A DNA stretch of 64,000 nucleotides, taken from Spiroplasma sabaudiense Ar-1343 (GTDB lineage: Bacteria; Bacillota_I; Bacilli_A; Mycoplasmatales; Mycoplasmataceae). The notes below the pieces were generated by a model. The model searched no databases, had not been told where the DNA came from, and saw nothing but the letters and a program-made list of their open reading frames with translations. The first letter of the stretch is position 1. Each line of letters starts with the position of its first letter. The position numbers were made by a program, and so were the translations under genes. This document shows, one piece after another, positions 1 to 64,000 of the stretch. Location of the stretch: assembly GCF_000565215.1 (NCBI RefSeq), contig NZ_CP006934.1, positions 496,001 to 560,000 of the forward strand, written 5' to 3'.

Positions 1-1
1 A

Positions 2-304
2 GGCCAATTTAGACCAATAACATTTTGATATACATATATTACGGGATATTGAATAGCAAACTTTGATAACGAAATGTCAAAGGAAATTGCCGGAGGAACA
101 GAAATAGGTTCAGACCAAATGGGTATAATATCAGAAGCCACCTCTGCAATTCCCGGAATAGGAGGGGCAAGTTTTTTAACTTCCGCATTTTTATCAGGAT
201 TATCTAGTATATTTTCACAAAATAATCAGGGTAATGGTGTATATATAAACTTTCTTATTGCAGTTCCTGTGGGTTGGGGACCATCAACAGAAAGTTGAAG
301 TTAA
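2..304 (+). CDS. C-terminal fragment of unknown protein
   Basis: The frame is open from the window edge and ends at TAA 302-304, so only the last 100 codons are visible. The TGA codons at 26, 50 and 296 read as Trp. The visible part is rich in Gly, Ser, Ile and Phe. It includes a mildly hydrophobic stretch (AIPGIGGASFLTSAFLSGL) and ends in VPVGWGPSTESWS. I do not recognise the family. A surface or membrane-associated tail is plausible but unproven. A weak hairpin terminator overlaps the stop codon. The start lies outside the window. Confidence 0.6.
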
Positions 305-320
305 AAACACCAACTTTTTT
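291..320 (+). terminator. Weak Rho-independent terminator
   Basis: AAAGTTG (291-297) pairs with CAACTTT (311-317) across a 13-base loop and runs into T residues. It overlaps the stop codon of the first gene. Confidence 0.45.
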
Positions 321-373
321 AAAAGTAATTATAATTTTTAAGTATAATATCGCTTTTTTCAAAATTTACTAAA

Positions 374-429
374 GTTGAATAAATATGGTCGACTTCTTTA
401 TGTAAAAATATTTTTATTCAACGACCATA
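374..429. repeat. Interleaved inverted repeats (A B A' B')
   Basis: GTTGAATAAA (374-383) is complementary to TTTATTCAAC (413-422). The next block TATGGTCG (384-391) is complementary to CGACCATA (422-429). The blocks are contiguous on both sides, so the pairings cross each other. They are alternatives rather than one nested hairpin. No U-tract follows. Function unknown. Confidence 0.6.
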
Positions 430-478
430 ATTTATTTAAAATTTTAAATTTTTGTGACTCTTTTAAATAAAATGCTTT

Positions 479-1129
479 ATGAATATTTTGGCATTAATAA
501 GTTTTATTTTTGGATTTGCCTCAGATATTAATTCCCAAAATGAATTAGACTTTATACTTTCTGATTTATGGATAAAAAATTCCTTTGAAAACACAAATTT
601 TTGAATTTTATTTATAAAATCTATCTACGACATACTAAAAACCCTTATTTTATGGGGTTTCATAATAATAATTGAAGAAAAAATTGCCAGTTTTAAGACA
701 AAAACCTGCTCTAATCAACCTAAAATTATTGAAACTAAGGGGGTTCTCAAGGAGTTTTTTAAAATAATAGCAATGGAATCAAGGTTTTGAGGAGTTAAAA
801 TGGTAAAGATAGATTCACAAAACCAAGACAGTAGAGTAATCATTAAGCAAAATTTCTTATTGGAAAGCGCCGAATCGTTATTTAAAAGTATAAATCCATT
901 TGGCATCTTTAACGTTTTTGTAATATCTTTAATCGCACAAAACTTAGAAATTAACTTTTTGCAAATGGTTTTGTCACTTTTTAAGTTTAATTGAATTATT
1001 TACTTTTTAGTATTTACCATGATATTCTTGAATTTAATTGGAAGGTGATCAGATTTTTTATTTAAAAACTGAGAAATTGATTATTCAAAACTAAAAAATT
1101 TTAAAAGAGCCAAAATTCAAGTGAGGTAG
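479..1129 (+). CDS. Hypothetical membrane protein, 216 aa
   Basis: ATG 479 to TAG 1127 with five internal TGA codons read as Trp. The protein has hydrophobic stretches near residues 1-15, about 55-65, and a pair at about 140-195 (for example IIYFLVFTMIFLNLIG). A polar middle section separates them, and the tail is basic. It is probably an integral membrane protein with three to four segments. No Shine-Dalgarno is obvious before the ATG, and the frame is closed by TAA at 464, so the start is constrained but weakly supported. I recognise no family. A weak hairpin terminator follows about 80 bases downstream. Confidence 0.6.
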
Positions 1130-1789
1130 CAATCAACAGCGAATTTGCAATTTCGATAGTATAATTAAAATAAAATAATTCAAAATAGTTATCTATATCA
1201 AAAATTTACGCTGCTTTTGTAGCGTTTTTATTATTATATTACAAATTAAATATGCAAAAAATCTAAATAATTAAAAATTTTTATCAAAATAATTTATTTA
1301 AATTGGTTCTGCTTATGTTATTTATTTTATTGTATTTTTTGCTTTAGTTATTTTATTAATTATTATACTTTTAGCAATATTTTAAGATTAACAAATAATT
1401 AATTATCATTAAATAAATATTTGCGGCATAAACTTTATTAAATTTTTAAACAAATCAATTATACTAATAGGTTTTATTTTGCATTTAATTATCAAAGAAA
1501 ATTTATGATTTCAATTTGATAACCGTAAACTAAGATTCAATCTTTTAGCAAATGAATAATTAAATTGATATGTTTTGATAAATTGTTTTACTTTTACTAC
1601 GTTTTTATTTGTCTAAGTCATAAATAATTTTTATTTTTAATTTAGTTTTGCTATTGTAATTAAGCAAATTGGTGTAATAATCTTTTTGAGCAATTTAATT
1701 TTTTAATTTTTATAAGATAGTAGAACATAACTAAGTAAACGATAACTTTGCTTTATTAATTATTTTCATTCCAAAGGAGGTAAAAATAA
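1130..1789. other. AT-rich intergenic region
   Basis: This 660-base region has no supportable gene. It holds one weak hairpin (1208-1231) and long A/T runs. At its end is a strong ribosome-binding site (AAAGGAGG at about 1773) for the next lipoprotein gene. I saw no tRNA or other structured RNA. Confidence 0.5.
1208..1231 (+). terminator. Possible short terminator
   Basis: ACGCT (1208-1212) pairs with AGCGT (1221-1225), followed by TTTTTATTATT. The stem is only five base pairs, but it lies downstream of the 479-1129 gene and is GC-rich for this genome. Confidence 0.45.
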
Positions 1790-4249
1790 ATGAAAAAAAT
1801 TTTAAAAATTGCAGTTGCAATTTTTCCTATAATATCTGTTACTTCAATAACGGCATCTTGTGCTAAAAGTGATTTAAATACAAATCAAGTACATTTTGTC
1901 TTTGATAATAAAGTTTTTACAAATAGATCAGCTGCTCAAAATTATGCAAGAAGCTTAGTTAAACCGTATAAAGAAAACGATACAGAATTCTTAAGTTATA
2001 AAGGACAGGTTTACAAAGATTATGAATCAGAAAAAATGTATGAAGAAATTATTAGTGATTATCCAATAACTTTAAAAAGTACTTTACAGACTTTCGATAA
2101 CCTTCATTTTGACAGCACTAATAAAATCGAGGGTGAATTGTACGACTTAGAAAATTCCAAAGTAGTTAAAACATATCGAGATGCAAATGGCAAAGCTGTT
2201 TTAAATAAAAATGATGCGATCAACAGTTACTTATTAACAAGTAAATGATATCAAAACCAAGATAATACTAAAGAACCATTTGAATTTAAATACCAACTAC
2301 AAAATTTCTTGTATAATACTAAAAAAGAAGAATTAAAAAAAGGAATTCAAACAAATTGTTATTCAATAAGCAATGGAGTTTGTGGCTCTAAATACGATGT
2401 AACTGATTTGATTAAAAAAGAAACTACTAAAAAATTCAATTTTGGTAAATATACTTGGTCAAATAGAGAGATTCCTGATTTTAAAAATTTTGACAATGAT
2501 TTAATTCAAAAATACATCGACAAATATATTAGAGAATCTAAAGATAATTTAAATGGTTATATTTTAAACTTTAATTCTTATCGCCAAAATTTCTTTGGTG
2601 ACAGAATAATTTTTACAGAAATTGGAGAAGATTCGATGAGAAGTAAACTTAACAACTGAGAATTAGTTAAATCAGAACCCGTTAACCAAGTTTTTTCCAA
2701 AATTATGATTCAATCTCAATTATTAAATTTTATTGCGGATTTGACAGCCAATCACAATAGTGCGAATAAAAATTGAAATACTTTTAATGACATATTTCAT
2801 GGAGACATTGAAAAATATAATAATTTTAGTGAAATTTATGATCAAGTTTCTTCTAGCAAATGAAATTCAAATAACATTTATGATTTTTTTAATCGTGAAC
2901 AAGAAGAAACCAAAATAGAAAATTTTGAAATACTTAATAATAAACATAAGTCTTTAATATTTTTGAAAAAAATAATGAATCAAGTTGAGTTATCAACAAA
3001 TATATATAATGAAAAAAATATGGAAAAATTCGAAAAAATATTTAAAGAAACTATTATTGATGTTTTGACAAGCGATTTACCAAAAGAAATGGAAAAACCA
3101 GTGAAGATGCTATTTAATAATGAAAAATTTTTAAGCATTGATTTAATTGATTTAATGCTGACACCAAGTTTGTTTAATAACAAAATGAAAAATAAATTGA
3201 ATTTGGATGATTATATAAAAGGAATAAGTGATTTAATCAATGGCTTTATAAATCTTGTTGATGAAATTCCGGGAGCTGATGAAATTCCTGTCGTAAAAGA
3301 AATTTTAAAGGCTTGAAAAATAACACAAAACTTTTCTTTTTTTGAAAATAAATTAATGAAAATTGATTTTGGAAATAATCAAGTTATTTATTTTAAAGGT
3401 AACGACGTAAAAATTCCTGTTGTAAATTATTCTTTAAATTTTAATAACCCAAGTAACTATATTGAATCAAAACAATTTTTAGAAGCAAAAAATTTTAATA
3501 ATACAGAAAATGGTTATACTTTTTTAAATACTTTGCATAGCACAAAAGAATTAGCTATTAATGCTTTAAAAAACTACATAATTAGTTATCCAGAAAAATT
3601 TAAAGAAGTTGAAGCAGAATTAAAATATAGTATAAATGATTCTCCTAAAATGATTGTCAGCAACGAATCGCTAAATAATTTAGATGAAAAATTAAATGAG
3701 TATGCAAATAAGATATTTGATTTGAATATAGACAAATACAAAAAAACGACTTTTACAAACGGTTTTGGTCAGATATTCCCAGATAAAGAATCCGCATTGG
3801 AGAGTTTAAATAAAAATTTACTAACAGAAAATTTCCAATACTTATTAAAACCTGTTTCTAAAATGCTTTACGAAACTTATTATGAAAATAATAAGCAATT
3901 TATGGACGAAAATTTGGAATATATTAAAAATGTTTTGGCTAAGGAAAAATATGTTTTATCAAACGAATTGCTATTATCCTCGAATTTCGATGAATTAAAA
4001 TCAAATCCAAACGTAATAAACAGTTACTATCAAATATATTTAGATGGGAGATTGATTAATTTTAAAACTTATGATGATGCTAAATACTATTTAGTCAGAA
4101 ATTTAAAGATATCCAAAGGTATTTATAATACTGATGAAAATTTTATTATTTATCAGAATCATATTTTTAGAAATATTATTGACTTCGATAAGTTCGTTGA
4201 TAATGACATAAAAGAAATTAAAAAGGAGGAAAATCATGAACAAGTTTAA
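1790..4249 (+). CDS. Large surface lipoprotein with short repeated motif, 819 aa
   Basis: One continuous frame from ATG 1790, with AAAGGAGG just upstream, to TAA 4247, reading several TGA as Trp. The N-terminus is a lipoprotein signal: a Lys-rich start, a hydrophobic core, and TASC with the lipidated Cys at residue 24. The rest is a hydrophilic, Lys/Asn-rich ectodomain. A loose motif recurs: aromatic-x-aromatic-x-Gly/Asn-x-x-Phe-x-Ser/Thr/Asp-x(2-3)-Ala-x-x-Tyr/Leu. Clear copies lie near residues 36-57 (VFDNKVFTNRSAAQNYA), 69-85, about 575, about 650 and about 747 (YLDGRLINFKTYDDAKYYL). The end overlaps the next gene by 14 bases, which suggests translational coupling. Function unknown; surface exposure is inferred from the signal. 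Confidence 0.85.
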
Positions 4250-6374
4250 GATTTACAAAATTTTGACATTTTCTCCAGTTTTATTAGCAACAGTACCACT
4301 TGCAAATTTTAAATTAAATTCAAAACAAGAAGATATTGTAAATGAAATAAAAGAAAATTCTCAGCCGATAAATGAAAATGAAAAAATTTATTTTAATAAC
4401 AAGGAATTCGTCAGCGAAATGTCCTTCGACAGTTATTTAGTGAATAATTTTATTAAGAAGAGAGAAACAATTGAAAAAGTTGAAACAAATAGTGATTATA
4501 GCGTAGACTTAAATCAAAATCAGATTGTTAATTGAAACATTGATGATTATCAGCCAAACTACTTTGATTGGGGAAATAAAGCTACAAACTTTGATAGTGC
4601 TGCAAAAAGTTATTTAAAAAATGTAAACTGATCTAGAAAATTAAGTTTTGATAGTAAGCATTGATTTGATTCAGGAAAAAAAGCGTTTGACGACTACTTT
4701 GATAGAACAAAAAAAATTAAAAAAATCAAAATGTATAAATATAATAATAAATATTTTAATCCCAATAGAGTTAAAGATATGGAAGACTTTCAATTTGGGC
4801 TTGAAGAAGTATATGTAATTTTTAAATCTCCTGGGATAGAATTAGATACTAATTATATTTTTGGTACTAAAGAAAGTTTGAAAAATAAAGTCAAAGAAGT
4901 TGTTAAAAGAAAATTTTTCAAAAAACCAGAAAATAGTGCTGATTCTGAACTAAAGTTAAATTATTTCAATCACCAAAAAATAGTTGATATTGAATCATTA
5001 ACTCTTAAGCCAGGAAAAAGAGATCGTTTTGATTTTTTCTATCCTGAAACTAATGGTAAATATGAACGTTATGAACAGGGTGTCAGTGCTAATCTAATTT
5101 TTAAAAAAAATGGAACAAATTGACTAGAATATATAAGCAACAAAAGTAATTGAAAGGTTCATGGAGGTATAGAGCCATACTATGAAATAGATGTATTAGA
5201 TAGTTTGAATCAAAAAGTAAACATTGTTTTTAAAGATGCTCATGCTTTTAAATATGGATCAAGTGTTGATGGAAATTATCCCAACTTTGAAGAAATTTCT
5301 TTTATAAATGATAATAAAAAAGGAGTTGGAATTTTTTTAAAAGATGTGTCTGGCTCGTTAATCTCAAGTTGAATTACACCATTTGCAGTCCATTATCCTA
5401 GCAGAGATACTAGTAAAATTCCAAATGATTGAGATTATCGAGATAAAGAAAAAGAATTTGAACAAATTTTCGATGATTTTTATGAAAATAATTTAATATC
5501 TATGATTGACGATGAATTTAAAAACATTAAATCTGGTGAACCAGCATTTCTCAGTTTTTTAGGCACAAAGGCAAACGTGATAAAAAATGTTGAAGTTACC
5601 AAATCAAATGATAGTAATTTTTTAAATAAATATGAAAACATGATTCCTTTAATTGATAGAAGAAAATATGAGTGAAACGAGATTTGACTTAATTTATATA
5701 GAAAAGTCTATAGAGCTTTTTTTATAAATTTCAAAGAAGAATTACAAAATTTAGGAATTGATCCCGAAGAATATGTTGAAAAATTATGAAATTATATAGA
5801 AAGCCAAATAGAAATAGAAAACAAAATTTTAAAGCCAGTTTGTGATTTCGATGAATATTATGACTATAAAGATTATTTTACTTTAGAAGAAAATGACGAT
5901 TTTTTTGATAGAGATGGTGTTAGCCTAGCAAAAAATATTAGTGATTTAAAAATAAAATTTTTTAAAAATGAAAAACCATTTATGTATGAAATTTATCAGT
6001 CAAGTAATGAAATTCAAGGAAAAAAAATACTTAAAATTGAACTATCAGAAATGGCGAAAAAATATGGTAGTCTATTAAAAATGCAGCATCATTTTGTAAA
6101 TAAAAAAAACGGGGCTCAATATTTAACAAAAAATAAAATTAAAAACTTTTACAGCTTTAAAAGTGAAAATGGTGAATACAAAAACTATAAATCACTAGAT
6201 TTGGCTTTAAGAAATCTCAAAGAATATCTTTTTGCAACGAACAAAGCAAAATCAATACCTAGCAATAAGTTAATTTTTTTCTATCATGAAAACAACGAAT
6301 TACAAAGTTTTATTTATTCTTATGAGTATGAAATCAAAGAATTTGTAAAAAGCCATAATTTCAAAAAATCTTAG
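4236..6374 (+). CDS. Large secreted or membrane-anchored protein, 712 aa
   Basis: ATG 4236 follows AAGGAGG at an ideal distance inside the end of the previous gene. The frame runs to TAA 6372, with about ten TGA read as Trp. The N-terminus has a basic start and a hydrophobic core (residues 9-25) but no lipobox Cys, unlike its neighbour. It may be cleaved and secreted, or held by an uncleaved anchor. The ectodomain repeats the same kind of motif as the preceding protein, for example YFNNKEFVSEMSFDSYL near residue 51 and GEYKNYKSLDLALRNLKEYL near the C-terminus. The two proteins are probably distant relatives made from one operon. Function unknown. Confidence 0.8.
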
Positions 6375-6622
6375 TTAATAAAAAAGATAAGATTTATTAA
6401 ATTCATATGTTAAATAACTTGTAAATGGGTTTAGGAGAAAACATCATAAGCTACAGCAATATTTTTTTACATCAAAGAGCAAATTTTATTAAATAATTTT
6501 AATAAATAAATTAATTAGACAATTATTCTTCGAACATAATTTAATTTCCTAAGAAAAATCAACAAAAAATAAAAGTTTGTAGTAAAATTAACCAATAAAT
6601 GAGATTTGTAGGAGGGTTATTT

Positions 6623-7105
6623 TTGAAACAGTCTATAGTATTTGCGGGGGGATGCTTCTGGGGAGTGCAAGCATACTTCGATAGTATTGAAGGGGTTATA
6701 GCAACTTCGGTTGGGTATGCTAATGGTGATAAGAAACACGTAACATATGAAGAAGTTTGTAGCGGTAATACAGGATTTGTAGAAGCTTGCTTAGTAGAAT
6801 TTGACGAAAATATTATTTCGCTAGAAGAACTTTTAGATAAGTATTGAAAAATAGTTGATCCAACTTTGAAAAATCGCCAAGGTAATGATTTTGGATCACA
6901 ATATCGTACTGGAATTTATTATAATGTATCAGATGAATTATGAGCGAAGCCAATTTTATCAAAATCTTTAGCTAATATTTATCAAAGTTATAAGCAAAAA
7001 ATTGTGACTGAAATCGAGCCACTGAAGATTTACTTATTGGCAGAAAAAAGACACCAAAATTATTTAAAGAAAAATCCTAATGGCTACTGCCATATAAAAT
7101 TATAG
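6623..7105 (+). CDS. msrA: Peptide methionine-S-sulfoxide reductase MsrA
   Basis: Reduces methionine-S-sulfoxide in damaged proteins in the cytosol. The 160-residue protein carries the family signature GGCFWG (catalytic Cys 11) and continues to the family's usual end (HQNYL...NGYCHIKL). TGA at 6845 and 6941 are Trp. I chose the TTG start at 6623 because AGGAGGG (6610-6616) sits seven bases upstream. The ATG at 6599 would place that ribosome-binding site inside the gene. No MsrB domain is fused and none lies nearby. The gene precedes an HxlR-type regulator and an oxidoreductase, giving this stretch an oxidative-stress flavour, though it has its own transcription direction and spacing. Confidence 0.93.
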
Positions 7106-7415
7106 ACCTTTTGGGTTTGTAATTTTTTTATTTTTAATAAGACTTGTGAAAGATAATTTTCAAAAGCTTTTGTCGAAAAATTATTTGAAATTATTTACTG
7201 TTAAAATATCAGAGCAAACATCATCATCATATTGAATAGATGTCACAAAATTATATCATGGTAATGAATTGCGATATTATTGCAATGAAATTTTGATAAA
7301 TTATTTATATATATGCTTAATTTTATTTCAAATTTTACTAAAAAATCTTTATACAAATTAATTGGAAGACGGAGAAAAAAAATAAATTTTAAAAACATTA
7401 TTGGGATATCTTGAC
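7106..7415. other. Intergenic region after msrA
   Basis: No gene is supported here. One forward frame stays open for about 70 codons when TGA is Trp (about 7101-7320). It has no good ribosome-binding site and no family character, and in such A/T-rich DNA with only two stop codons this is expected by chance. No convincing terminator is visible. Confidence 0.4.
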
Positions 7416-7766
7416 TTAGCTTTTATTTGAAACACCAATTTCTTGAGAACTCATTTTTTTAAAATCATTTCCTCACTTACCCAAAGAATCTAAAACTGGT
7501 CTCAAGGTTAATCCTAGTTTTGTGAGAGAGTATTCTACTTTTGGCGGCACAATAGGGTAAACCTTGCGATTAATTAGACCATTAAGTTCTAATTTTTTCA
7601 GATTTGATGTTAGAACTTTTGGCGATATGTCATTTAAACTTTTCTTCAATTCTCCAAATCTTTTTGTCCCACTAAATAAATCCCTCAAAATTAAAACACA
7701 CCATTTATTTGAAATAATGCTAAGAGTTAATTCAATAGGACAATCAATTCCACTTAATAGTTCCAC
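7416..7766 (-). CDS. HxlR-family (DUF24) winged-helix regulator
   Basis: Small MarR-like winged-helix repressor or activator of the HxlR type. The sequence shows the hallmarks: a Cys-Pro near the N-terminus (Cys 9), TLSIISNKWCVLILRDL, GTKRFGELKKSL, ISPKVLTSNLKKLE and the wing before LTKLG. TGA at 7475 is Trp, and the stop is TAA at 7416-7418. I chose the GTG start at 7766 because GGAGG ends five bases before it. In-frame ATG 7778 and TTG 7787 are alternatives. The conserved N-terminal Cys in this family often senses oxidants or electrophiles. The gene is divergent from an NAD(P)-binding oxidoreductase, the classic arrangement for such regulators, with a dyad operator between them. Confidence 0.88.
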
Positions 7767-7790
7767 ATAAACCTCCATAGTATCCAAAAG

Positions 7791-7822
7791 GTAAGTATTG
7801 CACTTTTTAGTGCATACTTTAC
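7791..7822. promoter_or_regulatory. Dyad operator, likely HxlR-type regulator site
   Basis: GTAAGTATTGCAC (7791-7803) and GTGCATACTTTAC (7810-7822) form an almost perfect inverted repeat around a six-base centre. It lies between the divergent regulator and oxidoreductase genes. Its right arm covers the -35 box (TTTACA, 7818-7823) of the oxidoreductase. Binding by the adjacent regulator is inferred from position and symmetry. Confidence 0.65.
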
Positions 7823-7846
7823 ATAAATATATCTATGAATTATTAT
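7818..7846 (+). promoter_or_regulatory. Promoter of oxidoreductase gene
   Basis: TTTACA (7818-7823) and TATTAT (7841-7846) are separated by 17 bases. The -35 box overlaps the dyad operator. A second perfect inverted repeat, TATTGTG...CACAATA (7852-7874), begins just after the -10 and would lie at the 5' end of the mRNA, next to the GGAGG ribosome-binding site at 7876-7880. Confidence 0.6.
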
Positions 7847-7886
7847 ATAGGTATTGTGGTAATAAATCACAATATGGAGGCAAAAA

Positions 7887-8525
7887 ATGAATATATTTGT
7901 AATTGGGGCCAATGGTCGTCAAGGAAAACTTCTTGTTAAAGAAGCTATCAATCAAGGATATCAAGTAACAGCAGTCACTAAAAGTGAACTAATAGAAAAA
8001 CACCAAGAAAAAGTCAATGTTTTAAAAAAAGACCTATTTGATTTAACAACCGAAGACCTAAAATTAGCTGATGTAGTTATTGATGCATTTGGAATTTTTG
8101 ATCCAGAAAAATTAGATCAACATCAGACTAGTTTAAGTCATTTAACAGATATTTTGTCAAAGACCAATAAAAGATTAATGATAGTTGGGGGAGCGGGTTC
8201 ATTATTTGTAAATCCAGAAAAAACAATTAGATTACTAGATACTCCAGAGTTTCCCAAAGATTACCAACCACTAGCTCAGAGCATGGCGATAGCCTTTGAA
8301 AATTTGCAAAAAGTAAATGATGTCAAATGAACTTATTTAAGTCCTGCAGCTATTTTTGATCCTGAAACCCAGGCAACAGGGCAATATCAAATTGGAGAAG
8401 ATAACGTAATTTTGAACCAAAAAGGCCAAAGTTATGTAACTTACGGGGATTATGCCAAAGCAATGATCGATGAAATTAAAAATCAAAAGTTCATTAACCA
8501 ACGTTTTACTGTCATTGGAGAATAA
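7887..8525 (+). CDS. NAD(P)-binding oxidoreductase, atypical SDR/NmrA-like
   Basis: A 212-residue Rossmann-fold protein. The N-terminal nucleotide-binding motif is clear (IGANGRQGKLLVKEA, the GxxGxxG type), followed by VTKSELI after strand 2 and VVIDAFG after strand 4. Later it has the MIVGGAGSL and TYLSPAAIF segments typical of the NAD(P)H-binding YhfK/NmrA-like group. TGA at 8328 is Trp, and the gene ends at TAA 8523. GGAGG precedes the ATG by six bases. The substrate cannot be read from sequence. Divergence from an HxlR-type regulator and proximity to msrA suggest a redox or electrophile-stress role. Confidence 0.85.
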
Positions 8526-8586
8526 ATAATTTGCTGCAAACTACAGAAAATTAGTCAATTTAATTAAAATAAAACACCTTTAAGTT

Positions 8587-8627
8587 GTGTTATTTTTAAA
8601 AAATCATTGCATTTTTAAAAATAACAC
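8587..8627. repeat. 16-bp perfect inverted repeat before lipoprotein gene
   Basis: GTGTTATTTTTAAAAA (8587-8602) and its exact reverse complement (8612-8627) flank a nine-base loop. The right arm ends just before a TATAAT box (8629-8634). An upstream AACAC (about 8572) can also pair with the GTGTT and would then be followed by a T-rich tail. The same left arm could therefore serve as a terminator for the oxidoreductase gene or pair downstream across the next promoter. Confidence 0.6.
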
Positions 8628-8703
8628 TTATAATATTAATATATTAAAACAATTATAAGTATTTTATAAATTGCTAGATATTAGAAAAAAAGGAAACGAA
8701 ATT

Positions 8704-10539
8704 ATGAAAAAGTTATTGAGTATTTTATCAGCTTCAATAATAGTTACCTCAGCTCCATTGAGTGTTGTAGCTTGTAAAAAACCAGTTATCGACGAAAACC
8801 ATGTTGACAACTCTAAGTTATTAAAGGAGTTTATTGACTTATTAGATTCTTTATTTAGAGAACACATGCAAAATCAGTTTTCAGAATTTCAGTTTTTAAA
8901 TGCAATTGAAGCCAAGGAAAAGTTCGAAGGTTTTGATATTAACAAATTATGAGATTTATTACAAACTAATCTTGAAGGTAATAAGGAGTATATTTTGGAC
9001 CAAGGTTCAAATGAATTCTTAAACTTTGTAGATTTTTTTACCCAGGTAATTAATCTAAAAACCCTTCAAAGTAAATTAGACCAAAAAATTTTAGAAAAAC
9101 CAGAGTATAAAGTATTTTTAATTAATAATGCCAATCCTTTTCAAGATTTTATAAATTTAGAAGAAGTTATTTTAGTTGATAAATCAAATCTTGATAATCA
9201 AAGGATTGTTTCAATAGAACTTAAAGTTTCTACTGAAATTAATTACTTAAATTCAACCCAAACTCCGGCAAAACAAAAATTTTATTATAGTCCATCTATT
9301 ACGATTTTAGAAGATGTTGATATTTCTGAAGACGTAAAAACAATTGCTCAAGATTTAACAGACAAAATTACTAGTTCAGAAACTGCAAACAAATTTAATT
9401 TTGTTAGTAATTCTGCTAATACTTTCAAGACAGCAAGTGAAATCAATAATCTAACAAATTTTGAAGAAATCTTTAAAAAAGAGATTGCCAGTGAGGTTTT
9501 AGAGTCGCCATTATTTACTTTTAATTTAAATGATGTTAATTATGAAAATCCCGACAAATATACAATTTTAGCAGATATTCCCGCGCCAGTTGATCATGTT
9601 TTTAAATGATCGCAAGATGAACAAAAAGCTAATCTAATTAAAGCAGCACTAAAAAATGGGGGACAAGATTTAGAAGATTTGGCTATCTTCCACTCTAAAA
9701 GAGACTCGATTTTTAATGGTAATTCCCTTTATCCGGAGTTAATTCAATATTTAAAAGAAGATAGTCAATCATCTGAGGTAATAAATCAATACCACTTATG
9801 AGAACACTTCAAAAGGGGTAATAAAACGTCTGCCTTCAGAAATATTGTTAGTAGTTTAGGAATAGAACTAGATAAAGGTCATGAGACCCAAGAACAAAGA
9901 AGAACAATTGGACTTTTTGGAACACAAATTACCGGTATTAAGCTAGTTTACCAACCAGAAATTGGCCCAGAAATAATATTTGAAATGCCAGAGCAGTTTA
10001 TTGTTAATAGACAATTAACCTCATTTTCAACCACTCAGGAATTACATAATGAATTTACTCGCGCTAACTTCTTATTTATGAGGGAGGCCTATGGCTTTAA
10101 TCAAAAAGATGTTTCTGTTAGTGAAGATTTATTTGATTATACTTTTGAATTCGAGCAACCTGAGATCTCTTCAAAAAAAATTACGCCCGGAGAATACTAC
10201 AATACCAGAGAAGTTTTTAATCAAATCTTTGATAAAACAGTTACAAAACTTGAGTCACAAAAAGATTCTTACAATATAAGTTCATTCAAGGATTTTATAA
10301 ATGGCTATAGTTTTATTAATAATTCTGAAAAATTCAAAATTAATGATGAAGGTTATATTTTCTTTTATACTAGTTCAAACGTTCTTTTAAGCTCAGTGCA
10401 ATTGAGTCAATCTTATGGAACCTCAGATCTTCAATGAGGGTTTCAAGGTAGCATTGCAATTAATGTCAGTGCTGGTGTTAGAGACGATATTATTACTAGT
10501 GAGTTTGGTAATCAAAAAACACCTTGAAAATTTAAATAA
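8704..10539 (+). CDS. Surface lipoprotein, 611 aa, unknown family
   Basis: ATG 8704 follows AAAGGAAACG. The frame runs through five TGA-Trp codons to TAA 10537. The signal peptide is a standard lipoprotein type (SVVAC, lipidated Cys 24). The 587-residue ectodomain is acidic and Asn/Lys-rich with no transmembrane segment. It contains an Ile/Val-rich beta-like segment near residues 140-210 and a long helical-looking middle. The upstream TATAAT (8629) and the strong terminator right after the stop suggest a single-gene unit. I recognise no domain. A role as surface antigen, adhesin or binding protein would be guesswork. Confidence 0.85.
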
Positions 10540-10544
10540 TAAAA

Positions 10545-10570
10545 AAAATTGAGTACAGCTCAATTTTTTT
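10545..10570. terminator. Rho-independent terminator, bidirectional look
   Basis: AATTGAG (10547-10553) and CTCAATT (10559-10565) pair across TACAG and are flanked by A-rich and T-rich tracts. It starts six bases after the lipoprotein stop. Confidence 0.85.
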
Positions 10571-10722
10571 TATGAATCTTGACTTTTATTTTTTGAAAAG
10601 CCGATATAAAATATATTTAATAAATTTTTGTCAAAAAAAGCTTTTCAAATAAGCTTGGAAATATCTTGAAGAAAGTTATCATTGACGCTTGCTTCTAAAA
10701 TAAAAACTGTTTTTTTAACTTA
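10570..10722 (-). pseudogene. Possible gene remnant, about 49 codons
   Basis: On the minus strand a code-4 frame is open from the TAA at 10720-10722 down to TAA 10570-10572, reading TVFILEASVNDNFLQDIS and later FYIGFSKNKSQDS. It reads more like protein than the flanking DNA, but it has no usable start codon or ribosome-binding site. It may be the end of a decayed gene or chance in AT-rich DNA. Confidence 0.25.
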
Positions 10723-11250
10723 AAATAATTAAATAACAGAAATGTTTAAATTAAAGTATAGTTTAAATAAATAAGGAGATTTAAAAGGTGAAGTAACCAT
10801 TCTACAAAGGAATTATCTCAACCATAAATAAAATAAATAACTAGAAATTATTCAATTTATCAACGTTAGAATGTTTGATTTTATAAAAAAATAATCAAAT
10901 ATATTGAAAATTAATCGAAATAATTATTTTAATTCATTTCACAATTTTAAGTAATTATTTAATTCTAATACCAAAATGCTGTTTTAAAATCAACCATAAT
11001 TATTTAATTTTTAATTTCTCCAATGTGTAAAGGTAAAGTTTAATAATTTATCAGCTCGTTTTTAGTTTGCATTTATTAAATACAGATATTTTTAAAAAAA
11101 TATCTGAAATGTAAGCATAAATATCTTATTTATATTTATTTGAATTATTTATAAAAAAATTATATTTTATAATACTAGGAAAATAAGTTATAAATATATT
11201 TAAATAAATAATTTATTGGCAGTATAATAAGTTCGAAAGGAGATGAGAGA
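10723..11250. other. AT-rich intergenic region upstream of metallothionein-like gene
   Basis: No gene is supported. A lone ribosome-binding-like AAGGAG near 10772 leads only to GTG-AAG-TAA. The end of the region carries two TATAAT boxes (11168-11173 and 11223-11228) that could serve the small gene at 11251. I saw no clear -35 and no recognisable metal-regulator operator. Confidence 0.4.
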
Positions 11251-11364
11251 ATGGATAAATGTGCCAATGAAAATAGCTGCTCTTGCAAAAATTGCGGTTG
11301 TGTAACAAATTCGCAAAGTAAACAAGTTTGTAATGATCCTCACCACAAAATTTGCGGGCAATAA
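11251..11364 (+). CDS. Metallothionein-like Cys-rich peptide, 37 aa
   Basis: A small gene with a strong ribosome-binding site (AAAGGAG, 11236-11242, eight bases before ATG 11251). It encodes 37 residues, of which seven are Cys (4, 10, 12, 15, 17, 27, 35) and two are adjacent His (31, 32). The core CSCKNCGCV matches the CxCxxCxC(V) cluster of bacterial SmtA/BmtA metallothioneins. The C-terminal VCNDPHHKIC supplies further ligands but is shorter than in SmtA (56 residues). Likely role: binding Zn, Cu or Cd in the cytosol. It stands alone, with -10-like TATAAT at 11223 and a long hairpin 77 bases after the stop. A different metal-binding or redox role is possible. Confidence 0.7.
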   Translation: MDKCANENSCSCKNCGCVTNSQSKQVCNDPHHKICGQ

Positions 11365-11659
11365 AAAAATAACTTTATCTTTAAATTATCTAAATACTTT
11401 TAATAATTTATCTTATCTTTTAAAAACTTAAATCAATTAAGTAAATCATGTTAGTCACTGAGAAAACAGTCTTTGCACTAACATGGTTTACTTTTCTTTT
11501 TATTTTATAAATTCTTGTTAAAAATTATGAAAAAAACAGCATTATTAATAGCTAAAACATCTAATTAAACATAAAAACATACTTATAATTAATAGTTTTT
11601 AATAAAAAATGTTAATTAAGTGCAATATTTGTTGTATTATTTAAGGTAAGAGGTGCAAT
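11365..11659. other. Intergenic region with hairpin, before hisS
   Basis: It contains the long hairpin at 11441-11491 and otherwise only A/T-rich DNA. GGTAAGAGGTG at its end (about 11645-11655) is the hisS ribosome-binding region. There is no T-box sequence here, unlike in front of valS. Confidence 0.5.
11441..11491 (+). terminator. Long hairpin, terminator or small structured RNA
   Basis: GTAAATCATGTTAGT (11441-11455) pairs with ACTAACATGGTTTAC (11477-11491), a 15-bp stem with a single G-T pair. The 21-base loop can form an inner ACTG/CAGT stem. A T-rich stretch follows (TTTTCTTTTTATTTT). It most simply ends the metallothionein-like transcript, but the stem is longer than other terminators nearby and lies 77 bases past the stop. 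Confidence 0.6.
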
Positions 11660-12913
11660 ATGATTAAAAAACCGCGAGGAACTGAGGACATAATTGGTCA
11701 AAAATCCAGAGATTTCTTTGCCTTAGAAATGATAATCCGTAATTTGATGGAACTTTACAATATTGGAGAAATTAAGACCCCAATTTTTGAAAGCAGTGAT
11801 TTATTCGCTAGAACGGCTGGAGAAGACACAGATATCGTTAGCAAAGAAATGTTTATTTTTTTAGACCGTAAAAATCGAAGTTTGGCGCTAAGACCCGAAA
11901 ATACTGCTGGAGTAGTCCGAAGCCTAATTGAAAATAAAAATTATTTAGACGAAAATTTACCCCTTAAACAATTTTATTTTGGTCCCATGTTTCGATATGA
12001 GCGCCCTCAAGCTGGACGTCAGCGTCAGTTTACTCAATTTGGAGTTGAAGTTTTTGGACAAAAATCTGTATCATTAGACGCAGAAATTTTATTGTGTGCC
12101 GTAGATATTTTAAATAACATTGGATTAAAAAATTATATTATCAAAACCAATTACTTAGTTTTTGGTACAAATAAAGAAGAATATCTCAAAGTTTTGAAGC
12201 TTCATTTGAAAGCACTAAAACTTTGTGAAGACTGTCAAATTCGCCAAAAAAATAACCCTCTAAGAGTTCTTGATTGCAAAGTTGATCAATCTAATTTTGG
12301 AGACATTCCAAATATGCAAGATTTCTTATCAGAGGATGAAAAAAAATACTTTCAAGATTATACAAATATTTTAAATAAGCTTGGGGTTAGTACAATAGTT
12401 GACAATCATTTGGTTCGAGGACTGGATTACTACACTGGAATTGTTTTTGAAGTAATTTCAAATGATGAAAAACAAGGTAGTCAATCAACACTTCTAGCGG
12501 GAGGTCGTTACGATAACTTGGTTTCAGAATTAGGAGGTCCTGAATTATCAGGAGCTGGATTTGGTATGGGAATCGAGAGAATTTTAATTGCTTTGGATAA
12601 CTTGGAAATTAAAATTAGTGAGCCTTCAATTCTAGATGTTTTTTGTATCCCGCTTTCAGAAAGTGCTGAAATTTTTACTAATTCATTATTGTTAATGTTA
12701 CGTAAAGCTGGTTTTACAGCAGACACAAGTTACATTAAAAGAAGTTTAAAATCAAATTTCAAAAAAGCTGAGAGTTTTAAAGCAAATAATATTATTTTGA
12801 TTGGCGATAAAGAATTAAAAGAAAATAATGTAGTAATTAAAAATCAAAAAACAATGAAAGAAACTAAAGTAAGTTTTGATAAAATTTTAGAATTTTTAGA
12901 AGAGGGGATTTAA
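11660..12913 (+). CDS. hisS: Histidyl-tRNA synthetase
   Basis: A class II aminoacyl-tRNA synthetase of 417 residues, the usual length, charging tRNA-His in the cytosol. Visible hallmarks are the N-terminal KPRGTEDI, motif 2 (FYFGPMFRYERPQAGRQRQFTQFGVE), the HisA loop VRGLDYYTG, motif 3 (GGRYDNLVSELGG...GFGMGIER) and a C-terminal anticodon-binding domain. The gene has no internal TGA. Its stop is one base before the aspS start, and the aspS ribosome-binding site lies within the hisS end, so they are co-transcribed. Confidence 0.98.
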   Translation: MIKKPRGTEDIIGQKSRDFFALEMIIRNLMELYNIGEIKTPIFESSDLFARTAGEDTDIVSKEMFIFLDRKNRSLALRPENTAGVVRSLIENKNYLDENLPLKQFYFGPMFRYERPQAGRQRQFTQFGVEVFGQKSVSLDAEILLCAVDILNNIGLKNYIIKTNYLVFGTNKEEYLKVLKLHLKALKLCEDCQIRQKNNPLRVLDCKVDQSNFGDIPNMQDFLSEDEKKYFQDYTNILNKLGVSTIVDNHLVRGLDYYTGIVFEVISNDEKQGSQSTLLAGGRYDNLVSELGGPELSGAGFGMGIERILIALDNLEIKISEPSILDVFCIPLSESAEIFTNSLLLMLRKAGFTADTSYIKRSLKSNFKKAESFKANNIILIGDKELKENNVVIKNQKTMKETKVSFDKILEFLEEGI

Positions 12914-12914
12914 T

Positions 12915-14642
12915 ATGAAAAGAACACATACATGTGGGGAATTAACTTTAGACAATAAAGGTGAAAAAGTAATTCTTCAAGGTTGGGTTAAAAAGAATCG
13001 AAAGTTGGGTGCTTTGACATTTATTGATTTAAGAGATCGTTATGGAACAACTCAATTACTTATTGATGAAAGTAGTCAAAAAAAATTCCCTGAAATAAAA
13101 TCCGAATTTGTAATTGAAATTACAGGTGAGGTATTAGAACGTAAGTCAAAAAACCCGGACTTAAAAACAGGTGAAATTGAAGTTAAAGTAATAAATTTAA
13201 TTATTATCAATGAAGCAAAATTAACGCCATTTGAAATAAAGGATGGTCTTGAAGCTAACGAAGATACAAAAATGACTTTTCGCTATCTGGATTTACGCAG
13301 AGAAGAAATGCAAAAAAACTTATTAATTCGCAGTCAGGTAAATAAAATAATTCGTGATTATTATCATAGACTTAATTTTATTGAAGTTGAAACTCCAATT
13401 TTTGGAAAATCAACCCCTGAAGGAGCTAGGGATTTTTTAGTTCCAAGCCGAGTAAATGTAAATAAATTTTATGCCCTACCTCAGTCACCGCAGCTATACA
13501 AACAACTCTTAATGATTGCTGGGATGGACCGTTATTTTCAAATTGCAAAATGTTTTCGTGACGAAGATTTAAGAATTGATCGTCAACCTGAGTTTACTCA
13601 ATTAGACATGGAAATGAGTTTTGCAACTCCTGAAGATATTCAAAATAACATTGAAAATTTACTAGCAGAAATAATTTTCAAGGTTAAAAATATAAAAATT
13701 AAAACCCCGTTGCCAAGAATAACTTATCAAGAAGCTATCAGTAAATATGGGATTGATAAACCTGATTTGCGTTTTTCTTTGGAAATTAATGATGTAAATG
13801 ATATTTTTAAAAGTAGTGAAGTCAATTTATTTTGTAATCTGAAAAAAAATGAAAAAATTAGAGCTATAAAAGTTGATAGTCTGCTAGCAAAAAAAGATTT
13901 AGAGCAATTAACAGAGGTAGCCAAACAAAATAGTTTAGTTAACCTACCGTTTTTAAAATACTCAAATAATGAGTGAACTGGAAGCTTAGCTAAGAATTTA
14001 AGCGATTCTGAAAAACAACAACTGCTTAAAAAATTTGAAATAAAAGGGGATTGCACCATTTTATTTGCGGTAGGGGACTTTGATATTTCAAGTAGGGGAC
14101 TTGGAGCAGTTCGTAACGAAGCAGCTAAAATTTTAAAACTCTATAAACCCGAAGAAATCAACTTATTATGAGTAGTTGATTTCCCGCTATTTGAGTTTTC
14201 AGAAGAAGAAAATCGCTATGTTGCTGCCCATCATCCTTTTACTCAACCAAAAGAGGAGTCACTTCAAGATTTTGATAAGAATAAATCAACCGCATTAGCA
14301 GCTGCTTATGATATTGTTATGAATGGGTTTGAAATTGGTGGTGGAAGCCAAAGGATTACAAACGAAAACATTCAAAAGCGAATGTTTAAGGCAATTGAAA
14401 TGAGTAATCAGACTGTTGAAGATAACTTTGGCTGATTTATTAATGCTTATCAATATGGAGCCCCTTATCATTCTGGATGCGCCCTTGGAATCGATCGAAT
14501 AGTTATGATTTTAACTCAAGCAAGTTCAATTCGAGAAGTGATAGCATTTCCAAAAAACTCAAACGGAATTGATCCAATGACAAATGCCCCAGATCTTGTT
14601 TCAACAAAACAATTAGACGAAATAAATTTAAAGTTAAAGTAG
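12915..14642 (+). CDS. aspS: Aspartyl-tRNA synthetase
   Basis: Class II synthetase, 575 residues, bacterial type with a GAD insertion. It opens with the OB-fold anticodon domain (RTHTCGEL...[12 protein letters not shown]). It then has the class II core: [59 protein letters not shown], and the C-terminal GIDRIVM. TGA at 13974, 14168 and 14432 are Trp, the first inside the GAD region. It is second in hisS-aspS-pepF, with the pepF start nine bases after its stop. A strictly Asp-specific versus Asp/Asn-mischarging role cannot be decided here. Confidence 0.97.
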
Positions 14643-14651
14643 GTTTTTGCG

Positions 14652-16451
14652 ATGAATAGAAACAAAGCGGCAAAAAAATACAAATGAGACTTTTCAAAAT
14701 TATATAAAACAAAACCTGAATTTTTAGAAGATTTAGAATTTTTGTCGTTAAACTATCGCACACAAACTCTTTTTAAAGGCCTACTAAAAAATTATGAAGA
14801 TTTTCGTGATTTTGATGTGGTTTCTGAACAAGGAAATAAAATCAGTGCTCGATTAGAACAATACTTAAAAATTTTGGAAGTTGAACCTCATAATAAATTA
14901 GCATTAGAACTTCAAGCAGCATATGAAAAAGAGCTTGAAGTATTTGATGGGCAATTTGCATGGATTGAAGAAGAAATTAAAGCTATTGGTGAAACTCAAA
15001 TTATGGAATGGCTAAAAACTGATCCAAAATGAATTCCTTACGCTAAGTCTTATCAAAAATTTTTTAAAAATTTAAAATATTTATTACCTGAGTCTCAAAG
15101 AATATTACTTTCAAAAGTTAGTAAGAGCAGCGAACTGGCATATGAAATGTATGAAACTTTGAAATGAAAAGATAATGATGTTAAATATTTTTTTCACAAC
15201 CAAAAAAAATATTTGCTTACCCAAAATAATCTAACAAATATTTTAGAAGAAAGTCGCCCAATAGAAGATCAAGAAGTTAGAGCATTAGCGATTCGCAAGT
15301 TTCATGAAAATGATTATAACAATAAACATGCTTTGGCAAAAATTTATGAGAACATTGTCAAGGAAGAAACTGAATCGCTTAAATTAATCGGTATGAAACA
15401 TTTCTCTGAACAATTTTTTGATGATGAAAATATTACAGAAACCGAATTTTTAAACTTGGTTGACTTTGCAAGTAAAAACAGCGATGTTTACTTTGAATAT
15501 TATAAAATGATAAAAGATGTTCTAGGCTTTCAAGATAAGTTCTATGGTAGCGATGCATCTTTGACTCTTGTCAAAACAAAGGGCAATAAAATAAAATTAA
15601 AGTCGGGAATAAAAATCATTAAACAAGCACTGTTGCCTTTAGGAAAAGAATATGGGGAAGCTTTAGCTAATTGTTTTAAAGAAAATAGGATTGATTACTT
15701 TGAGAGTCCACATAAATCAAGTGGGGCGTTTACAACTTTCTCATATGATTATGGTTCTTTAATTTCAATAAATTGACAAGATAACTTTTCAAGTTTAATG
15801 ACCTTGACCCATGAACTAGGTCATGCTGTTCATAGTGAGTTGGCTAAGCAATCACAACCAAAGCCATTAAATTGTTTTAACAATATTATTGCAGAAGTTG
15901 CTAGTACTTTAAATGAGCAAATTTTGCTAGATTTTTGACTTAAAAAAAATAAATCAAGTGCGGTAAGAATTAATTTATTAAAAGAACGAGTTGAATTTAT
16001 TTTTAATAATTTCTTTAGTGGAATTGAAGAATCATATTTTGAGTATCTCTGTTTTCAAGCGGTTGACAAAGAAGAGGTCCTAACATCTGAAAAACTTATT
16101 GAAATACAAAAAATTGCTGTCAAAAAAGTGTTTAATAAAAATTCCTTCGATAGTTATGATGATAAAATTAAAGCGATTTCTTGATCTTTTAGCAGTCACA
16201 TTTTTGAACAACCATTTTATCTATATAAATACGCCTTAAGTTTAGTAATGAGTCTAAAATTATTTCAAGAATATGAAAATAGTAATTTTGAAATAATTAA
16301 CAACTTTTTAAAGGAAGGTGGCAACTTGCCCCCTCAAGAACTATTTAAAAAATATGGGGTCGATATTAAGGATTCTAAAAGTTATGAACCATTAATAAGT
16401 TATTTAAAAAAACTCGTAGACGAAATAAAAACTTACTTCGATGCTAACTAA
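14652..16451 (+). CDS. pepF: Oligoendopeptidase F (M3 family)
   Basis: A zinc metallopeptidase of 599 residues, the usual PepF length. It cleaves short peptides in the cytosol, useful to an amino-acid-requiring parasite. The M3 catalytic motif HELGH lies at residues 387-391 (LTHELGHAVHSEL), followed by IIAEVASTLNE, which supplies the third ligand. The N-terminal helical region and the conserved C-terminal YLYKYALSL are present. Several TGA codons read as Trp. AAGTAGG is a weak ribosome-binding site before ATG 14652. Its last four bases overlap tail-to-tail with the minus-strand gene at 16448. Confidence 0.96.
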
Positions 16452-17143
16452 CGAATATTTGATAAAAATGGTTTTAAATAAAATTTTAAAAATGCTGAAA
16501 AATTTTCATAAACAAATAATGAATAGTTACTGTTTAGCAAATTTGCTTCAGTAATTTTTTTGTTTTTCTTTAAAAGTCGTAAATATTTTAAAATCTCAAT
16601 TGAAATTAAAGAAGTATCAAAGAATCGATCATCAAATACTGTCACTTCCTTAAATTTTAAATCAAGGAAGTCATCCGCTCCAATTTCTTGATAAAGTGTC
16701 GCTTTGCAATTTTCAAATAACTTCATATTTTTTTCATTAATCAAGGAAATTATGAAATTTGGCTTGTTTTCAATTTCTGTTCTTTCTATTTCCAGATAGA
16801 ATTTTGTGATTATTTTTATGGCATTACAAATGGCCATAAGTTGAACAGTCTGCTTAATCATTTTGTGAAATTTGTTTAGAATTTTAGCATTTTGCTTAAT
16901 TGTTTTAATTTTAATGTTATAAAAGTTTTGAAAATTAATGGCATTTGCAATCAATTCAGAAGTTGAGTTGTTTTCTGGTGTTCAAATTTTTAAATATCCT
17001 TTATCTTGGGCATTGAAATTTTTTAATCATTTATTCAAATTTTTGACCACTTTAGCAGCTTCTTTTTCTCAATATGGCTTTAAATGAATAAGAGTTTTAT
17101 TTTCAGCCTCAGTAAGTGGTTCAATTTTTAAAAAGTTAATCAT
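16448..17143 (-). CDS. Hypothetical protein, 231 aa
   Basis: ATG 17143 has AAGGAG upstream. The frame passes TGA-Trp codons and ends at TAG 16448-16450, overlapping the pepF stop. The protein is soluble-looking, Lys/Asn/Ile-rich and mostly helical by composition, with segments such as LKPYWEKEAAKVVKNLNKWL near the start. There is no signal peptide, membrane segment or motif I recognise. It is divergent from the acidic protein gene at 17232 (88 bases between). Function unknown. Confidence 0.75.
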
Positions 17144-17231
17144 TACTTTTCTCCTTGTTTTTATAATTTTAAACTATTATTTTGAAAAAACCCCGATTTT
17201 AGTTCATAATTAATAAGTCAGGGGTGTTAAA

Positions 17232-18164
17232 ATGCACGATTTTACAGAACAAGAAGCAAAAGATATACTTTTATGAATTGAACCAGCGATAAGCACTTTA
17301 GCCGTTAATTTATCTTATCTTTTAGAGGAATTTGAAAGAAATGACTTAGAAACAACAAGACTAAAGGGTTTAATCGAAATTATTGAAAACATGGAATATC
17401 TAGATGAATACGAAGATTTTACAAAACTTTTTAATAATTTCAAAAGTTCAATGAGTTTAGTTATTAACCAATTATTTTCAAAGGAAAACGACTACAATTT
17501 GTATGAGATTTATTCATACCTTTACACAATTGATAATATGATTGTTGCATTAAACGATTGAATTGCGAGTTCAACAACAAATGTAATTAATAAAAAAATG
17601 GTAATTAGAAAAAATGATATTAAAAATTTCATAAAAGTAAGCTCTCAAGAAGACTTTGATGAATTTGGAAAAATAGCAACAGAATTTCAATTACTTGGTA
17701 AAGATGAACAAAAACTTTTTAATGTTTTGATTGTTGAAGATGATTGAAAAGATCTTGAAGAAGGTTTGAATATTTTCATTGAGTTATATGAAATTGCTCA
17801 TCCGCTCTCTTTTTTATCAAAAACTTCAAGAGAAGTACAAAATATAGAAACTACAAGTTATTACTTACTTATTAGAATTTTAACTTTGGTAACTTTTTAC
17901 AATTATTGAACCGAAAACGAACTACAAGAGGGAGAAGAACTCTTTGATGATGAAATATTGGAAGAAATGACTTTTGATCCCAATCCAGAATTTGACAAAA
18001 AATCTCTTTTTGGTGATTTTGCAAAACTTGAAGTTCAATTGGATGAATTGCCAGAATACCAACCCGATCCTATAAAAGTGAGTGATGAAGTGGTTGAGGT
18101 TGATAATGTTTCAGAGCTTGTCAATGATTTAGAACTAATTCGCAAAAAGCGATTTCAAAAGTAA
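17232..18164 (+). CDS. Hypothetical acidic protein, 310 aa
   Basis: ATG 17232 follows AGGGGTG. TGA codons read as Trp, and the stop is TAA 18162. The protein is soluble, acidic and probably largely helical. Its C-terminal third is especially rich in Glu/Asp (for example EGEELFDDEILEEM and FDPNPEFDKKSLFGDF). No known domain is recognised; a scaffold or regulatory role would be speculation. An 11-bp perfect hairpin terminator overlaps the stop, so it ends its own transcript and separates it from the membrane-protein gene downstream. Confidence 0.75.
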
Positions 18165-18185
18165 ACTATAAGTTTACTTTTGACT
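18157..18185 (+). terminator. Rho-independent terminator overlapping stop codon
   Basis: AAAAGTAAACT (18157-18167) pairs perfectly with AGTTTACTTTT (18171-18181) over a three-base loop and runs into T's. It includes the TAA of the preceding gene. Confidence 0.8.
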
Positions 18186-18233
18186 TTTTAAAAATTAGTG
18201 TTATTATTATAAAATAATAATAAGGAGTCCATC

Positions 18234-18956
18234 ATGAGAAAAAAGATTAGCTTATTTTCGCCAAAATTAACAGCTTTTTACATTTGTGTTGGTCTCTTTT
18301 ATTTATTGATTAATTTAATTGAGGTTGTGAAATTTAATCAAATCTCGCTGTTTAATCAAGAAATTTCAATTATTGTAAAAGTCCTATATGCAACACTAAC
18401 AATGTTAATTGGTATTTACTTAATTGTCCATCTATCTAAGATAATAAAAAACTTTGAAAATTTCAAGAAATTCAAATTTTCTTTTAACTCGGTTGACCGT
18501 GTTGTATTTATTTCTACTTGTTTTTGAATTTTTAGCATTTTCATTCAAATATATAATTTTGTAAAAAACATTATTCCACTTGGAGAACTCGAAGTTCTTA
18601 ATATGAATGATTACTTAATTATAACTATGAAAAATTTTTATATTGCAACATTTACAATTTCGTTATTTCTTTATCTAGCCATTATTGGTTTAGCAATTGC
18701 TTACCGCGTTAAAGCTGGTAAAAGTGTCTTTGAAGAGACTGAACTTGATTCATTTAACTTCTGAATTTATGAGTTAATTATTTTAAATACAAATTTTTTA
18801 TGAATTAAAGACTTTAAAATTAACTCATACTTTGAAAATAATTTAAATAAAGAAATAGCTGAAAATCTAGAGATTACAAATAAAATTCGAAAATATGAAT
18901 TGCTCATAGAGTTCAAAAAGAGTACAATGCCACCCATCAATCTTGTTATAGACTAA
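18234..18956 (+). CDS. Hypothetical four-helix membrane protein, 240 aa
   Basis: ATG 18234 with AAGGAG upstream. TGA codons at 18525, 18762 and 18801 are Trp; the stop is TAA 18954. Four hydrophobic segments are visible: near residues 13-30, 45-65, 88-108 and 135-155. A cytoplasmic-looking polar tail of about 80 residues follows. No family is recognised. It lies 25 bases before the large FtsX permease on the same strand, so co-transcription and a supporting role are possible, but this is inference from spacing. Confidence 0.75.
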
Positions 18957-18981
18957 AAACATAAAGAAAAGGGGGATAGCA

Positions 18982-21900
18982 ATGTCTAATAATAAGCTGC
19001 TTTTTAAAAATAATTTAAAGAACATATTAAAAAATAAAATTCAGTTTATAGGTTTAGTATTTTTGGTTTTCTTAACCTCGGTAATTTTTACAATAACAGA
19101 TATCACAAAAACACGAATTCAAAATGTTTATGATAACTTTATTTCTGAAAAAAACAGTAATCAGCATGATTTCATAATAGATTTTGAAGAGACAACATAC
19201 ATTTCTAGAAAATTTGGAAATGCTGAGGATCCGTTTTTAAAAGGAATATCAAATATTGAACAACGCCAAGAATTTATTTTAAATTTCTTAAAAAACAAGT
19301 TAGCTCAAGAAGATAAAACGCTTGCATTTAATTTTGATCGAGTTGAAACTAGAACTTTTGCTTTAAATAGCCAAAAAACTCTCAAAACTGTTTCTCTAAA
19401 TTACAATCAACAAGTTGATAAATTTATGGTACAAGAGGGAATGCCACTTGAATTTTGAAATAGCTATCATGGTTCATTAAATGATTATTCAAAACGATGA
19501 GTTTATTTAAATCCAACTTTTGCGCAAGCAAATAACATAAAAATAAATGATATTATCAGAATTGAAGCAGATTCATATGGGAATAGCATTCGAGTTGAAG
19601 ACGATTTAGATTTATCATTTTATAAAAATAAAGACATAAATACTTGAATTGATGATTCAAAATATTCAAATGAAAATTGATTTCGAGTAGTGGGAATTGG
19701 TTCATCAGCTGATTTTGTTACCCCAATTATTGATCAAACAAAACCAATTCCAAATTCAAAAAATGAAGGTTTAATTTATGTTAATCCTGAGCTTTTTGGT
19801 AATGGCAAAAGACCAATGACTCTAAATATTGACAATGAAGAGCTAACTTTTGATATAAATGTTCAAAGTTCAAATCAAAATTTACAACCAAAAAGTAGTC
19901 GTGATATCGAAACTTATTTTGTTGGAAAGTTTCTCGATCCAACAGACGCACAAAAAAAATCTGAAATTTTAAATAGTTATTTAAACACTGAAGAAGGTGC
20001 TGAAGAGATTGGGATTTATTCATTCAATGAAAGAACCAAAGATACATCAAATCGGTTATTAACTTACAAATTTGATTCAGAGTATAAATATTCTTTAAGA
20101 ACAACTTTTTTAGTTAGCACACTACAATTCTTTAATTTAGGATCTGTAATATTAATGATTGTAATTATGTTGATTTCATTTTTTGTTCTAATTGCTGTAA
20201 TTAAAAAACAAATTGAAAACACTACTCGCCAAAATGGAATCCTGAGAGCTTTAGGGTGTCGACGCCATCAAATTGTAACCAGTTATCTAGCTTATCCATT
20301 AATGATTGCTTTGGCAGGAGGGATTTTAGGTTTCGTAATTGGGATGTCTTTCCAAGAAGTATCGGTTAATTTATTTAAAGTTTATTTTAACTTACCGTAC
20401 CAAAACTTTATCATCACTTGGACATCTTTATTTACTTGTGTAATTTTGATATTTGGTTTGTTAACTTTGATCACAGTTATTACTTGTTCACTAATGATGC
20501 GCAAAACGCCATTAGAAATGATTTATAACGAGGGACGAGCTGGAACTAATAAATTTAAATTGGCAATGAAAAAAGCTTTTACAATTCGAAAAAACTTTGA
20601 TAGTCGATTTAAAGCAGCATTGTTTTCAAATTCGATTGACAAGATGTTTGGAGTAGCTGCAACTATGTTTGTGAGTACCTCAGTAATTTGCGTTGCTACA
20701 ATAACACCGTTAATTTTAAGAGATAACATAACATATACTTATAAAAATACTTCTTATAATACTCAAGTTGATTACTACCAACCAATTTACAATATTCCAA
20801 CAAGCTTCTATAAAACCTATGATCCAACTGTAAAAGCATGAGATGCTAATACTCCAGGTTTCTTTAAAACCGAGCTAGGGGATAACGGAACAAACATGAC
20901 AGATGATATTGATGAATTAGTAAATCAGTATTTAACTGGTAAAATTAATCCAGAAACATATTCACCAACATTTAACCCTTTGGACTTAACAAACCTACTT
21001 TATAAAAATACAAGTAAAGAATTTTTAAAAAGTAACAAAATAAATTTGGCGGAAAACCAACAAATATTATCAAAAATAATTATTGATAGTGCTTGACCAG
21101 ATTATTCTAAGTTTGGCTTGGCGGAACTAAAAGATAAAAATACAATTATTTCAATGACTAGCACCTATACAAAAGCCAAAGAAAATGCAGCCCAATTGGA
21201 AAAATTAAGAAAATTCTACGCAAAATACCGTACAACTGTAGGGCTTGATGTAAAGCGTTCTGAATTTTTTAAAGGCGAAAATGAGTTAAATGGAGACAAC
21301 CCAAATTTAATTGCTGATGAAGATTTTTATGAAATTAGTGAGTTTCCTGTTAGATTAACAAAAAATGGTAATTTAGTTCGTGAAAACGATTATGATACAC
21401 CAGTTGAAAAACAATTAGAAACTGAATTGAGTTATTTACGTTTAAGGGCGTTAATGTACTCAATTTGAAATTGAACTAGGGCATATTTTATTGATAATAT
21501 AAATCAAGCCTTTATTCAAGGAATTTACTTTCAATCTCCATATGAGGTTCGAAAAAATATTAAAACATCTTTTGAATCAAAAACAAGAGACTACAATATT
21601 TTATTTGGGGTTGTACCATATAATCCACAAACCGATGACATTGGAACCTACTTCCAAGCAACAAGTGGGGATGTCAGTTTTGGAGTTTATGGAATTAAAT
21701 CTGATGCCAAGAACCAAGCATTAATTGACAAAAGTACAAATAAAAATTTAATTCCTAATCTACAAAATAACGAAAATGGGATTGTTTTGAATGCGACTTT
21801 AGCTAAAAAACTTCACGTTCGAACTGGTCAAACAATTAGTTTAAAACAATTACAAACTGCTTTATATAATGATGATGAAGCAATTCAAACAACTTCTTGG

Positions 21901-23091
21901 GATGGTTCAGAAATATCTGCAGCAATTCCAGGAGCTCAAAACTATACCAATGGAAAATATATTTATAGTTCTTTAGAAAACGAAGCGATTAAATGAAAAA
22001 ATAAAGCAATTTCTGAAAATGATTATGTCCTGAATTCAACTGTTAATTTGAATGTCGTTCCAGGATCACCACCAATTAATCCATCCGTTTTAAATGAAAA
22101 AGTTGTCAATGGGCAAATCGCTTTAAAAAGTACCTTTAAAGAACAACAAGAATTTGTAATTAAAGGAATTACAAATCAATATGGTGATGCTAAAGCCTGA
22201 ATTAATGAAGAACAAGCAAAATCCTTATCAAATTATGATGAAAGTGAAGCAATTTTATTTCAGTTATTTTTGAAAGAGTGGTTAAATCCTTATATCAAAG
22301 ATAGTGACTATTTGTCAAAAGACTTAGTAGCTCGACTAAAAGAAGTGGCTCAAAAAAATCATTTAACTAGCAGAGAAAATTGAGGCTCAAAAGCTGTAGA
22401 AATTTTTAACCTTTTTGAAACTAACGCTTCAAATAACCCACTTGATCAAGATATTTTAAAAATGTTCAAAAATGAATACCCAATTTTTAACTACAAACTT
22501 TCTGCATCAAAAACAATCGATGATATTGAGGGTGGCTTAACTCAAATACAACAGTTTGGTGACTACTCAGTTCCAGCATTACGTGGTGGTGAATTTAACG
22601 GTAAATATTATCCAGCCTTTGGTCAAGAAGCTGCAGCCCAACTATTGCCCAAAGAACAAGTTATTAATACCTTAGAAAGTATTCTAGCGCTTGCCAATGC
22701 GGTTTTAGTCTTCATTGCTATTATTTCTGTTGTCTTGAGTTTTATTGTTATTATGTTAACAAGTAACGTAATTATTTCAGAAAATATGCGCATCATTGCC
22801 ACAATGAAAGTTTTAGGATATAGTAATCGCAGCATTACCAATTTGGTTTTAAGTATGTATCTGCCAGTTGTTGTTGTTACAGCAATCTTGGGATTCTTTG
22901 CAGGACTTGGAATTTTAGAAGCTGGAGTTGGAATTTTAGCTGTTAGTGGTAATGTAATCCCATTAATTTTAAAATGATATTGACCACTATTTGTTACTTC
23001 AATTGTGTTTGTTTTATATATTATTTCATACTTGATGAGCTGATATTCAATGAATAAGGTCAACCCCTTAAGAGCGATTTATATTGACTAG
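18982..23091 (+). CDS. Large FtsX-like ABC transporter permease, 1369 aa
   Basis: One frame from ATG 18982 (GGGGGA upstream) to TAG 23089, continuous through many TGA-Trp codons. It has MacB/LolCE-type topology: a membrane helix near residues 15-35, a large external domain, and a first FtsX domain at about 375-520 (QNGILRALGCRRHQIV coupling segment). A helix near residue 570 leads to a second external domain of about 650 residues. A second FtsX domain lies at about 1230-1365 (MKVLGYSNRSI coupling segment). Such permeases usually work with a separate ATPase that powers lipoprotein or peptide movement at the membrane, but no ATPase gene lies in this window. Three lipoprotein genes follow closely. 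Confidence 0.88.
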
Positions 23092-23106
23092 AGAGTAGGT
23101 TTGAAA

Positions 23107-24063
23107 ATGAAAAGATTACTAGCAATGATAGCTACTATATCATTAACAACAACAGCGGCCACTTCGGTTGTGGCCTGTTCTAATTGAGGGGACTGAACAG
23201 AAATCCAAGTTCCCCCACCAAAATTTCCTGTTTGAGTTAGTGGTTTTGAAGGGACTTCCCTTAATAAAATTGTTGTTGAGGAAAATCAGAATTTTGAAAA
23301 ATTACAAAATGATATTAATGAAGCTCTAAAAGGTTCTCATTGAGATGCACCAGAAGCGGTTTCTTGAAGTTACAAAAAAAATAATGTCACTCTTGAAGAA
23401 ACAGCGCTAGAAAATTTTGATTGGACTCGCAATGCAGATTATCAAGTAATTATCAAATCGAATTTGAAAGAATTTCCCGGAGAAGCAATTTTCTCATATA
23501 CAGTGTCAAATTCAATGCATATTGCCGACCACTTAAGAACAACTGATTTAGGAACAATTGATGATAGTCGTGATAAGACAATTTTAATTGCCTTAATTTT
23601 CCAAAACATGAATTTAATTCCTTATATTAATGAAATTGCCGATCAATATGTCGAAGAAGGGGCTGTTGATAAAATTGTTCTTAAATATGACGAAGATAAT
23701 AACGCAATTGGGGCAGTAATTGGGAGTGAAGAAACTTCTAAATTAAATCAAAGAACTTTTACAGGTTCAACTGAGGTAACATTTAAAGTTGTTTCCAAAG
23801 TTGCCCCTGATGAACCCGAAGATATCGCATCTTTGGTTAAGTCAAGTAGTATTGGAACTATCAATGATAATCGTAAATATACGATCATGATGTTCTTTAT
23901 AACAGTTAATTTCGCTGCTTACTTGGAAAAACTAAGCGAATTAATCAATGACTTGGATGTCATCAACATCACAGAAACTTCAGCTACTATTAAGGCGATT
24001 CCTGAATCGCAGTATTTTAGTGGCAGTGTGGATGTGGTATTCCAAGTTTATCAACCCAGTTAA
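23107..24063 (+). CDS. Lipoprotein with repeated TDLG-type domain, 318 aa
   Basis: ATG 23107 lies 15 bases after the permease stop. The signal ends in SVVAC (Cys 24). After a Trp-rich linker, two roughly 85-residue repeats are visible. They begin LRTTDLGTIDDSRDKTI and VKSSSIGTINDNRKYTI, and each ends in a beta-type segment (FTGSTEVTFKV; FSGSVDVVFQV). The same repeat type occurs in the next two lipoproteins and in the one at 28323, so these are paralogs. It resembles the variable surface lipoproteins of Mollicutes with a spiralin-like beta layout. The specific function is unknown. Several TGA codons are Trp. An in-frame TTG at 23101 is an alternative start. Confidence 0.82.
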
Positions 24064-24084
24064 CAATAAAGGAGAAACAAAATT

Positions 24085-25125
24085 ATGAAAAAATTATTAG
24101 CTATTTTAGGATCGGCTTCAATTATAGCCACTTCAGGAATAAGTGCTGTGGCATGTGAAACAACAGTCGATGATAAAGACGATCGAATTAAAGAAGGGGC
24201 TTTGGATGATGTCTGTAAAATTACAAACATTATCGCAAACCGCCACTATTCAACCTCTGAGCAAGTCAGTGCTGGGGTTGCTGCAGGCTTGAAACCAAAC
24301 CCAAAACTATTGGGAAACGAAAACGTTACAGAGTTGGATGTAATTGCTGGAATTAACCAAATGAATGGGACAGCAATTAAAGAATCTGATGTTACAATTG
24401 AATTTAAGGACAAAGATAAAAAATTAGCAACAGTTACCGCAAATGAGGGGTCAAAATTTACAGGAGAGGCCAATTTTCAAGTTAATAAAGATGCGAAATT
24501 TGAAGACTTAATTAAAAACAAGGATTTAGGAACTATTTTTATTCCAGAATCAATGCCTTTCCCCCCAGAACCAAACTCAAGCGGAGTTGTTAAAAAATTA
24601 GTTCCCCAACTAACAATTTTAATGGAATTTATTGGAGATCGTAATCGTGAATTAGAATATATCACTGATGCAATTTCGCTTTTAAGCTTTAAAGAAACAA
24701 TTGGTAATACAAAACAAGTAATTGAAGAAACTAGAGCTGTGGTTACTTTGCCAAAAAACCAAATTATTACAGGTGGTGTTGAATTTAGTTATAAGACTAA
24801 AACTGATAACCGTCCAGGAATCAAAGAATTGGTAAAAGTAACAGATTTAGGGGAATTGGCAAATGATGATTCAGAAACAATCATTAAAGCAGTTTATGCT
24901 AAGAATAAAACAACTCTAAAATCTTATAAAGAAGAAGAAATCTTAGACGCAATTAATGTTACAATTGAAGCAAAGAAATCTTTTATTGAATTTAAAGCTG
25001 GAAACAACAAGTTTTTAGGTCATGACCCAGCATCATTTAGTGTTATTAACGGAGCCCTAGAAGAAGGGGAAAAATTCAAAAGAGAAGATTACCAATTGGA
25101 TATCACTTATACAGTTAAAAAGTAA
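24085..25125 (+). CDS. Lipoprotein with repeated TDLG-type domain, 346 aa
   Basis: AAAGGAG precedes ATG 24085, 21 bases after the previous lipoprotein gene, so the two share a transcript. The lipobox is SAVAC (Cys 24), followed by an acidic linker. Three repeats of the domain seen in the neighbours can be followed: an opening with NIIANRHYS...VTIEF...FTGEANFQV, one starting LIKNKDLGTIF, and one starting LVKVTDLGELANDDSETIIKAVYAKN and ending in LDITYTV. No TGA codons occur. Short near-repeats of AAGTAACAAA follow the stop, before a strong terminator. Likely an abundant surface antigen; the ligand is unknown. Confidence 0.83.
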   Translation: MKKLLAILGSASIIATSGISAVACETTVDDKDDRIKEGALDDVCKITNIIANRHYSTSEQVSAGVAAGLKPNPKLLGNENVTELDVIAGINQMNGTAIKESDVTIEFKDKDKKLATVTANEGSKFTGEANFQVNKDAKFEDLIKNKDLGTIFIPESMPFPPEPNSSGVVKKLVPQLTILMEFIGDRNRELEYITDAISLLSFKETIGNTKQVIEETRAVVTLPKNQIITGGVEFSYKTKTDNRPGIKELVKVTDLGELANDDSETIIKAVYAKNKTTLKSYKEEEILDAINVTIEAKKSFIEFKAGNNKFLGHDPASFSVINGALEEGEKFKREDYQLDITYTVKK

Positions 25126-25165
25126 CAAAATAGCAAAGTAACAAAGTAACAAAATAACAAATAAA
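25126..25165 (+). repeat. Short tandem near-repeats of AAGTAACAAA
   Basis: Immediately after the lipoprotein stop, four to five imperfect copies of a 9-10-base unit (AAGTAACAA / AAATAGCAA) run in series. They resemble slippage-prone repeats but lie downstream of the gene, so phase variation of this gene is not implied. Confidence 0.55.
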
Positions 25166-25167
25166 AT

Positions 25168-25196
25168 CTATTAATTAAATAATTAATAGTTTTTTT
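25168..25196 (+). terminator. Rho-independent terminator
   Basis: CTATTAATT (25168-25176) and AATTAATAG (25181-25189) pair across AAAT and are followed by seven T's. It ends the permease-lipoprotein unit. Confidence 0.85.
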
Positions 25197-25256
25197 AAAA
25201 TTATGAACTACACTTAAAAGTTAGTTTATAATTAGATTATTCAAGGAGACAAAAAA

Positions 25257-26246
25257 ATGAAAAAATTACTAGCAATTTTGGGAGTACTTGGAATTAGTAC
25301 TTCATCAGTGGGGGCAGTTGTTGCTTGCGAAAATAAAAAAGAAAAAGAAGATGATAAAATTACTTCAGGGGATTTATCAGACCCTAAAGTAGTAAGTGTA
25401 ACAAATATTGTTGTTGATCGTGGTTTTTCAAAAGAAGAACTAATGAATCAAGATCTTGTTCATGACAATAAGAAAGTTACTGAACAAGCGGTTGTTGATG
25501 GTCTTAATTTATCAAATAATACAGCAATTGCTCTAAGCGATGTTGAAATTACCTTTTTAAATTCAGATAAAATCTTGGCAACTGTTACAGCAGTTGAGGG
25601 GTCAAAATTTACAGGAACAGTTGATGTACAGTTAAATAAAGATGTCAATATTGATGATATTATTAAAGTTACAAATATTGGTAATGTTTATATTGATAAA
25701 AAAGTTTGAAACCCAGAGGATGTTGGCCAACTAATCGTTAATGCAACTATGCTGATGGAATTTATCGGAACAAAAAACCCAGTTCTAGAACAGTTAGCAG
25801 ATCAAATCTTTAAATTGACTATTGCAATATTTAGTGGCAAAAACCCAATTATAATTAGTCAAGATACAATAACGTTGGATTTTTCAGTAGTTGATGAAGG
25901 AGTCTTCTTAACAAGTAAAGTCACAATTAATTTTAAATACAATGATGATACTCGATTAACTATCAAAGAAGCCATTAAAACTACTGATTTAGGTCAAATT
26001 TCAAATAATGAAAAGGATACTATACTAAAAAAAGTTTATGCTTTAAATAAAGAAAACATGCCAAACATTAGTGAATCAGTATTTATTGAAAATGCAATTT
26101 TAAATAAAGATGCTGAAAAACCTGGAACCGCAACAATTGAATTTGTTGCAGGAACAGCTCTTTTTAAAGGCCATGATGCCACTGCTTTAGCATTGTTGGG
26201 AATGGAACTAGAAGATATTCAAGTAGAAGTTCAATTTGCTGTTTAA
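25257..26246 (+). CDS. Lipoprotein with repeated TDLG-type domain, 329 aa
   Basis: It has its own promoter region (TTATAAT at 25225-25231) and a strong ribosome-binding site (AAGGAG) before ATG 25257. The lipobox is AVVAC (Cys 24). It is a clear paralog of the gene at 24085. It has the same order of an N-terminal repeat (NIVVDRGFS...VEITF...FTGTVDVQL), a middle repeat starting IIKVTNIGNVY, and a third starting AIKTTDLGQISNNEKDTILKKVYALN and ending in VEVQFAV. One TGA (25707) is Trp. A strong terminator follows. The copy probably arose by tandem duplication and now has independent transcription. Confidence 0.83.
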
Positions 26247-26253
26247 AATTTTC

Positions 26254-26280
26254 AAAACCACTTTTTAAAAGTGGTTTTTT
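26254..26280 (+). terminator. Rho-independent terminator
   Basis: AAAACCACTTTT and AAAAGTGGTTTT form a long hairpin followed by T's just after the lipoprotein stop. Confidence 0.85.
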
Positions 26281-26385
26281 CATTGTTTACTAGATTTCTT
26301 TTTTTTGGTATTTTTTCTATTTAAATAAAATTTATTGTAAAAAAATATTTTTTGTATAAAATTAAATAGAAAGGAAAAAATTATT

Positions 26386-28170
26386 ATGTCAAAAACAGAT
26401 ATTATTAAAAGCGATACTTTAATTGCTGACGAAGCCAAGGTTTCAAGCAAAAAAATATCGAAAAAATTATCTAAAACTAATTCAAGCCAATCTGGTTGAA
26501 ATAAATTTTTGAGTATGCTTCAAGAGCTTGGTAAATCATTGCAATTTCCAATTGCGGTTTTACCTTTTGCGGCGATTTTAAATCGTTTTGGAGCCTTAGG
26601 AATTCAGTTTACAACCGATGCGGCGGGTGAAATTACTAACCAAGCTGGTTATTGAATTTCATTCTTCTTTCAAGCCCCGGGGGGGGTTGTCTTTGATAAC
26701 CTGCCATTGCTTTTTGCAATTGGGGTAGCATTTGGATTAGCCAAAGATCACCGTGGTGAGGTGGCATTAATTAGTACGGTATTCTACCTAATTATTGTCG
26801 CTTTAACAGGTAAAGAGGGCAGTTTGCCAGAAGCAATTTATGGAACATTGTTACCATTTAAAACTGCTGATGGGAAAGAACTATTCTCAAGCTTATTCTA
26901 CGTACCAGTTTACGAAGAGGGCGTTATTGTTGGAGGAGCTTATGTTTTAAGTGTTGGGGTATTGGGAGGAATTGTCTCAGGATGTTTCTCAGCGTACCTT
27001 TATAATCGCTTAAAAGAGATTCAGTTACCTCAAGCACTATCATTCTTTTCTGGGCGACGTTTTGTCCCAATGGTTGCCATGGTTGTTGCCATGGGAGTAG
27101 CATTTGGATTTGCAGTTGTGTGACCATGAATTCAATTTGTCTTAATGAAATTTGGAAATTTGGTGGCCAATCCAGAAAATCCAGCCGTAGCCGTTCCGGG
27201 AACAGCTGTATTTGCAGCTTTGAACCGTTTCTTACTGCCATTTGGTCTTCACCAAATTTTAAATACCTTCTTTTGATTCCAATTACCAATTAACGGATTT
27301 GTAATTGATCCAATTACAGGTAATGCTGGAACTGTTGAAAAATGAGTAAGCGGGGATATTAATGCCTTTGCTCAAGGAATTGAAGGTTCAGGGCTTTTCC
27401 AAGGAGGATGATTCCCAATTATGATGGGAGGAATGCCAATGGCGGCTGTTGCGATGATTATGGCAGCCCCAAAAGCTAAACGCCAACAAGTGGCTGGATT
27501 CTTAGGAGGAGTTGCTGCAGTATCATTTATTAGTGGTATTACAGAACCAATCGAATTCTCATTTGTATTTATTGCCCCAGTATTATTTGGAATTCATGTT
27601 GGACTTAGTGCGGTCTTCTTTGCGGTTTCAACTGCAATGCGTATTCAATTAGGATTTGGATTTAGTGCTGGATTAATTGATTATGTTGTTTCGTTTGCTC
27701 AGTCATGAGGGTTCTCACAGCACAACACTGGAGCGTTTAAAGTATTGGCAAACCCATTAATGACTCTAGTCTTAACAGTGGGAGCAGGAGCTGCTTACTA
27801 CTTCATTTTCTACGGTGTGATTGTTAAAATGAACATTCAAACACCAGGTCGTGAAATTGAAGTTGATGGTGCTGCACCAGTGGCAATAGTGAAAACCGAA
27901 AAAACTAAAGGGAAAAAGGATTTTACTGCTAAAGCACAAGCAATTATTGATGCTCTAGGAGCTGACAATATTGAAATTGTTGATAACTGTACAACAAGAT
28001 TACGTCTAACTCTAAAAGATGCAAATGATGGAAACATCAATGATGCAGCAATTAAAGCTGCAGGAGCTTTTGGTATTAAAAGACTTGGTGACAAATCAAT
28101 GCAAATTGTTTTGGGACCTGATGTTCAACAAGTATCATCAAAAATGAAAGAATTACTTGGAAAACAATAA
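26386..28170 (+). CDS. PTS EIICB component, glucose/N-acetylglucosamine family
   Basis: Imports and phosphorylates a sugar. The 594-residue protein starts with about 40 polar residues. The membrane EIIC domain (roughly residues 45-480) shows family marks: LQFPIAVLPFAAILNRFG, PGGVVFDNLPLLFAIGVAFG, NRFLLPFGLHQILN and SGITEPIEFSFVF. A linker and a C-terminal EIIB domain follow, with the phosphorylated Cys at about 535 in DNCTTRLRL. No EIIA domain is attached, so a separate Crr-type EIIA must supply the phosphate. Glucose and GlcNAc permeases share these motifs; I cannot separate them. The gene is richer in G+C than its lipoprotein neighbours, as expected for a highly expressed conserved gene. 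ATG 26386 follows AAAGGAAAAA. Confidence 0.93.
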
Positions 28171-28210
28171 TTATTAATTTTGTTTTTAAAATAATGATTT
28201 ATTTAAATAT

Positions 28211-28248
28211 AAAAAAGCAAACCTGCTTAAAACAGGTTTGCTTTTTTT
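28211..28248 (+). terminator. Strong Rho-independent terminator
   Basis: AAAAAAGCAAACCTG (28211-28225) pairs with CAGGTTTGCTTTTTT (28233-28247) over a seven-base loop, ending in a T-run. It closes the PTS gene. Confidence 0.92.
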
Positions 28249-28250
28249 AA

Positions 28251-28274
28251 GAAAAAACACCACAAAGGTGGTGT
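28251..28274 (-). terminator. Rho-independent terminator of minus-strand lipoprotein
   Basis: Read on the minus strand, ACACCAC and GTGGTGT pair over a four-base loop, followed by six T's. It lies 49 bases past the stop of the 28323-29006 gene. Confidence 0.85.
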
Positions 28275-28322
28275 AAAATTTTTAAAATGAAGGTTATTTA
28301 TAACTTAAAATTGACGAATTTA

Positions 28323-29006
28323 TTAATGGTGGGCGTAATCACCATAACTATTGTGGGTGTGGTATGTTTCATAAGTGACAGTAACTTCACCAACTACTAA
28401 ATTAGCGTCTAAGCCAAAAATTGTTGACTGGTGATTATTGTTAATTACCCCGTCACCATATTTAACAAAGAATTTTTCAAATCCTAAATTTTTTATAGTG
28501 TCGGGATTTTTTTCACGAATTTTTTCTCATAGTTCGTGAATTCTTGGGGCTTTATCAAATCCGGCTCCAAAACGGCCTAGCTCAGTATTAATTATTAAGT
28601 CTTCTACATTTAGGGGTTTATCCTTATAGGGAATTAGGTTGTAAGTAACTTTTATTTCTCCCTCAAATGAATGGGCTTTAGTATTTGCCATTATGGTTGC
28701 CGTTGTAGTGGTACTATCAATACCAGGCTTAAACATAAGATCTTGCAAAGAAAGGTATCTTTTCACATAACTTTCTTGTTCGGGATCTAGGTCAGCGTTT
28801 TTTTCCTTTAATGCGATAAAAATCGAATACAATTCCGGGGGAGCGGTAGTGTACTTAACTTGAATATCTCCTAAATCCAAATTTTTTATTACATCACTTA
28901 GTTTTGTCTTGGGTCTAGCCACTTTTGTTGTGGTACAGGCTGTCACTACCGTAATTGGGGTTACAAGTAATGAGAATGAACCAAGAACACTCAAGATTTT
29001 TTTCAA
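28323..29006 (-). CDS. Small lipoprotein related to the TDLG-domain group, 227 aa
   Basis: TTG start at 29006 with AAGGAGG six bases upstream on the minus strand. The lipobox is VVTAC (Cys 24). The mature part has two regions reminiscent of the neighbouring repeat domain (VIKNLDLGDIQVKY and LIINTELGRFG). The first ends in HSFEGEIKVTYNL, and the protein closes with GEVTVTYETYHTHNSYGDYAHH, a notable His/Tyr-rich tail. One TGA (28529) is Trp. It converges with the PTS gene, and both ends are closed by terminators. Probably a further, more diverged paralog of the surface lipoproteins at 23107-26246. Confidence 0.8.
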
Positions 29007-29227
29007 AATAGCCTCCTTCTGTGTATTACTACAGCATCAACGGTCTATCTTCTTGTATGAACTGGTTAACTTTTGTTAACAAAAATATATTAACACGATT
29101 TTTTTAAAAAGGAATAATTATATTTGTAAAAATAATTATTAAATTAAATCTCTAAAAAAATCAAAAAAAACTATTATTTTTCTTTATTTGTAATAAAATT
29201 AATTATAAGAAAAGAGTTATTTAAAAT

Positions 29228-30082
29228 ATGAGCAAAACCAAAAAGTCTTTGAAAGAATATAAAAATTTTTTATCTCAGTATCGGAAAATTAACTGATTTA
29301 ATTTATTTTTTTTCATTTTTGATTTAATAATTTTTATTTTGGTTTTTGCAGGGTTTTTAACTACAATTTGTCTTAATGAATTATCACAAAAAGAAGAAAA
29401 AATCGTTTCTTACATTGTTTTAGGACTTTCGTTTTATATTCTAATCAAATTTACAGTTACCAATTTTTTTTATAGCAATATTTATTTTTTGAAACTTAAT
29501 ATTTATAAGAAATCAATTGAAATTGATAGCATTGAAATTGAAAAAAATGAAAAAATTGATTTTGTACCATTCTGATTTTTGGTGATATTAATCACTATTA
29601 ACATTATTTCAACAATTATCATAAATTTTCAAGCTGACACCGTTTTTGAGAATCAACCAGTTATTTCTGCGTGTATTTCAACTATGGCTAGTGTCTTGCT
29701 AATTCCTTCATTTTCAGCAATTTTAAACAAAATAACTGAAGTTAAGAAACCAGTAGTTAATAACTATACCAATTTATTAAAACAACAATTTGTTAGTTTT
29801 AAGGATTTATTCAAATCTTGCAAACCAGGAGAAAACTTTGAATTCGTTTATTTTAGTGATCTAACACTACAAAGTAAAAGGGGAATATTCATTATTGATA
29901 GCACTAAAAAAAATAAAAAAATTAATGATTTTAATCATGAAATTATTGAGATTTATTGTAAAATTTGAGCTAAATACTACGATTTCTTAATGCTAACCAA
30001 AAATCAAAATATAAAGTCACGTAGTGCGTATTCTCTTGAAAGAGAATTTGATAAAATATTTATAAATTTTTTAGAGTGGTAA
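29228..30082 (+). CDS. Hypothetical membrane protein, 284 aa
   Basis: ATG 29228 with AAGAG upstream; the stop is TAA 30080. TGA codons read as Trp. Four hydrophobic segments are visible: near residues 27-50, 55-80, 118-140 and 145-165. A polar, probably cytoplasmic domain of about 110 residues follows, ending ...FINFLEW. Within it, EFVYFSDLTLQSKRGIFIID looks like a beta-hairpin core. No family is recognised. It opens a run of six uncharacterised same-strand genes up to 34391, but 180 bases and a promoter separate it from the next. Confidence 0.72.
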
Positions 30083-30209
30083 TTGTTAAATAATTTTAGA
30101 CACTTATTGAGCGATTTTAAAATAAATAAAATTAATAAATTTAGCAAATATAAATTAAATTTTGTGCTACTATTTTCAAGAATGTTTTTAGCTATGACCC
30201 ATATAAGGT

Positions 30210-30238
30210 TTGGAATTTTAAGATTTTTTTGTTATAAT
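30210..30238 (+). promoter_or_regulatory. Sigma70-type promoter
   Basis: TTGGAA (30210-30215) and TATAAT (30233-30238) are 17 bases apart, about 25 bases before the ATG at 30263. Confidence 0.65.
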
Positions 30239-30262
30239 TATTTAAGATATATGAGGTAGATT

Positions 30263-31570
30263 ATGTTACTGAATAAAATTATTGCAAAGAATTTTATAAA
30301 ACCTGGAATTAAGACTGTGAATTTTATTCCAAATGGAGAATTGCAAAATGCTTCAATTGCTAAAGATAAAAACCATGAAATTAATCAACTTTTAGATATT
30401 GTAAATGGTGGCTGATATAGCTATACTATTTCGTTTGAGAAATTTTATCCCAAATTTGCGTTACAAAATAATGATATGGATTTGGAAATTGACGCTCTAG
30501 TATCATTAGATGATTTAGAACTAAAAGAACTAAATAAGAATTTGCGCGCAGATGGTTTTATTAGACCAATTAAATCATCAGAATTTCTATTCCAAATTAA
30601 AGTTTATTGACCATATTTATTTCCTGTTGTAAGATTAGTACCTCTAACATTTCCAAAAGAACAAACTCTGATTTTAGGAAATCATTATGCAAAATTTATT
30701 AAACCAAATTTAACTAAAAAAGAGATTTTGGCAGGAGCAGGAATTAATGCTGTTGCCCAATTTAGAAAAAAATATTTCAAATTAAAAGCTCAAAAAGTTT
30801 CAAACAAATACAAAGAACAGCATTTACAATACATAAGTTTAATCAGAGCTACATTCACTCATGATAATAAATTTATTGGTAAGCTTGCAAGATTAGTTTA
30901 CAATATTGATGATGGAGATATTTTAAATTATGGAGATAATCCAGAGTTCTTCTTTAATAATAAAAATATTAAAAATTGATTGAACTCATTTCAGCTTTTT
31001 GTAGATTTTCCAGAATTTAAAATGAGTTTCTTTGAGCTAATTTATGAATATTTTTTATGTGATTTACAATGGCTTTATTCAACAAGAACAATTAATAGCG
31101 GTTATGAAATTCAAAAATTACTTTTTGAAAATGAGGCTACAACAGCAATTGACTTTAGTAAGTACCAAAAAATCTTTACTGGTGCCATTTCTCAAAAAGA
31201 ACGCGAAGAGCGTCGAATGAAATACAATAAAGAACTATTAAATTACAATCAAAAAAATGTTCTTTTTGATAAAAAGTCAATCGAACTATTAGCTAACTTT
31301 AAAATTTTAGCTGATCGCCAAGAAAACCTGATTTCAAAACAAATTCAGTTTAGTCCAAGAATTTCAACTAAGCAGCCAGTAAGTCCAAAAGCGCATCAAG
31401 ATATTAATAAAGAATATTTTTCAGATAGAAATATTCCAGCAATGGTGAAAATGATAAAAGAAGAAGATAGTTCAAGTTATCTTTTCCCACAAAAAGCACA
31501 AGTTAAAAAAAGCAAACCGATTATAGAAAATGAAAGTGATTTTTCATTTGACACCAAAATGTTTGATTAA
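30263..31570 (+). CDS. Hypothetical protein, 435 aa
   Basis: ATG 30263 with ATGAGGTAG upstream; the stop is TAA 31568. TGA codons at 30415, 30608 and 30977 are Trp. The protein has no signal peptide and no clear membrane helix. The N-terminal 170 residues look mixed alpha/beta (GWYSYTISFEKFYPKF; VYWPYLFPVVRLVPL), the middle is basic and helical, and the C-terminal 100 residues are polar and Lys/Ser-rich and probably disordered. No known family is recognised. A clean terminator follows. Confidence 0.72.
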
Positions 31571-31579
31571 AATATATTT

Positions 31580-31601
31580 AAAGGCGATAGATATCGCCTT
31601 T
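31580..31601 (+). terminator. Rho-independent terminator
   Basis: AAAGGCGAT and ATCGCCTTT form a nine-pair stem with a four-base loop, ten bases after the preceding stop and before the next ribosome-binding site. Confidence 0.75.
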
Positions 31602-31630
31602 ATTAATTATTTAATAGAAAGAAAGAAAAG

Positions 31631-32959
31631 ATGAGTAATAAGAAAGATATACTAGAAAAAGATTTGTTAAGTGAGATTGATCGCGAAAAATTGTTTAGTG
31701 AAATCCAAGATAACCAAATGGGCGAATCAGCTAAAAAAAATTTCTTAGATAACATAATGAATAATTATTTTTTAGATAATGATAACTTTAATTTTTTAGA
31801 AGATAATGGGATTAAAATTTGGGAATTTTCAGAAAATGAAAATTGCATTTGCTTAGAACCAAAAAAGTACAAAGATTGTTGCCAGTTAAAGTTGCAACCA
31901 AAAAGAAATGAAAACTACATATCAATGGTTGAAAGCTTGGAGAGCAACGATAGTTATAATGAATATATCAAAAAAATGAAACACAGTTTTGATAAGGAAA
32001 TTGAAAATTTTATTAAAATAGGAAGCTGTTCTTTTTTTGATTGTCATGAAAAGTTAGTAAAAAGCAATCTATGGGATGAAAAAAATTTTTTTGATGAAGA
32101 ATTTTTTTCTGCATTAAGACAAAATGTTTTTGATACTAGATTCACAATGGGAACAACTTTTTTTAATAAAGTAGATCCAAAAATATTTGATTACTATGGC
32201 TTTTGCAAAGAGCATAGTCAAATTGTTTCAAATAATCATTTGAAAATTTCAAGTTCAAATGATCATGAAAAAATTCTTACTCTTAACTTTGCAATTATTG
32301 CTTTTAAATACTATTTTGCTAAGAACACATATCAGGTAATGTATGATGAGTATATTAATAATTATTTAAGTATTGAAAAAATTGGTCACAAAGCAATGAT
32401 GGTATTTCGATTAAGAAAAGTAATAAATAACCTAAAAGAAATAAAAATTAATTTTTTTGAAATTCAAAAAGCACTTCAGAAGCAAGACTGTAGTAGTTTT
32501 GAGTTTACCGACTTTGATATGAAAAACCAAAATAATTTCGTCGTAAGAGATATAGTGCAATTTGCAATTACTCCAAAGAATTTTACAGTAATAAATTCTG
32601 TCAACAATCCTTTTAAAAAAGATTTAATAGCATTTATGAATGTTTTAGTAATTAATAAAAAAACAGTAGTAAGTTTCATGCACTTAAAATCATCAACAGA
32701 ACTTAATGATTACTTTAAGGAATGAAAAGAATTAAACTTAGAAAAAAAAGTAGATTGAGAAACTTGAATTTCCAATAATGCTTTGATACTAACTGATGGA
32801 ATTTTACTGAATTTCAAAAAATGAAATGATTTCAATACCGAAGAAAAAGTACTTTTTAGTGCGTTAAATAAATTTAGATTTGAAAATCCTCAGCCAGGCC
32901 AAGAATATTTAAAAATGAAGTTTTTTGCAGGCTTTAATAAAGGTAATAACTTTTTTTAA
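31631..32959 (+). CDS. SEC-C motif protein, 442 aa
   Basis: ATG 31631 follows AAAGAAAG; the stop is TAA 32957, and TGA codons in the last third are Trp. A SEC-C-type zinc-binding motif is clear: CIC, eight residues, then CC (Cys 72, 74, 83, 84), matching CPCGSGKKYKKCC of SecA tails and related proteins. It sits near the N-terminus rather than at the C-terminus as in SecA. The remaining 350 residues are mostly helical-looking with a second Cys/His-containing segment (FDYYGFCKEHSQIV) and match no family I know. In other proteins SEC-C helps bind partners or ribosomes. Downstream genes start 13 and 17 bases after their predecessors, forming an operon. Confidence 0.78.
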
Positions 32960-32971
32960 GGAGTGTTTAAA

Positions 32972-33571
32972 ATGGATATTAAGTGAATCTCCTTATTGGT
33001 TATCTCAATTTTATATTTTGCAGCCTTATTAATTTCGGGAATTTTAGCTCTTCGCTATCAAGCAAAGCATAAAACTTTTAAAAAAATTTCTCATGAATTG
33101 GAAAATAATATTTTACAATTCAAAAAATCTTTTGAAGAAAATTTTCAAGAAAATAATTTTATAAAAAGTAATTACGATTTACCTAAAAACGAAGGATTAT
33201 ATTTAGAAATTAATAATTTTAGTTGTTATAAAACTACAGTTCCTAAATCCAAAAAAGAAATTTTTACTGATGAAAATGAATCGGAATTCAAAGTTACTTA
33301 TTTAAAAGAAAATTATACTTTAAAGAATAATAAATTTAAAGTTCCAGATTTTTTTGGAAAATTATATCTCACTAATTTAAGAATTTTATTTCAAAATAGC
33401 GAAGGTTTTTTTCAGTTACCTTTATCCCAAATTAACGGTTGCATTATAACTGTTTTAAACATTAATGGTTTTTATAAACCTGGAGTTATAATAAAAACAG
33501 CAACTAACTACTATAGAGTTGTAACAGATTCTACTGAAATAGGTTTTTACATAAATAAATTATTAAATTAA
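32972..33571 (+). CDS. Single-pass membrane protein with PH/GRAM-like domain, 199 aa
   Basis: AAGGAGTG precedes ATG 32972, 13 bases after the SEC-C gene. A membrane helix spans about residues 5-24 (ISLLVISILYFAALLISGIL). A basic helical linker and a C-terminal domain of about 110 residues follow. In it, FFGKLYLTNLRILFQ and FFQLPLSQINGCIITV fit the GKLYLTNxRLxF...IPLxxI pattern of GRAM and bacterial PH domains. That assignment is by pattern only. It may sense lipid or protein at the membrane. TGA at 32984 is Trp. Confidence 0.72.
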
Positions 33572-33587
33572 AGTAGGTGAAATAATT

Positions 33588-34127
33588 ATGAATCAGCAGC
33601 AACTAATTAATATTAGTGGGTTATTAATTTATGTTCTAACAATTGGGGTCTTCCTTTATTTTTTAATTGATTTGCTTTTGAGATTTCATCAAGGAAACAA
33701 AGTTGATGACTTTGAAAGAAAATTTTTTAACAAAAAATTATGGATAATTCTAATTTGAGTAAACCCCATCACAATAGTGATCTTATTTATTTTAACGATT
33801 TCCGGATTTTCACTTTTTTTTGTGACAAATCTTAACTCTTGAAATATATTCTTTCAAGTATTTTTTATGTTAGGAACTTTGTTTATTTTATTTGAAATAT
33901 TATTGATAAGTAAAAAAGGCAACGCCTTGCAAATAATTATTACTCAAAAATGGTTAATATTAATAAATGATATGATTGAACTTGCATTAATAAAGAAAAT
34001 TAATTATGATTATAAACATAAGTTTATTTTTATCGAAATAGGGGAGAACACTTCAATAGATAGGGTAGTTCGCATAAAATACAATCGGAAGATTCGTGAA
34101 TTTTTAAAAGCGGATTTGAAGAGTTAA
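33588..34127 (+). CDS. Hypothetical membrane protein, 179 aa
   Basis: ATG 33588 with AGTAGGTG upstream; the stop is TAA 34125. TGA at 33756 and 33840 are Trp. Three hydrophobic segments are visible (about residues 10-28, 52-75 and 85-103). A cytoplasmic tail of about 75 residues follows, with alternating hydrophobic residues (LQIIITQKWLILIND and HKFIFIEIGE) that look like a beta-sheet domain, perhaps like the PH/GRAM-like domain of its neighbour. Unknown function; same operon. Confidence 0.7.
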
Positions 34128-34148
34128 CTTAAACTTTGGGGGAATTAT

Positions 34149-34391
34149 ATGAAAAAAGATACATATTTATCGAAAAAAGAGTGAAAAATAATTGATTCAA
34201 AAAATGTCAAAAGGATTAAAAAAGAAAGTTTATCACATTTCTTAGATATTCAAGTAAATATTTTAGACTCTTTGAAGGCAGCTTTAAAAAAAGATGAGAA
34301 TAATACTTTTATTTCTGAAGCTGTTTTAAAAAAAGAAGAGGAAGTTGCTAGATTAAAAGAAGATTTTATAAAATTTATCAGTAATGAATAA
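34149..34391 (+). CDS. Small hypothetical protein, 80 aa
   Basis: ATG 34149 with GGGGGA upstream, 21 bases after the previous stop. A TGA at codon 12 is Trp, which is why the gene is easily missed under the standard code. The product is Lys/Glu-rich with an amphipathic, probably coiled-coil C-terminal half (EAVLKKEEEVARLKEDFIKF). It is the last gene of the run beginning at 31631. No function can be assigned. Confidence 0.65.
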
Positions 34392-34426
34392 AATAAAAAG
34401 TTCTAATATCTAGAACTTTTTATTTT
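34390..34426. terminator. Bidirectional terminator, 16-bp stem
   Basis: AAAATAAAAAGTTCTA (34390-34405) and its exact complement (34411-34426) flank a five-base loop between convergent genes. The right arm includes the stop codon of the minus-strand lipoprotein. Confidence 0.88.
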
Positions 34427-36717
34427 GAAATTTTTTGTGCTCCTTTTAAATATCAGTAAGTACCGTTATTTAATGAGCTTGTAATTGAATCGTTTTGAAA
34501 AATAAATTCATAATCTGTTATAACTTTTCCTTTTATGTATTTTAAGGTGAATGAAACTTTTGATGAATTATTATCGGTGATCGCTTCATCACTAATATTT
34601 GTAATTTTAAAATTCTTTGAAAAAACAATAGGTTCATATTTGTTTTTTTCTTCCATTATAGATTTATCTTTTAGCTTATTACTTTGAATCTTTATTCCTA
34701 AAACTATTTTTTTTAAAAAATCGCCTGTTGTATCATTATTTGCTAAATCATTTTGAAATAGTTTTTCAAGTTTCTCATAAAATGATCCACTTTGAAATTC
34801 ATTTTCAGCTCCAATTGGTGCTCCTAAAAGATCGGTTGCTTGCAATTTTTTTGTACCATTATTAGAATTTTTTGCATGTCACCCTTTATTGCTGTTTAAT
34901 TTTAAAAATGCTGGTATTAATGTAACGGGTTCAGGATTCAAACTTTCAATTTTAGTTTCATCATTAACTGAATTATCTAATGAGTTAAATAGAGTATATT
35001 CTGCACTTAAACTTACACACAATTCATAAACTTTTTTTAAATTGAATAAATACTTATTATTTAAACTATTATCTTTTTTAACTTCTAGAAAACTTGCGGC
35101 AGTATCAATAAGTCTTGAAAATGATTTCTTCTCAAAAGTATTGTCAATAATTTTTGAGTTTATATTAAAGCTACTTAAAATATCTGTTAATGGTGTTGAA
35201 AAAATTGATTGAAAATTTTTGAAATTTTGCTTACTTTTATCGTCAAAATCCAATCCAACTAATCCTCAAACTGATGATAAAATATCTCCTGACCACAATT
35301 TCAAATAAGCATTATCAAAAATTTTGTTAATTTCATCTGAAATACCTTTCTTAATTACATCCAAAATAATTTTCACAAGTCCTGTTATTTCAAACTTTGA
35401 TTGGACAACTATTGATTTCGCAATCTTTGGCAAAACGTTTTTTATTCCTGTTTCAGCATATTCATTTAAATGTTTTGTTGCATTTGCGGCTGCGTTAGCA
35501 ATTGCATTAATTATTGGAAAAAATCCAGCAGTTTCTCTTTTTGAAACAGTAGCGATTGGCCCAGCGTCAGTAAGAGTAACCGAATAGTTTGCTTTTTTTT
35601 CAACTTGGAACAAAATTGCCAAAAATTTTTCAAAATTGTAACCGTTTGAATCGCTTTCGGGATTTTGAAAAATCCCTTGGAATACTTTAACAATTTTTTG
35701 AATATTTAGGCTACTATTTATATCAAAATTACTTTTTCTTACATTTTTTAATACTTCAATGTTATTTTGGGTTTTTGAAAACAGGTGATCTGAATCAGTG
35801 ATTTGTGATGGGGGAAGACTTATTATATCTGAAAATGCTTCTAAATGTTTTAAAATAACCATAATTGATTTTACAATTTTTGAAATTCCCGATACCAAAG
35901 TGGTAGTATCTTCTGTTATTTTAAGATTTTTTTGAATAATTGCATCGAAGACTCTAGTTAATACAACTGTGCCATCGTTTCCTTTTCTATCATTATCAAA
36001 CTTAGTACTTGTAGTTAAGTCGCCTTTTCCAGGAATTGAAATACTTTGATTGGTAATTTCTGCAATTCCCAAGATTAGTTGATTTAAACTATAGTGGATT
36101 GCATCTTGTTGAGTTTTAACAAATGTCATATCAGAAAAATCAAAAATATTACTAATTGCTAGTAGGTTTTGGTTAGAAAGTATCGCTTTCATTTTAGAAT
36201 AACCTGAATCATCAACGATATTTTTCATAATATCACTTGTGAGAATTGAAGTTAGTGTTCCAGAAGTTCTAGTGTTAAAACCATTTCCAAAAATTAAAAG
36301 GGCGGCCCCAGCCATTGCTGAGATATTTCTAATTTTTGGTTCTGAAGGGTCAAAACCATTTTTCATTGTCAAATTGGTTTCAACTTGAGGTTCAGATAAA
36401 AAACCTTTATAGTTTTTATTTTTACCAAAGGTTGCATCCAAAATTGAATTAAAGCTTGCACTTTTTTGGCCTTTATAATTGGTTAAAAGATCAGCTGCCT
36501 TGCTGGTTTTGTATCGATTCAACGTATAATCAAAATCAATTCCTTCTTGATCATTTAAAACAACAGCACGACCGTAATAACTAAATATTTCAGTTAAGCT
36601 TTTGGTGGCTGCTCTTGCTTTCTTTAAACCATTATCTAGAGTGTTACACGCTATAACAGAAGTTGACGAACTTACAACTAAAGCCATACTTCCAAAAATT
36701 GCTAGAATTTTTTTCAT
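34420..36717 (-). CDS. MOLPALP-like paralogous lipoprotein, 765 aa
   Basis: ATG 36717 with GAGGT upstream on the minus strand; the frame runs through TGA-Trp codons to TAA 34420-34422. Signal peptide MKKILAIFGSMALVV...SVIAC (Cys 24). The mature protein opens with the pattern I associate with Mollicute paralogous (MOLPALP) lipoproteins: a helix, then VVLNDQEGIDFDYTLNRY. A long series of amphipathic segments follows, such as HYSLNQLILGIAEIT, TVVLTRVFDAIIQKNL and FEKFLAILFQVEKKANYSV. These have close counterparts at the same places in the next gene, so the two are paralogs. Function unknown; surface-exposed by inference. Confidence 0.78.
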
Positions 36718-36770
36718 AACTCGACCTCACTTTGTTGTTATTATACACCTTCTATTAAAAAAGGCATTAA

Positions 36771-36795
36771 AAAAAACACATTTAGTGTTTTTTTG
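36771..36795 (-). terminator. Rho-independent terminator overlapping stop
   Basis: On the minus strand, AAAAAAACAC and GTGTTTTTT form a hairpin ending in T's, covering the stop codon of the 36782-39025 gene. It separates the two lipoprotein genes into distinct transcripts. Confidence 0.7.
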
Positions 36796-39025
36796 AAGTC
36801 ATTTTAGTCATTTCTCAATATCTAGTTTCCGTGTTTTCATCACTTATTTTAGTAAATATTTTATATTCAAAATTATAATGAATTAATTGATTGGTTAAAT
36901 GTGATCGATAAATCATTGTGTAACTAATGAATTCATTATTATCTATCATTTCGGTTTTAATATTTTCAGTTTTAAAGTTTTTTGAATTTAAGTAGGGGAC
37001 AAACTCTGAGTGATATTTATTGGTCATTTGCTTTTTCATGTATCCCATTAACGAGCCAATCCCAATAAAGGTTTTTCTAATGAACAAGCCAGAATTATCT
37101 TCTGAATTGTCATCATAAGAGAACAAGTTCTTCAAACTTTCAAATAGAGTATTTGGTAAAATCTGAGTTTTATCACTATTTAGTCCCAAAATTCCTGTCA
37201 AATCAAGTCTATTACCATTTTTTTCAGCGTATCATCCTTTATTAACGATTAAATGAAGAATGATATTAATTGCGGTTTGGGGGGCACCATCAAATTGTGG
37301 TTCTCCAATTGAATTAAATACTTGATATTTTTCACCAAGTTTTTTAAAAATATCTAATATGTTATCAAATTTAAATAGTAAATCAGTGTCATTGCTGTAA
37401 TTATCTTTAAAAGCTTTAATTGCATCTCCTAACGAAACATTTACCAATGAATCTAAAATCTGGGGTAAGTTAATATTTAAAAGCTTTAAAAAATCACCGA
37501 TTGGAGTTTTGAAGATTTTTCTTAAATTAGCAAGTCCTTCAATTAAGGTTGGGTCTAGGTCTGGAACTATCATAGTAATCAAGTCTTTTATGATTGACCC
37601 TTTAAAAATTTCAGGAAAAATATTATTCATTTTATTAATAATTTCTGGTTCAGTTATCACATTATAAATATCAGGGGCAAATAATTTAATTTGATTTAAA
37701 GTTCCGCTGTTAAAGCCAAATTCACCACTATTTGTAGTTGCTAAAACTATCATTGCTAAAAGCCCTGGCAAAACAGTTCCTAAAATGGCAGGGAAACCTT
37801 CCATTTTACCTAAACCAAAACCAATTCCCCCAAGCAATTGCAGTAATCCGTGATTTAAAGATTCTTTTGGGGCTAGCAAAACAAATTCAAAGCGTTCTCG
37901 ATTGTCAACTTTAAAAAATATTGCCAATATTTTTTGAAGTCCAAACCCGTTTAAATCTGAACTTTGGTCGTTCAAAGCTTGGTCAAAAATTTTCAATAAG
38001 TAAGTAATGTTTAACGAACCTTTAGCATTAAATTTGTCTTGACGAACTTTTTGAATTACTTCAAGATCTGATAATTGGTTATCAAATAAATTATTTTTTG
38101 AAGTAATAGGTTTATCGGTGTTTTTGTCATAGTTTGAAAAATCCGATACGTATTTAACAATAATCATTAGCGCCTTACCAATTTGAGAAATAGCATTTAA
38201 AATACTGTCTATATCAGTATTGATGCTAGCTTCCCCAGCCAGTAATTTTTCAATAATTCGAGATAGTACATGACTACCATCACCCTCAGATCTAAAATTC
38301 ATGTCTGGAAATTCTGTAAATAAGGTTAATTTATCATCGTTTTTAGAGCTAATACTTTTGTCATCCCCGGTTAAATCAGCTAAACCCAAAATTAATGAAT
38401 TCATTGCGTAATTTAGGGCTTCTTGGTTGGTGGAACTTTCTAGGTCCGAGAAATCAAAAATTGATCCTAATTTTGTAATATTATCCTCTGATAAAACATC
38501 ACTAATTGTCTCCAATAATTCAGGACTTAATGCCCCTTTAATTACTTCACTTTGTAAAACAGCTTCTATCAAAGTTGCTTCTTTAACATCAAAGCCATTT
38601 TTAACAGCTAAAACTAGTGTACTAATTAGGGAACTAATTTGACTAAAACTATCATCAACTCATGAACGGTTACCATTCAAATTAACAAGACTGCTGTCTA
38701 AATTTTTAAATATACCAGAATTGGGAACTTTTTCACCAAAGCTGGAAGCAAATAGTGAGTTAATTTTTGAATTGTTGTTATTAATTCCCGAATCTGGCCA
38801 AGCTGTATTTATTGTTTGATCCCCATAGTATTTTAAACTATCATCAATGCTAATGTTTTCAGCATCGCTTAGAATAAATGACTGTGATACAAATTTTGAA
38901 AGGTCTAAAAATTTGTTTAAAGACTTATCATTGGTAAAATTATTAATAACACCAGTACAAGCAACAACGCTAACCGAACTCAAACTAATTGAGGTTACCC
39001 CCAAAGCCGCTAATAATTTTTTCAT
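36782..39025 (-). CDS. MOLPALP-like paralogous lipoprotein, 747 aa
   Basis: ATG 39025 with GGAGG upstream on the minus strand; an in-frame GTG 12 bases earlier would put that site inside the gene. The stop is TAA 36782-36784. Lipobox SVVAC (Cys 23). It parallels the previous lipoprotein along its length: FILSDAENISIDDSLKYYG near the start, NYAMNSLILGLADLT, SHVLSRIIEKLLA and LQKILAIFFKVDNRERFEF further on. A central Gly/Ile/Leu-rich stretch (residues about 405-440, LLQLLGGIGFGLGK...VLPGLLAMIVLA) is unusually hydrophobic for a lipoprotein and might insert into or contact a membrane. Divergent from the giant permease gene, with 97 bases between starts. Confidence 0.78.
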
Positions 39026-39122
39026 AAATACCTCCACTTATTAGTTTACTTTTATATTACACTAAATAGTTGTAATTTCTGAATTATTATATTAAAATAG
39101 TTTTTGTAATTAAAAGGGACTG

Positions 39123-42100
39123 GTGAATTTTTTGAGAAAAAGCAATGGTATTTTACTTCTAAAACAAAGCTTAATAAATATATTAAAATTTAGAGTCCAA
39201 TTCATAATTGTCATCGTGTTATCGTTTTTATCAGCTTCGATATTAACAGTTTCAATGGGAATTAATAGCACGTTAAACAATAATTTTCAAGAGGTTGTTG
39301 GAAAAGGAAATCAATTTGATTTTGAATACCAATATCAATTCAATCAGCGACGTAATGTTGAGGGTCCAAATCAGACTATCCCGCTTAATGCCTTTGTAAA
39401 TAATAATTATTCAACATTTATAAAAGATTTAAATGAAAAGGACATTAAAGAAGAAAGTGCTTTTAATTTTATTTTGAGTAGCCAATCAAACCCTGAGTCT
39501 AATGACAATTTTTTGATTAGAACATACCAAGATCAAAATTTTCAAAACGCAATTTATGAACAATTTAAAAATGATACCTATGGTGTAACAGAAAAACTAT
39601 TAGTTTATGATTATGATGCAAACCAAGATGAATTTGTATACAATCCAACCGGTTTAGAATGAACATTTGAGCCAGCCTTTAGAAAAACAGCCTATGAAGT
39701 ACTAACAAGAGAATATAAAAAAGATTTAGGTTGTGGACCTGATGGTCAAGCCACGGCGCTTGATTACACTAGATATACTCCAGCTGGAATTTATACCATG
39801 AACAACGGTTGTTCATGAGTGGGTGATGATTCTAATTCACTAAATGTTTACATGAACTATGCCTTCCAAAATTTAATTAAAACAAACTTCACCCAGTTTG
39901 GTAATTTTTTTAAATTTCTTGTTGTGGATCAAATCATCAACAAACTTGATGCCAACCAAAAACCTACAAAGCAAATTGTAACTACAAAATTTAATGAAAC
40001 AAATAATTCTGGAACCTGAAGCGAACTTGACTTTCAAAAAGGGGTTGGAGTTAATTTATATGATGCAGCATCTTTTGAAACTGCAGATAAAGAGGAAAAC
40101 GCTAGAAAACTAACTAGTTTGTTTTATGAATACATTTTAGGGTATTCAATATACCCAACAAATGTTATTCACAGTAATTTTTTAGGTGATTGAATTAATC
40201 AAGTTAAAGCTAGCGAATTGATTTCCCAAAACAAGGAAGAAGATAAAAATTTCTTAAAAACTAATAATGATGTTTACAAATACGGTAGGAGGGGACACAT
40301 TAACCCAATTGTCATATCTGTAGAAAATAATTTAATTCAGTCAAATAAGTGATTGAATGATCATTGAGCTATGACGGGTTTGCCATTCGAAGAACCAAGT
40401 AATACAACCCAAATGAACTTACATCAAAATTTTTATGAGCGACCAAACTTGGAAAGTTTTATTAATCAACCCCAAGATAGTGACTCAGTAAGATCTAGTA
40501 TGTTTATCAATCACCAAAAATTAATTGGTGAAATTATGGATTTTGATGTTAATTTAAGATCTGAATTATTTTATTTTGATAACGAATCTCAAAGTAAGGT
40601 TCGTGCTGTGGCAATTGATGAAAACGAAAAAGATCCAAACTTTACCATTTTAAAAGGTTCGGCTCCAAGAGCAGCCAATGAAATAGCTATTTCGCAGCAA
40701 TATGCTAGAAAAAACAAAATTAAAATTGGTGATGTTATTTCTGTTGGAGGGGCATCAGCAATTGTTTCTGGATTTGCAACCGACAAATATTCTTACTATC
40801 CAATGAGTGATAAAGATGTTCCATTACCTGATAATAAAAATGGTTTAATTATTTTTGGTTTCAAAAGTACTTTGGTCAACATCGGAATTTCTGGATTTGA
40901 AAATTATGTAACCTACTATAACTCAATTTTTTTAACCAATAAGGGTGCAGCGGTTTCCAAAGATGCTCGCGCTAATTTATATAGTGCCTTATTGAACAAT
41001 GTTCCCAATCAAGCATCTAGTTACTACAACTATACAAAAGAATCTTATGACTCAATTTTAAGCGAAAGACCCGAAGATGTTAAAACTTTTTCTGGACACT
41101 ATGATATGAAATCATTTAAGGACTCAAACTACAGCTTAGGGTGAACGGTTAATGAGTCAGTCTTAAGAATTTATAACATCGTTTCGATCGCTTCGGTTGT
41201 AATCATCTTACTTATTTCACTAACTGCAATTGCAATTGGAATTGCCAAAACAATTAGAGCTAATATGGGTCAAACAATTAACCTAAAAGCGTTGGGTGTT
41301 AAAACAAGTGAAATTGCTTCATCTTATTTAACTTATGCTATTATTGTCGCTATTGTTGTTCCGATCGCTTGAATATCTGGAATTTTCTTACAAATTCCTT
41401 TGGCTAATATTTTTTCAGACTACTTATCTGCTCCATATAATGTTATTAATCCAACTTGAGCCGCCCTGGGAATTGCCTTTTTAATATTTGTTGGTATTGC
41501 CGCCATTGTTTCTTTCACAACAGCCTTTATCTTAACAAGAGGAAGTATTTTACAATTACAAGAGCAAAAAAATAAAGTTCATCGTTCAAAAATGATTGAT
41601 ATCATCAAAAATCGATGAATGAAAAATTCAAGTTTTTCAAAACGATTTAGTTTAGAAATGGCATCATCAGGTTCGCGACAAACATGAATGGTTTCTTCAA
41701 CAATTTTTATTTCAGCATTTTTTATTGGAGGGTCATTAGCACTGCCATCAATTGCCTTGAATTTAAAAGAATCATATTATAAAAATATCAAATATAGTAA
41801 TGAATATTCAACTTACCAACCAATGACCAATTCTCCGCTTTCAAAAGTTACATTAAATACTTGAAAAGGTCAAAAAGAATTAGAAGCTGACTGAAAAGAA
41901 ACAGATCAGTTTTCTGAGTATGGCTTGAATGGTTATTATTCAAATTTAAATAATTATACAGCAACTACAAATAACGTTGGAGTGTTACCAAGTTTTATTT
42001 ATACAAAAGATTCTCAAAATCAAGAAAAAATTGACTGGTCAATTGAGTATTTAATAAAAAACCTTGGAGATTTAGTACCAATTGTTTCAAGTATTTTTGG

Positions 42101-44294
42101 GACAAACTTTTACAATGCTACGGGACAAGCTTTTTCGATTGGAGAACTTGAACAGTTTATGGCATTTATCCTTCAATCAGCCACAAACCCAGTCTCTAAG
42201 AAACCTTGAACAAATGATGAAGAACGTTTAAAATTACTAAAAGAAATTAGTGTCACTCTAACTGAGGGTTTGGGTCCAATATTAAGTTTAGTTATGGGGT
42301 CGATTACCGATGATGGTCAAACACCAAGTGTTGATGATGATTGAAAAAAACAAATTCTAGACTCAATTATTTCATCAGTGCCCCCATATGTAAAATCTTA
42401 TGTAAATAGTAGTGAGAGTCGAAAAAATCAGTTTGCATTTGGTTATTCTTTTGATCAAGTTGTAACCGATAAAGAAACTCTTGCAACAAAACTTAGTTTC
42501 AATACACCAAAATATTCTAATTTAGATATCATCGGCTTACCTGAAGATCAAAAAGCATTTTCTGTTGCAAAAAGTGAGTTTAGTCAAACACAATTTTCAG
42601 AAGAAACTCATCAAAAGGTCGCTCAAATTGTAAATGGAACTTATCAAGGCGGTGACATTGTTGAAAACGAAACCAAATTATATAATGCTTCTACAAAAGA
42701 GTTAAAAATTCCAGTAATTGCTAATCGTCAAGCAGAAGCTGGCTTAAAATTTGGTTTGGGTGATGAATTATCAGATCTTGATTTTGAGACTGCTAGACTA
42801 ACCTTCAAAGGACGAAGCGGCTATGAGAATTTACCAAAAGGGGCATGAGCATACAATAATTCAGACTACAAGCAAATTAATGCCAAAGCAGCAGATTTTC
42901 TAGATCCGTTTGGATTAGATAATAATAAGTTCACTTATAATGAATCTATCAAAGATGGAGTCTTAAAAGATGGGGCGTTTGTCTTTATTGAGTGGGAATA
43001 TGATGAAAAGGGTAATATCACCGGATCACATTTGCGTCCATACTACAACTATGACAATTTAGAATTATGATTCCCGGAAAACAAAATTAATGTAGAAGAA
43101 TTCCATAAAAGTGATAACTTAGGAAATCAAGGACCTAATGCGACATGATTTGACAGTAATATCATTTCTGGTTCAAAAAATTCTAGAGATGAAACTATCA
43201 TTGTCCCAGAATCTGCTAAAATTGCCTGAAACGAGAATGATTCATCAACAAAATGAGTTAGAATCCGCCCTTATGACTTGAGTTTTGATGCTCGATGAAA
43301 AAAACCAGAGCGCAATCTTCAAGCAGGAGAATTGCAATACTTATTGAATAAAAATTTATATTTTATGCATTCACAAGTTTCTGGAAACCAAACCACGGTT
43401 ATTGGAACAGCTCGTGGCTATGATAAAATTAATAATAATAATCTAAATAAAGTAAGTCTTGTAAACGTTGGGCAACTAAATTCTTTTAACTCTAACATTA
43501 TTTTGGGAGATCAAAATATTGTAAATAGTCTTGGAAATCTTTCTAATACTTATTTCACCCCCTATGACTACAATCCTGTGGGATCAAAAGCAAACACTAG
43601 CTTCAAAGGAATTCAAAATTATAACATTTTAGCACCAACTGATTTAGTTAAACGTGAATTGCCAAAACAATTTAGAGACGGTTATAATGGCAAAATTAAT
43701 TATTGGTGAAATACAAAATATAGCAACATAGATGAAACCTTGGGAATTACATCATATGTTTCATTTATCAATAAGGAACGAACTGGTCAATTTGCCGTTG
43801 GTAATGTCAATAGTTTTAAAATAACAACTTCATATGAAACCCAAAATCTTTTAAGTGAAAAAAAAGCTCTAGTTAATCAAATTTCTGGAATGGCTGTTTT
43901 AATTGGAGGATTATTAATCACAATGATTATAATAACTTCGTCATTATTTATTATTTTAATTTGTGATTTACTTGTTTCAAAAAATAGTCGTTTTATTATA
44001 TTGATGAAATCAATTGGTTATTCAAGACGTCAATTGGTTAGTTATACACTTGGGGTTGTTAATATCTTTAGTATTTTAGGATTTATCCTTGGTCTAGGAT
44101 TTTCTTACTTAGCAATCTGGGGACTAATTAGTTACTTAGGAAGTGCTGGGTTTGCGATTCCATTTGCATTAACTTGATGAGCTCCATTTTTAGCAGTGAT
44201 TTTAGTTGGTGGTGCTTATGGAATAAGTATCTTTGCAGCAATGTTCAGAGTTATTAATACCTCACCGCACATTTTAACTTCACAACCAGATTAA
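39123..44294 (+). CDS. Giant FtsX-like ABC transporter permease, 1723 aa
   Basis: A continuous frame from GTG 39123 (AAAAGGGA upstream; an in-frame TTG at 39132 is an alternative) to TAA 44292, with over thirty TGA-Trp codons. Layout: a first membrane helix near residues 20-45, and an external domain to about 675. A first FtsX domain follows at about 677-815 (MGQTINLKALGVKTSEI coupling segment), then a helix near 860 and a second external domain of about 700 residues. The second FtsX domain is at about 1585-1716 (LMKSIGYSRRQLV). Same design as the 1369-residue permease at 18982 but longer. Typical MacB/LolC relatives are 400-650 residues. No ATPase partner is visible nearby. Role inferred: export or surface release of lipoproteins or peptides. 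Confidence 0.87.
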
Positions 44295-44307
44295 AAAATA
44301 TCTTCAA

Positions 44308-44335
44308 AAGCCTGACAATTAGTTAGGTTTTTTTG
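44308..44335 (+). terminator. Rho-independent terminator
   Basis: CCTGAC (44311-44316) pairs with GTTAGG (44322-44327), one G-U pair, followed by seven T's, after the giant permease. Confidence 0.7.
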
Positions 44336-44369
44336 AGTTTTTTATCTATACTTATAGGTGAGGTGCTTT

Positions 44370-44975
44370 ATGGAAATTAAACAAGCGGTTTTTATCAAAT
44401 CAGCAGCAAAAAAAGAAGGGTGAATCAGCGACGATATTTCTGAAGTTTGTTTTGTTGGTCGTTCCAACGTGGGAAAGTCAAGTTTTATTAATGCTCTAAC
44501 AAACAATAATAAATTAGCTAAAATATCATCAACTCCCGGTAAAACAAGATTACTAAATTTTTTTTCAATTAACAATGACCAGTTTCGTATTGTTGATGCT
44601 CCGGGATATGGATTTGCTAAAGTAAACATAAATTTAAAAATTCAATTTGCTGAAATGATGGAAGAATATTTAACTCAAAGAACTAATTTGAAATTCATTT
44701 GCCAACTTGTGGACTTGCGTCACAGCCCCAGTAAAGATGATATTGAAATGTATCAATTTTTTAAGCATTACAATATTAAAGTTTTTATGGTTGGAACTAA
44801 ATTAGATAAACTTAAACGTAATGATATAGCTAAAAACGAAAAAATAATTAAAAGCGATTTACAATTTGATTCTGCCGATCATTTTGTTAAATTTTCGAAT
44901 AAAGATCGAAAAAATATCCGCGAAATTACAAATATCATGGCAGAACTTTTAGGTTTAGAAGATATTCAAAAATAA
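44370..44975 (+). CDS. engB: Ribosome-biogenesis GTPase EngB (YsxC/YihA)
   Basis: An essential small GTPase that helps assemble the large ribosomal subunit. The 201-residue protein shows all expected elements: G1 GRSNVGKSS (30-38), G2 STPGKTR, G3 DAPGYGFA, G4 GTKLDK and a late FSNKDRKN. The length matches the family. TGA at 44421 (codon 18) is Trp. GGTGAGGTG precedes ATG 44370. It stands alone between the permease terminator and the P-type ATPase gene. Confidence 0.96.
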
Positions 44976-45043
44976 GATATTTAAAGTAATTATTTATTTT
45001 AAAATAATAAACTGTGTTATAATTCAATAAAAGTAGGTATTTG

Positions 45044-47896
45044 ATGAAAGAAATTTGTACAAAAACAAAGAAAGAATTAGCAAAATCCTTTGAAACCGAT
45101 TTGGAATCAGGTTTAACCCAAGAAGAAGCCCAAATTAGATTAGAAAAAAATGGTCGCAATGAGCTACCGAAGGGAAAAGTTACCCATTGAGTTGTTATTT
45201 TTTTAAAAACTCTTCTAGAACCTTTACAACTAATTTTACTAGCGGCGGCGATAATTTCAGTTGTTACCTCGCTTGTTGCAAGCAATTGAGAGGTATCAGG
45301 AGAAACCTTTGTTGATTTTATTGTGATTATTTGCATCGTAATAATAGATGGGGTTTTAGAAACCGTTCAAGAGGTTAAGGCACGAAAGTCAATGGACTCG
45401 TTAAAGTCATTCACAAAACCTCATGCAATTGTTATTCGTTCAGGATTGCAACAAGATATTGATGCTAGCGAACTTGTTATTGGTGATTTAGTAGTTTTAG
45501 AAGCTGGAAAATATGTTCCAGCGGATTTAATAATTATTGAGGCAAGTGACCTAATGGTTGATGAGTCTATTTTAAGTGGTGAATCTGTACCATCATTAAA
45601 AACTAGTCACCATTTAGCTAAAGAAACTGCAATTTTAGCCGATATGAAAAATGCTGCTTTCATGTCAACTTTCACAACTGCTGGAAGAGCAATTGGAATG
45701 GTCGTTAAGACCGGAATTCAAACAGAGATTGGAAAAATTGCTGAATCAATTAATGAAAATGATGAAGCTAAAACACCACTTGAAAAAAAATTAATAAAAT
45801 TTAGTTATTGAATAGCCTTGGCTGCCTTAGTAATTGGGGTTTTAATTTTCTTGACCATGTTTTTGAAAGGAAATAGCAAATTTTGACCTAGTTATTTGAT
45901 GGTTGCTATTACTTTGGCTATTGGGGTTATCCCTGAATGTTTGGCAGCCGTTGTATCAATTTCGCTTTCATTCTCAACCAAGAGAATGGCTCGCGAAAAC
46001 GTAATTGTAAAAAAACTAGCCAGCGTTGAAACTTTAGGTAGTGTCAATGTAATTTGTACTGACAAAACTGGAACTTTAACAGTTAATAGAATGACAATTA
46101 AAAAAATTATGGAAAATAATGAAGTATTAGATTCCAATGCTTTTTTAAAAAAAACCAACTCAAGTCAAAGAGAATTATTTCTACAAAGTTTAGTACTACC
46201 AAATGATAGTGTTACCCAGGGAAAAGAACGAATTGGTGATCCAACCGAATTAGCGTTAGTTGACTTTGCAGAATTGGCAGGCTTAGACGAACAAATTGCT
46301 CGTGAGAAATGAACCCGAATTGATGAAATACCTTTTGATTCAGAACGTAAACTGATGACAACTGTTAATAATATCCAAGATAAACCAACAACGTTTACCA
46401 AAGGAGCCATTGATGAAATCTTAAAAGTTTGTGACTCAATTTTTATTAATAATAAAATAAGAAAAATTACTGAGGAAGATAAGAGAATTATTTTAAAACA
46501 AGCAGATGATTTAAGTCAAGAGGCATTAAGAATTTTAGCTTTTGCATACAACACAAATTATGATAAAACCAAAAATAAAGCCGCTCTTGAAAAAAACTTA
46601 ATCTATCTTGGGTCGGTTGCAATGATAGATCCAGTTCGAGCTTCAGCAGTTGAAGCAGTTCGTGAAGCACATGAAGCTGGCATAAATGTTGTAATGATAA
46701 CAGGTGACCACGCAACAACTGCTTTGGCAATTGCCAAAGATTTAAACTTAGCATTTTCAGAATATGAAGTGATTTCCTCAGATCGTTTGGAACAAATGAG
46801 CGATTTAGAATTATCAAGAATAATTACTCAAATTAAAGTTTTTGCTCGAGTAAACCCCGAACACAAAGTTAGAATTGTAAAAGCCCTTCAAGATCAGGGA
46901 AATATAGTTTCGATGACCGGAGATGGAGTTAATGATGCCCCAAGTTTAAGTAAAGCCGATATTGGAGTTGCTATGGGGATTACTGGAACTGATGTTGCCA
47001 AACAGGCAAGTGATGTTATTTTAACAGATGATAACTTTAAAACCATTATTAAGGGAGTAGGGGAAGGACGAAATGTTTATCAAAAGATTCGTCGAGCTAT
47101 TACTTTTGTAATCAGTGTAAATTTAGCTAACGTTTTGGCAATTTTCATTCTTTCAATTATCAATGATGCCTCTCCTGTTGAAGCAACAAATATTTTATGA
47201 ATTAACTTAATTGTTGAGTCAGTTTTAGCAATTACAATTGGGATGGGCCCAAATGATTACTCACTTATGAAAATAAAGCCCTTAACTGGGAAACATAGCT
47301 TATTTGAAGGACTATGGAAGCCTATGTTTAAAATTTGTTTATTCTCAACTGGGGCTGCTATCGCAGGATTTTATCTAGGAATGTCATTTACTCCAGCAGA
47401 ATTTTATGAAGGTAAAGATACTTGATATTTATTTTTAAAAGATCAGTCTACTTCATTAAGTGAACGTGTTCGAGTTATGTCATTTGGAAGAACTGCCATG
47501 TTCATCGTTATGACTATTAGTCCTTGTTTTTATGTAAATTTAATAAAATTGAGTAACTGAAAAGCTAACCCAAAATTCCAATTCAATCCAAACGTGCCAC
47601 TTGTTTTTGCAAGTATCTTTGCAGCATCACTAAATATTATTGTTTTATTTATTCCTGGATTGAATGATGTAGTTTTAATGTTAAATCCAATTGAATATTG
47701 AAATGCCCATAACTGATATATGATTATTGAAGCACTAGGAATTGCAATGATTCCTGGAGCCTTAATCTTATTAACTGACTCGTTAGTGTTTTTTACCTAC
47801 CATCATTTACCAAAAAGTTGAGAAAGAAATCGCCGAATTGCTTTTGAAATGGTTCAAAATGATAATAAGAAAAAAGTCAAAAAAACAAATTCAGTA
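45044..47896 (+). CDS. P-type cation-translocating ATPase (P2-type, probably Ca2+)
   Basis: A 950-residue ion pump with an N-terminal cation-ATPase domain (KSFETDLESGLTQEEAQIRL). The actuator motif is SILSGESVP, and the phosphorylation loop CTDKTGTLT has Asp at about 340. The nucleotide domain includes MITGDHATTALAIA, the hinge is MTGDGVNDAPSL, and the C-terminal helices are of P2 type. The fourth-helix ion site reads VIPECLAAVV where Ca2+ pumps have IPEGLPAVV. TGA codons are Trp. The reading ends at TAA 47894, shortly after KKVKKQIQ. ATG 45044 has GTAGGT upstream; TTG 45041 is possible. The ion is inferred, with Ca2+ most likely and Mg2+ or Na+/K+ relatives not excluded. Confidence 0.9.
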
Positions 47897-47956
47897 ATTG
47901 AAAAAGATAAAAAAAATAATTAATTTAAAATTTTTAAGATAAAATAATATTATATT

Positions 47957-48130
47957 TGAGAAGAGTAGCTAAAAGATTTTTTCAGAGAATTAGCGGTTGG
48001 TGTGAGTTAATAAAATCTAGTAGTGAAGGTAGCTCAATTAAAAATTAAATCAAAATAATTAAGTGGACTTTTAGTCAATTAGGATGGTACCGCGGAGAAA
48101 TTCGTTCCTTGTTAGGAAACGAATTTTTTA
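47957..48130 (+). promoter_or_regulatory. T-box leader controlling valS
   Basis: The hallmark T-box AGGATGGTACCGCGG lies at 48081-48095. It is followed by a terminator: AATTCGTTCCT and AGGAAACGAATT around 48098-48125, then T's. An upstream stem I region (47957-48040) contains GAAGGTAGCTC, where GTA (48029-48031), a Val codon, is the likely specifier. It matches the downstream valyl-tRNA synthetase gene. Uncharged tRNA-Val would favour the antiterminator and switch valS on. Confidence 0.92.
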
Positions 48131-48150
48131 TTTGTTTAAGGAGAAAAATG

Positions 48151-50787
48151 ATGACTAAAAAATTATCAGAAAAATATTTTGCCAAGGAAGTTGAAGCAAA
48201 TAAAAATGAATTTTGAATAGCTAATAAGTATTTTGAAGCAAATTTAGAATCAACAGCCCCAAGTTATTCAATTGTTATGCCCCCACCAAATGTAACTGGT
48301 AAATTACATTTAGGACACGCATGAGATGGTAGCATTCAAGATTTTTTGATTCGCTATAAAAAATTACATGGCTTTAATACGTTATGAATCCCAGGAATGG
48401 ATCACGCAGGAATCGCCACACAAGCTAAAGTTGAAGCTCGGTTAAAAGAGCAAGGCTTAAATCGCTATAGTCTTGGGCGTGAAAAATTTATTAATCAAGT
48501 TTGGGAATGAAAAGAAGAATATGCAAGCATCATTCGTGAACAATGAGGCAAGTTGGGTTTGGGTTTAGCCTATAATAGTGAGAAATTTACTTATTCTCAA
48601 GATTTAAATAAATTGGTTAATTTGGCTTTTGTAAAAATGTATGAACAAGGTTTAATTTATCGTGGGAAACGAATTATTAATTGAGATCCGCAATTAAAAA
48701 CGGCTTTGAGCAATATTGAAGTTATTTATAAAGAAGTTGCTGGTAAAATGTATTATTTTAAATATCAGATTTTTTCAAGTAATGAATATTTAGTAGTAGC
48801 CACAACAAGACCAGAGACAATGTTTGCAGATCAAGCAGTAATCGTTAACCCAAATGATAAACGATATCAAAAATTTATTAATAAGCAAGTAATTAATCCT
48901 GCAAATGGTGATCTAATTCCTGTAATTAGTGATAATTATGTTGAGGTTGATTTTGGAACCGGAGCAATGAAATGTACTCCAGCACATGACCCCAATGACT
49001 TTGAACTTGGACTGCGACATAATTTAAAAATGCCATTATGTATGAATACCGATGGAACTATAAACCAATTGGGTAATGAATTTAATGGCCTTGACCGTTT
49101 TGAAGCCAGAATTCAGTTGGTTGAAAAGATTAAATCAGCGGGAAATTTAGTAAAGATTGAAGAGATTACTCATCAAGTTGGCTTTTCAGAGCGCAGTGAT
49201 GTGATTGTCGAACCATATTTATCAAATCAATGATTTGTAAAAATGAAGCCCCTTGCAGAATCGGTTTTAAAATTACAGAAAAGTGACAGTAGTATTTCGT
49301 TTTTTCCAAAGCGCTTTGATAAAACTCTGGAAAATTGAATGACCGATACTTTAGATTGAACAATCTCTCGTCAAATCTGATGAGGTCATCAAATTCCTGC
49401 TTGGTACCATAAAAAAACCAAAGAAACTTATGTTGGGTTAAATCCACCAGAAGATTTTGAAAATTGAATCCAAGACGAAGATGTTCTAGACACTTGATTC
49501 TCATCAGCTTTATGACCATTTGCGGCGATGGAATGAAATCCAAACAATGCCTCAGAATTATTTCAAAAGTTTTTTCCGGTTTCAACTTTAGTTACAGGCT
49601 ATGATATAATTTTTTTCTGAGTCGCTAGAATGATTTTTCAAACAAACAATCTTTTGCAAAAAAAACCATTCGAAGACGTTTTGATCCATGGACTAATCAG
49701 GGATGAAAATGGTAAAAAAATGTCAAAATCATTGGGTAATGGAATCGATCCCATGGATGTGATTGATGAGTTTGGAGCTGATAGCTTGAGATTTTTCTTA
49801 TTAACTAATTCATCTCCTGGTGCTGACTTGCGATTCTCAACAGAAAAAATTAGATCAAGTTGGAATTTTATTAACAAAATTTGAAATGCTAGTCGTTTTG
49901 TTTTGCTTAATGTTAATCTAGATAAAAATGATGATGAAATAATTAAAAAAGTTGATGAAAATTCTTTTTTTGAAAATAATTTAAACAAGTGAATTCTAAA
50001 TGAACTATATGAAAACGAAAAAAAAGTTGATTTGCATATTCAAAATTATGACTTTAATTTAGCAGGAAAAGAAATTTATAACTTTGTTTGAAATACTTAC
50101 TGTTCTTGATATATAGAATTGGCGAAAACAAATTTAACCTCAAAAGATTTGCAGATTTGTGAACTCACCCAAGCAACATTGATTTATGTTTTAAAAAAAA
50201 TATTAATTATGTTACATCCCTTCATCCCTTTTGTAACAGAAGAAATTTATCAAACCTTAAACTATAAAAGATCAATTTTAGAAGAAAGTTGAAATCAAAT
50301 TAAAGTTAATTATGAGAATAACTACCTAAATCAAGTTATTGAAATTATTGAAGTAATTAGAGATTTTAGAGCAAAAAATAATTTAAAAAAAACGCAACAA
50401 ATTCAATTTAATATAAACAATTTTTCAAGTAAAAATTATGAAAAACTTTTTAAAGACAACCAAAATGATATTAATAAAATATTGTTAAAGAATGTTAACT
50501 CTGAAATAAGTTTCAGTAGTTCTAAAAATAAAAAAACGGTTTTAGCTTTAAATAATTTTTCAATTGAAGTTGATAATGATACATTTATAAATAGTGAAGT
50601 TGCTATTGAATTATTGACGATTCAACTAGAAGAAATAAATAAAGAAATTTTACGTAGTGTAAAAATTTTGAATAATGAAAACTTTTTAAATAAAGCTAGT
50701 AAAGAAAAAATTGATGAAGAAAAAAATAAATACGAAAACTATTTAAAAAAAATGCATACAATAAAAAAAGAAATTGATAATCACTAA
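48151..50787 (+). CDS. valS: Valyl-tRNA synthetase
   Basis: Class I synthetase of 878 residues charging tRNA-Val. Signatures: the HIGH motif as [22 protein letters not shown], the editing-domain CP1 segment [13 protein letters not shown], and [11 protein letters not shown] (KMSKS). A C-terminal anticodon domain and coiled coil ([13 protein letters not shown]...; the end is Lys/Glu-rich) follow. Many TGA codons are Trp, for example in [22 protein letters not shown] at 48138-48143 favours the second of two adjacent ATG codons (48148 and 48151). It is controlled by the T-box leader immediately upstream. A hairpin terminator overlaps its stop. Confidence 0.97.
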
Positions 50788-50810
50788 TTTGGTAATTATC
50801 ATTTTTTTTT
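50775..50810 (+). terminator. Terminator overlapping valS stop
   Basis: TGATAAT (50775-50781) pairs with ATTATCA (50795-50801) and runs directly into nine T's. Confidence 0.75.
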
Positions 50811-50836
50811 GCGATAAAATAGGGGAGGTAATAAAT

Positions 50837-51385
50837 TTGAATAAAAAAACTTTTATTTCTTTTTTCGTTTTGATAAGTATCGCTGTAACCGGTGTTACTG
50901 TATATTTTTTGCAAAATCAAAGCAAAGAATCTTATCAAAGCAAAATAGTTGAGAATAATAAAACTATTTATCTAAATTTCAAAATGTTATTTAAGTATCC
51001 CTTATTAAGAGATTTTGAAGTTCCAAAAAGGATAATTGTTAAAAATAAAAATTTATCTATTTTGGAATTGTTAGAAAACAATAATGTACATTTGAAGGAA
51101 TTTGAAAAAATTCCAACAAAAATATTAAAAAAAGATGTTTCTGAATCAATAACTATTGATCTAATACCAAAAGATTTAACTATTAAAAAAACGAGTCATC
51201 TAAAGTGTTCTTATGAGGAATTAGTAAATAATGATGTAACTTTTGAAAATGCTTTAAATACAATTAAAATTATGAAAAATAAAGAAATGAAATTTGAAAA
51301 AATATTAGAAAAATTAAAAAATATTTATCAAAAACCAGATGAAAAAAAATTTCTTGAAAAATATATTAAAAAAGTATTTTTTTAA
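50837..51385 (+). CDS. Degenerate ComEA-like DNA-uptake protein, 182 aa
   Basis: AGGGGAGG (50821-50828) sits eight bases before TTG 50837. The frame has no TGA and ends at TAA 51383. One N-terminal membrane helix spans residues 6-24. The next part (about 43-112) follows the outline of a SLBB domain: TIYLNFKMLFKYP, a strand at KRIIVKNKNLSILELLEN, then ITIDLIP. The last 58 residues follow a ComEA helix-hairpin-helix unit: SYEELVNNDVTFENALNTIK, then MKFEKILEKLKNI, without the Gly-Ile-Gly turns. Position just before comEC, membrane anchor and domain order all fit ComEA. The similarity is weak and inferred by eye. It overlaps comEC by 47 bases. Confidence 0.6.
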   Translation: MNKKTFISFFVLISIAVTGVTVYFLQNQSKESYQSKIVENNKTIYLNFKMLFKYPLLRDFEVPKRIIVKNKNLSILELLENNNVHLKEFEKIPTKILKKDVSESITIDLIPKDLTIKKTSHLKCSYEELVNNDVTFENALNTIKIMKNKEMKFEKILEKLKNIYQKPDEKKFLEKYIKKVFF

Positions 51386-53417
51386 AATTAATCTTTTATT
51401 CATTTTCTTTATTTTAATAATTTTAGTAATTTGATTTTTTTTCCAAAAAAATTTATTTTTTAAAATATTGGCTGTTGCATGCTTTATTTTTTACTCATTA
51501 TATTTGATAAAAATCAATTTTAAATATTGCTTTTATATTATAGCGGCGGTTTTGTTAATAGGTACATCCATAATTAAAAATAACGACTTATCTATATCTA
51601 GGTTAGAAAACTCTTATGGTACAATTGCTGAAACTAGTAATAATTACTCAATCATCAATATTAATCATAAAAAATATTTATTAAAAGAATTTGAAAATGA
51701 AAAAATAATAGGTCAAGAAGTTTTGGTTTCTTGTGATGTTGAGTTAGTCAAAAATCATTCAAATATTTATCAATTTAACTTCCAAAAATTTTTACTTGGT
51801 AAAAATGTGAAACAAGCTTTGAAAAATTGTAGTAAAAACATAATTGTGAAAAATAATTTCCAAACAAATTTTATTAAGAAAAACTATTCGAATAATTTGT
51901 GATTACAGTCTGTTATTTTGCCAAAAAATTCAGATAACGAACTAACCTCAACTTATAAAAATTTAGGATTAAATTTTTTATTTAATGTTAATGGATATTT
52001 AATTTCCACTGCTTATTATTTAATAGATAAAATATTTTGAAAGTGAAAAAAATGAAATAAATTAAAATCAATATTGTTAATTCCTTTGATTGCAAACATA
52101 ATAATTTTAAATTTTCCACTTGAAATATTTAGAGTTTTCTTGTCTTGTTGTTTTAATATATTTTCCAGCAATTATAAAATTAAAATAAATTTTTGAAATA
52201 AGAATGTTACTATTTGAATTTGTCTTTTATTTTTAAATCCGATGTGATTTTTAAGTACAGGTTTTCTATACAATTTTATAATAGCTTTGTTTGCAAATTT
52301 TTACTATAAAAATCGTAAAAATAAAACTTTTTTAAAAAATCTGTTCTTTTGATCATCATTAATTATTCCATTACAAGCATTTTTAAATTATGACATTAAG
52401 TTTTTATTGATTTTTTTTCAAATTTTAATTCAACCATTTTTGGCAATTTTACTTTTTATAACAGAAATGACTTTTTTAATTCCAAAGGTAGAAATAATTT
52501 ATAATTTTTTCTACAATTTAAGTCTTAATGTTGCAAAACTTTTTAGCGCAATAAATCTCACTTGGAATATTGGTTTCATTGAAATTGGTTATTATTTTAT
52601 TTACTATTGCTTGTTATACTTATTTTTAAAAATAGAATATCGTTTAATTTTAAAAACAAATTTATTTTTAATTCAATTAATTTTAGTTGCTAGCACTATA
52701 AATATAAATAAATTTAGAAACAATGAGAATTCTATCACAATGATAAACGTTGGTAACGGGAACAGTTTCTTTTTGCACGATAGTAGGGGGGTCAATATTT
52801 TTTTTGATATTGGTTCAGGAATAGGTAAGCCAGTAACCACAGACAAAGACTTTTTAAAATTTTATGGTTTTAACATCATTGATGCAATTTTTATTTCTCA
52901 TACCGATCAAGACCATAATAACAATATTCAAAGTGTTATGAAAAATAACATTATTAAAGCTATTTATAAAAATGATTATTTTTTTAGAGAAATCAATATA
53001 AAACATATAAATATTAAAAATTTTGAATTTTATAATGAAAGAAATCCAAATGACAGTTCTCAAGTTTTATATGTAAATTGAAATAATTTGAAATTACTAT
53101 TCACAGGCGATTTACCTAAAAGAATTGAACAACAATTAATTAAAGATCAAAATTTTGTAAAGCTTTTTGAATCAAGGGGGGTTGACTTTTTGCAAGTTCC
53201 TCATCATGGTAGCAAAACTTCCTCATCTAAGGATTTTATAAAACTAATAAATCCAAAATATTGCTTTATTTCAGGAGAACACAAAGGTCGATTACAATTT
53301 CCAAATCAACAAACTATTGAAACACTAAAACTAAATAACTGTCGGACCTATTCCACACTGGGACAAAATACTATTAAATTTCAACCAAATTCAAAAAACA
53401 AAATAAAGTTTTTGTAA
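51339..53417 (+). CDS. comEC: ComEC/Rec2-family DNA-uptake channel protein
   Basis: A polytopic membrane protein of 692 residues. The N-terminal helices surround an OB-like segment (GTIAETSNNYSIININ...), followed by a hydrophobic competence domain at about residues 190-460. A C-terminal metallo-beta-lactamase-like domain has HTDQDHNNNI (about 521-530), LLFTGDLPKRIEQQL and VPHHGSKTSSS. In naturally competent bacteria ComEC forms the channel for single-stranded DNA. Many TGA codons are Trp. I chose ATG 51339 (MKKNFLKN...), inside the preceding gene, because the frame is open there and no better start follows before the first helix. The length is slightly under the Bacillus protein. The order comEA-like, comEC, holA with rpsT is conserved in Firmicutes. 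Confidence 0.9.
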
Positions 53418-53453
53418 AAAAGACTTTTAGATTATCTCGAAAATACCTTTTAA

Positions 53454-53491
53454 AATATTAAAAACCTGGTATAAACCAGGTTTTTAATATT
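53454..53491. terminator. Bidirectional terminator, 17-bp stem
   Basis: AATATTAAAAACCTGGT (53454-53470) and its exact complement (53475-53491) lie between convergent comEC and rpsT, with a four-base loop and T-tracts in both directions. Confidence 0.92.
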
Positions 53492-53505
53492 TTATATATT
53501 GAGAA

Positions 53506-53751
53506 CTAAGCGCTCATTAAGCGAGATTTCTCGCGAGCTGCCTTATTTGCCTTAAATATACCTTTTGATACACCTTTATCAACTAAACTTACCGCTTCGT
53601 TAATTAACTTAGTTTTATCAGAACTGTCAGTTTTTTTTGCAATAAGAGCTTTTTTGATAGCAGTTTTAACTGATGATTTAAAGCTTTTGTTTGCTAGACG
53701 AGATTTTTCATTAGTAAGAATACGTTTTTCTTGTGATTTAATATTTGCCAT
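53506..53751 (-). CDS. rpsT: 30S ribosomal protein S20
   Basis: An 81-residue basic, helical protein that binds 16S rRNA in the small subunit. The start MANIKSQEKRILTNEKSRLANKS and the conserved SSVKTAIKKAL and GIFKANKAAREKSRL segments are diagnostic. AAGGAG lies upstream of ATG 53751. A -10 box (TATAAT on the minus strand) lies at 53788-53793. The gene faces comEC across a strong bidirectional terminator and is divergent from holA. Confidence 0.97.
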   Translation of the reverse strand: MANIKSQEKRILTNEKSRLANKSFKSSVKTAIKKALIAKKTDSSDKTKLINEAVSLVDKGVSKGIFKANKAAREKSRLMSA

Positions 53752-53870
53752 TTTTTCAACTCCTTTTAGATTTTACACACCTAAATTATTATACCAAAAA
53801 AGATTTTTTTTTTAATAAAAGTGGTGTTTTTTCTAAAAAATATGCTTTAATTGAGTTAAGAGGGTGAATA

Positions 53871-54824
53871 ATGAATTTAATTATTGGAACTGATGCTTTT
53901 TTGGTAGAAAAAGAATTAGAAAAAACTACCAAGATTATTAATAAGAATAAAGATTTTGAAATAATTAGGTTTAATTTGATTGAAGAGGATTTTGAAAATA
54001 TTGTCAATCAAGCAAATACCTTTAGTTTATTTTCTTCTCAAAAGCTAATTATTATAGAGGAATGCTGATTCCTTACCGAAAAAAAAGTCAATTTAAATAA
54101 AAGTTTTTCAGTGGAAAAATTTCAAACATTTATCGAAAACTTCCCCCCAGAAAACTCTTTAATTTTAACCTTAAACGAATCTAAAATTAGTAAAAAATTA
54201 AAAATTGGTAAGTTTGTTGAAAGCAAATTTAAGATAATTGAGATACCTGCCTTAAATATAAATACTGCTTATAATTTTATTGAAAAAAAACTAAATCATG
54301 AGGGGATTTTGTTTGATTCTAAGGCTATTTGGGAGTTTTTGAATATTGTTCCATTAGATGCTAGAGTTATCAGAAATGAGATTTCTAAACTTATAGGACT
54401 AGGTAAGCCAATTGATTTAAATAATGTTAATTCAGTTCTCAATGAGTATTATTTTTATGATATTTTTAAAATTGTAAATTCTTTCTTAAACGAAAAAATT
54501 GTAGATTTTATGTCAGACTATTACAAATATATTCAATTAAATAAAGATGTGCTTGGTTTTATCTATTTGATAATAAGCTCACTAATACAAGTTAGAAATA
54601 TTATAATTTTAAAAAATAAATCATATAATTTTAACCATATCAGCGAGAGACTAGGGATTAATATGTTTAGAATAAATAAATTACTTGAAATAAAAGTTCA
54701 GAATTTAGACAAAATTAATGATAAAATTAAGGAAATGTATGTAATTATTTCAAACATTTTAAAAGGTAATTTTGATAGTAAAGTTATACCAGAATTATCT
54801 TTTATAAAATTAATGGTAGGGTAG
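53871..54824 (+). CDS. holA: DNA polymerase III subunit delta
   Basis: Part of the clamp loader that places the beta sliding clamp on DNA. The 317-residue protein matches the family in length and layout: MNLIIGTDAFLVEKELEK at the start, a degenerate ATPase core (FSLFSSQKLIIIEE; SLILTLNESKI) and a helical C-terminal collar domain (ALNINTAYNFIEKKL, DARVIRNEISKLI, FKIVNSFLNE). TGA at 54066 is Trp. AGAGGGTG precedes ATG 53871. Its position next to comEC and rpsT is the conserved Firmicute/Mollicute arrangement and supports the call. Confidence 0.9.
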
Positions 54825-54833
54825 GTGTAGGAA

Positions 54834-56270
54834 ATGAATTTTTCTAAAAATTATGAGGAAATAAGTATTTTGCTAAATAATATTATTCTTGATGAAAAAT
54901 TAAGAACTAATTTAACAGAAGACGAAAAATTTCAAAATTACTTTATTGATCAAGTAAATAATTTATTGTCAATGGAAATCGATTTTTCGATTGATTATCT
55001 TTCAAAAAAGTGAGCAGCAATTTTTGGAAAATCGCTTGTAAACATCACAAAGAAAAAGATTAAATTTACAAAAACAGAAAACAACACAGAAGATAATGTT
55101 TTTGCAGATTACTCAATTTTATTGAAATACTTAGAAAATAACTATCAGATAGAGAAAGACAAAATTATTTTATCTGAAAGTGAAATTAACGAGGAAACTA
55201 TTGGATCATCGACAATAGTAACACCCGAAATGAAAGCTCAGTATTTAAAAATAGATGAAAAAATAAAAGTCGAACCTGAAATTGTTAATGATTCTACTGA
55301 AAAACCAAATATTAACGCAAACCAAGGATTCAAAGGAACAATGGGAAACAATGGTGGGGAAAAAAAGCTGCCAACTCATCCAACTCAAGATCCAAGATTC
55401 TACCCTTTTAAAACAAAGCCAAAGGGAATAGCAACAATGAAATTGGTAATGTCTAGTTTGTTGTTTTTATTTGCATTATTACTATTTGTTTTTTATATTA
55501 TTGGTATTTCGAAGCCTTTTATTATTAATGATCAAAGCGAAGAAATCAAAAAATTATTTAATAATTTTAGTTACTATAATAACGAGGGTAATTGGGTAAA
55601 AATTGGCACTAATCTAAGTTTAACCAACTTGGCTAATGTAACTGTTAATCCATTTAACTCAGCTTGAATTCAACCCGGAATGCAATTTTGAATTTTAATT
55701 ATATTTTGTGGATGAAGTGGTTCAATAATAAATCGTCAGCCAAAAAACCTAATTGAAAAATATAGCCTAAGTGGATGAAGTATTTTTTGAAGCTTAATTG
55801 CAATTTCTTTTTCATTATCATTATTTTCACCATTTATTTCAGAACCATCATTAAAAAACTTATATTTAACTCACTTTAGAGCAACATTTTCACCAGGTTC
55901 TGGAAACTATACTGACGAATTGTTTTTAAAGGATTTCAATTTATTTTGAGATATTTTTTACAAGGATTCATTATTAAACATTATGTCAATTTTCTCAATT
56001 ATTTTATTGATTTTGGCAGTAGCAATTGTTATTTCTGCTCTATTTGTTTTAATTTTAAATCCAAGAAAAGATCACGAAAAAATTTACAATGCCGACCAAG
56101 AGTATCAAAAAGTTTTATTAGAAGCAATGCAAGGAAGAGAATATAAAATTAATCCTTCAATTTATGAAACAGAAGTTTTTATTCCAAAAACTAAAAAAAC
56201 TATCAAAGACAAAAAAAATAAAAACGATGATAAAGAAGATAGTGATAAAAAAGAAAGCGAAAATCAATAG
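54834..56270 (+). CDS. Hypothetical multi-pass membrane protein, 478 aa
   Basis: ATG 54834 lies nine bases after the holA stop with GTAGG upstream, so it is co-transcribed. TGA codons are Trp; the stop is TAA 56268. The first 200 residues are soluble, ending in a Pro/Gly-rich linker (KKLPTHPTQDPRFYPFKTKPKG). Four hydrophobic segments follow near residues 205-226, 285-302, 320-342 and 385-408. The tail is highly charged (KKTIKDKKNKNDDKEDSDKKESENQ). I recognise no family. The cytoplasmic extensions on both sides suggest a membrane scaffold, but this is only shape-based. Confidence 0.75.
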
Positions 56271-56317
56271 CTTATTAGAAATTAACGTTCTATTTGCTTT
56301 TAAAAAGAAAAATTACT

Positions 56318-56971
56318 ATGAAAAATAATATTTATAATGAAAATATTAGTATTCCTCAGGTATTAGAACAAATTTACATCGCTCACAATTATTTAAATAA
56401 AATTCTTTTTGGTGGAGTTCTGAATAAAATTCAAATAACTATTGCTTCGTTTGGTAATAGAAATAAAAGAAAAAAAGTTACTTTAGGACATTTTGATTCA
56501 GTCAAGCACTGAGCGGACAATACAAATGAAATAGTTTTACACGGAATTGCTTTCAATGGTGACTGTAATCATATTTTGCAGATCCTAACACATGAAATGG
56601 TTCATCAATATTGCTTTGAAAATAATATTAAAGACACCGAAACTAATGGTCGTCATAATAAGAATTTTAAAAATGAAGCAATTAGGTTTGGAATGACAGT
56701 TGAAAAACCTATAAGTAAAAATAGCGGTTATACAACATCAATAAATTCCTATCTTGAAAAGGTATATCAAGAGCTGCCAATAGATCATAATATAATAACA
56801 AACTTTATAAATCAAAATAGTTTCAAAGCTATTAATACAATCAAAAAAGAAGGGCTAGTTAGAGGTTACAAGTACAATTGTAAGAAGTGTAGTCTTAATT
56901 TTAGATCAAAAAATGACATGAATTTAATATGTAAGGATTGCGGTAGTGATTTTTTAAAAAGTGTATATTAA
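56318..56971 (+). CDS. SprT-like zinc metalloprotease, 217 aa
   Basis: It contains the SprT-type active site HEMVHQYCFE (HExxH at residues 92-96) followed by ETNGRHNKNFKNEAIRFGM. A C-terminal zinc ribbon (YNCKKCSL...LICKDCGSDFL) has two CxxC pairs. This is the layout of SprT/Spartan-type proteins, which in other organisms are linked to protein-DNA crosslinks or stress. TGA at 56510 is Trp. The ATG at 56318 lacks a strong ribosome-binding site; a TTG at 56294 is an alternative. The stop lies inside a 36-bp perfect palindrome that acts as terminator. Confidence 0.85.
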
Positions 56972-56987
56972 TATACACTTTTTAAAA
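56952..56987. terminator. 36-bp perfect palindrome, terminator
   Basis: TTTTAAAAAGTGTATATT and its exact complement meet with no spacer (centre 56969/56970). As RNA it gives a long hairpin with a T-rich 3' side. It includes the stop codon of the SprT-like gene. Confidence 0.75.
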
Positions 56988-57090
56988 CTAAAAGCTTGGA
57001 TGTTTAATTTTTACTGAAAAATGATAAAATAATTAAAGTAAACCTTATCCCCTATGTTGGTTTAATTTGTAATAGAAAAGGAATGTTTTT

Positions 57091-58038
57091 ATGGCGCTAC
57101 CTCAATATCCAAAATTTTGTAACATTCATCAAGTTATCCATATTTGCGAAAATATGGATCCAATGTTTCTTGTTAAAAAAGAAGAAGAAAAACTTGCCTC
57201 AAAAGTTAGAAGACTGCATGGTAAGCAAACCGAGGAGGAACTCGAAGTTGAGCGATTGAAAAATGCGAAAAATACCGTTAAAAAAGGCTCTCTTGCAGAT
57301 ATTTTAGCCAATGCAAAGAAAAATATAAGTATTGAAAAAAATAAACTCAAAGGAGGGGAAATAGGGCAAGATTCAAGTAGTGATGATGAAGGCAAAATTG
57401 ATGAAACATCTTTATCGAATCGAATGCTAGCTCTAAGAGCAAAAACATTGGGTGAAAGCGAAGTAACTACAATAAAGCCTGTTTTGAAAAATAAAACCGA
57501 AGAATCCCCCACTAAAAATTCAACTAAAGTCCCCTTTTCAAAATTAAATAATTCTAATGAGAATAATCAAATTAATCAATCAAGCAATTCTTCTAGTGGC
57601 GGCGATTATCTCACTGAGGTCAAAGAACGCCATCAGAGTATGTATTCAGCTGTAAGAATGAGCGAATTACGTCAGCAACGTCCAAAAGCAGCAATTCATT
57701 TGCCAAAGAAACGTTCTTCAGCAAAACCAAAAATTGTTGGAGAAACTAAGGTCGAAACCAATAGTAAGAATATTACTGTAAAAAAAACCGCAAAGATAAC
57801 AACTCCATCAAAAACTAATTCAACAATAGCCACAAAAAATAAAACCAGTTCTGTAATTAAGCAAGATAAGTCATTGGTTCAAAAGGCTACCAATTCAAGC
57901 AAAATTACCAAAAAAGATGACTCTTTAAAAATATCTAAAGAAAAATTAGACAAACCGGTTTTTACTAAGGCTGAAACTAAAAAATTAATTGAAGAAGCTG
58001 TAAAAATTGCACTTAAAAAAGTTGGAAAAATTGAATAA
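57091..58038 (+). CDS. Basic low-complexity protein with N-terminal Cys/His cluster, 315 aa
   Basis: ATG 57091 with AAAAGGAATG upstream, TAA 58036, no TGA. The first 20 residues hold a compact Cys/His set (C10, H13, H17, C19 in CNIHQVIHIC) that could bind a metal. A charged helix follows (KKEEEKLASKVRRLHGKQTEEELEVERL). The rest is Ser/Thr/Lys/Asn-rich low complexity, ending in a short Lys-rich helix (KAETKKLIEEAVKIALKKVGKI). There is no signal peptide. The basic disordered tail suggests contact with nucleic acid or acidic partners. I recognise no family. Confidence 0.7.
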   Translation: MALPQYPKFCNIHQVIHICENMDPMFLVKKEEEKLASKVRRLHGKQTEEELEVERLKNAKNTVKKGSLADILANAKKNISIEKNKLKGGEIGQDSSSDDEGKIDETSLSNRMLALRAKTLGESEVTTIKPVLKNKTEESPTKNSTKVPFSKLNNSNENNQINQSSNSSSGGDYLTEVKERHQSMYSAVRMSELRQQRPKAAIHLPKKRSSAKPKIVGETKVETNSKNITVKKTAKITTPSKTNSTIATKNKTSSVIKQDKSLVQKATNSSKITKKDDSLKISKEKLDKPVFTKAETKKLIEEAVKIALKKVGKIE

Positions 58039-58040
58039 AA

Positions 58041-58069
58041 AAATGCAAACTATTAAAAAGTTTGCATTT
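58041..58069. terminator. Bidirectional terminator between convergent genes
   Basis: AAATGCAAACT (58041-58051) and AGTTTGCATTT (58059-58069) pair across seven bases, flanked by A and T tracts. It includes the coaE stop codon. Confidence 0.85.
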
Positions 58070-58646
58070 TCTTTGAGTAAATATTTTCAATAACTTTATC
58101 AAGCTTTCTAAATAGCTCTTCTTTATTAGAGCTATTGTCTATAATATAATCTATGTTGCTTTCTTTGTGCATTGTTTCTTGAATTTTTAATATCTTACGA
58201 ATTTCTTTATTATCTCTTTGATCTCTTTCATCAATTCGATTTATGTGACTGCCATAATTTTTATTTATTAAATAAATATACTTGTCTATCGGCAATTTCA
58301 ATAGCGGTAACAGGGCGGCCTCGACTGCAATTTTATCTTTATTGCAAGTTAAAATGTCATCTCGGATTAATCTACTTATATGTGGTCACATAATTTTTCC
58401 AAGAGCTAAGTTTAACGACTTTTTGGTAAATATTATACTTCTTAATTTTGATCGATCAACGATATTATTTTCAAAATCAAAAGACTCAGGAATTTTATTT
58501 TTAATAAACTCTCTTACTTCTTCATATCCTAGAACAATTTTACTTTTTTTATCAGCATCAATAATATAAAAATTGTGATTTGTTTTTAAATAATCTAAAG
58601 CCGTGCTTTTTCCAGTTCCAATGTAGCCAAAAACCCCTAAAACCAA
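58053..58646 (-). CDS. coaE: Dephospho-CoA kinase
   Basis: Last step of coenzyme A synthesis: ATP-dependent phosphorylation of dephospho-CoA. The P-loop GYIGTGKST is at residues 7-15, followed by FYIIDADK. VEAALLPLL and the LID-type segment LINKNYGSHINRIDERDQRD match the family (KL..R...D at the LID). About 197 residues, the family's usual size. TGA at 58388 is Trp. I chose TTG 58646 because AGAAGGGG lies eight bases upstream; GTG 58655 would be almost on top of it. It is last in a minus-strand run, 28 bases after the preceding gene. Confidence 0.85.
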
Positions 58647-58674
58647 CTTTATCACCCCTTCTAATTAATATTAA

Positions 58675-60099
58675 TTATAGTTCCTCAATAAATTTAGTAA
58701 TTTTATTTTTAATTGGTGACATTTTAATAATTGCATCTTCACAAATTAATTTGTAGCTATCATATTTTTTATTGTCTCTTGCAAAGTCCATTTTTGTAAT
58801 AATTTGATATTCTTTTTCAATCGAATCAAAGTTATTTACTAATCGGTGTTTAATACAGAAACCAACCTTTGGAATCAAATTTGAAAAATTAAGAGCCATT
58901 GCGAATATTTGTTCGATTGCTACTTCGGCTTCGAATAAATCTCAATGTTTAATTCCTGAACGGTATTTACTTATAAGAGTTTTAAAAATGTCTTTATAAT
59001 CATTTAAAATTCCTGAATCTGCGTTAATTAGATCTTCAATTTTATTTACAAATTTAACATCAGCTTCATTGGTAAAGTCAATATAATCAGAAATACTGGC
59101 TTTGACTTCCCCTAGTTTGTAATCAAGAGAATTATCAATTAATGCACTGTAAGTAATTTTAAATTTTTTATACATGTCATTATTTACATTTTTCCCCTTT
59201 TCATAAATTTTTATAACCATTTGAAGAAATTTTTCACATTTCTTTTTTAATTCAATATCAAAGTCTTCTAAATCCGAAATTTCCTTGGTTAGATTAATGT
59301 TTATTCCATCAACTTTGGTCAATTCATCTCAGTGATTTTTTTCTGCAGCCATTCTTTCGTTGAAATTTTTAAAATCACTGATTGGGCCAATATCCTTTAA
59401 CTGATCTTTATCATTTGAGTTTTGGTTTCTTGAAACTTTTTTAGCTTTAGATGATTTAGCCTTTAATTCTTCGGTTGTCATCAATTTTTTTGTTGGTAAA
59501 ATATAATCTGATTTGAAAATACTTACTGGATCTTTTGCAACAAAATTAACTAATATAACAGTCTTAACAAATAAAGTTATCGAAATTATAAAGACTGGTG
59601 TTAGCAATAGATATGAAACTACTAATTTAATCATATTATTTATGTCAACTTCTTGTAATAAAGCTGGAATTCATGCAAATTTGAAAATTTCTGAATAATA
59701 AGCTATTTGTTGATTCCAATTAATAACTTGAAAAATTGAAATCAAACTTAATAATGCAATTACTATTAGTATCGATGAAGTAAAGGTTATATTTTTAGCT
59801 AATTTACTCTCTAAATCATGATCCATATCTTCTCTTGACTTGTCTTTTTGATTTATTTTATATAATAATCCTATAAAAACAAAGAGAGCTGCAGCAATTA
59901 TCAAAGGCGCTAAAAGTAGGTCAAAAATTAATTTAAAAATCTCATAGTTCATTTCATTTATTTTGATGAAATTAATTAAGTCAAAAGAAAAAAAGAATAA
60001 ACTAGCTAAAATAGATAAAAATATTCCCTGAACAAGAGCTAAAATAAAAATACTCTTTGCATTTTTATTTTCAAATGCTCAAATATATTTTTTTTGCAT
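58675..60099 (-). CDS. Hypothetical membrane protein, 474 aa
   Basis: ATG 60099 with AGAGAGG upstream on the minus strand. The frame passes TGA-Trp codons to TAA 58675-58677. Four membrane segments are visible near residues 16-35, 58-80, 100-125 and 150-175. A large cytoplasmic-looking helical domain of about 290 residues follows, rich in Lys/Asp/Ile (LEDFDIELKKKCEKFLQMVIKIYEKG; KFVNKIEDLINADSG). No family is recognised. Together with the upstream gene at 60132 and the downstream coaE it may form an operon. Confidence 0.72.
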
Positions 60100-60131
60100 T
60101 GAAAAACCGCCTCTCTTTTTATAATTATAAA

Positions 60132-61175
60132 CTATTTTTTATTGGTTTGTCTCGTTAAATCGCCAATTGCAATTTTGATACCTTTAATATTTATCGCAAA
60201 ATTAATTAGTTGAATCTGTTCTTTCCTTAACAACAACGGCTTAAATATAAAACGATTATTTTCATTACTATCTTCCTCGCTCAAAATTACTCGATGATTT
60301 GGATGTAAGATACTTGGAATTTTGTCTGTGTTGATTCTATTATTTTGAATATAATCAAATAAGGGTCTAAATTCGCCCTTTCCAGGACCCAAGTTAATAA
60401 ATCCAATAGCTAAACTTGGATCAACAACCATCAAAGATAATAAAGAAATTTTTGACTTGTCATCAACAAAGTTTCCTGTCATTTGATTATTCAATAAAAA
60501 GCTTTCTTCTTCAAAATCAGAAATTTTAAATATTTTCATAAAATTATTATTTACTAACTGGTGAAAGTATAATTCAATGTATCCAAATTCTTGGTTTTCA
60601 AAATCTTCTTCCGAAATTAAGATAATTTTTTCATCACCCAAATTAGAATTTTCCTCATACCGATCGATAAATTTTGATAAATCAGCAAAAAGTTGACTTG
60701 TAAATAATGAATCATATAATTCAAAAAGTACGTAATTAAGGATTTGAAGTAAGTTATGTTTGAGGTCAAAGTTTAGTTCGTTTTCCAAAATATCTAAAAC
60801 ACAAAAAACTTCTTTAACTTGTTTAACTTTAAAGCGGTAATCACCATTTAGAACAGATATTAAAAAGAAAAAATATCTTAAAAAAAGCAAATCAGAGCCG
60901 CTGAGTTCTGGTTGTTTCTTATTAATTATTTTTTCATCAATTATAAATCTTGCTTCTTGAGAAATTTTGTAAAATTGATGTTTAACCTCGTCACCATCAA
61001 AACTATCATCCTCTTCAAAAAGTAATTCTACCAAAGGTTTGTTCTCTAAATCGATTCTATATTTTTTATTAGTCTTAAAATTTACATAAGTATATCCGTC
61101 TTCATTAAGTCACTTTTTAATAAATTCTTCTGAAAAAATTAGTCCAGATTTTATAAATTTAATTTTTTTATCCAT
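60132..61175 (-). CDS. Hypothetical protein, 347 aa
   Basis: ATG 61175 with AGGAGG eight bases upstream on the minus strand; the stop is TAG 60132-60134. A TGA at codon 22 is Trp, so a standard-code reading loses the first 47 residues. The protein is soluble and acidic, with helical segments (SDLLFLRYFFFLISVLNGDYRF; HNLLQILNYVLFELYDSLF) and a C-terminal mixed region (HPNHRVILSEEDS; NRFIFKPLLLRKEQIQLINFAI). No signal peptide or known motif. It lies 33 bases before the membrane-protein gene. Function unknown. Confidence 0.72.
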
Positions 61176-61201
61176 TAAAGATTCCTCCTAATGATTTAAT
61201 T

Positions 61202-61483
61202 CTAAATATCTTTATCAATTACTTCAAGTTGTCGGCTAACAGACATTTTAGTAACTGTTACTACTAAATTATTCAATTTATTTACAACAAAAAATAACTC
61301 AGATTTAGCAACTTTAATATAAATGTGTCGACTAGTTTCAAATTGATACAAAGAGTTATCAATTAATTTCATACAATGTTCTTTAACCGAAAAAAAATCC
61401 ATATCTTTAAGGCGAAGACGTTCGCTTGCTCTTTGTAATCCATGATCGGAAAAACTATAATTATGCTTAAAATAGTAACTCAT
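61202..61483 (-). CDS. Small hypothetical protein, 93 aa
   Basis: ATG 61483 with TTAGGTG upstream on the minus strand, TAA stop, no TGA. The sequence FSDHGLQRASERLRLKDMD followed by a beta-rich half (HIYIKVAKSELFFVVN; LVVTVTKMSVSRQLEVI) resembles the layout of small RelE/DUF4258-like proteins (H..RA.ER...D then strands). The similarity is only suggestive, and no antitoxin partner is visible beside it. It lies 26 bases before the next minus-strand gene. Confidence 0.65.
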   Translation of the reverse strand: MSYYFKHNYSFSDHGLQRASERLRLKDMDFFSVKEHCMKLIDNSLYQFETSRHIYIKVAKSELFFVVNKLNNLVVTVTKMSVSRQLEVIDKDI

Positions 61484-61549
61484 AAAACACCTAATATTAT
61501 TATATCATAAAATAAGTAATTATTTTGCTCCTTGAAAACACAAGTGATT

Positions 61550-63004
61550 TTATATGATTAGTACTTTTTCAAAATTATTATACAATTTACTTTTTTCTCC
61601 GTATTGATTTTTATAACTATTTAACTGTTTCTCATTATCAAAAAGAAAAGTTTCAATAATTTCATTATTTGTAAAATCATACAAAGCCATTACAATAGTT
61701 GAACTAGCGGTTGGAATAATTTTAAATTCAGAATCTTCTGTTTTATTGAAAGCATCTGCATAAAGATAAATTTCTAAAGGAATTTGTTGATAAATTATTT
61801 CAATATTATTTAAATCTAATTTTTTACATTCCTCTAACATTTTTTTAATGTTTTCATCTGATTCTCTTGGATGTGGCTTAAATCAAATTGTAAACTGATT
61901 TTCACCATGATTGTCTTTGATGTATTCACTAATTGTCTGTATTGCAATTGCGCTATTTTTAATTGAAGAATTTTCTCCCATTTTTCCTCCGCTATAAACA
62001 AAGTTTAATCCCGGATTTGCTTTTGGCATTTTAGAATCATCTAATATAAAAACCTTTTTAAATGTTTCCATTGCTCTTAAATTATCTCAACTTTTGACCG
62101 CTTGACCAATTCCGGCCCCAACTGAAGAAAAAGTATTTCTTTGTTGTCAAAAATTATGAGAATCATAAAAGTGAACATCACTTATGGATCACGAATTTAT
62201 ATATCTAACATTATAAGAGTTTTTAGCTGTCATTAACGGGAAAAATTTATTAATAAACTTTTGATTTTTTGATTTTGGATCATATTCTCCTTGAAACATT
62301 TTTAGAATTTCTTCATCGATTTCAGCTTTTTTTTCATTTGATAAATAAATCAAATCATTGAAGATTGATTCTGAAATAGTATTATGATAGGTTCCATCAG
62401 TCATTAAAGTCATAATTTCAACGTTTTCTAATGATTCACTCAAATTAGTAAAATTACTTCCTCTAACGTTTCCGCACATGGCATAATCATCTGTAAATAA
62501 ATTAAGCTTTGTAATATTAGAATCCTTAGTCTTCATTGTATTCAAAGCCTCTTGAATTATTCATGACTCCATTTTTTCGGTTGAATTTTCTAAATACTCA
62601 ATGTGAATATTGCTGTATTCATTTTTCAATTCTTCAATATCTAATTGATTTCTTCCTAAAGTATTATTGTCATCAATTTGATCACTTATGTATATAACAA
62701 TTTGGCGGTCTTTGAATTTTTCAGCTTCAGTTATAGCGCTTGTAAAGGCTTGAACACCTAAAGCAGCTCCAGCTCTTGAAATATAATAAAAGGTTCCGGT
62801 ATTAATCTGAGCCTCTTCTTGCAATTTTATAGTTTTTAAATAATTATTGATTCCATCATGATCATCTAGCATAACTTTCTCAGCTTCAAATTTATAACGG
62901 TCATTTTCATTAATTATTTTGAACCGATCTTGACAGGCAACAACCGACAAGGTTGAACTAGTACTTAGACTAAATGCTGCTAGCATTATTAATAATTTTT
63001 TCAT
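61550..63004 (-). CDS. Lipoprotein with GT80-type sialyltransferase fold, 484 aa
   Basis: ATG 63004 with GAGAGATT upstream on the minus strand; TAA 61550-61552; TGA codons are Trp. The signal peptide is a lipoprotein type (SVVAC, Cys 24). The rest follows the two-Rossmann (GT-B) plan of GT80 sialyltransferases such as Pasteurella PmST1. There is an NIHIEYLEN strand, the general-base motif TDG (residues 202-204), a strand LNFVYSGG where PmST1 has its FIFTG segment, FKPHPR with HP at 378-379, IPLEIYLY with the ribose-binding Glu at about 411, and TASSTI with Ser 434-435. Order and spacing agree with PmST1 Asp141, His311, Glu338 and Ser355/356. Predicted to act outside the cell, tethered to the membrane. 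The PmST1 gate Trp270 seems absent, so donor and activity are uncertain. Confidence 0.75.
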
Positions 63005-63015
63005 ATCTAATCTCT

Positions 63016-64000
63016 CTATTCTTTTCATTCTTTTTTAACATTGGTATTTGATAAATGAACTGAATCATCTTTTATAAATTTTGACTGGGAAATATTTTTT
63101 TGTTGTTTTTTAGCCAGTTTACTTCCGGTTATTATTATTTCAGAATTAAGTGAAAAGTTTATATCAGAAATTAATTGTTCAACTTTGCTAGTTTTTTTAT
63201 TATTTAAAACATCTTCAAAACTAATTTGTTTATGACCTTTTACCTGTGAAATAAAATTCGAAACTCTTACACCAATTAAAACAACTGGCTGGCCCTGTCA
63301 AAGATAATCAAAACAACTTCTTGCTGTTGCTAAAATATCTTCTAAATTATTACTACTTACACTCAATGTTTCTTGTCTGGTAACGGTTTTTTTGTGCAAC
63401 CTTTTATCAAACTTTTCTTGATTTTCTCTTTCAAAGCGTAAAACAACAGCAACAGTTCGAGCCTCTAAAAATCTTTTTTTCATTCTTTCGCTTATGTGTT
63501 GACTAATTGAGTAAATGATTTCTTGCAACTCAAATTCATCAGAACTTTTAAATTCTAAAGTCATCTCATTACCAATACTTTTATAATCGTTTGAGCTGAC
63601 AACAATGTCGTCATCCCCAATTCCTAGTGCTCTTAGTTTAAGATTATAACCATTTTTACCCAAAAGCTTCTCTAAAAATTCTACTTCAGTATTTGCCAAT
63701 TCACCTATCGTTAAAATATTATTACTCTTTAAAAGTTCTGCTGTTGCAATTCCAACACCATACATTTTTTCAATCTTCATCGGTCATAAAATTGAAGGAA
63801 CATTTTCTCGAAGCAAAACCATTGTACCATATGGTTTTTTAAAATCAACCGCCGTTTTTGCTAAAAATTTATTACTACTGATTCCAATTGAGCAACTAAC
63901 ATTTAAATCCTTTAATATTTTTGCTTTTATTGCCTCTGCCATTTTAGTTGCAGTTTGAAATTTTTTGTATTCGTTTGTGACATCTATATAACATTCATCG
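63016..64000 (-). CDS. Y-family DNA polymerase (DinB/Pol IV type), partial
   Basis: The gene enters from the right edge, so its N-terminal catalytic part is missing. The visible 327 codons begin DECYIDVTNEY, the Y-family active-site motif. They continue with the CSIGISSNKFLAKTAVDFKKPYG palm segment, a helix-hairpin-helix thumb (MKIEKMYGVGIATAELLKSNNILTIGEL) and the little-finger domain (MTLEFKSSDEFELQEIIYSI). The tail is Lys/Ser-rich and ends at TAG 63016. Function: error-prone translesion synthesis. TGA codons are Trp. Its stop is 12 bases before the sialyltransferase-like lipoprotein gene on the same strand, so read-through is likely. Confidence 0.92.

Follow-up and report, generated by a model that had tools for sequence, protein, structure and literature searches.

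A surface lipoprotein gene of Spiroplasma sabaudiense with a predicted GT80-like glycosyltransferase domain

The window, by which we mean the whole 64,000-nucleotide stretch analysed here, comes from a genome of 1,075,953 bases in a single contig and contains a complete minus-strand gene of 485 codons counting the stop; five of these codons are TGA, which code 4 translates as tryptophan. The span given to this open reading frame in the initial annotation stands, with the strand now set to minus by translation with code 4. The gene and its features are as follows, with the basis of each in brackets:

61550 to 63004, minus strand: complete gene for a surface lipoprotein of 484 aa, whose GT80-like GT-B domain covers approximately residues 63-484 (open reading frame, translation, fold, orthologues)
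62933 to 63004, minus strand: lipoprotein signal peptide, residues 1-24, with lipid-attachment Cys24 (NCBIfam NF038029 and lipobox VVAC)
62486 to 62488, minus strand: Asp173, a nearly invariant acid of the N-terminal Rossmann half (alignment)
62393 to 62401, minus strand: T-D-G motif, residues 202-204, with Asp203 as putative general base, counterpart of PmST1 Asp141 and MhPST Glu153 (conservation, model, global hhalign)
61979 to 61999, minus strand: VYSGGKM loop, residues 336-342, counterpart of GT80 FIFTGTTTW without the gate Trp (alignments)
61865 to 61879, minus strand: K-P-H-P-R, residues 376-380, with His378-Pro379 as HP motif, putatively binding the CMP phosphate (conservation, PF07388, model)
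61772 to 61774, minus strand: Glu411, putative ribose-binding Glu, counterpart of PmST1 Glu338 and MhPST Glu323 (conservation, model)
61697 to 61702, minus strand: Ser435-Thr436, putative phosphate-binding S/T-T motif, counterpart of PmST1 Ser355-356 and MhPST Ser339-Thr340 (conservation, model)

The gene lies 11 bases downstream of a Y-family DNA polymerase gene (IMS domains), and the same genes flank it in the genus's other two genomes, whose orthologues share 54% identity with the window protein. Downstream lie two further minus-strand genes (60132-61175 and 58675-60099) whose products are conserved across the three genomes of this genus and matched nothing in a Pfam search at E 0.01. In other lineages the neighbours are unrelated housekeeping genes (rnhB-type, truB-type, AAA ATPase, leucyl-tRNA synthetase), and no sugar-handling partner or operon was found beside the gene, either in its own genome or in the neighbourhoods examined in other lineages. 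Furthermore, the collections searched gave no phage or plasmid location for it. The lipoprotein gene is a stand-alone gene.

Counting matches that extend past the signal peptide, we found the protein family in 31 of the 320 genomes of the order, spanning three families of the order with a fragment in a fourth, and no full match outside the order appeared among 392 genomes sampled evenly across the phylum. Short profile matches in many spiroplasma-group genomes cover the signal peptide only and were not counted. The family is under purifying selection, with dN/dS of about 0.1 (0.11, 0.10 and 0.09 in three close pairs). In the tree, copies from the window's own family (f1) cluster together, and the f3 and f7 copies interleave. 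Two genomes, G060 and G111, carry two paralogues each (L068 1467-3113, L069 16189-17658, L023 and L028) that pair across genomes in the tree, which points to a duplication before the species split. One further copy (L047, G076:C2:732725-734065) is interrupted in frame by two TAA codons within the N-terminal half, stays open in the C-terminal half, and is probably a gene in decay.

Residues 1-24 match the NCBIfam profile of Mollicute lipoprotein signals (NF038029, LP_plasma) over its cut-off at E 1.9e-6, and the lipobox reads VVAC with the cysteine at position 24, bearing out the lipoprotein signal that had been read from the sequence. The signal is of the spiralin type and, taken with the use of code 4, suits a Spiroplasma. 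Membrane attachment varies in the family and is provided by a lipobox, by an N-terminal hydrophobic anchor, or by a signal combined with a C-terminal transmembrane helix and a basic tail; judging from these topology signals, the catalytic domain is predicted to lie outside the cell for all anchor types. That three types of anchor lead to the same placement argues that the outside location matters. The C-terminal helix with its basic tail is found in most members of one subfamily (L024, L051-L053, L055-L057, L060, L071), which is almost invisible to Pfam, with no family call over cut-off.

The active-site motifs are kept throughout the alignment: Asp203, Gly204, His378, Pro379 and Glu411 are present in 32 of 32 homologues, and the column pair 435-436 holds Ser/Thr followed by Thr/Ser in all 32, at overall identities to the window protein as low as 14%. 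TDG at 202-204, KPHPR at 376-380 and IPLE at 408-411 lie where the initial annotation had located them. The serine motif is likewise present, and we place it at S435-T436 instead of 434-435 because that column pair is the conserved one. Previous studies have described the GT38 and GT80 counterparts of these residues as the base, a phosphate-binding His, a ribose-binding Glu and a phosphate-binding Ser/Thr (PMC5517516, PMC2169525), and mutagenesis has established the D/E-D/E-G and HP residues as catalytic (PMC2169525, PMC5517516). In the predicted structure T-D-G forms the loop linking strand 195-202 to helix 205-218, the HP motif follows strand 371-376, Glu411 stands at the start of helix 410-415 and Ser435-Thr436 at the start of helix 436-444, strand ends and helix starts being where the residues of a GT-B active site would be expected. 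From this secondary-structure position and the fold match described below, we infer that the motif residues share one cleft.

The proposed GT80-type order and spacing also hold, with 175 residues between D203 and H378 compared with 170 between D141 and H311 of PmST1, and with HP, Glu and Ser/Thr in the same order in 32 of 32 homologues. When the mature sequence is shuffled 20,000 times, 25 of the shuffles contain the motif set at loosely GT80-like spacing, which taken alone would be weak evidence across a whole genome; the observation is settled because the motifs are invariant in 32 of 32 diverged homologues and because of the fold result.

Three features set the family apart from GT80. The first acid of D/E-D/E-G is replaced by T, S, A or G, with the second acid and the glycine kept in 32 of 32; in PmST1 the first Asp of DDG points toward the core (PMC2169525). 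The VYSGGKM loop aligns as the counterpart of FIFTGTTTW, in agreement with the likeness of LNFVYSGG to FIFTG noted earlier, and the gate Trp is indeed replaced, TGTTTW of GT80 being SGGKM or SGxLM in the family. Finally, the GT80 strand motif DHASLPTL is absent from the family. These differences suggest that the donor-sugar and acceptor sites may differ from those of GT80, with the CMP site kept.

Sequence profiles alone do not place the protein in GT80. The profile search against Pfam PF11477 (GT80) proposed with the initial annotation returned no match, whether in the window protein (E 10), in its own genome or in 14 family members (E 1), and no GT80 entry came up when the PDB was searched by sequence, using the single protein as well as profiles A1 and A3. 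The sole Pfam family seen is the polysialyltransferase family PF07388, which matches residues 357-439 (about 83 residues) at E 4.3e-7 with 30.2 bits against a cut-off of 23.3, and which was matched in 8 of the 14 members. A scan of genome contigs yielded one Flavobacterium locus, an open reading frame of Flavobacterium sharifuzzamanii (L061, 5188-6300) with a KPHPR...PIEFF stretch at 37% identity over about 49 residues; it sits amid glycan-type transferases, is polysialyltransferase-like, and has no solved relative by sequence search.

GT80 is reached solely by fold comparison and by direct profile-profile comparison, for which we used three GT80 sequences taken from, and checked against, PDB entries. 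In hhalign the family aligned to GT80 with a probability of 94.9% (local) and 96.5% (global), and the score of 66.5 compares with a best of 21.9 among 150 column shuffles and with 18.4 for the reversed alignment. The unguided global alignment paired Asp203-Gly204 with the GT80 DDG, His378-Pro379 with HP and Glu411 with its Glu counterpart in GT80. At this level of comparison the family appears linked to GT80 by remote homology, without sequence-profile membership. The lipoprotein is thus GT80-like and formally outside GT80 by sequence, since PF11477 is silent, the gate Trp is absent and the first acid of D/E-D/E-G is replaced.

The AlphaFold model of the window protein, computed from an alignment of 19 diverse homologues, has a pLDDT of 79 and a pTM of 0.83, and the only segments of low confidence are 1-47, 179-182 and 276-295. 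Foldseek against the PDB listed GT80 sialyltransferases first, in ranks 1-8 with a best E of 1.7e-9, then the GT38 polysialyltransferase in rank 9 (6e-7), with ordinary GT-B enzymes starting at 4.6e-5. VIA-align likewise gave GT80 at ranks 1-21 (Z 17.7-20.7 over 341-364 residues), followed by GT38 (Z 12.3-12.5) and other GT-B enzymes (at most 11.9); identity to GT80 in the aligned structures is 12-17%. A second model, of the 633-aa L071 protein from a distant subfamily, was built from a separate nine-row alignment and returned GT80 at ranks 1-17 (Z 14.5-17.5), GT38 at Z 10.0-10.3 and others at no more than 8.7. Two independent alignments thus lead to the same family, and the two-Rossmann fold that had been anticipated is recovered, as the best solved matches are all GT80, which are two-Rossmann GT-B enzymes, by a wide margin. 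Kdo transferases and TagF-type enzymes, other GT-B families using CMP- or CDP-linked donors, were not among the fold matches listed, and comparison with a viral structure library gave no near match. Collectively, the predicted structures resemble GT80 much more closely than any other PDB entry.

NeuB was absent from all 27 family-bearing genomes searched, and no NeuA was found in these 27 either, all NeuA-like (PF02348) matches looking IspD-like; control genomes were matched in both searches. The PF02348 match in the window's own genome was rejected as a CMP-sialate synthetase, being IspD by Pfam (E 1.7e-41), as were the matches in related genomes, whose sequences read as IspD-like. Without NeuA and NeuB, the donor would not be made by the cell via the known nonulosonic pathway, so that a sialic-type donor would be external or the sugar would be another of the CMP type. 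We know of no supply of CMP-sugars outside cells, and sialic acid is scarce in arthropod hosts. GT80 enzymes work in reverse, with sialidase and trans-sialidase activity (PMC10795189), so a tethered enzyme with CMP could take sialic-type sugars off the glycans of the host and place them on the surface of the bacterium.

We consider it probable that the gene encodes a glycosyltransferase tethered to the cell surface, whose fold and catalytic set are those of the bacterial sialyltransferases, with GT80 as the nearest group. None of the refuting conditions named in the initial annotation that we could check went against this. It would most likely be an active, CMP-dependent, inverting glycosyltransferase or trans-glycosylase at the cell surface. 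Under this hypothesis, the lipid on Cys24 would anchor the GT-B domain outside the cell, and the C-terminal Rossmann half would hold CMP, free or as CMP-sugar, via Lys376, His378, Glu411 and Ser435/Thr436. Asp203 of the N-terminal half would act as the base in an inverting sugar transfer, and His378 would stabilise CMP as it leaves. The computation shows the fold, the conservation of the residues, the signals of an extracellular topology, purifying selection and the lack of NeuA and NeuB, whereas enzymatic activity, the use of CMP as nucleotide, a sialic-acid-like donor and an acceptor on the bacterial surface are what we infer here. The sugar would most likely come from the host or the surroundings, given a cell with no known route of nonulosonic-acid synthesis or activation: it may be CMP-sialic acid or a similar sugar released by lysed cells, or the reverse reaction may pass sialic acid from host glycans to CMP and on to the bacterium's own glycans or proteins. 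Against this reading count the missing gate Trp and DHASLPTL, so that donor-sugar and acceptor contacts may differ from GT80, the identity of only 12-17% to GT80 in aligned structures, the lack of a sugar-handling partner beside the gene, and the scarcity of sialic acid in arthropods and of any known CMP-sugar supply outside cells. A bolder version, which we offer tentatively, is a surface trans-glycosylase with bound CMP as cofactor that moves host sialic-type sugars onto the wall-less cell, giving it a sugar coat without sugar-nucleotide synthesis of its own; the family would then represent a branch of the GT80 fold that acts outside the cell, extends across the order and has not been described before.

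The strongest alternative, clearly less probable than the sialyltransferase-group reading but a real possibility, is that the protein is a working transferase from this superfamily, dependent on CMP or CDP, but with another donor, for example an ulosonic acid (Kdo-like or other) or a CDP-alditol, which the cell would obtain from its environment or export by an unknown route. The CMP-binding residues are kept and what is lost (gate Trp, first acid, DHASLPTL) lies on the sugar and acceptor side, the 27 family-bearing genomes have neither NeuA nor NeuB, and beta-Kdo transferases have an HP motif too (PMC5517516). However, the fold and the D-to-HP spacing of 175 against 170 fit GT80 and not the other families. 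CMP-Kdo synthetase is likewise absent, provided that PF02348 covers it too, as would be expected.

It is rather unlikely that the protein is a non-catalytic surface binder of glycans or nucleotides derived from a sialyltransferase, for example an adhesin for host sialosides. An extracellular position with no known donor and the absence of synthetase genes would suit such a binder, but base, HP, Glu and Ser/Thr, invariant in 32 of 32 homologues down to 14% identity, would be needless for mere binding. Very improbable is the enzyme of mycoplasma surface-protein hexosylation from exogenous oligosaccharides, a system that is extracellular, uses an oligosaccharide instead of a nucleotide sugar and has no known gene (PMC12453214); M. 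genitalium and JCVI-Syn3A hexosylate, whereas the family is missing from most sampled genomes (present in 31 of 320), and the fold indicates CMP-type donors. Finally, an ordinary lipoprotein of the variable kind might show such short motifs by chance, as the motif set alone would allow (about 0.1% of shuffles); the fold of both models refutes this, the profile-profile score and the motif invariance speak against it, and its probability is close to negligible.

Sugar-nucleotide transferases normally act where the nucleotide sugar is produced, and here a sialyltransferase-like family sits outside wall-less cells for which no route to sialic acid is known. Activity of the enzyme would mean that such bacteria coat or edit surfaces using borrowed sugars. 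The gene offers a concrete test case for glycosylation outside the cells of Mollicutes, a process whose enzymes are unknown (PMC12453214), and with this family the GT80 fold reaches an order of bacteria missed by PF11477.

Compared with known systems, the family shares with GT80 (PmST1/PM0188, Photobacterium damselae 2,6ST 4r83/4r9v, JT-ISH-224 2z4t, and 2zwi) the GT-B fold with its chain order across some 350 residues, at Z up to 20.7, together with the Asp base, HP motif, ribose Glu, Ser/Thr pair and D-to-HP distance. It differs in having T/S/A/G-D-G in place of DDG, in lacking the gate Trp (PmST1 Trp270), DHASLPTL and a PF11477 match, in a genome without sialic-acid synthesis, and in an identity of only 12-17%. 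GT38 enzymes belong to capsule machinery in the cytoplasm. With GT38 (PF07388; MhPST 5wc6/5wcn) the family shares the PF07388 match over cut-off at residues 357-439, the CMP-site residues and the mechanism class, whereas the structural Z reaches only 12.3-12.5 and the D-to-HP distance is 125-138 in GT38 against 175 here; published spacings are about 170 for GT80, some 50 more than in GT38/GT52, and 125-138 for GT38 (PMC5517516, PMC2169525). Mycoplasmas hexosylate their surface proteins from exogenous oligosaccharides by an unknown enzyme (PMC12453214, PMC4657876), a system alike in being extracellular, in wall-less bacteria and without an identified enzyme, and unlike in using a hexose donor instead of a sialic-type one and in occurring in every species tested, in contrast to a patchy family. 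The family is too patchy for the hexosylation enzyme and is instead a candidate for a separate extracellular glycosylation.
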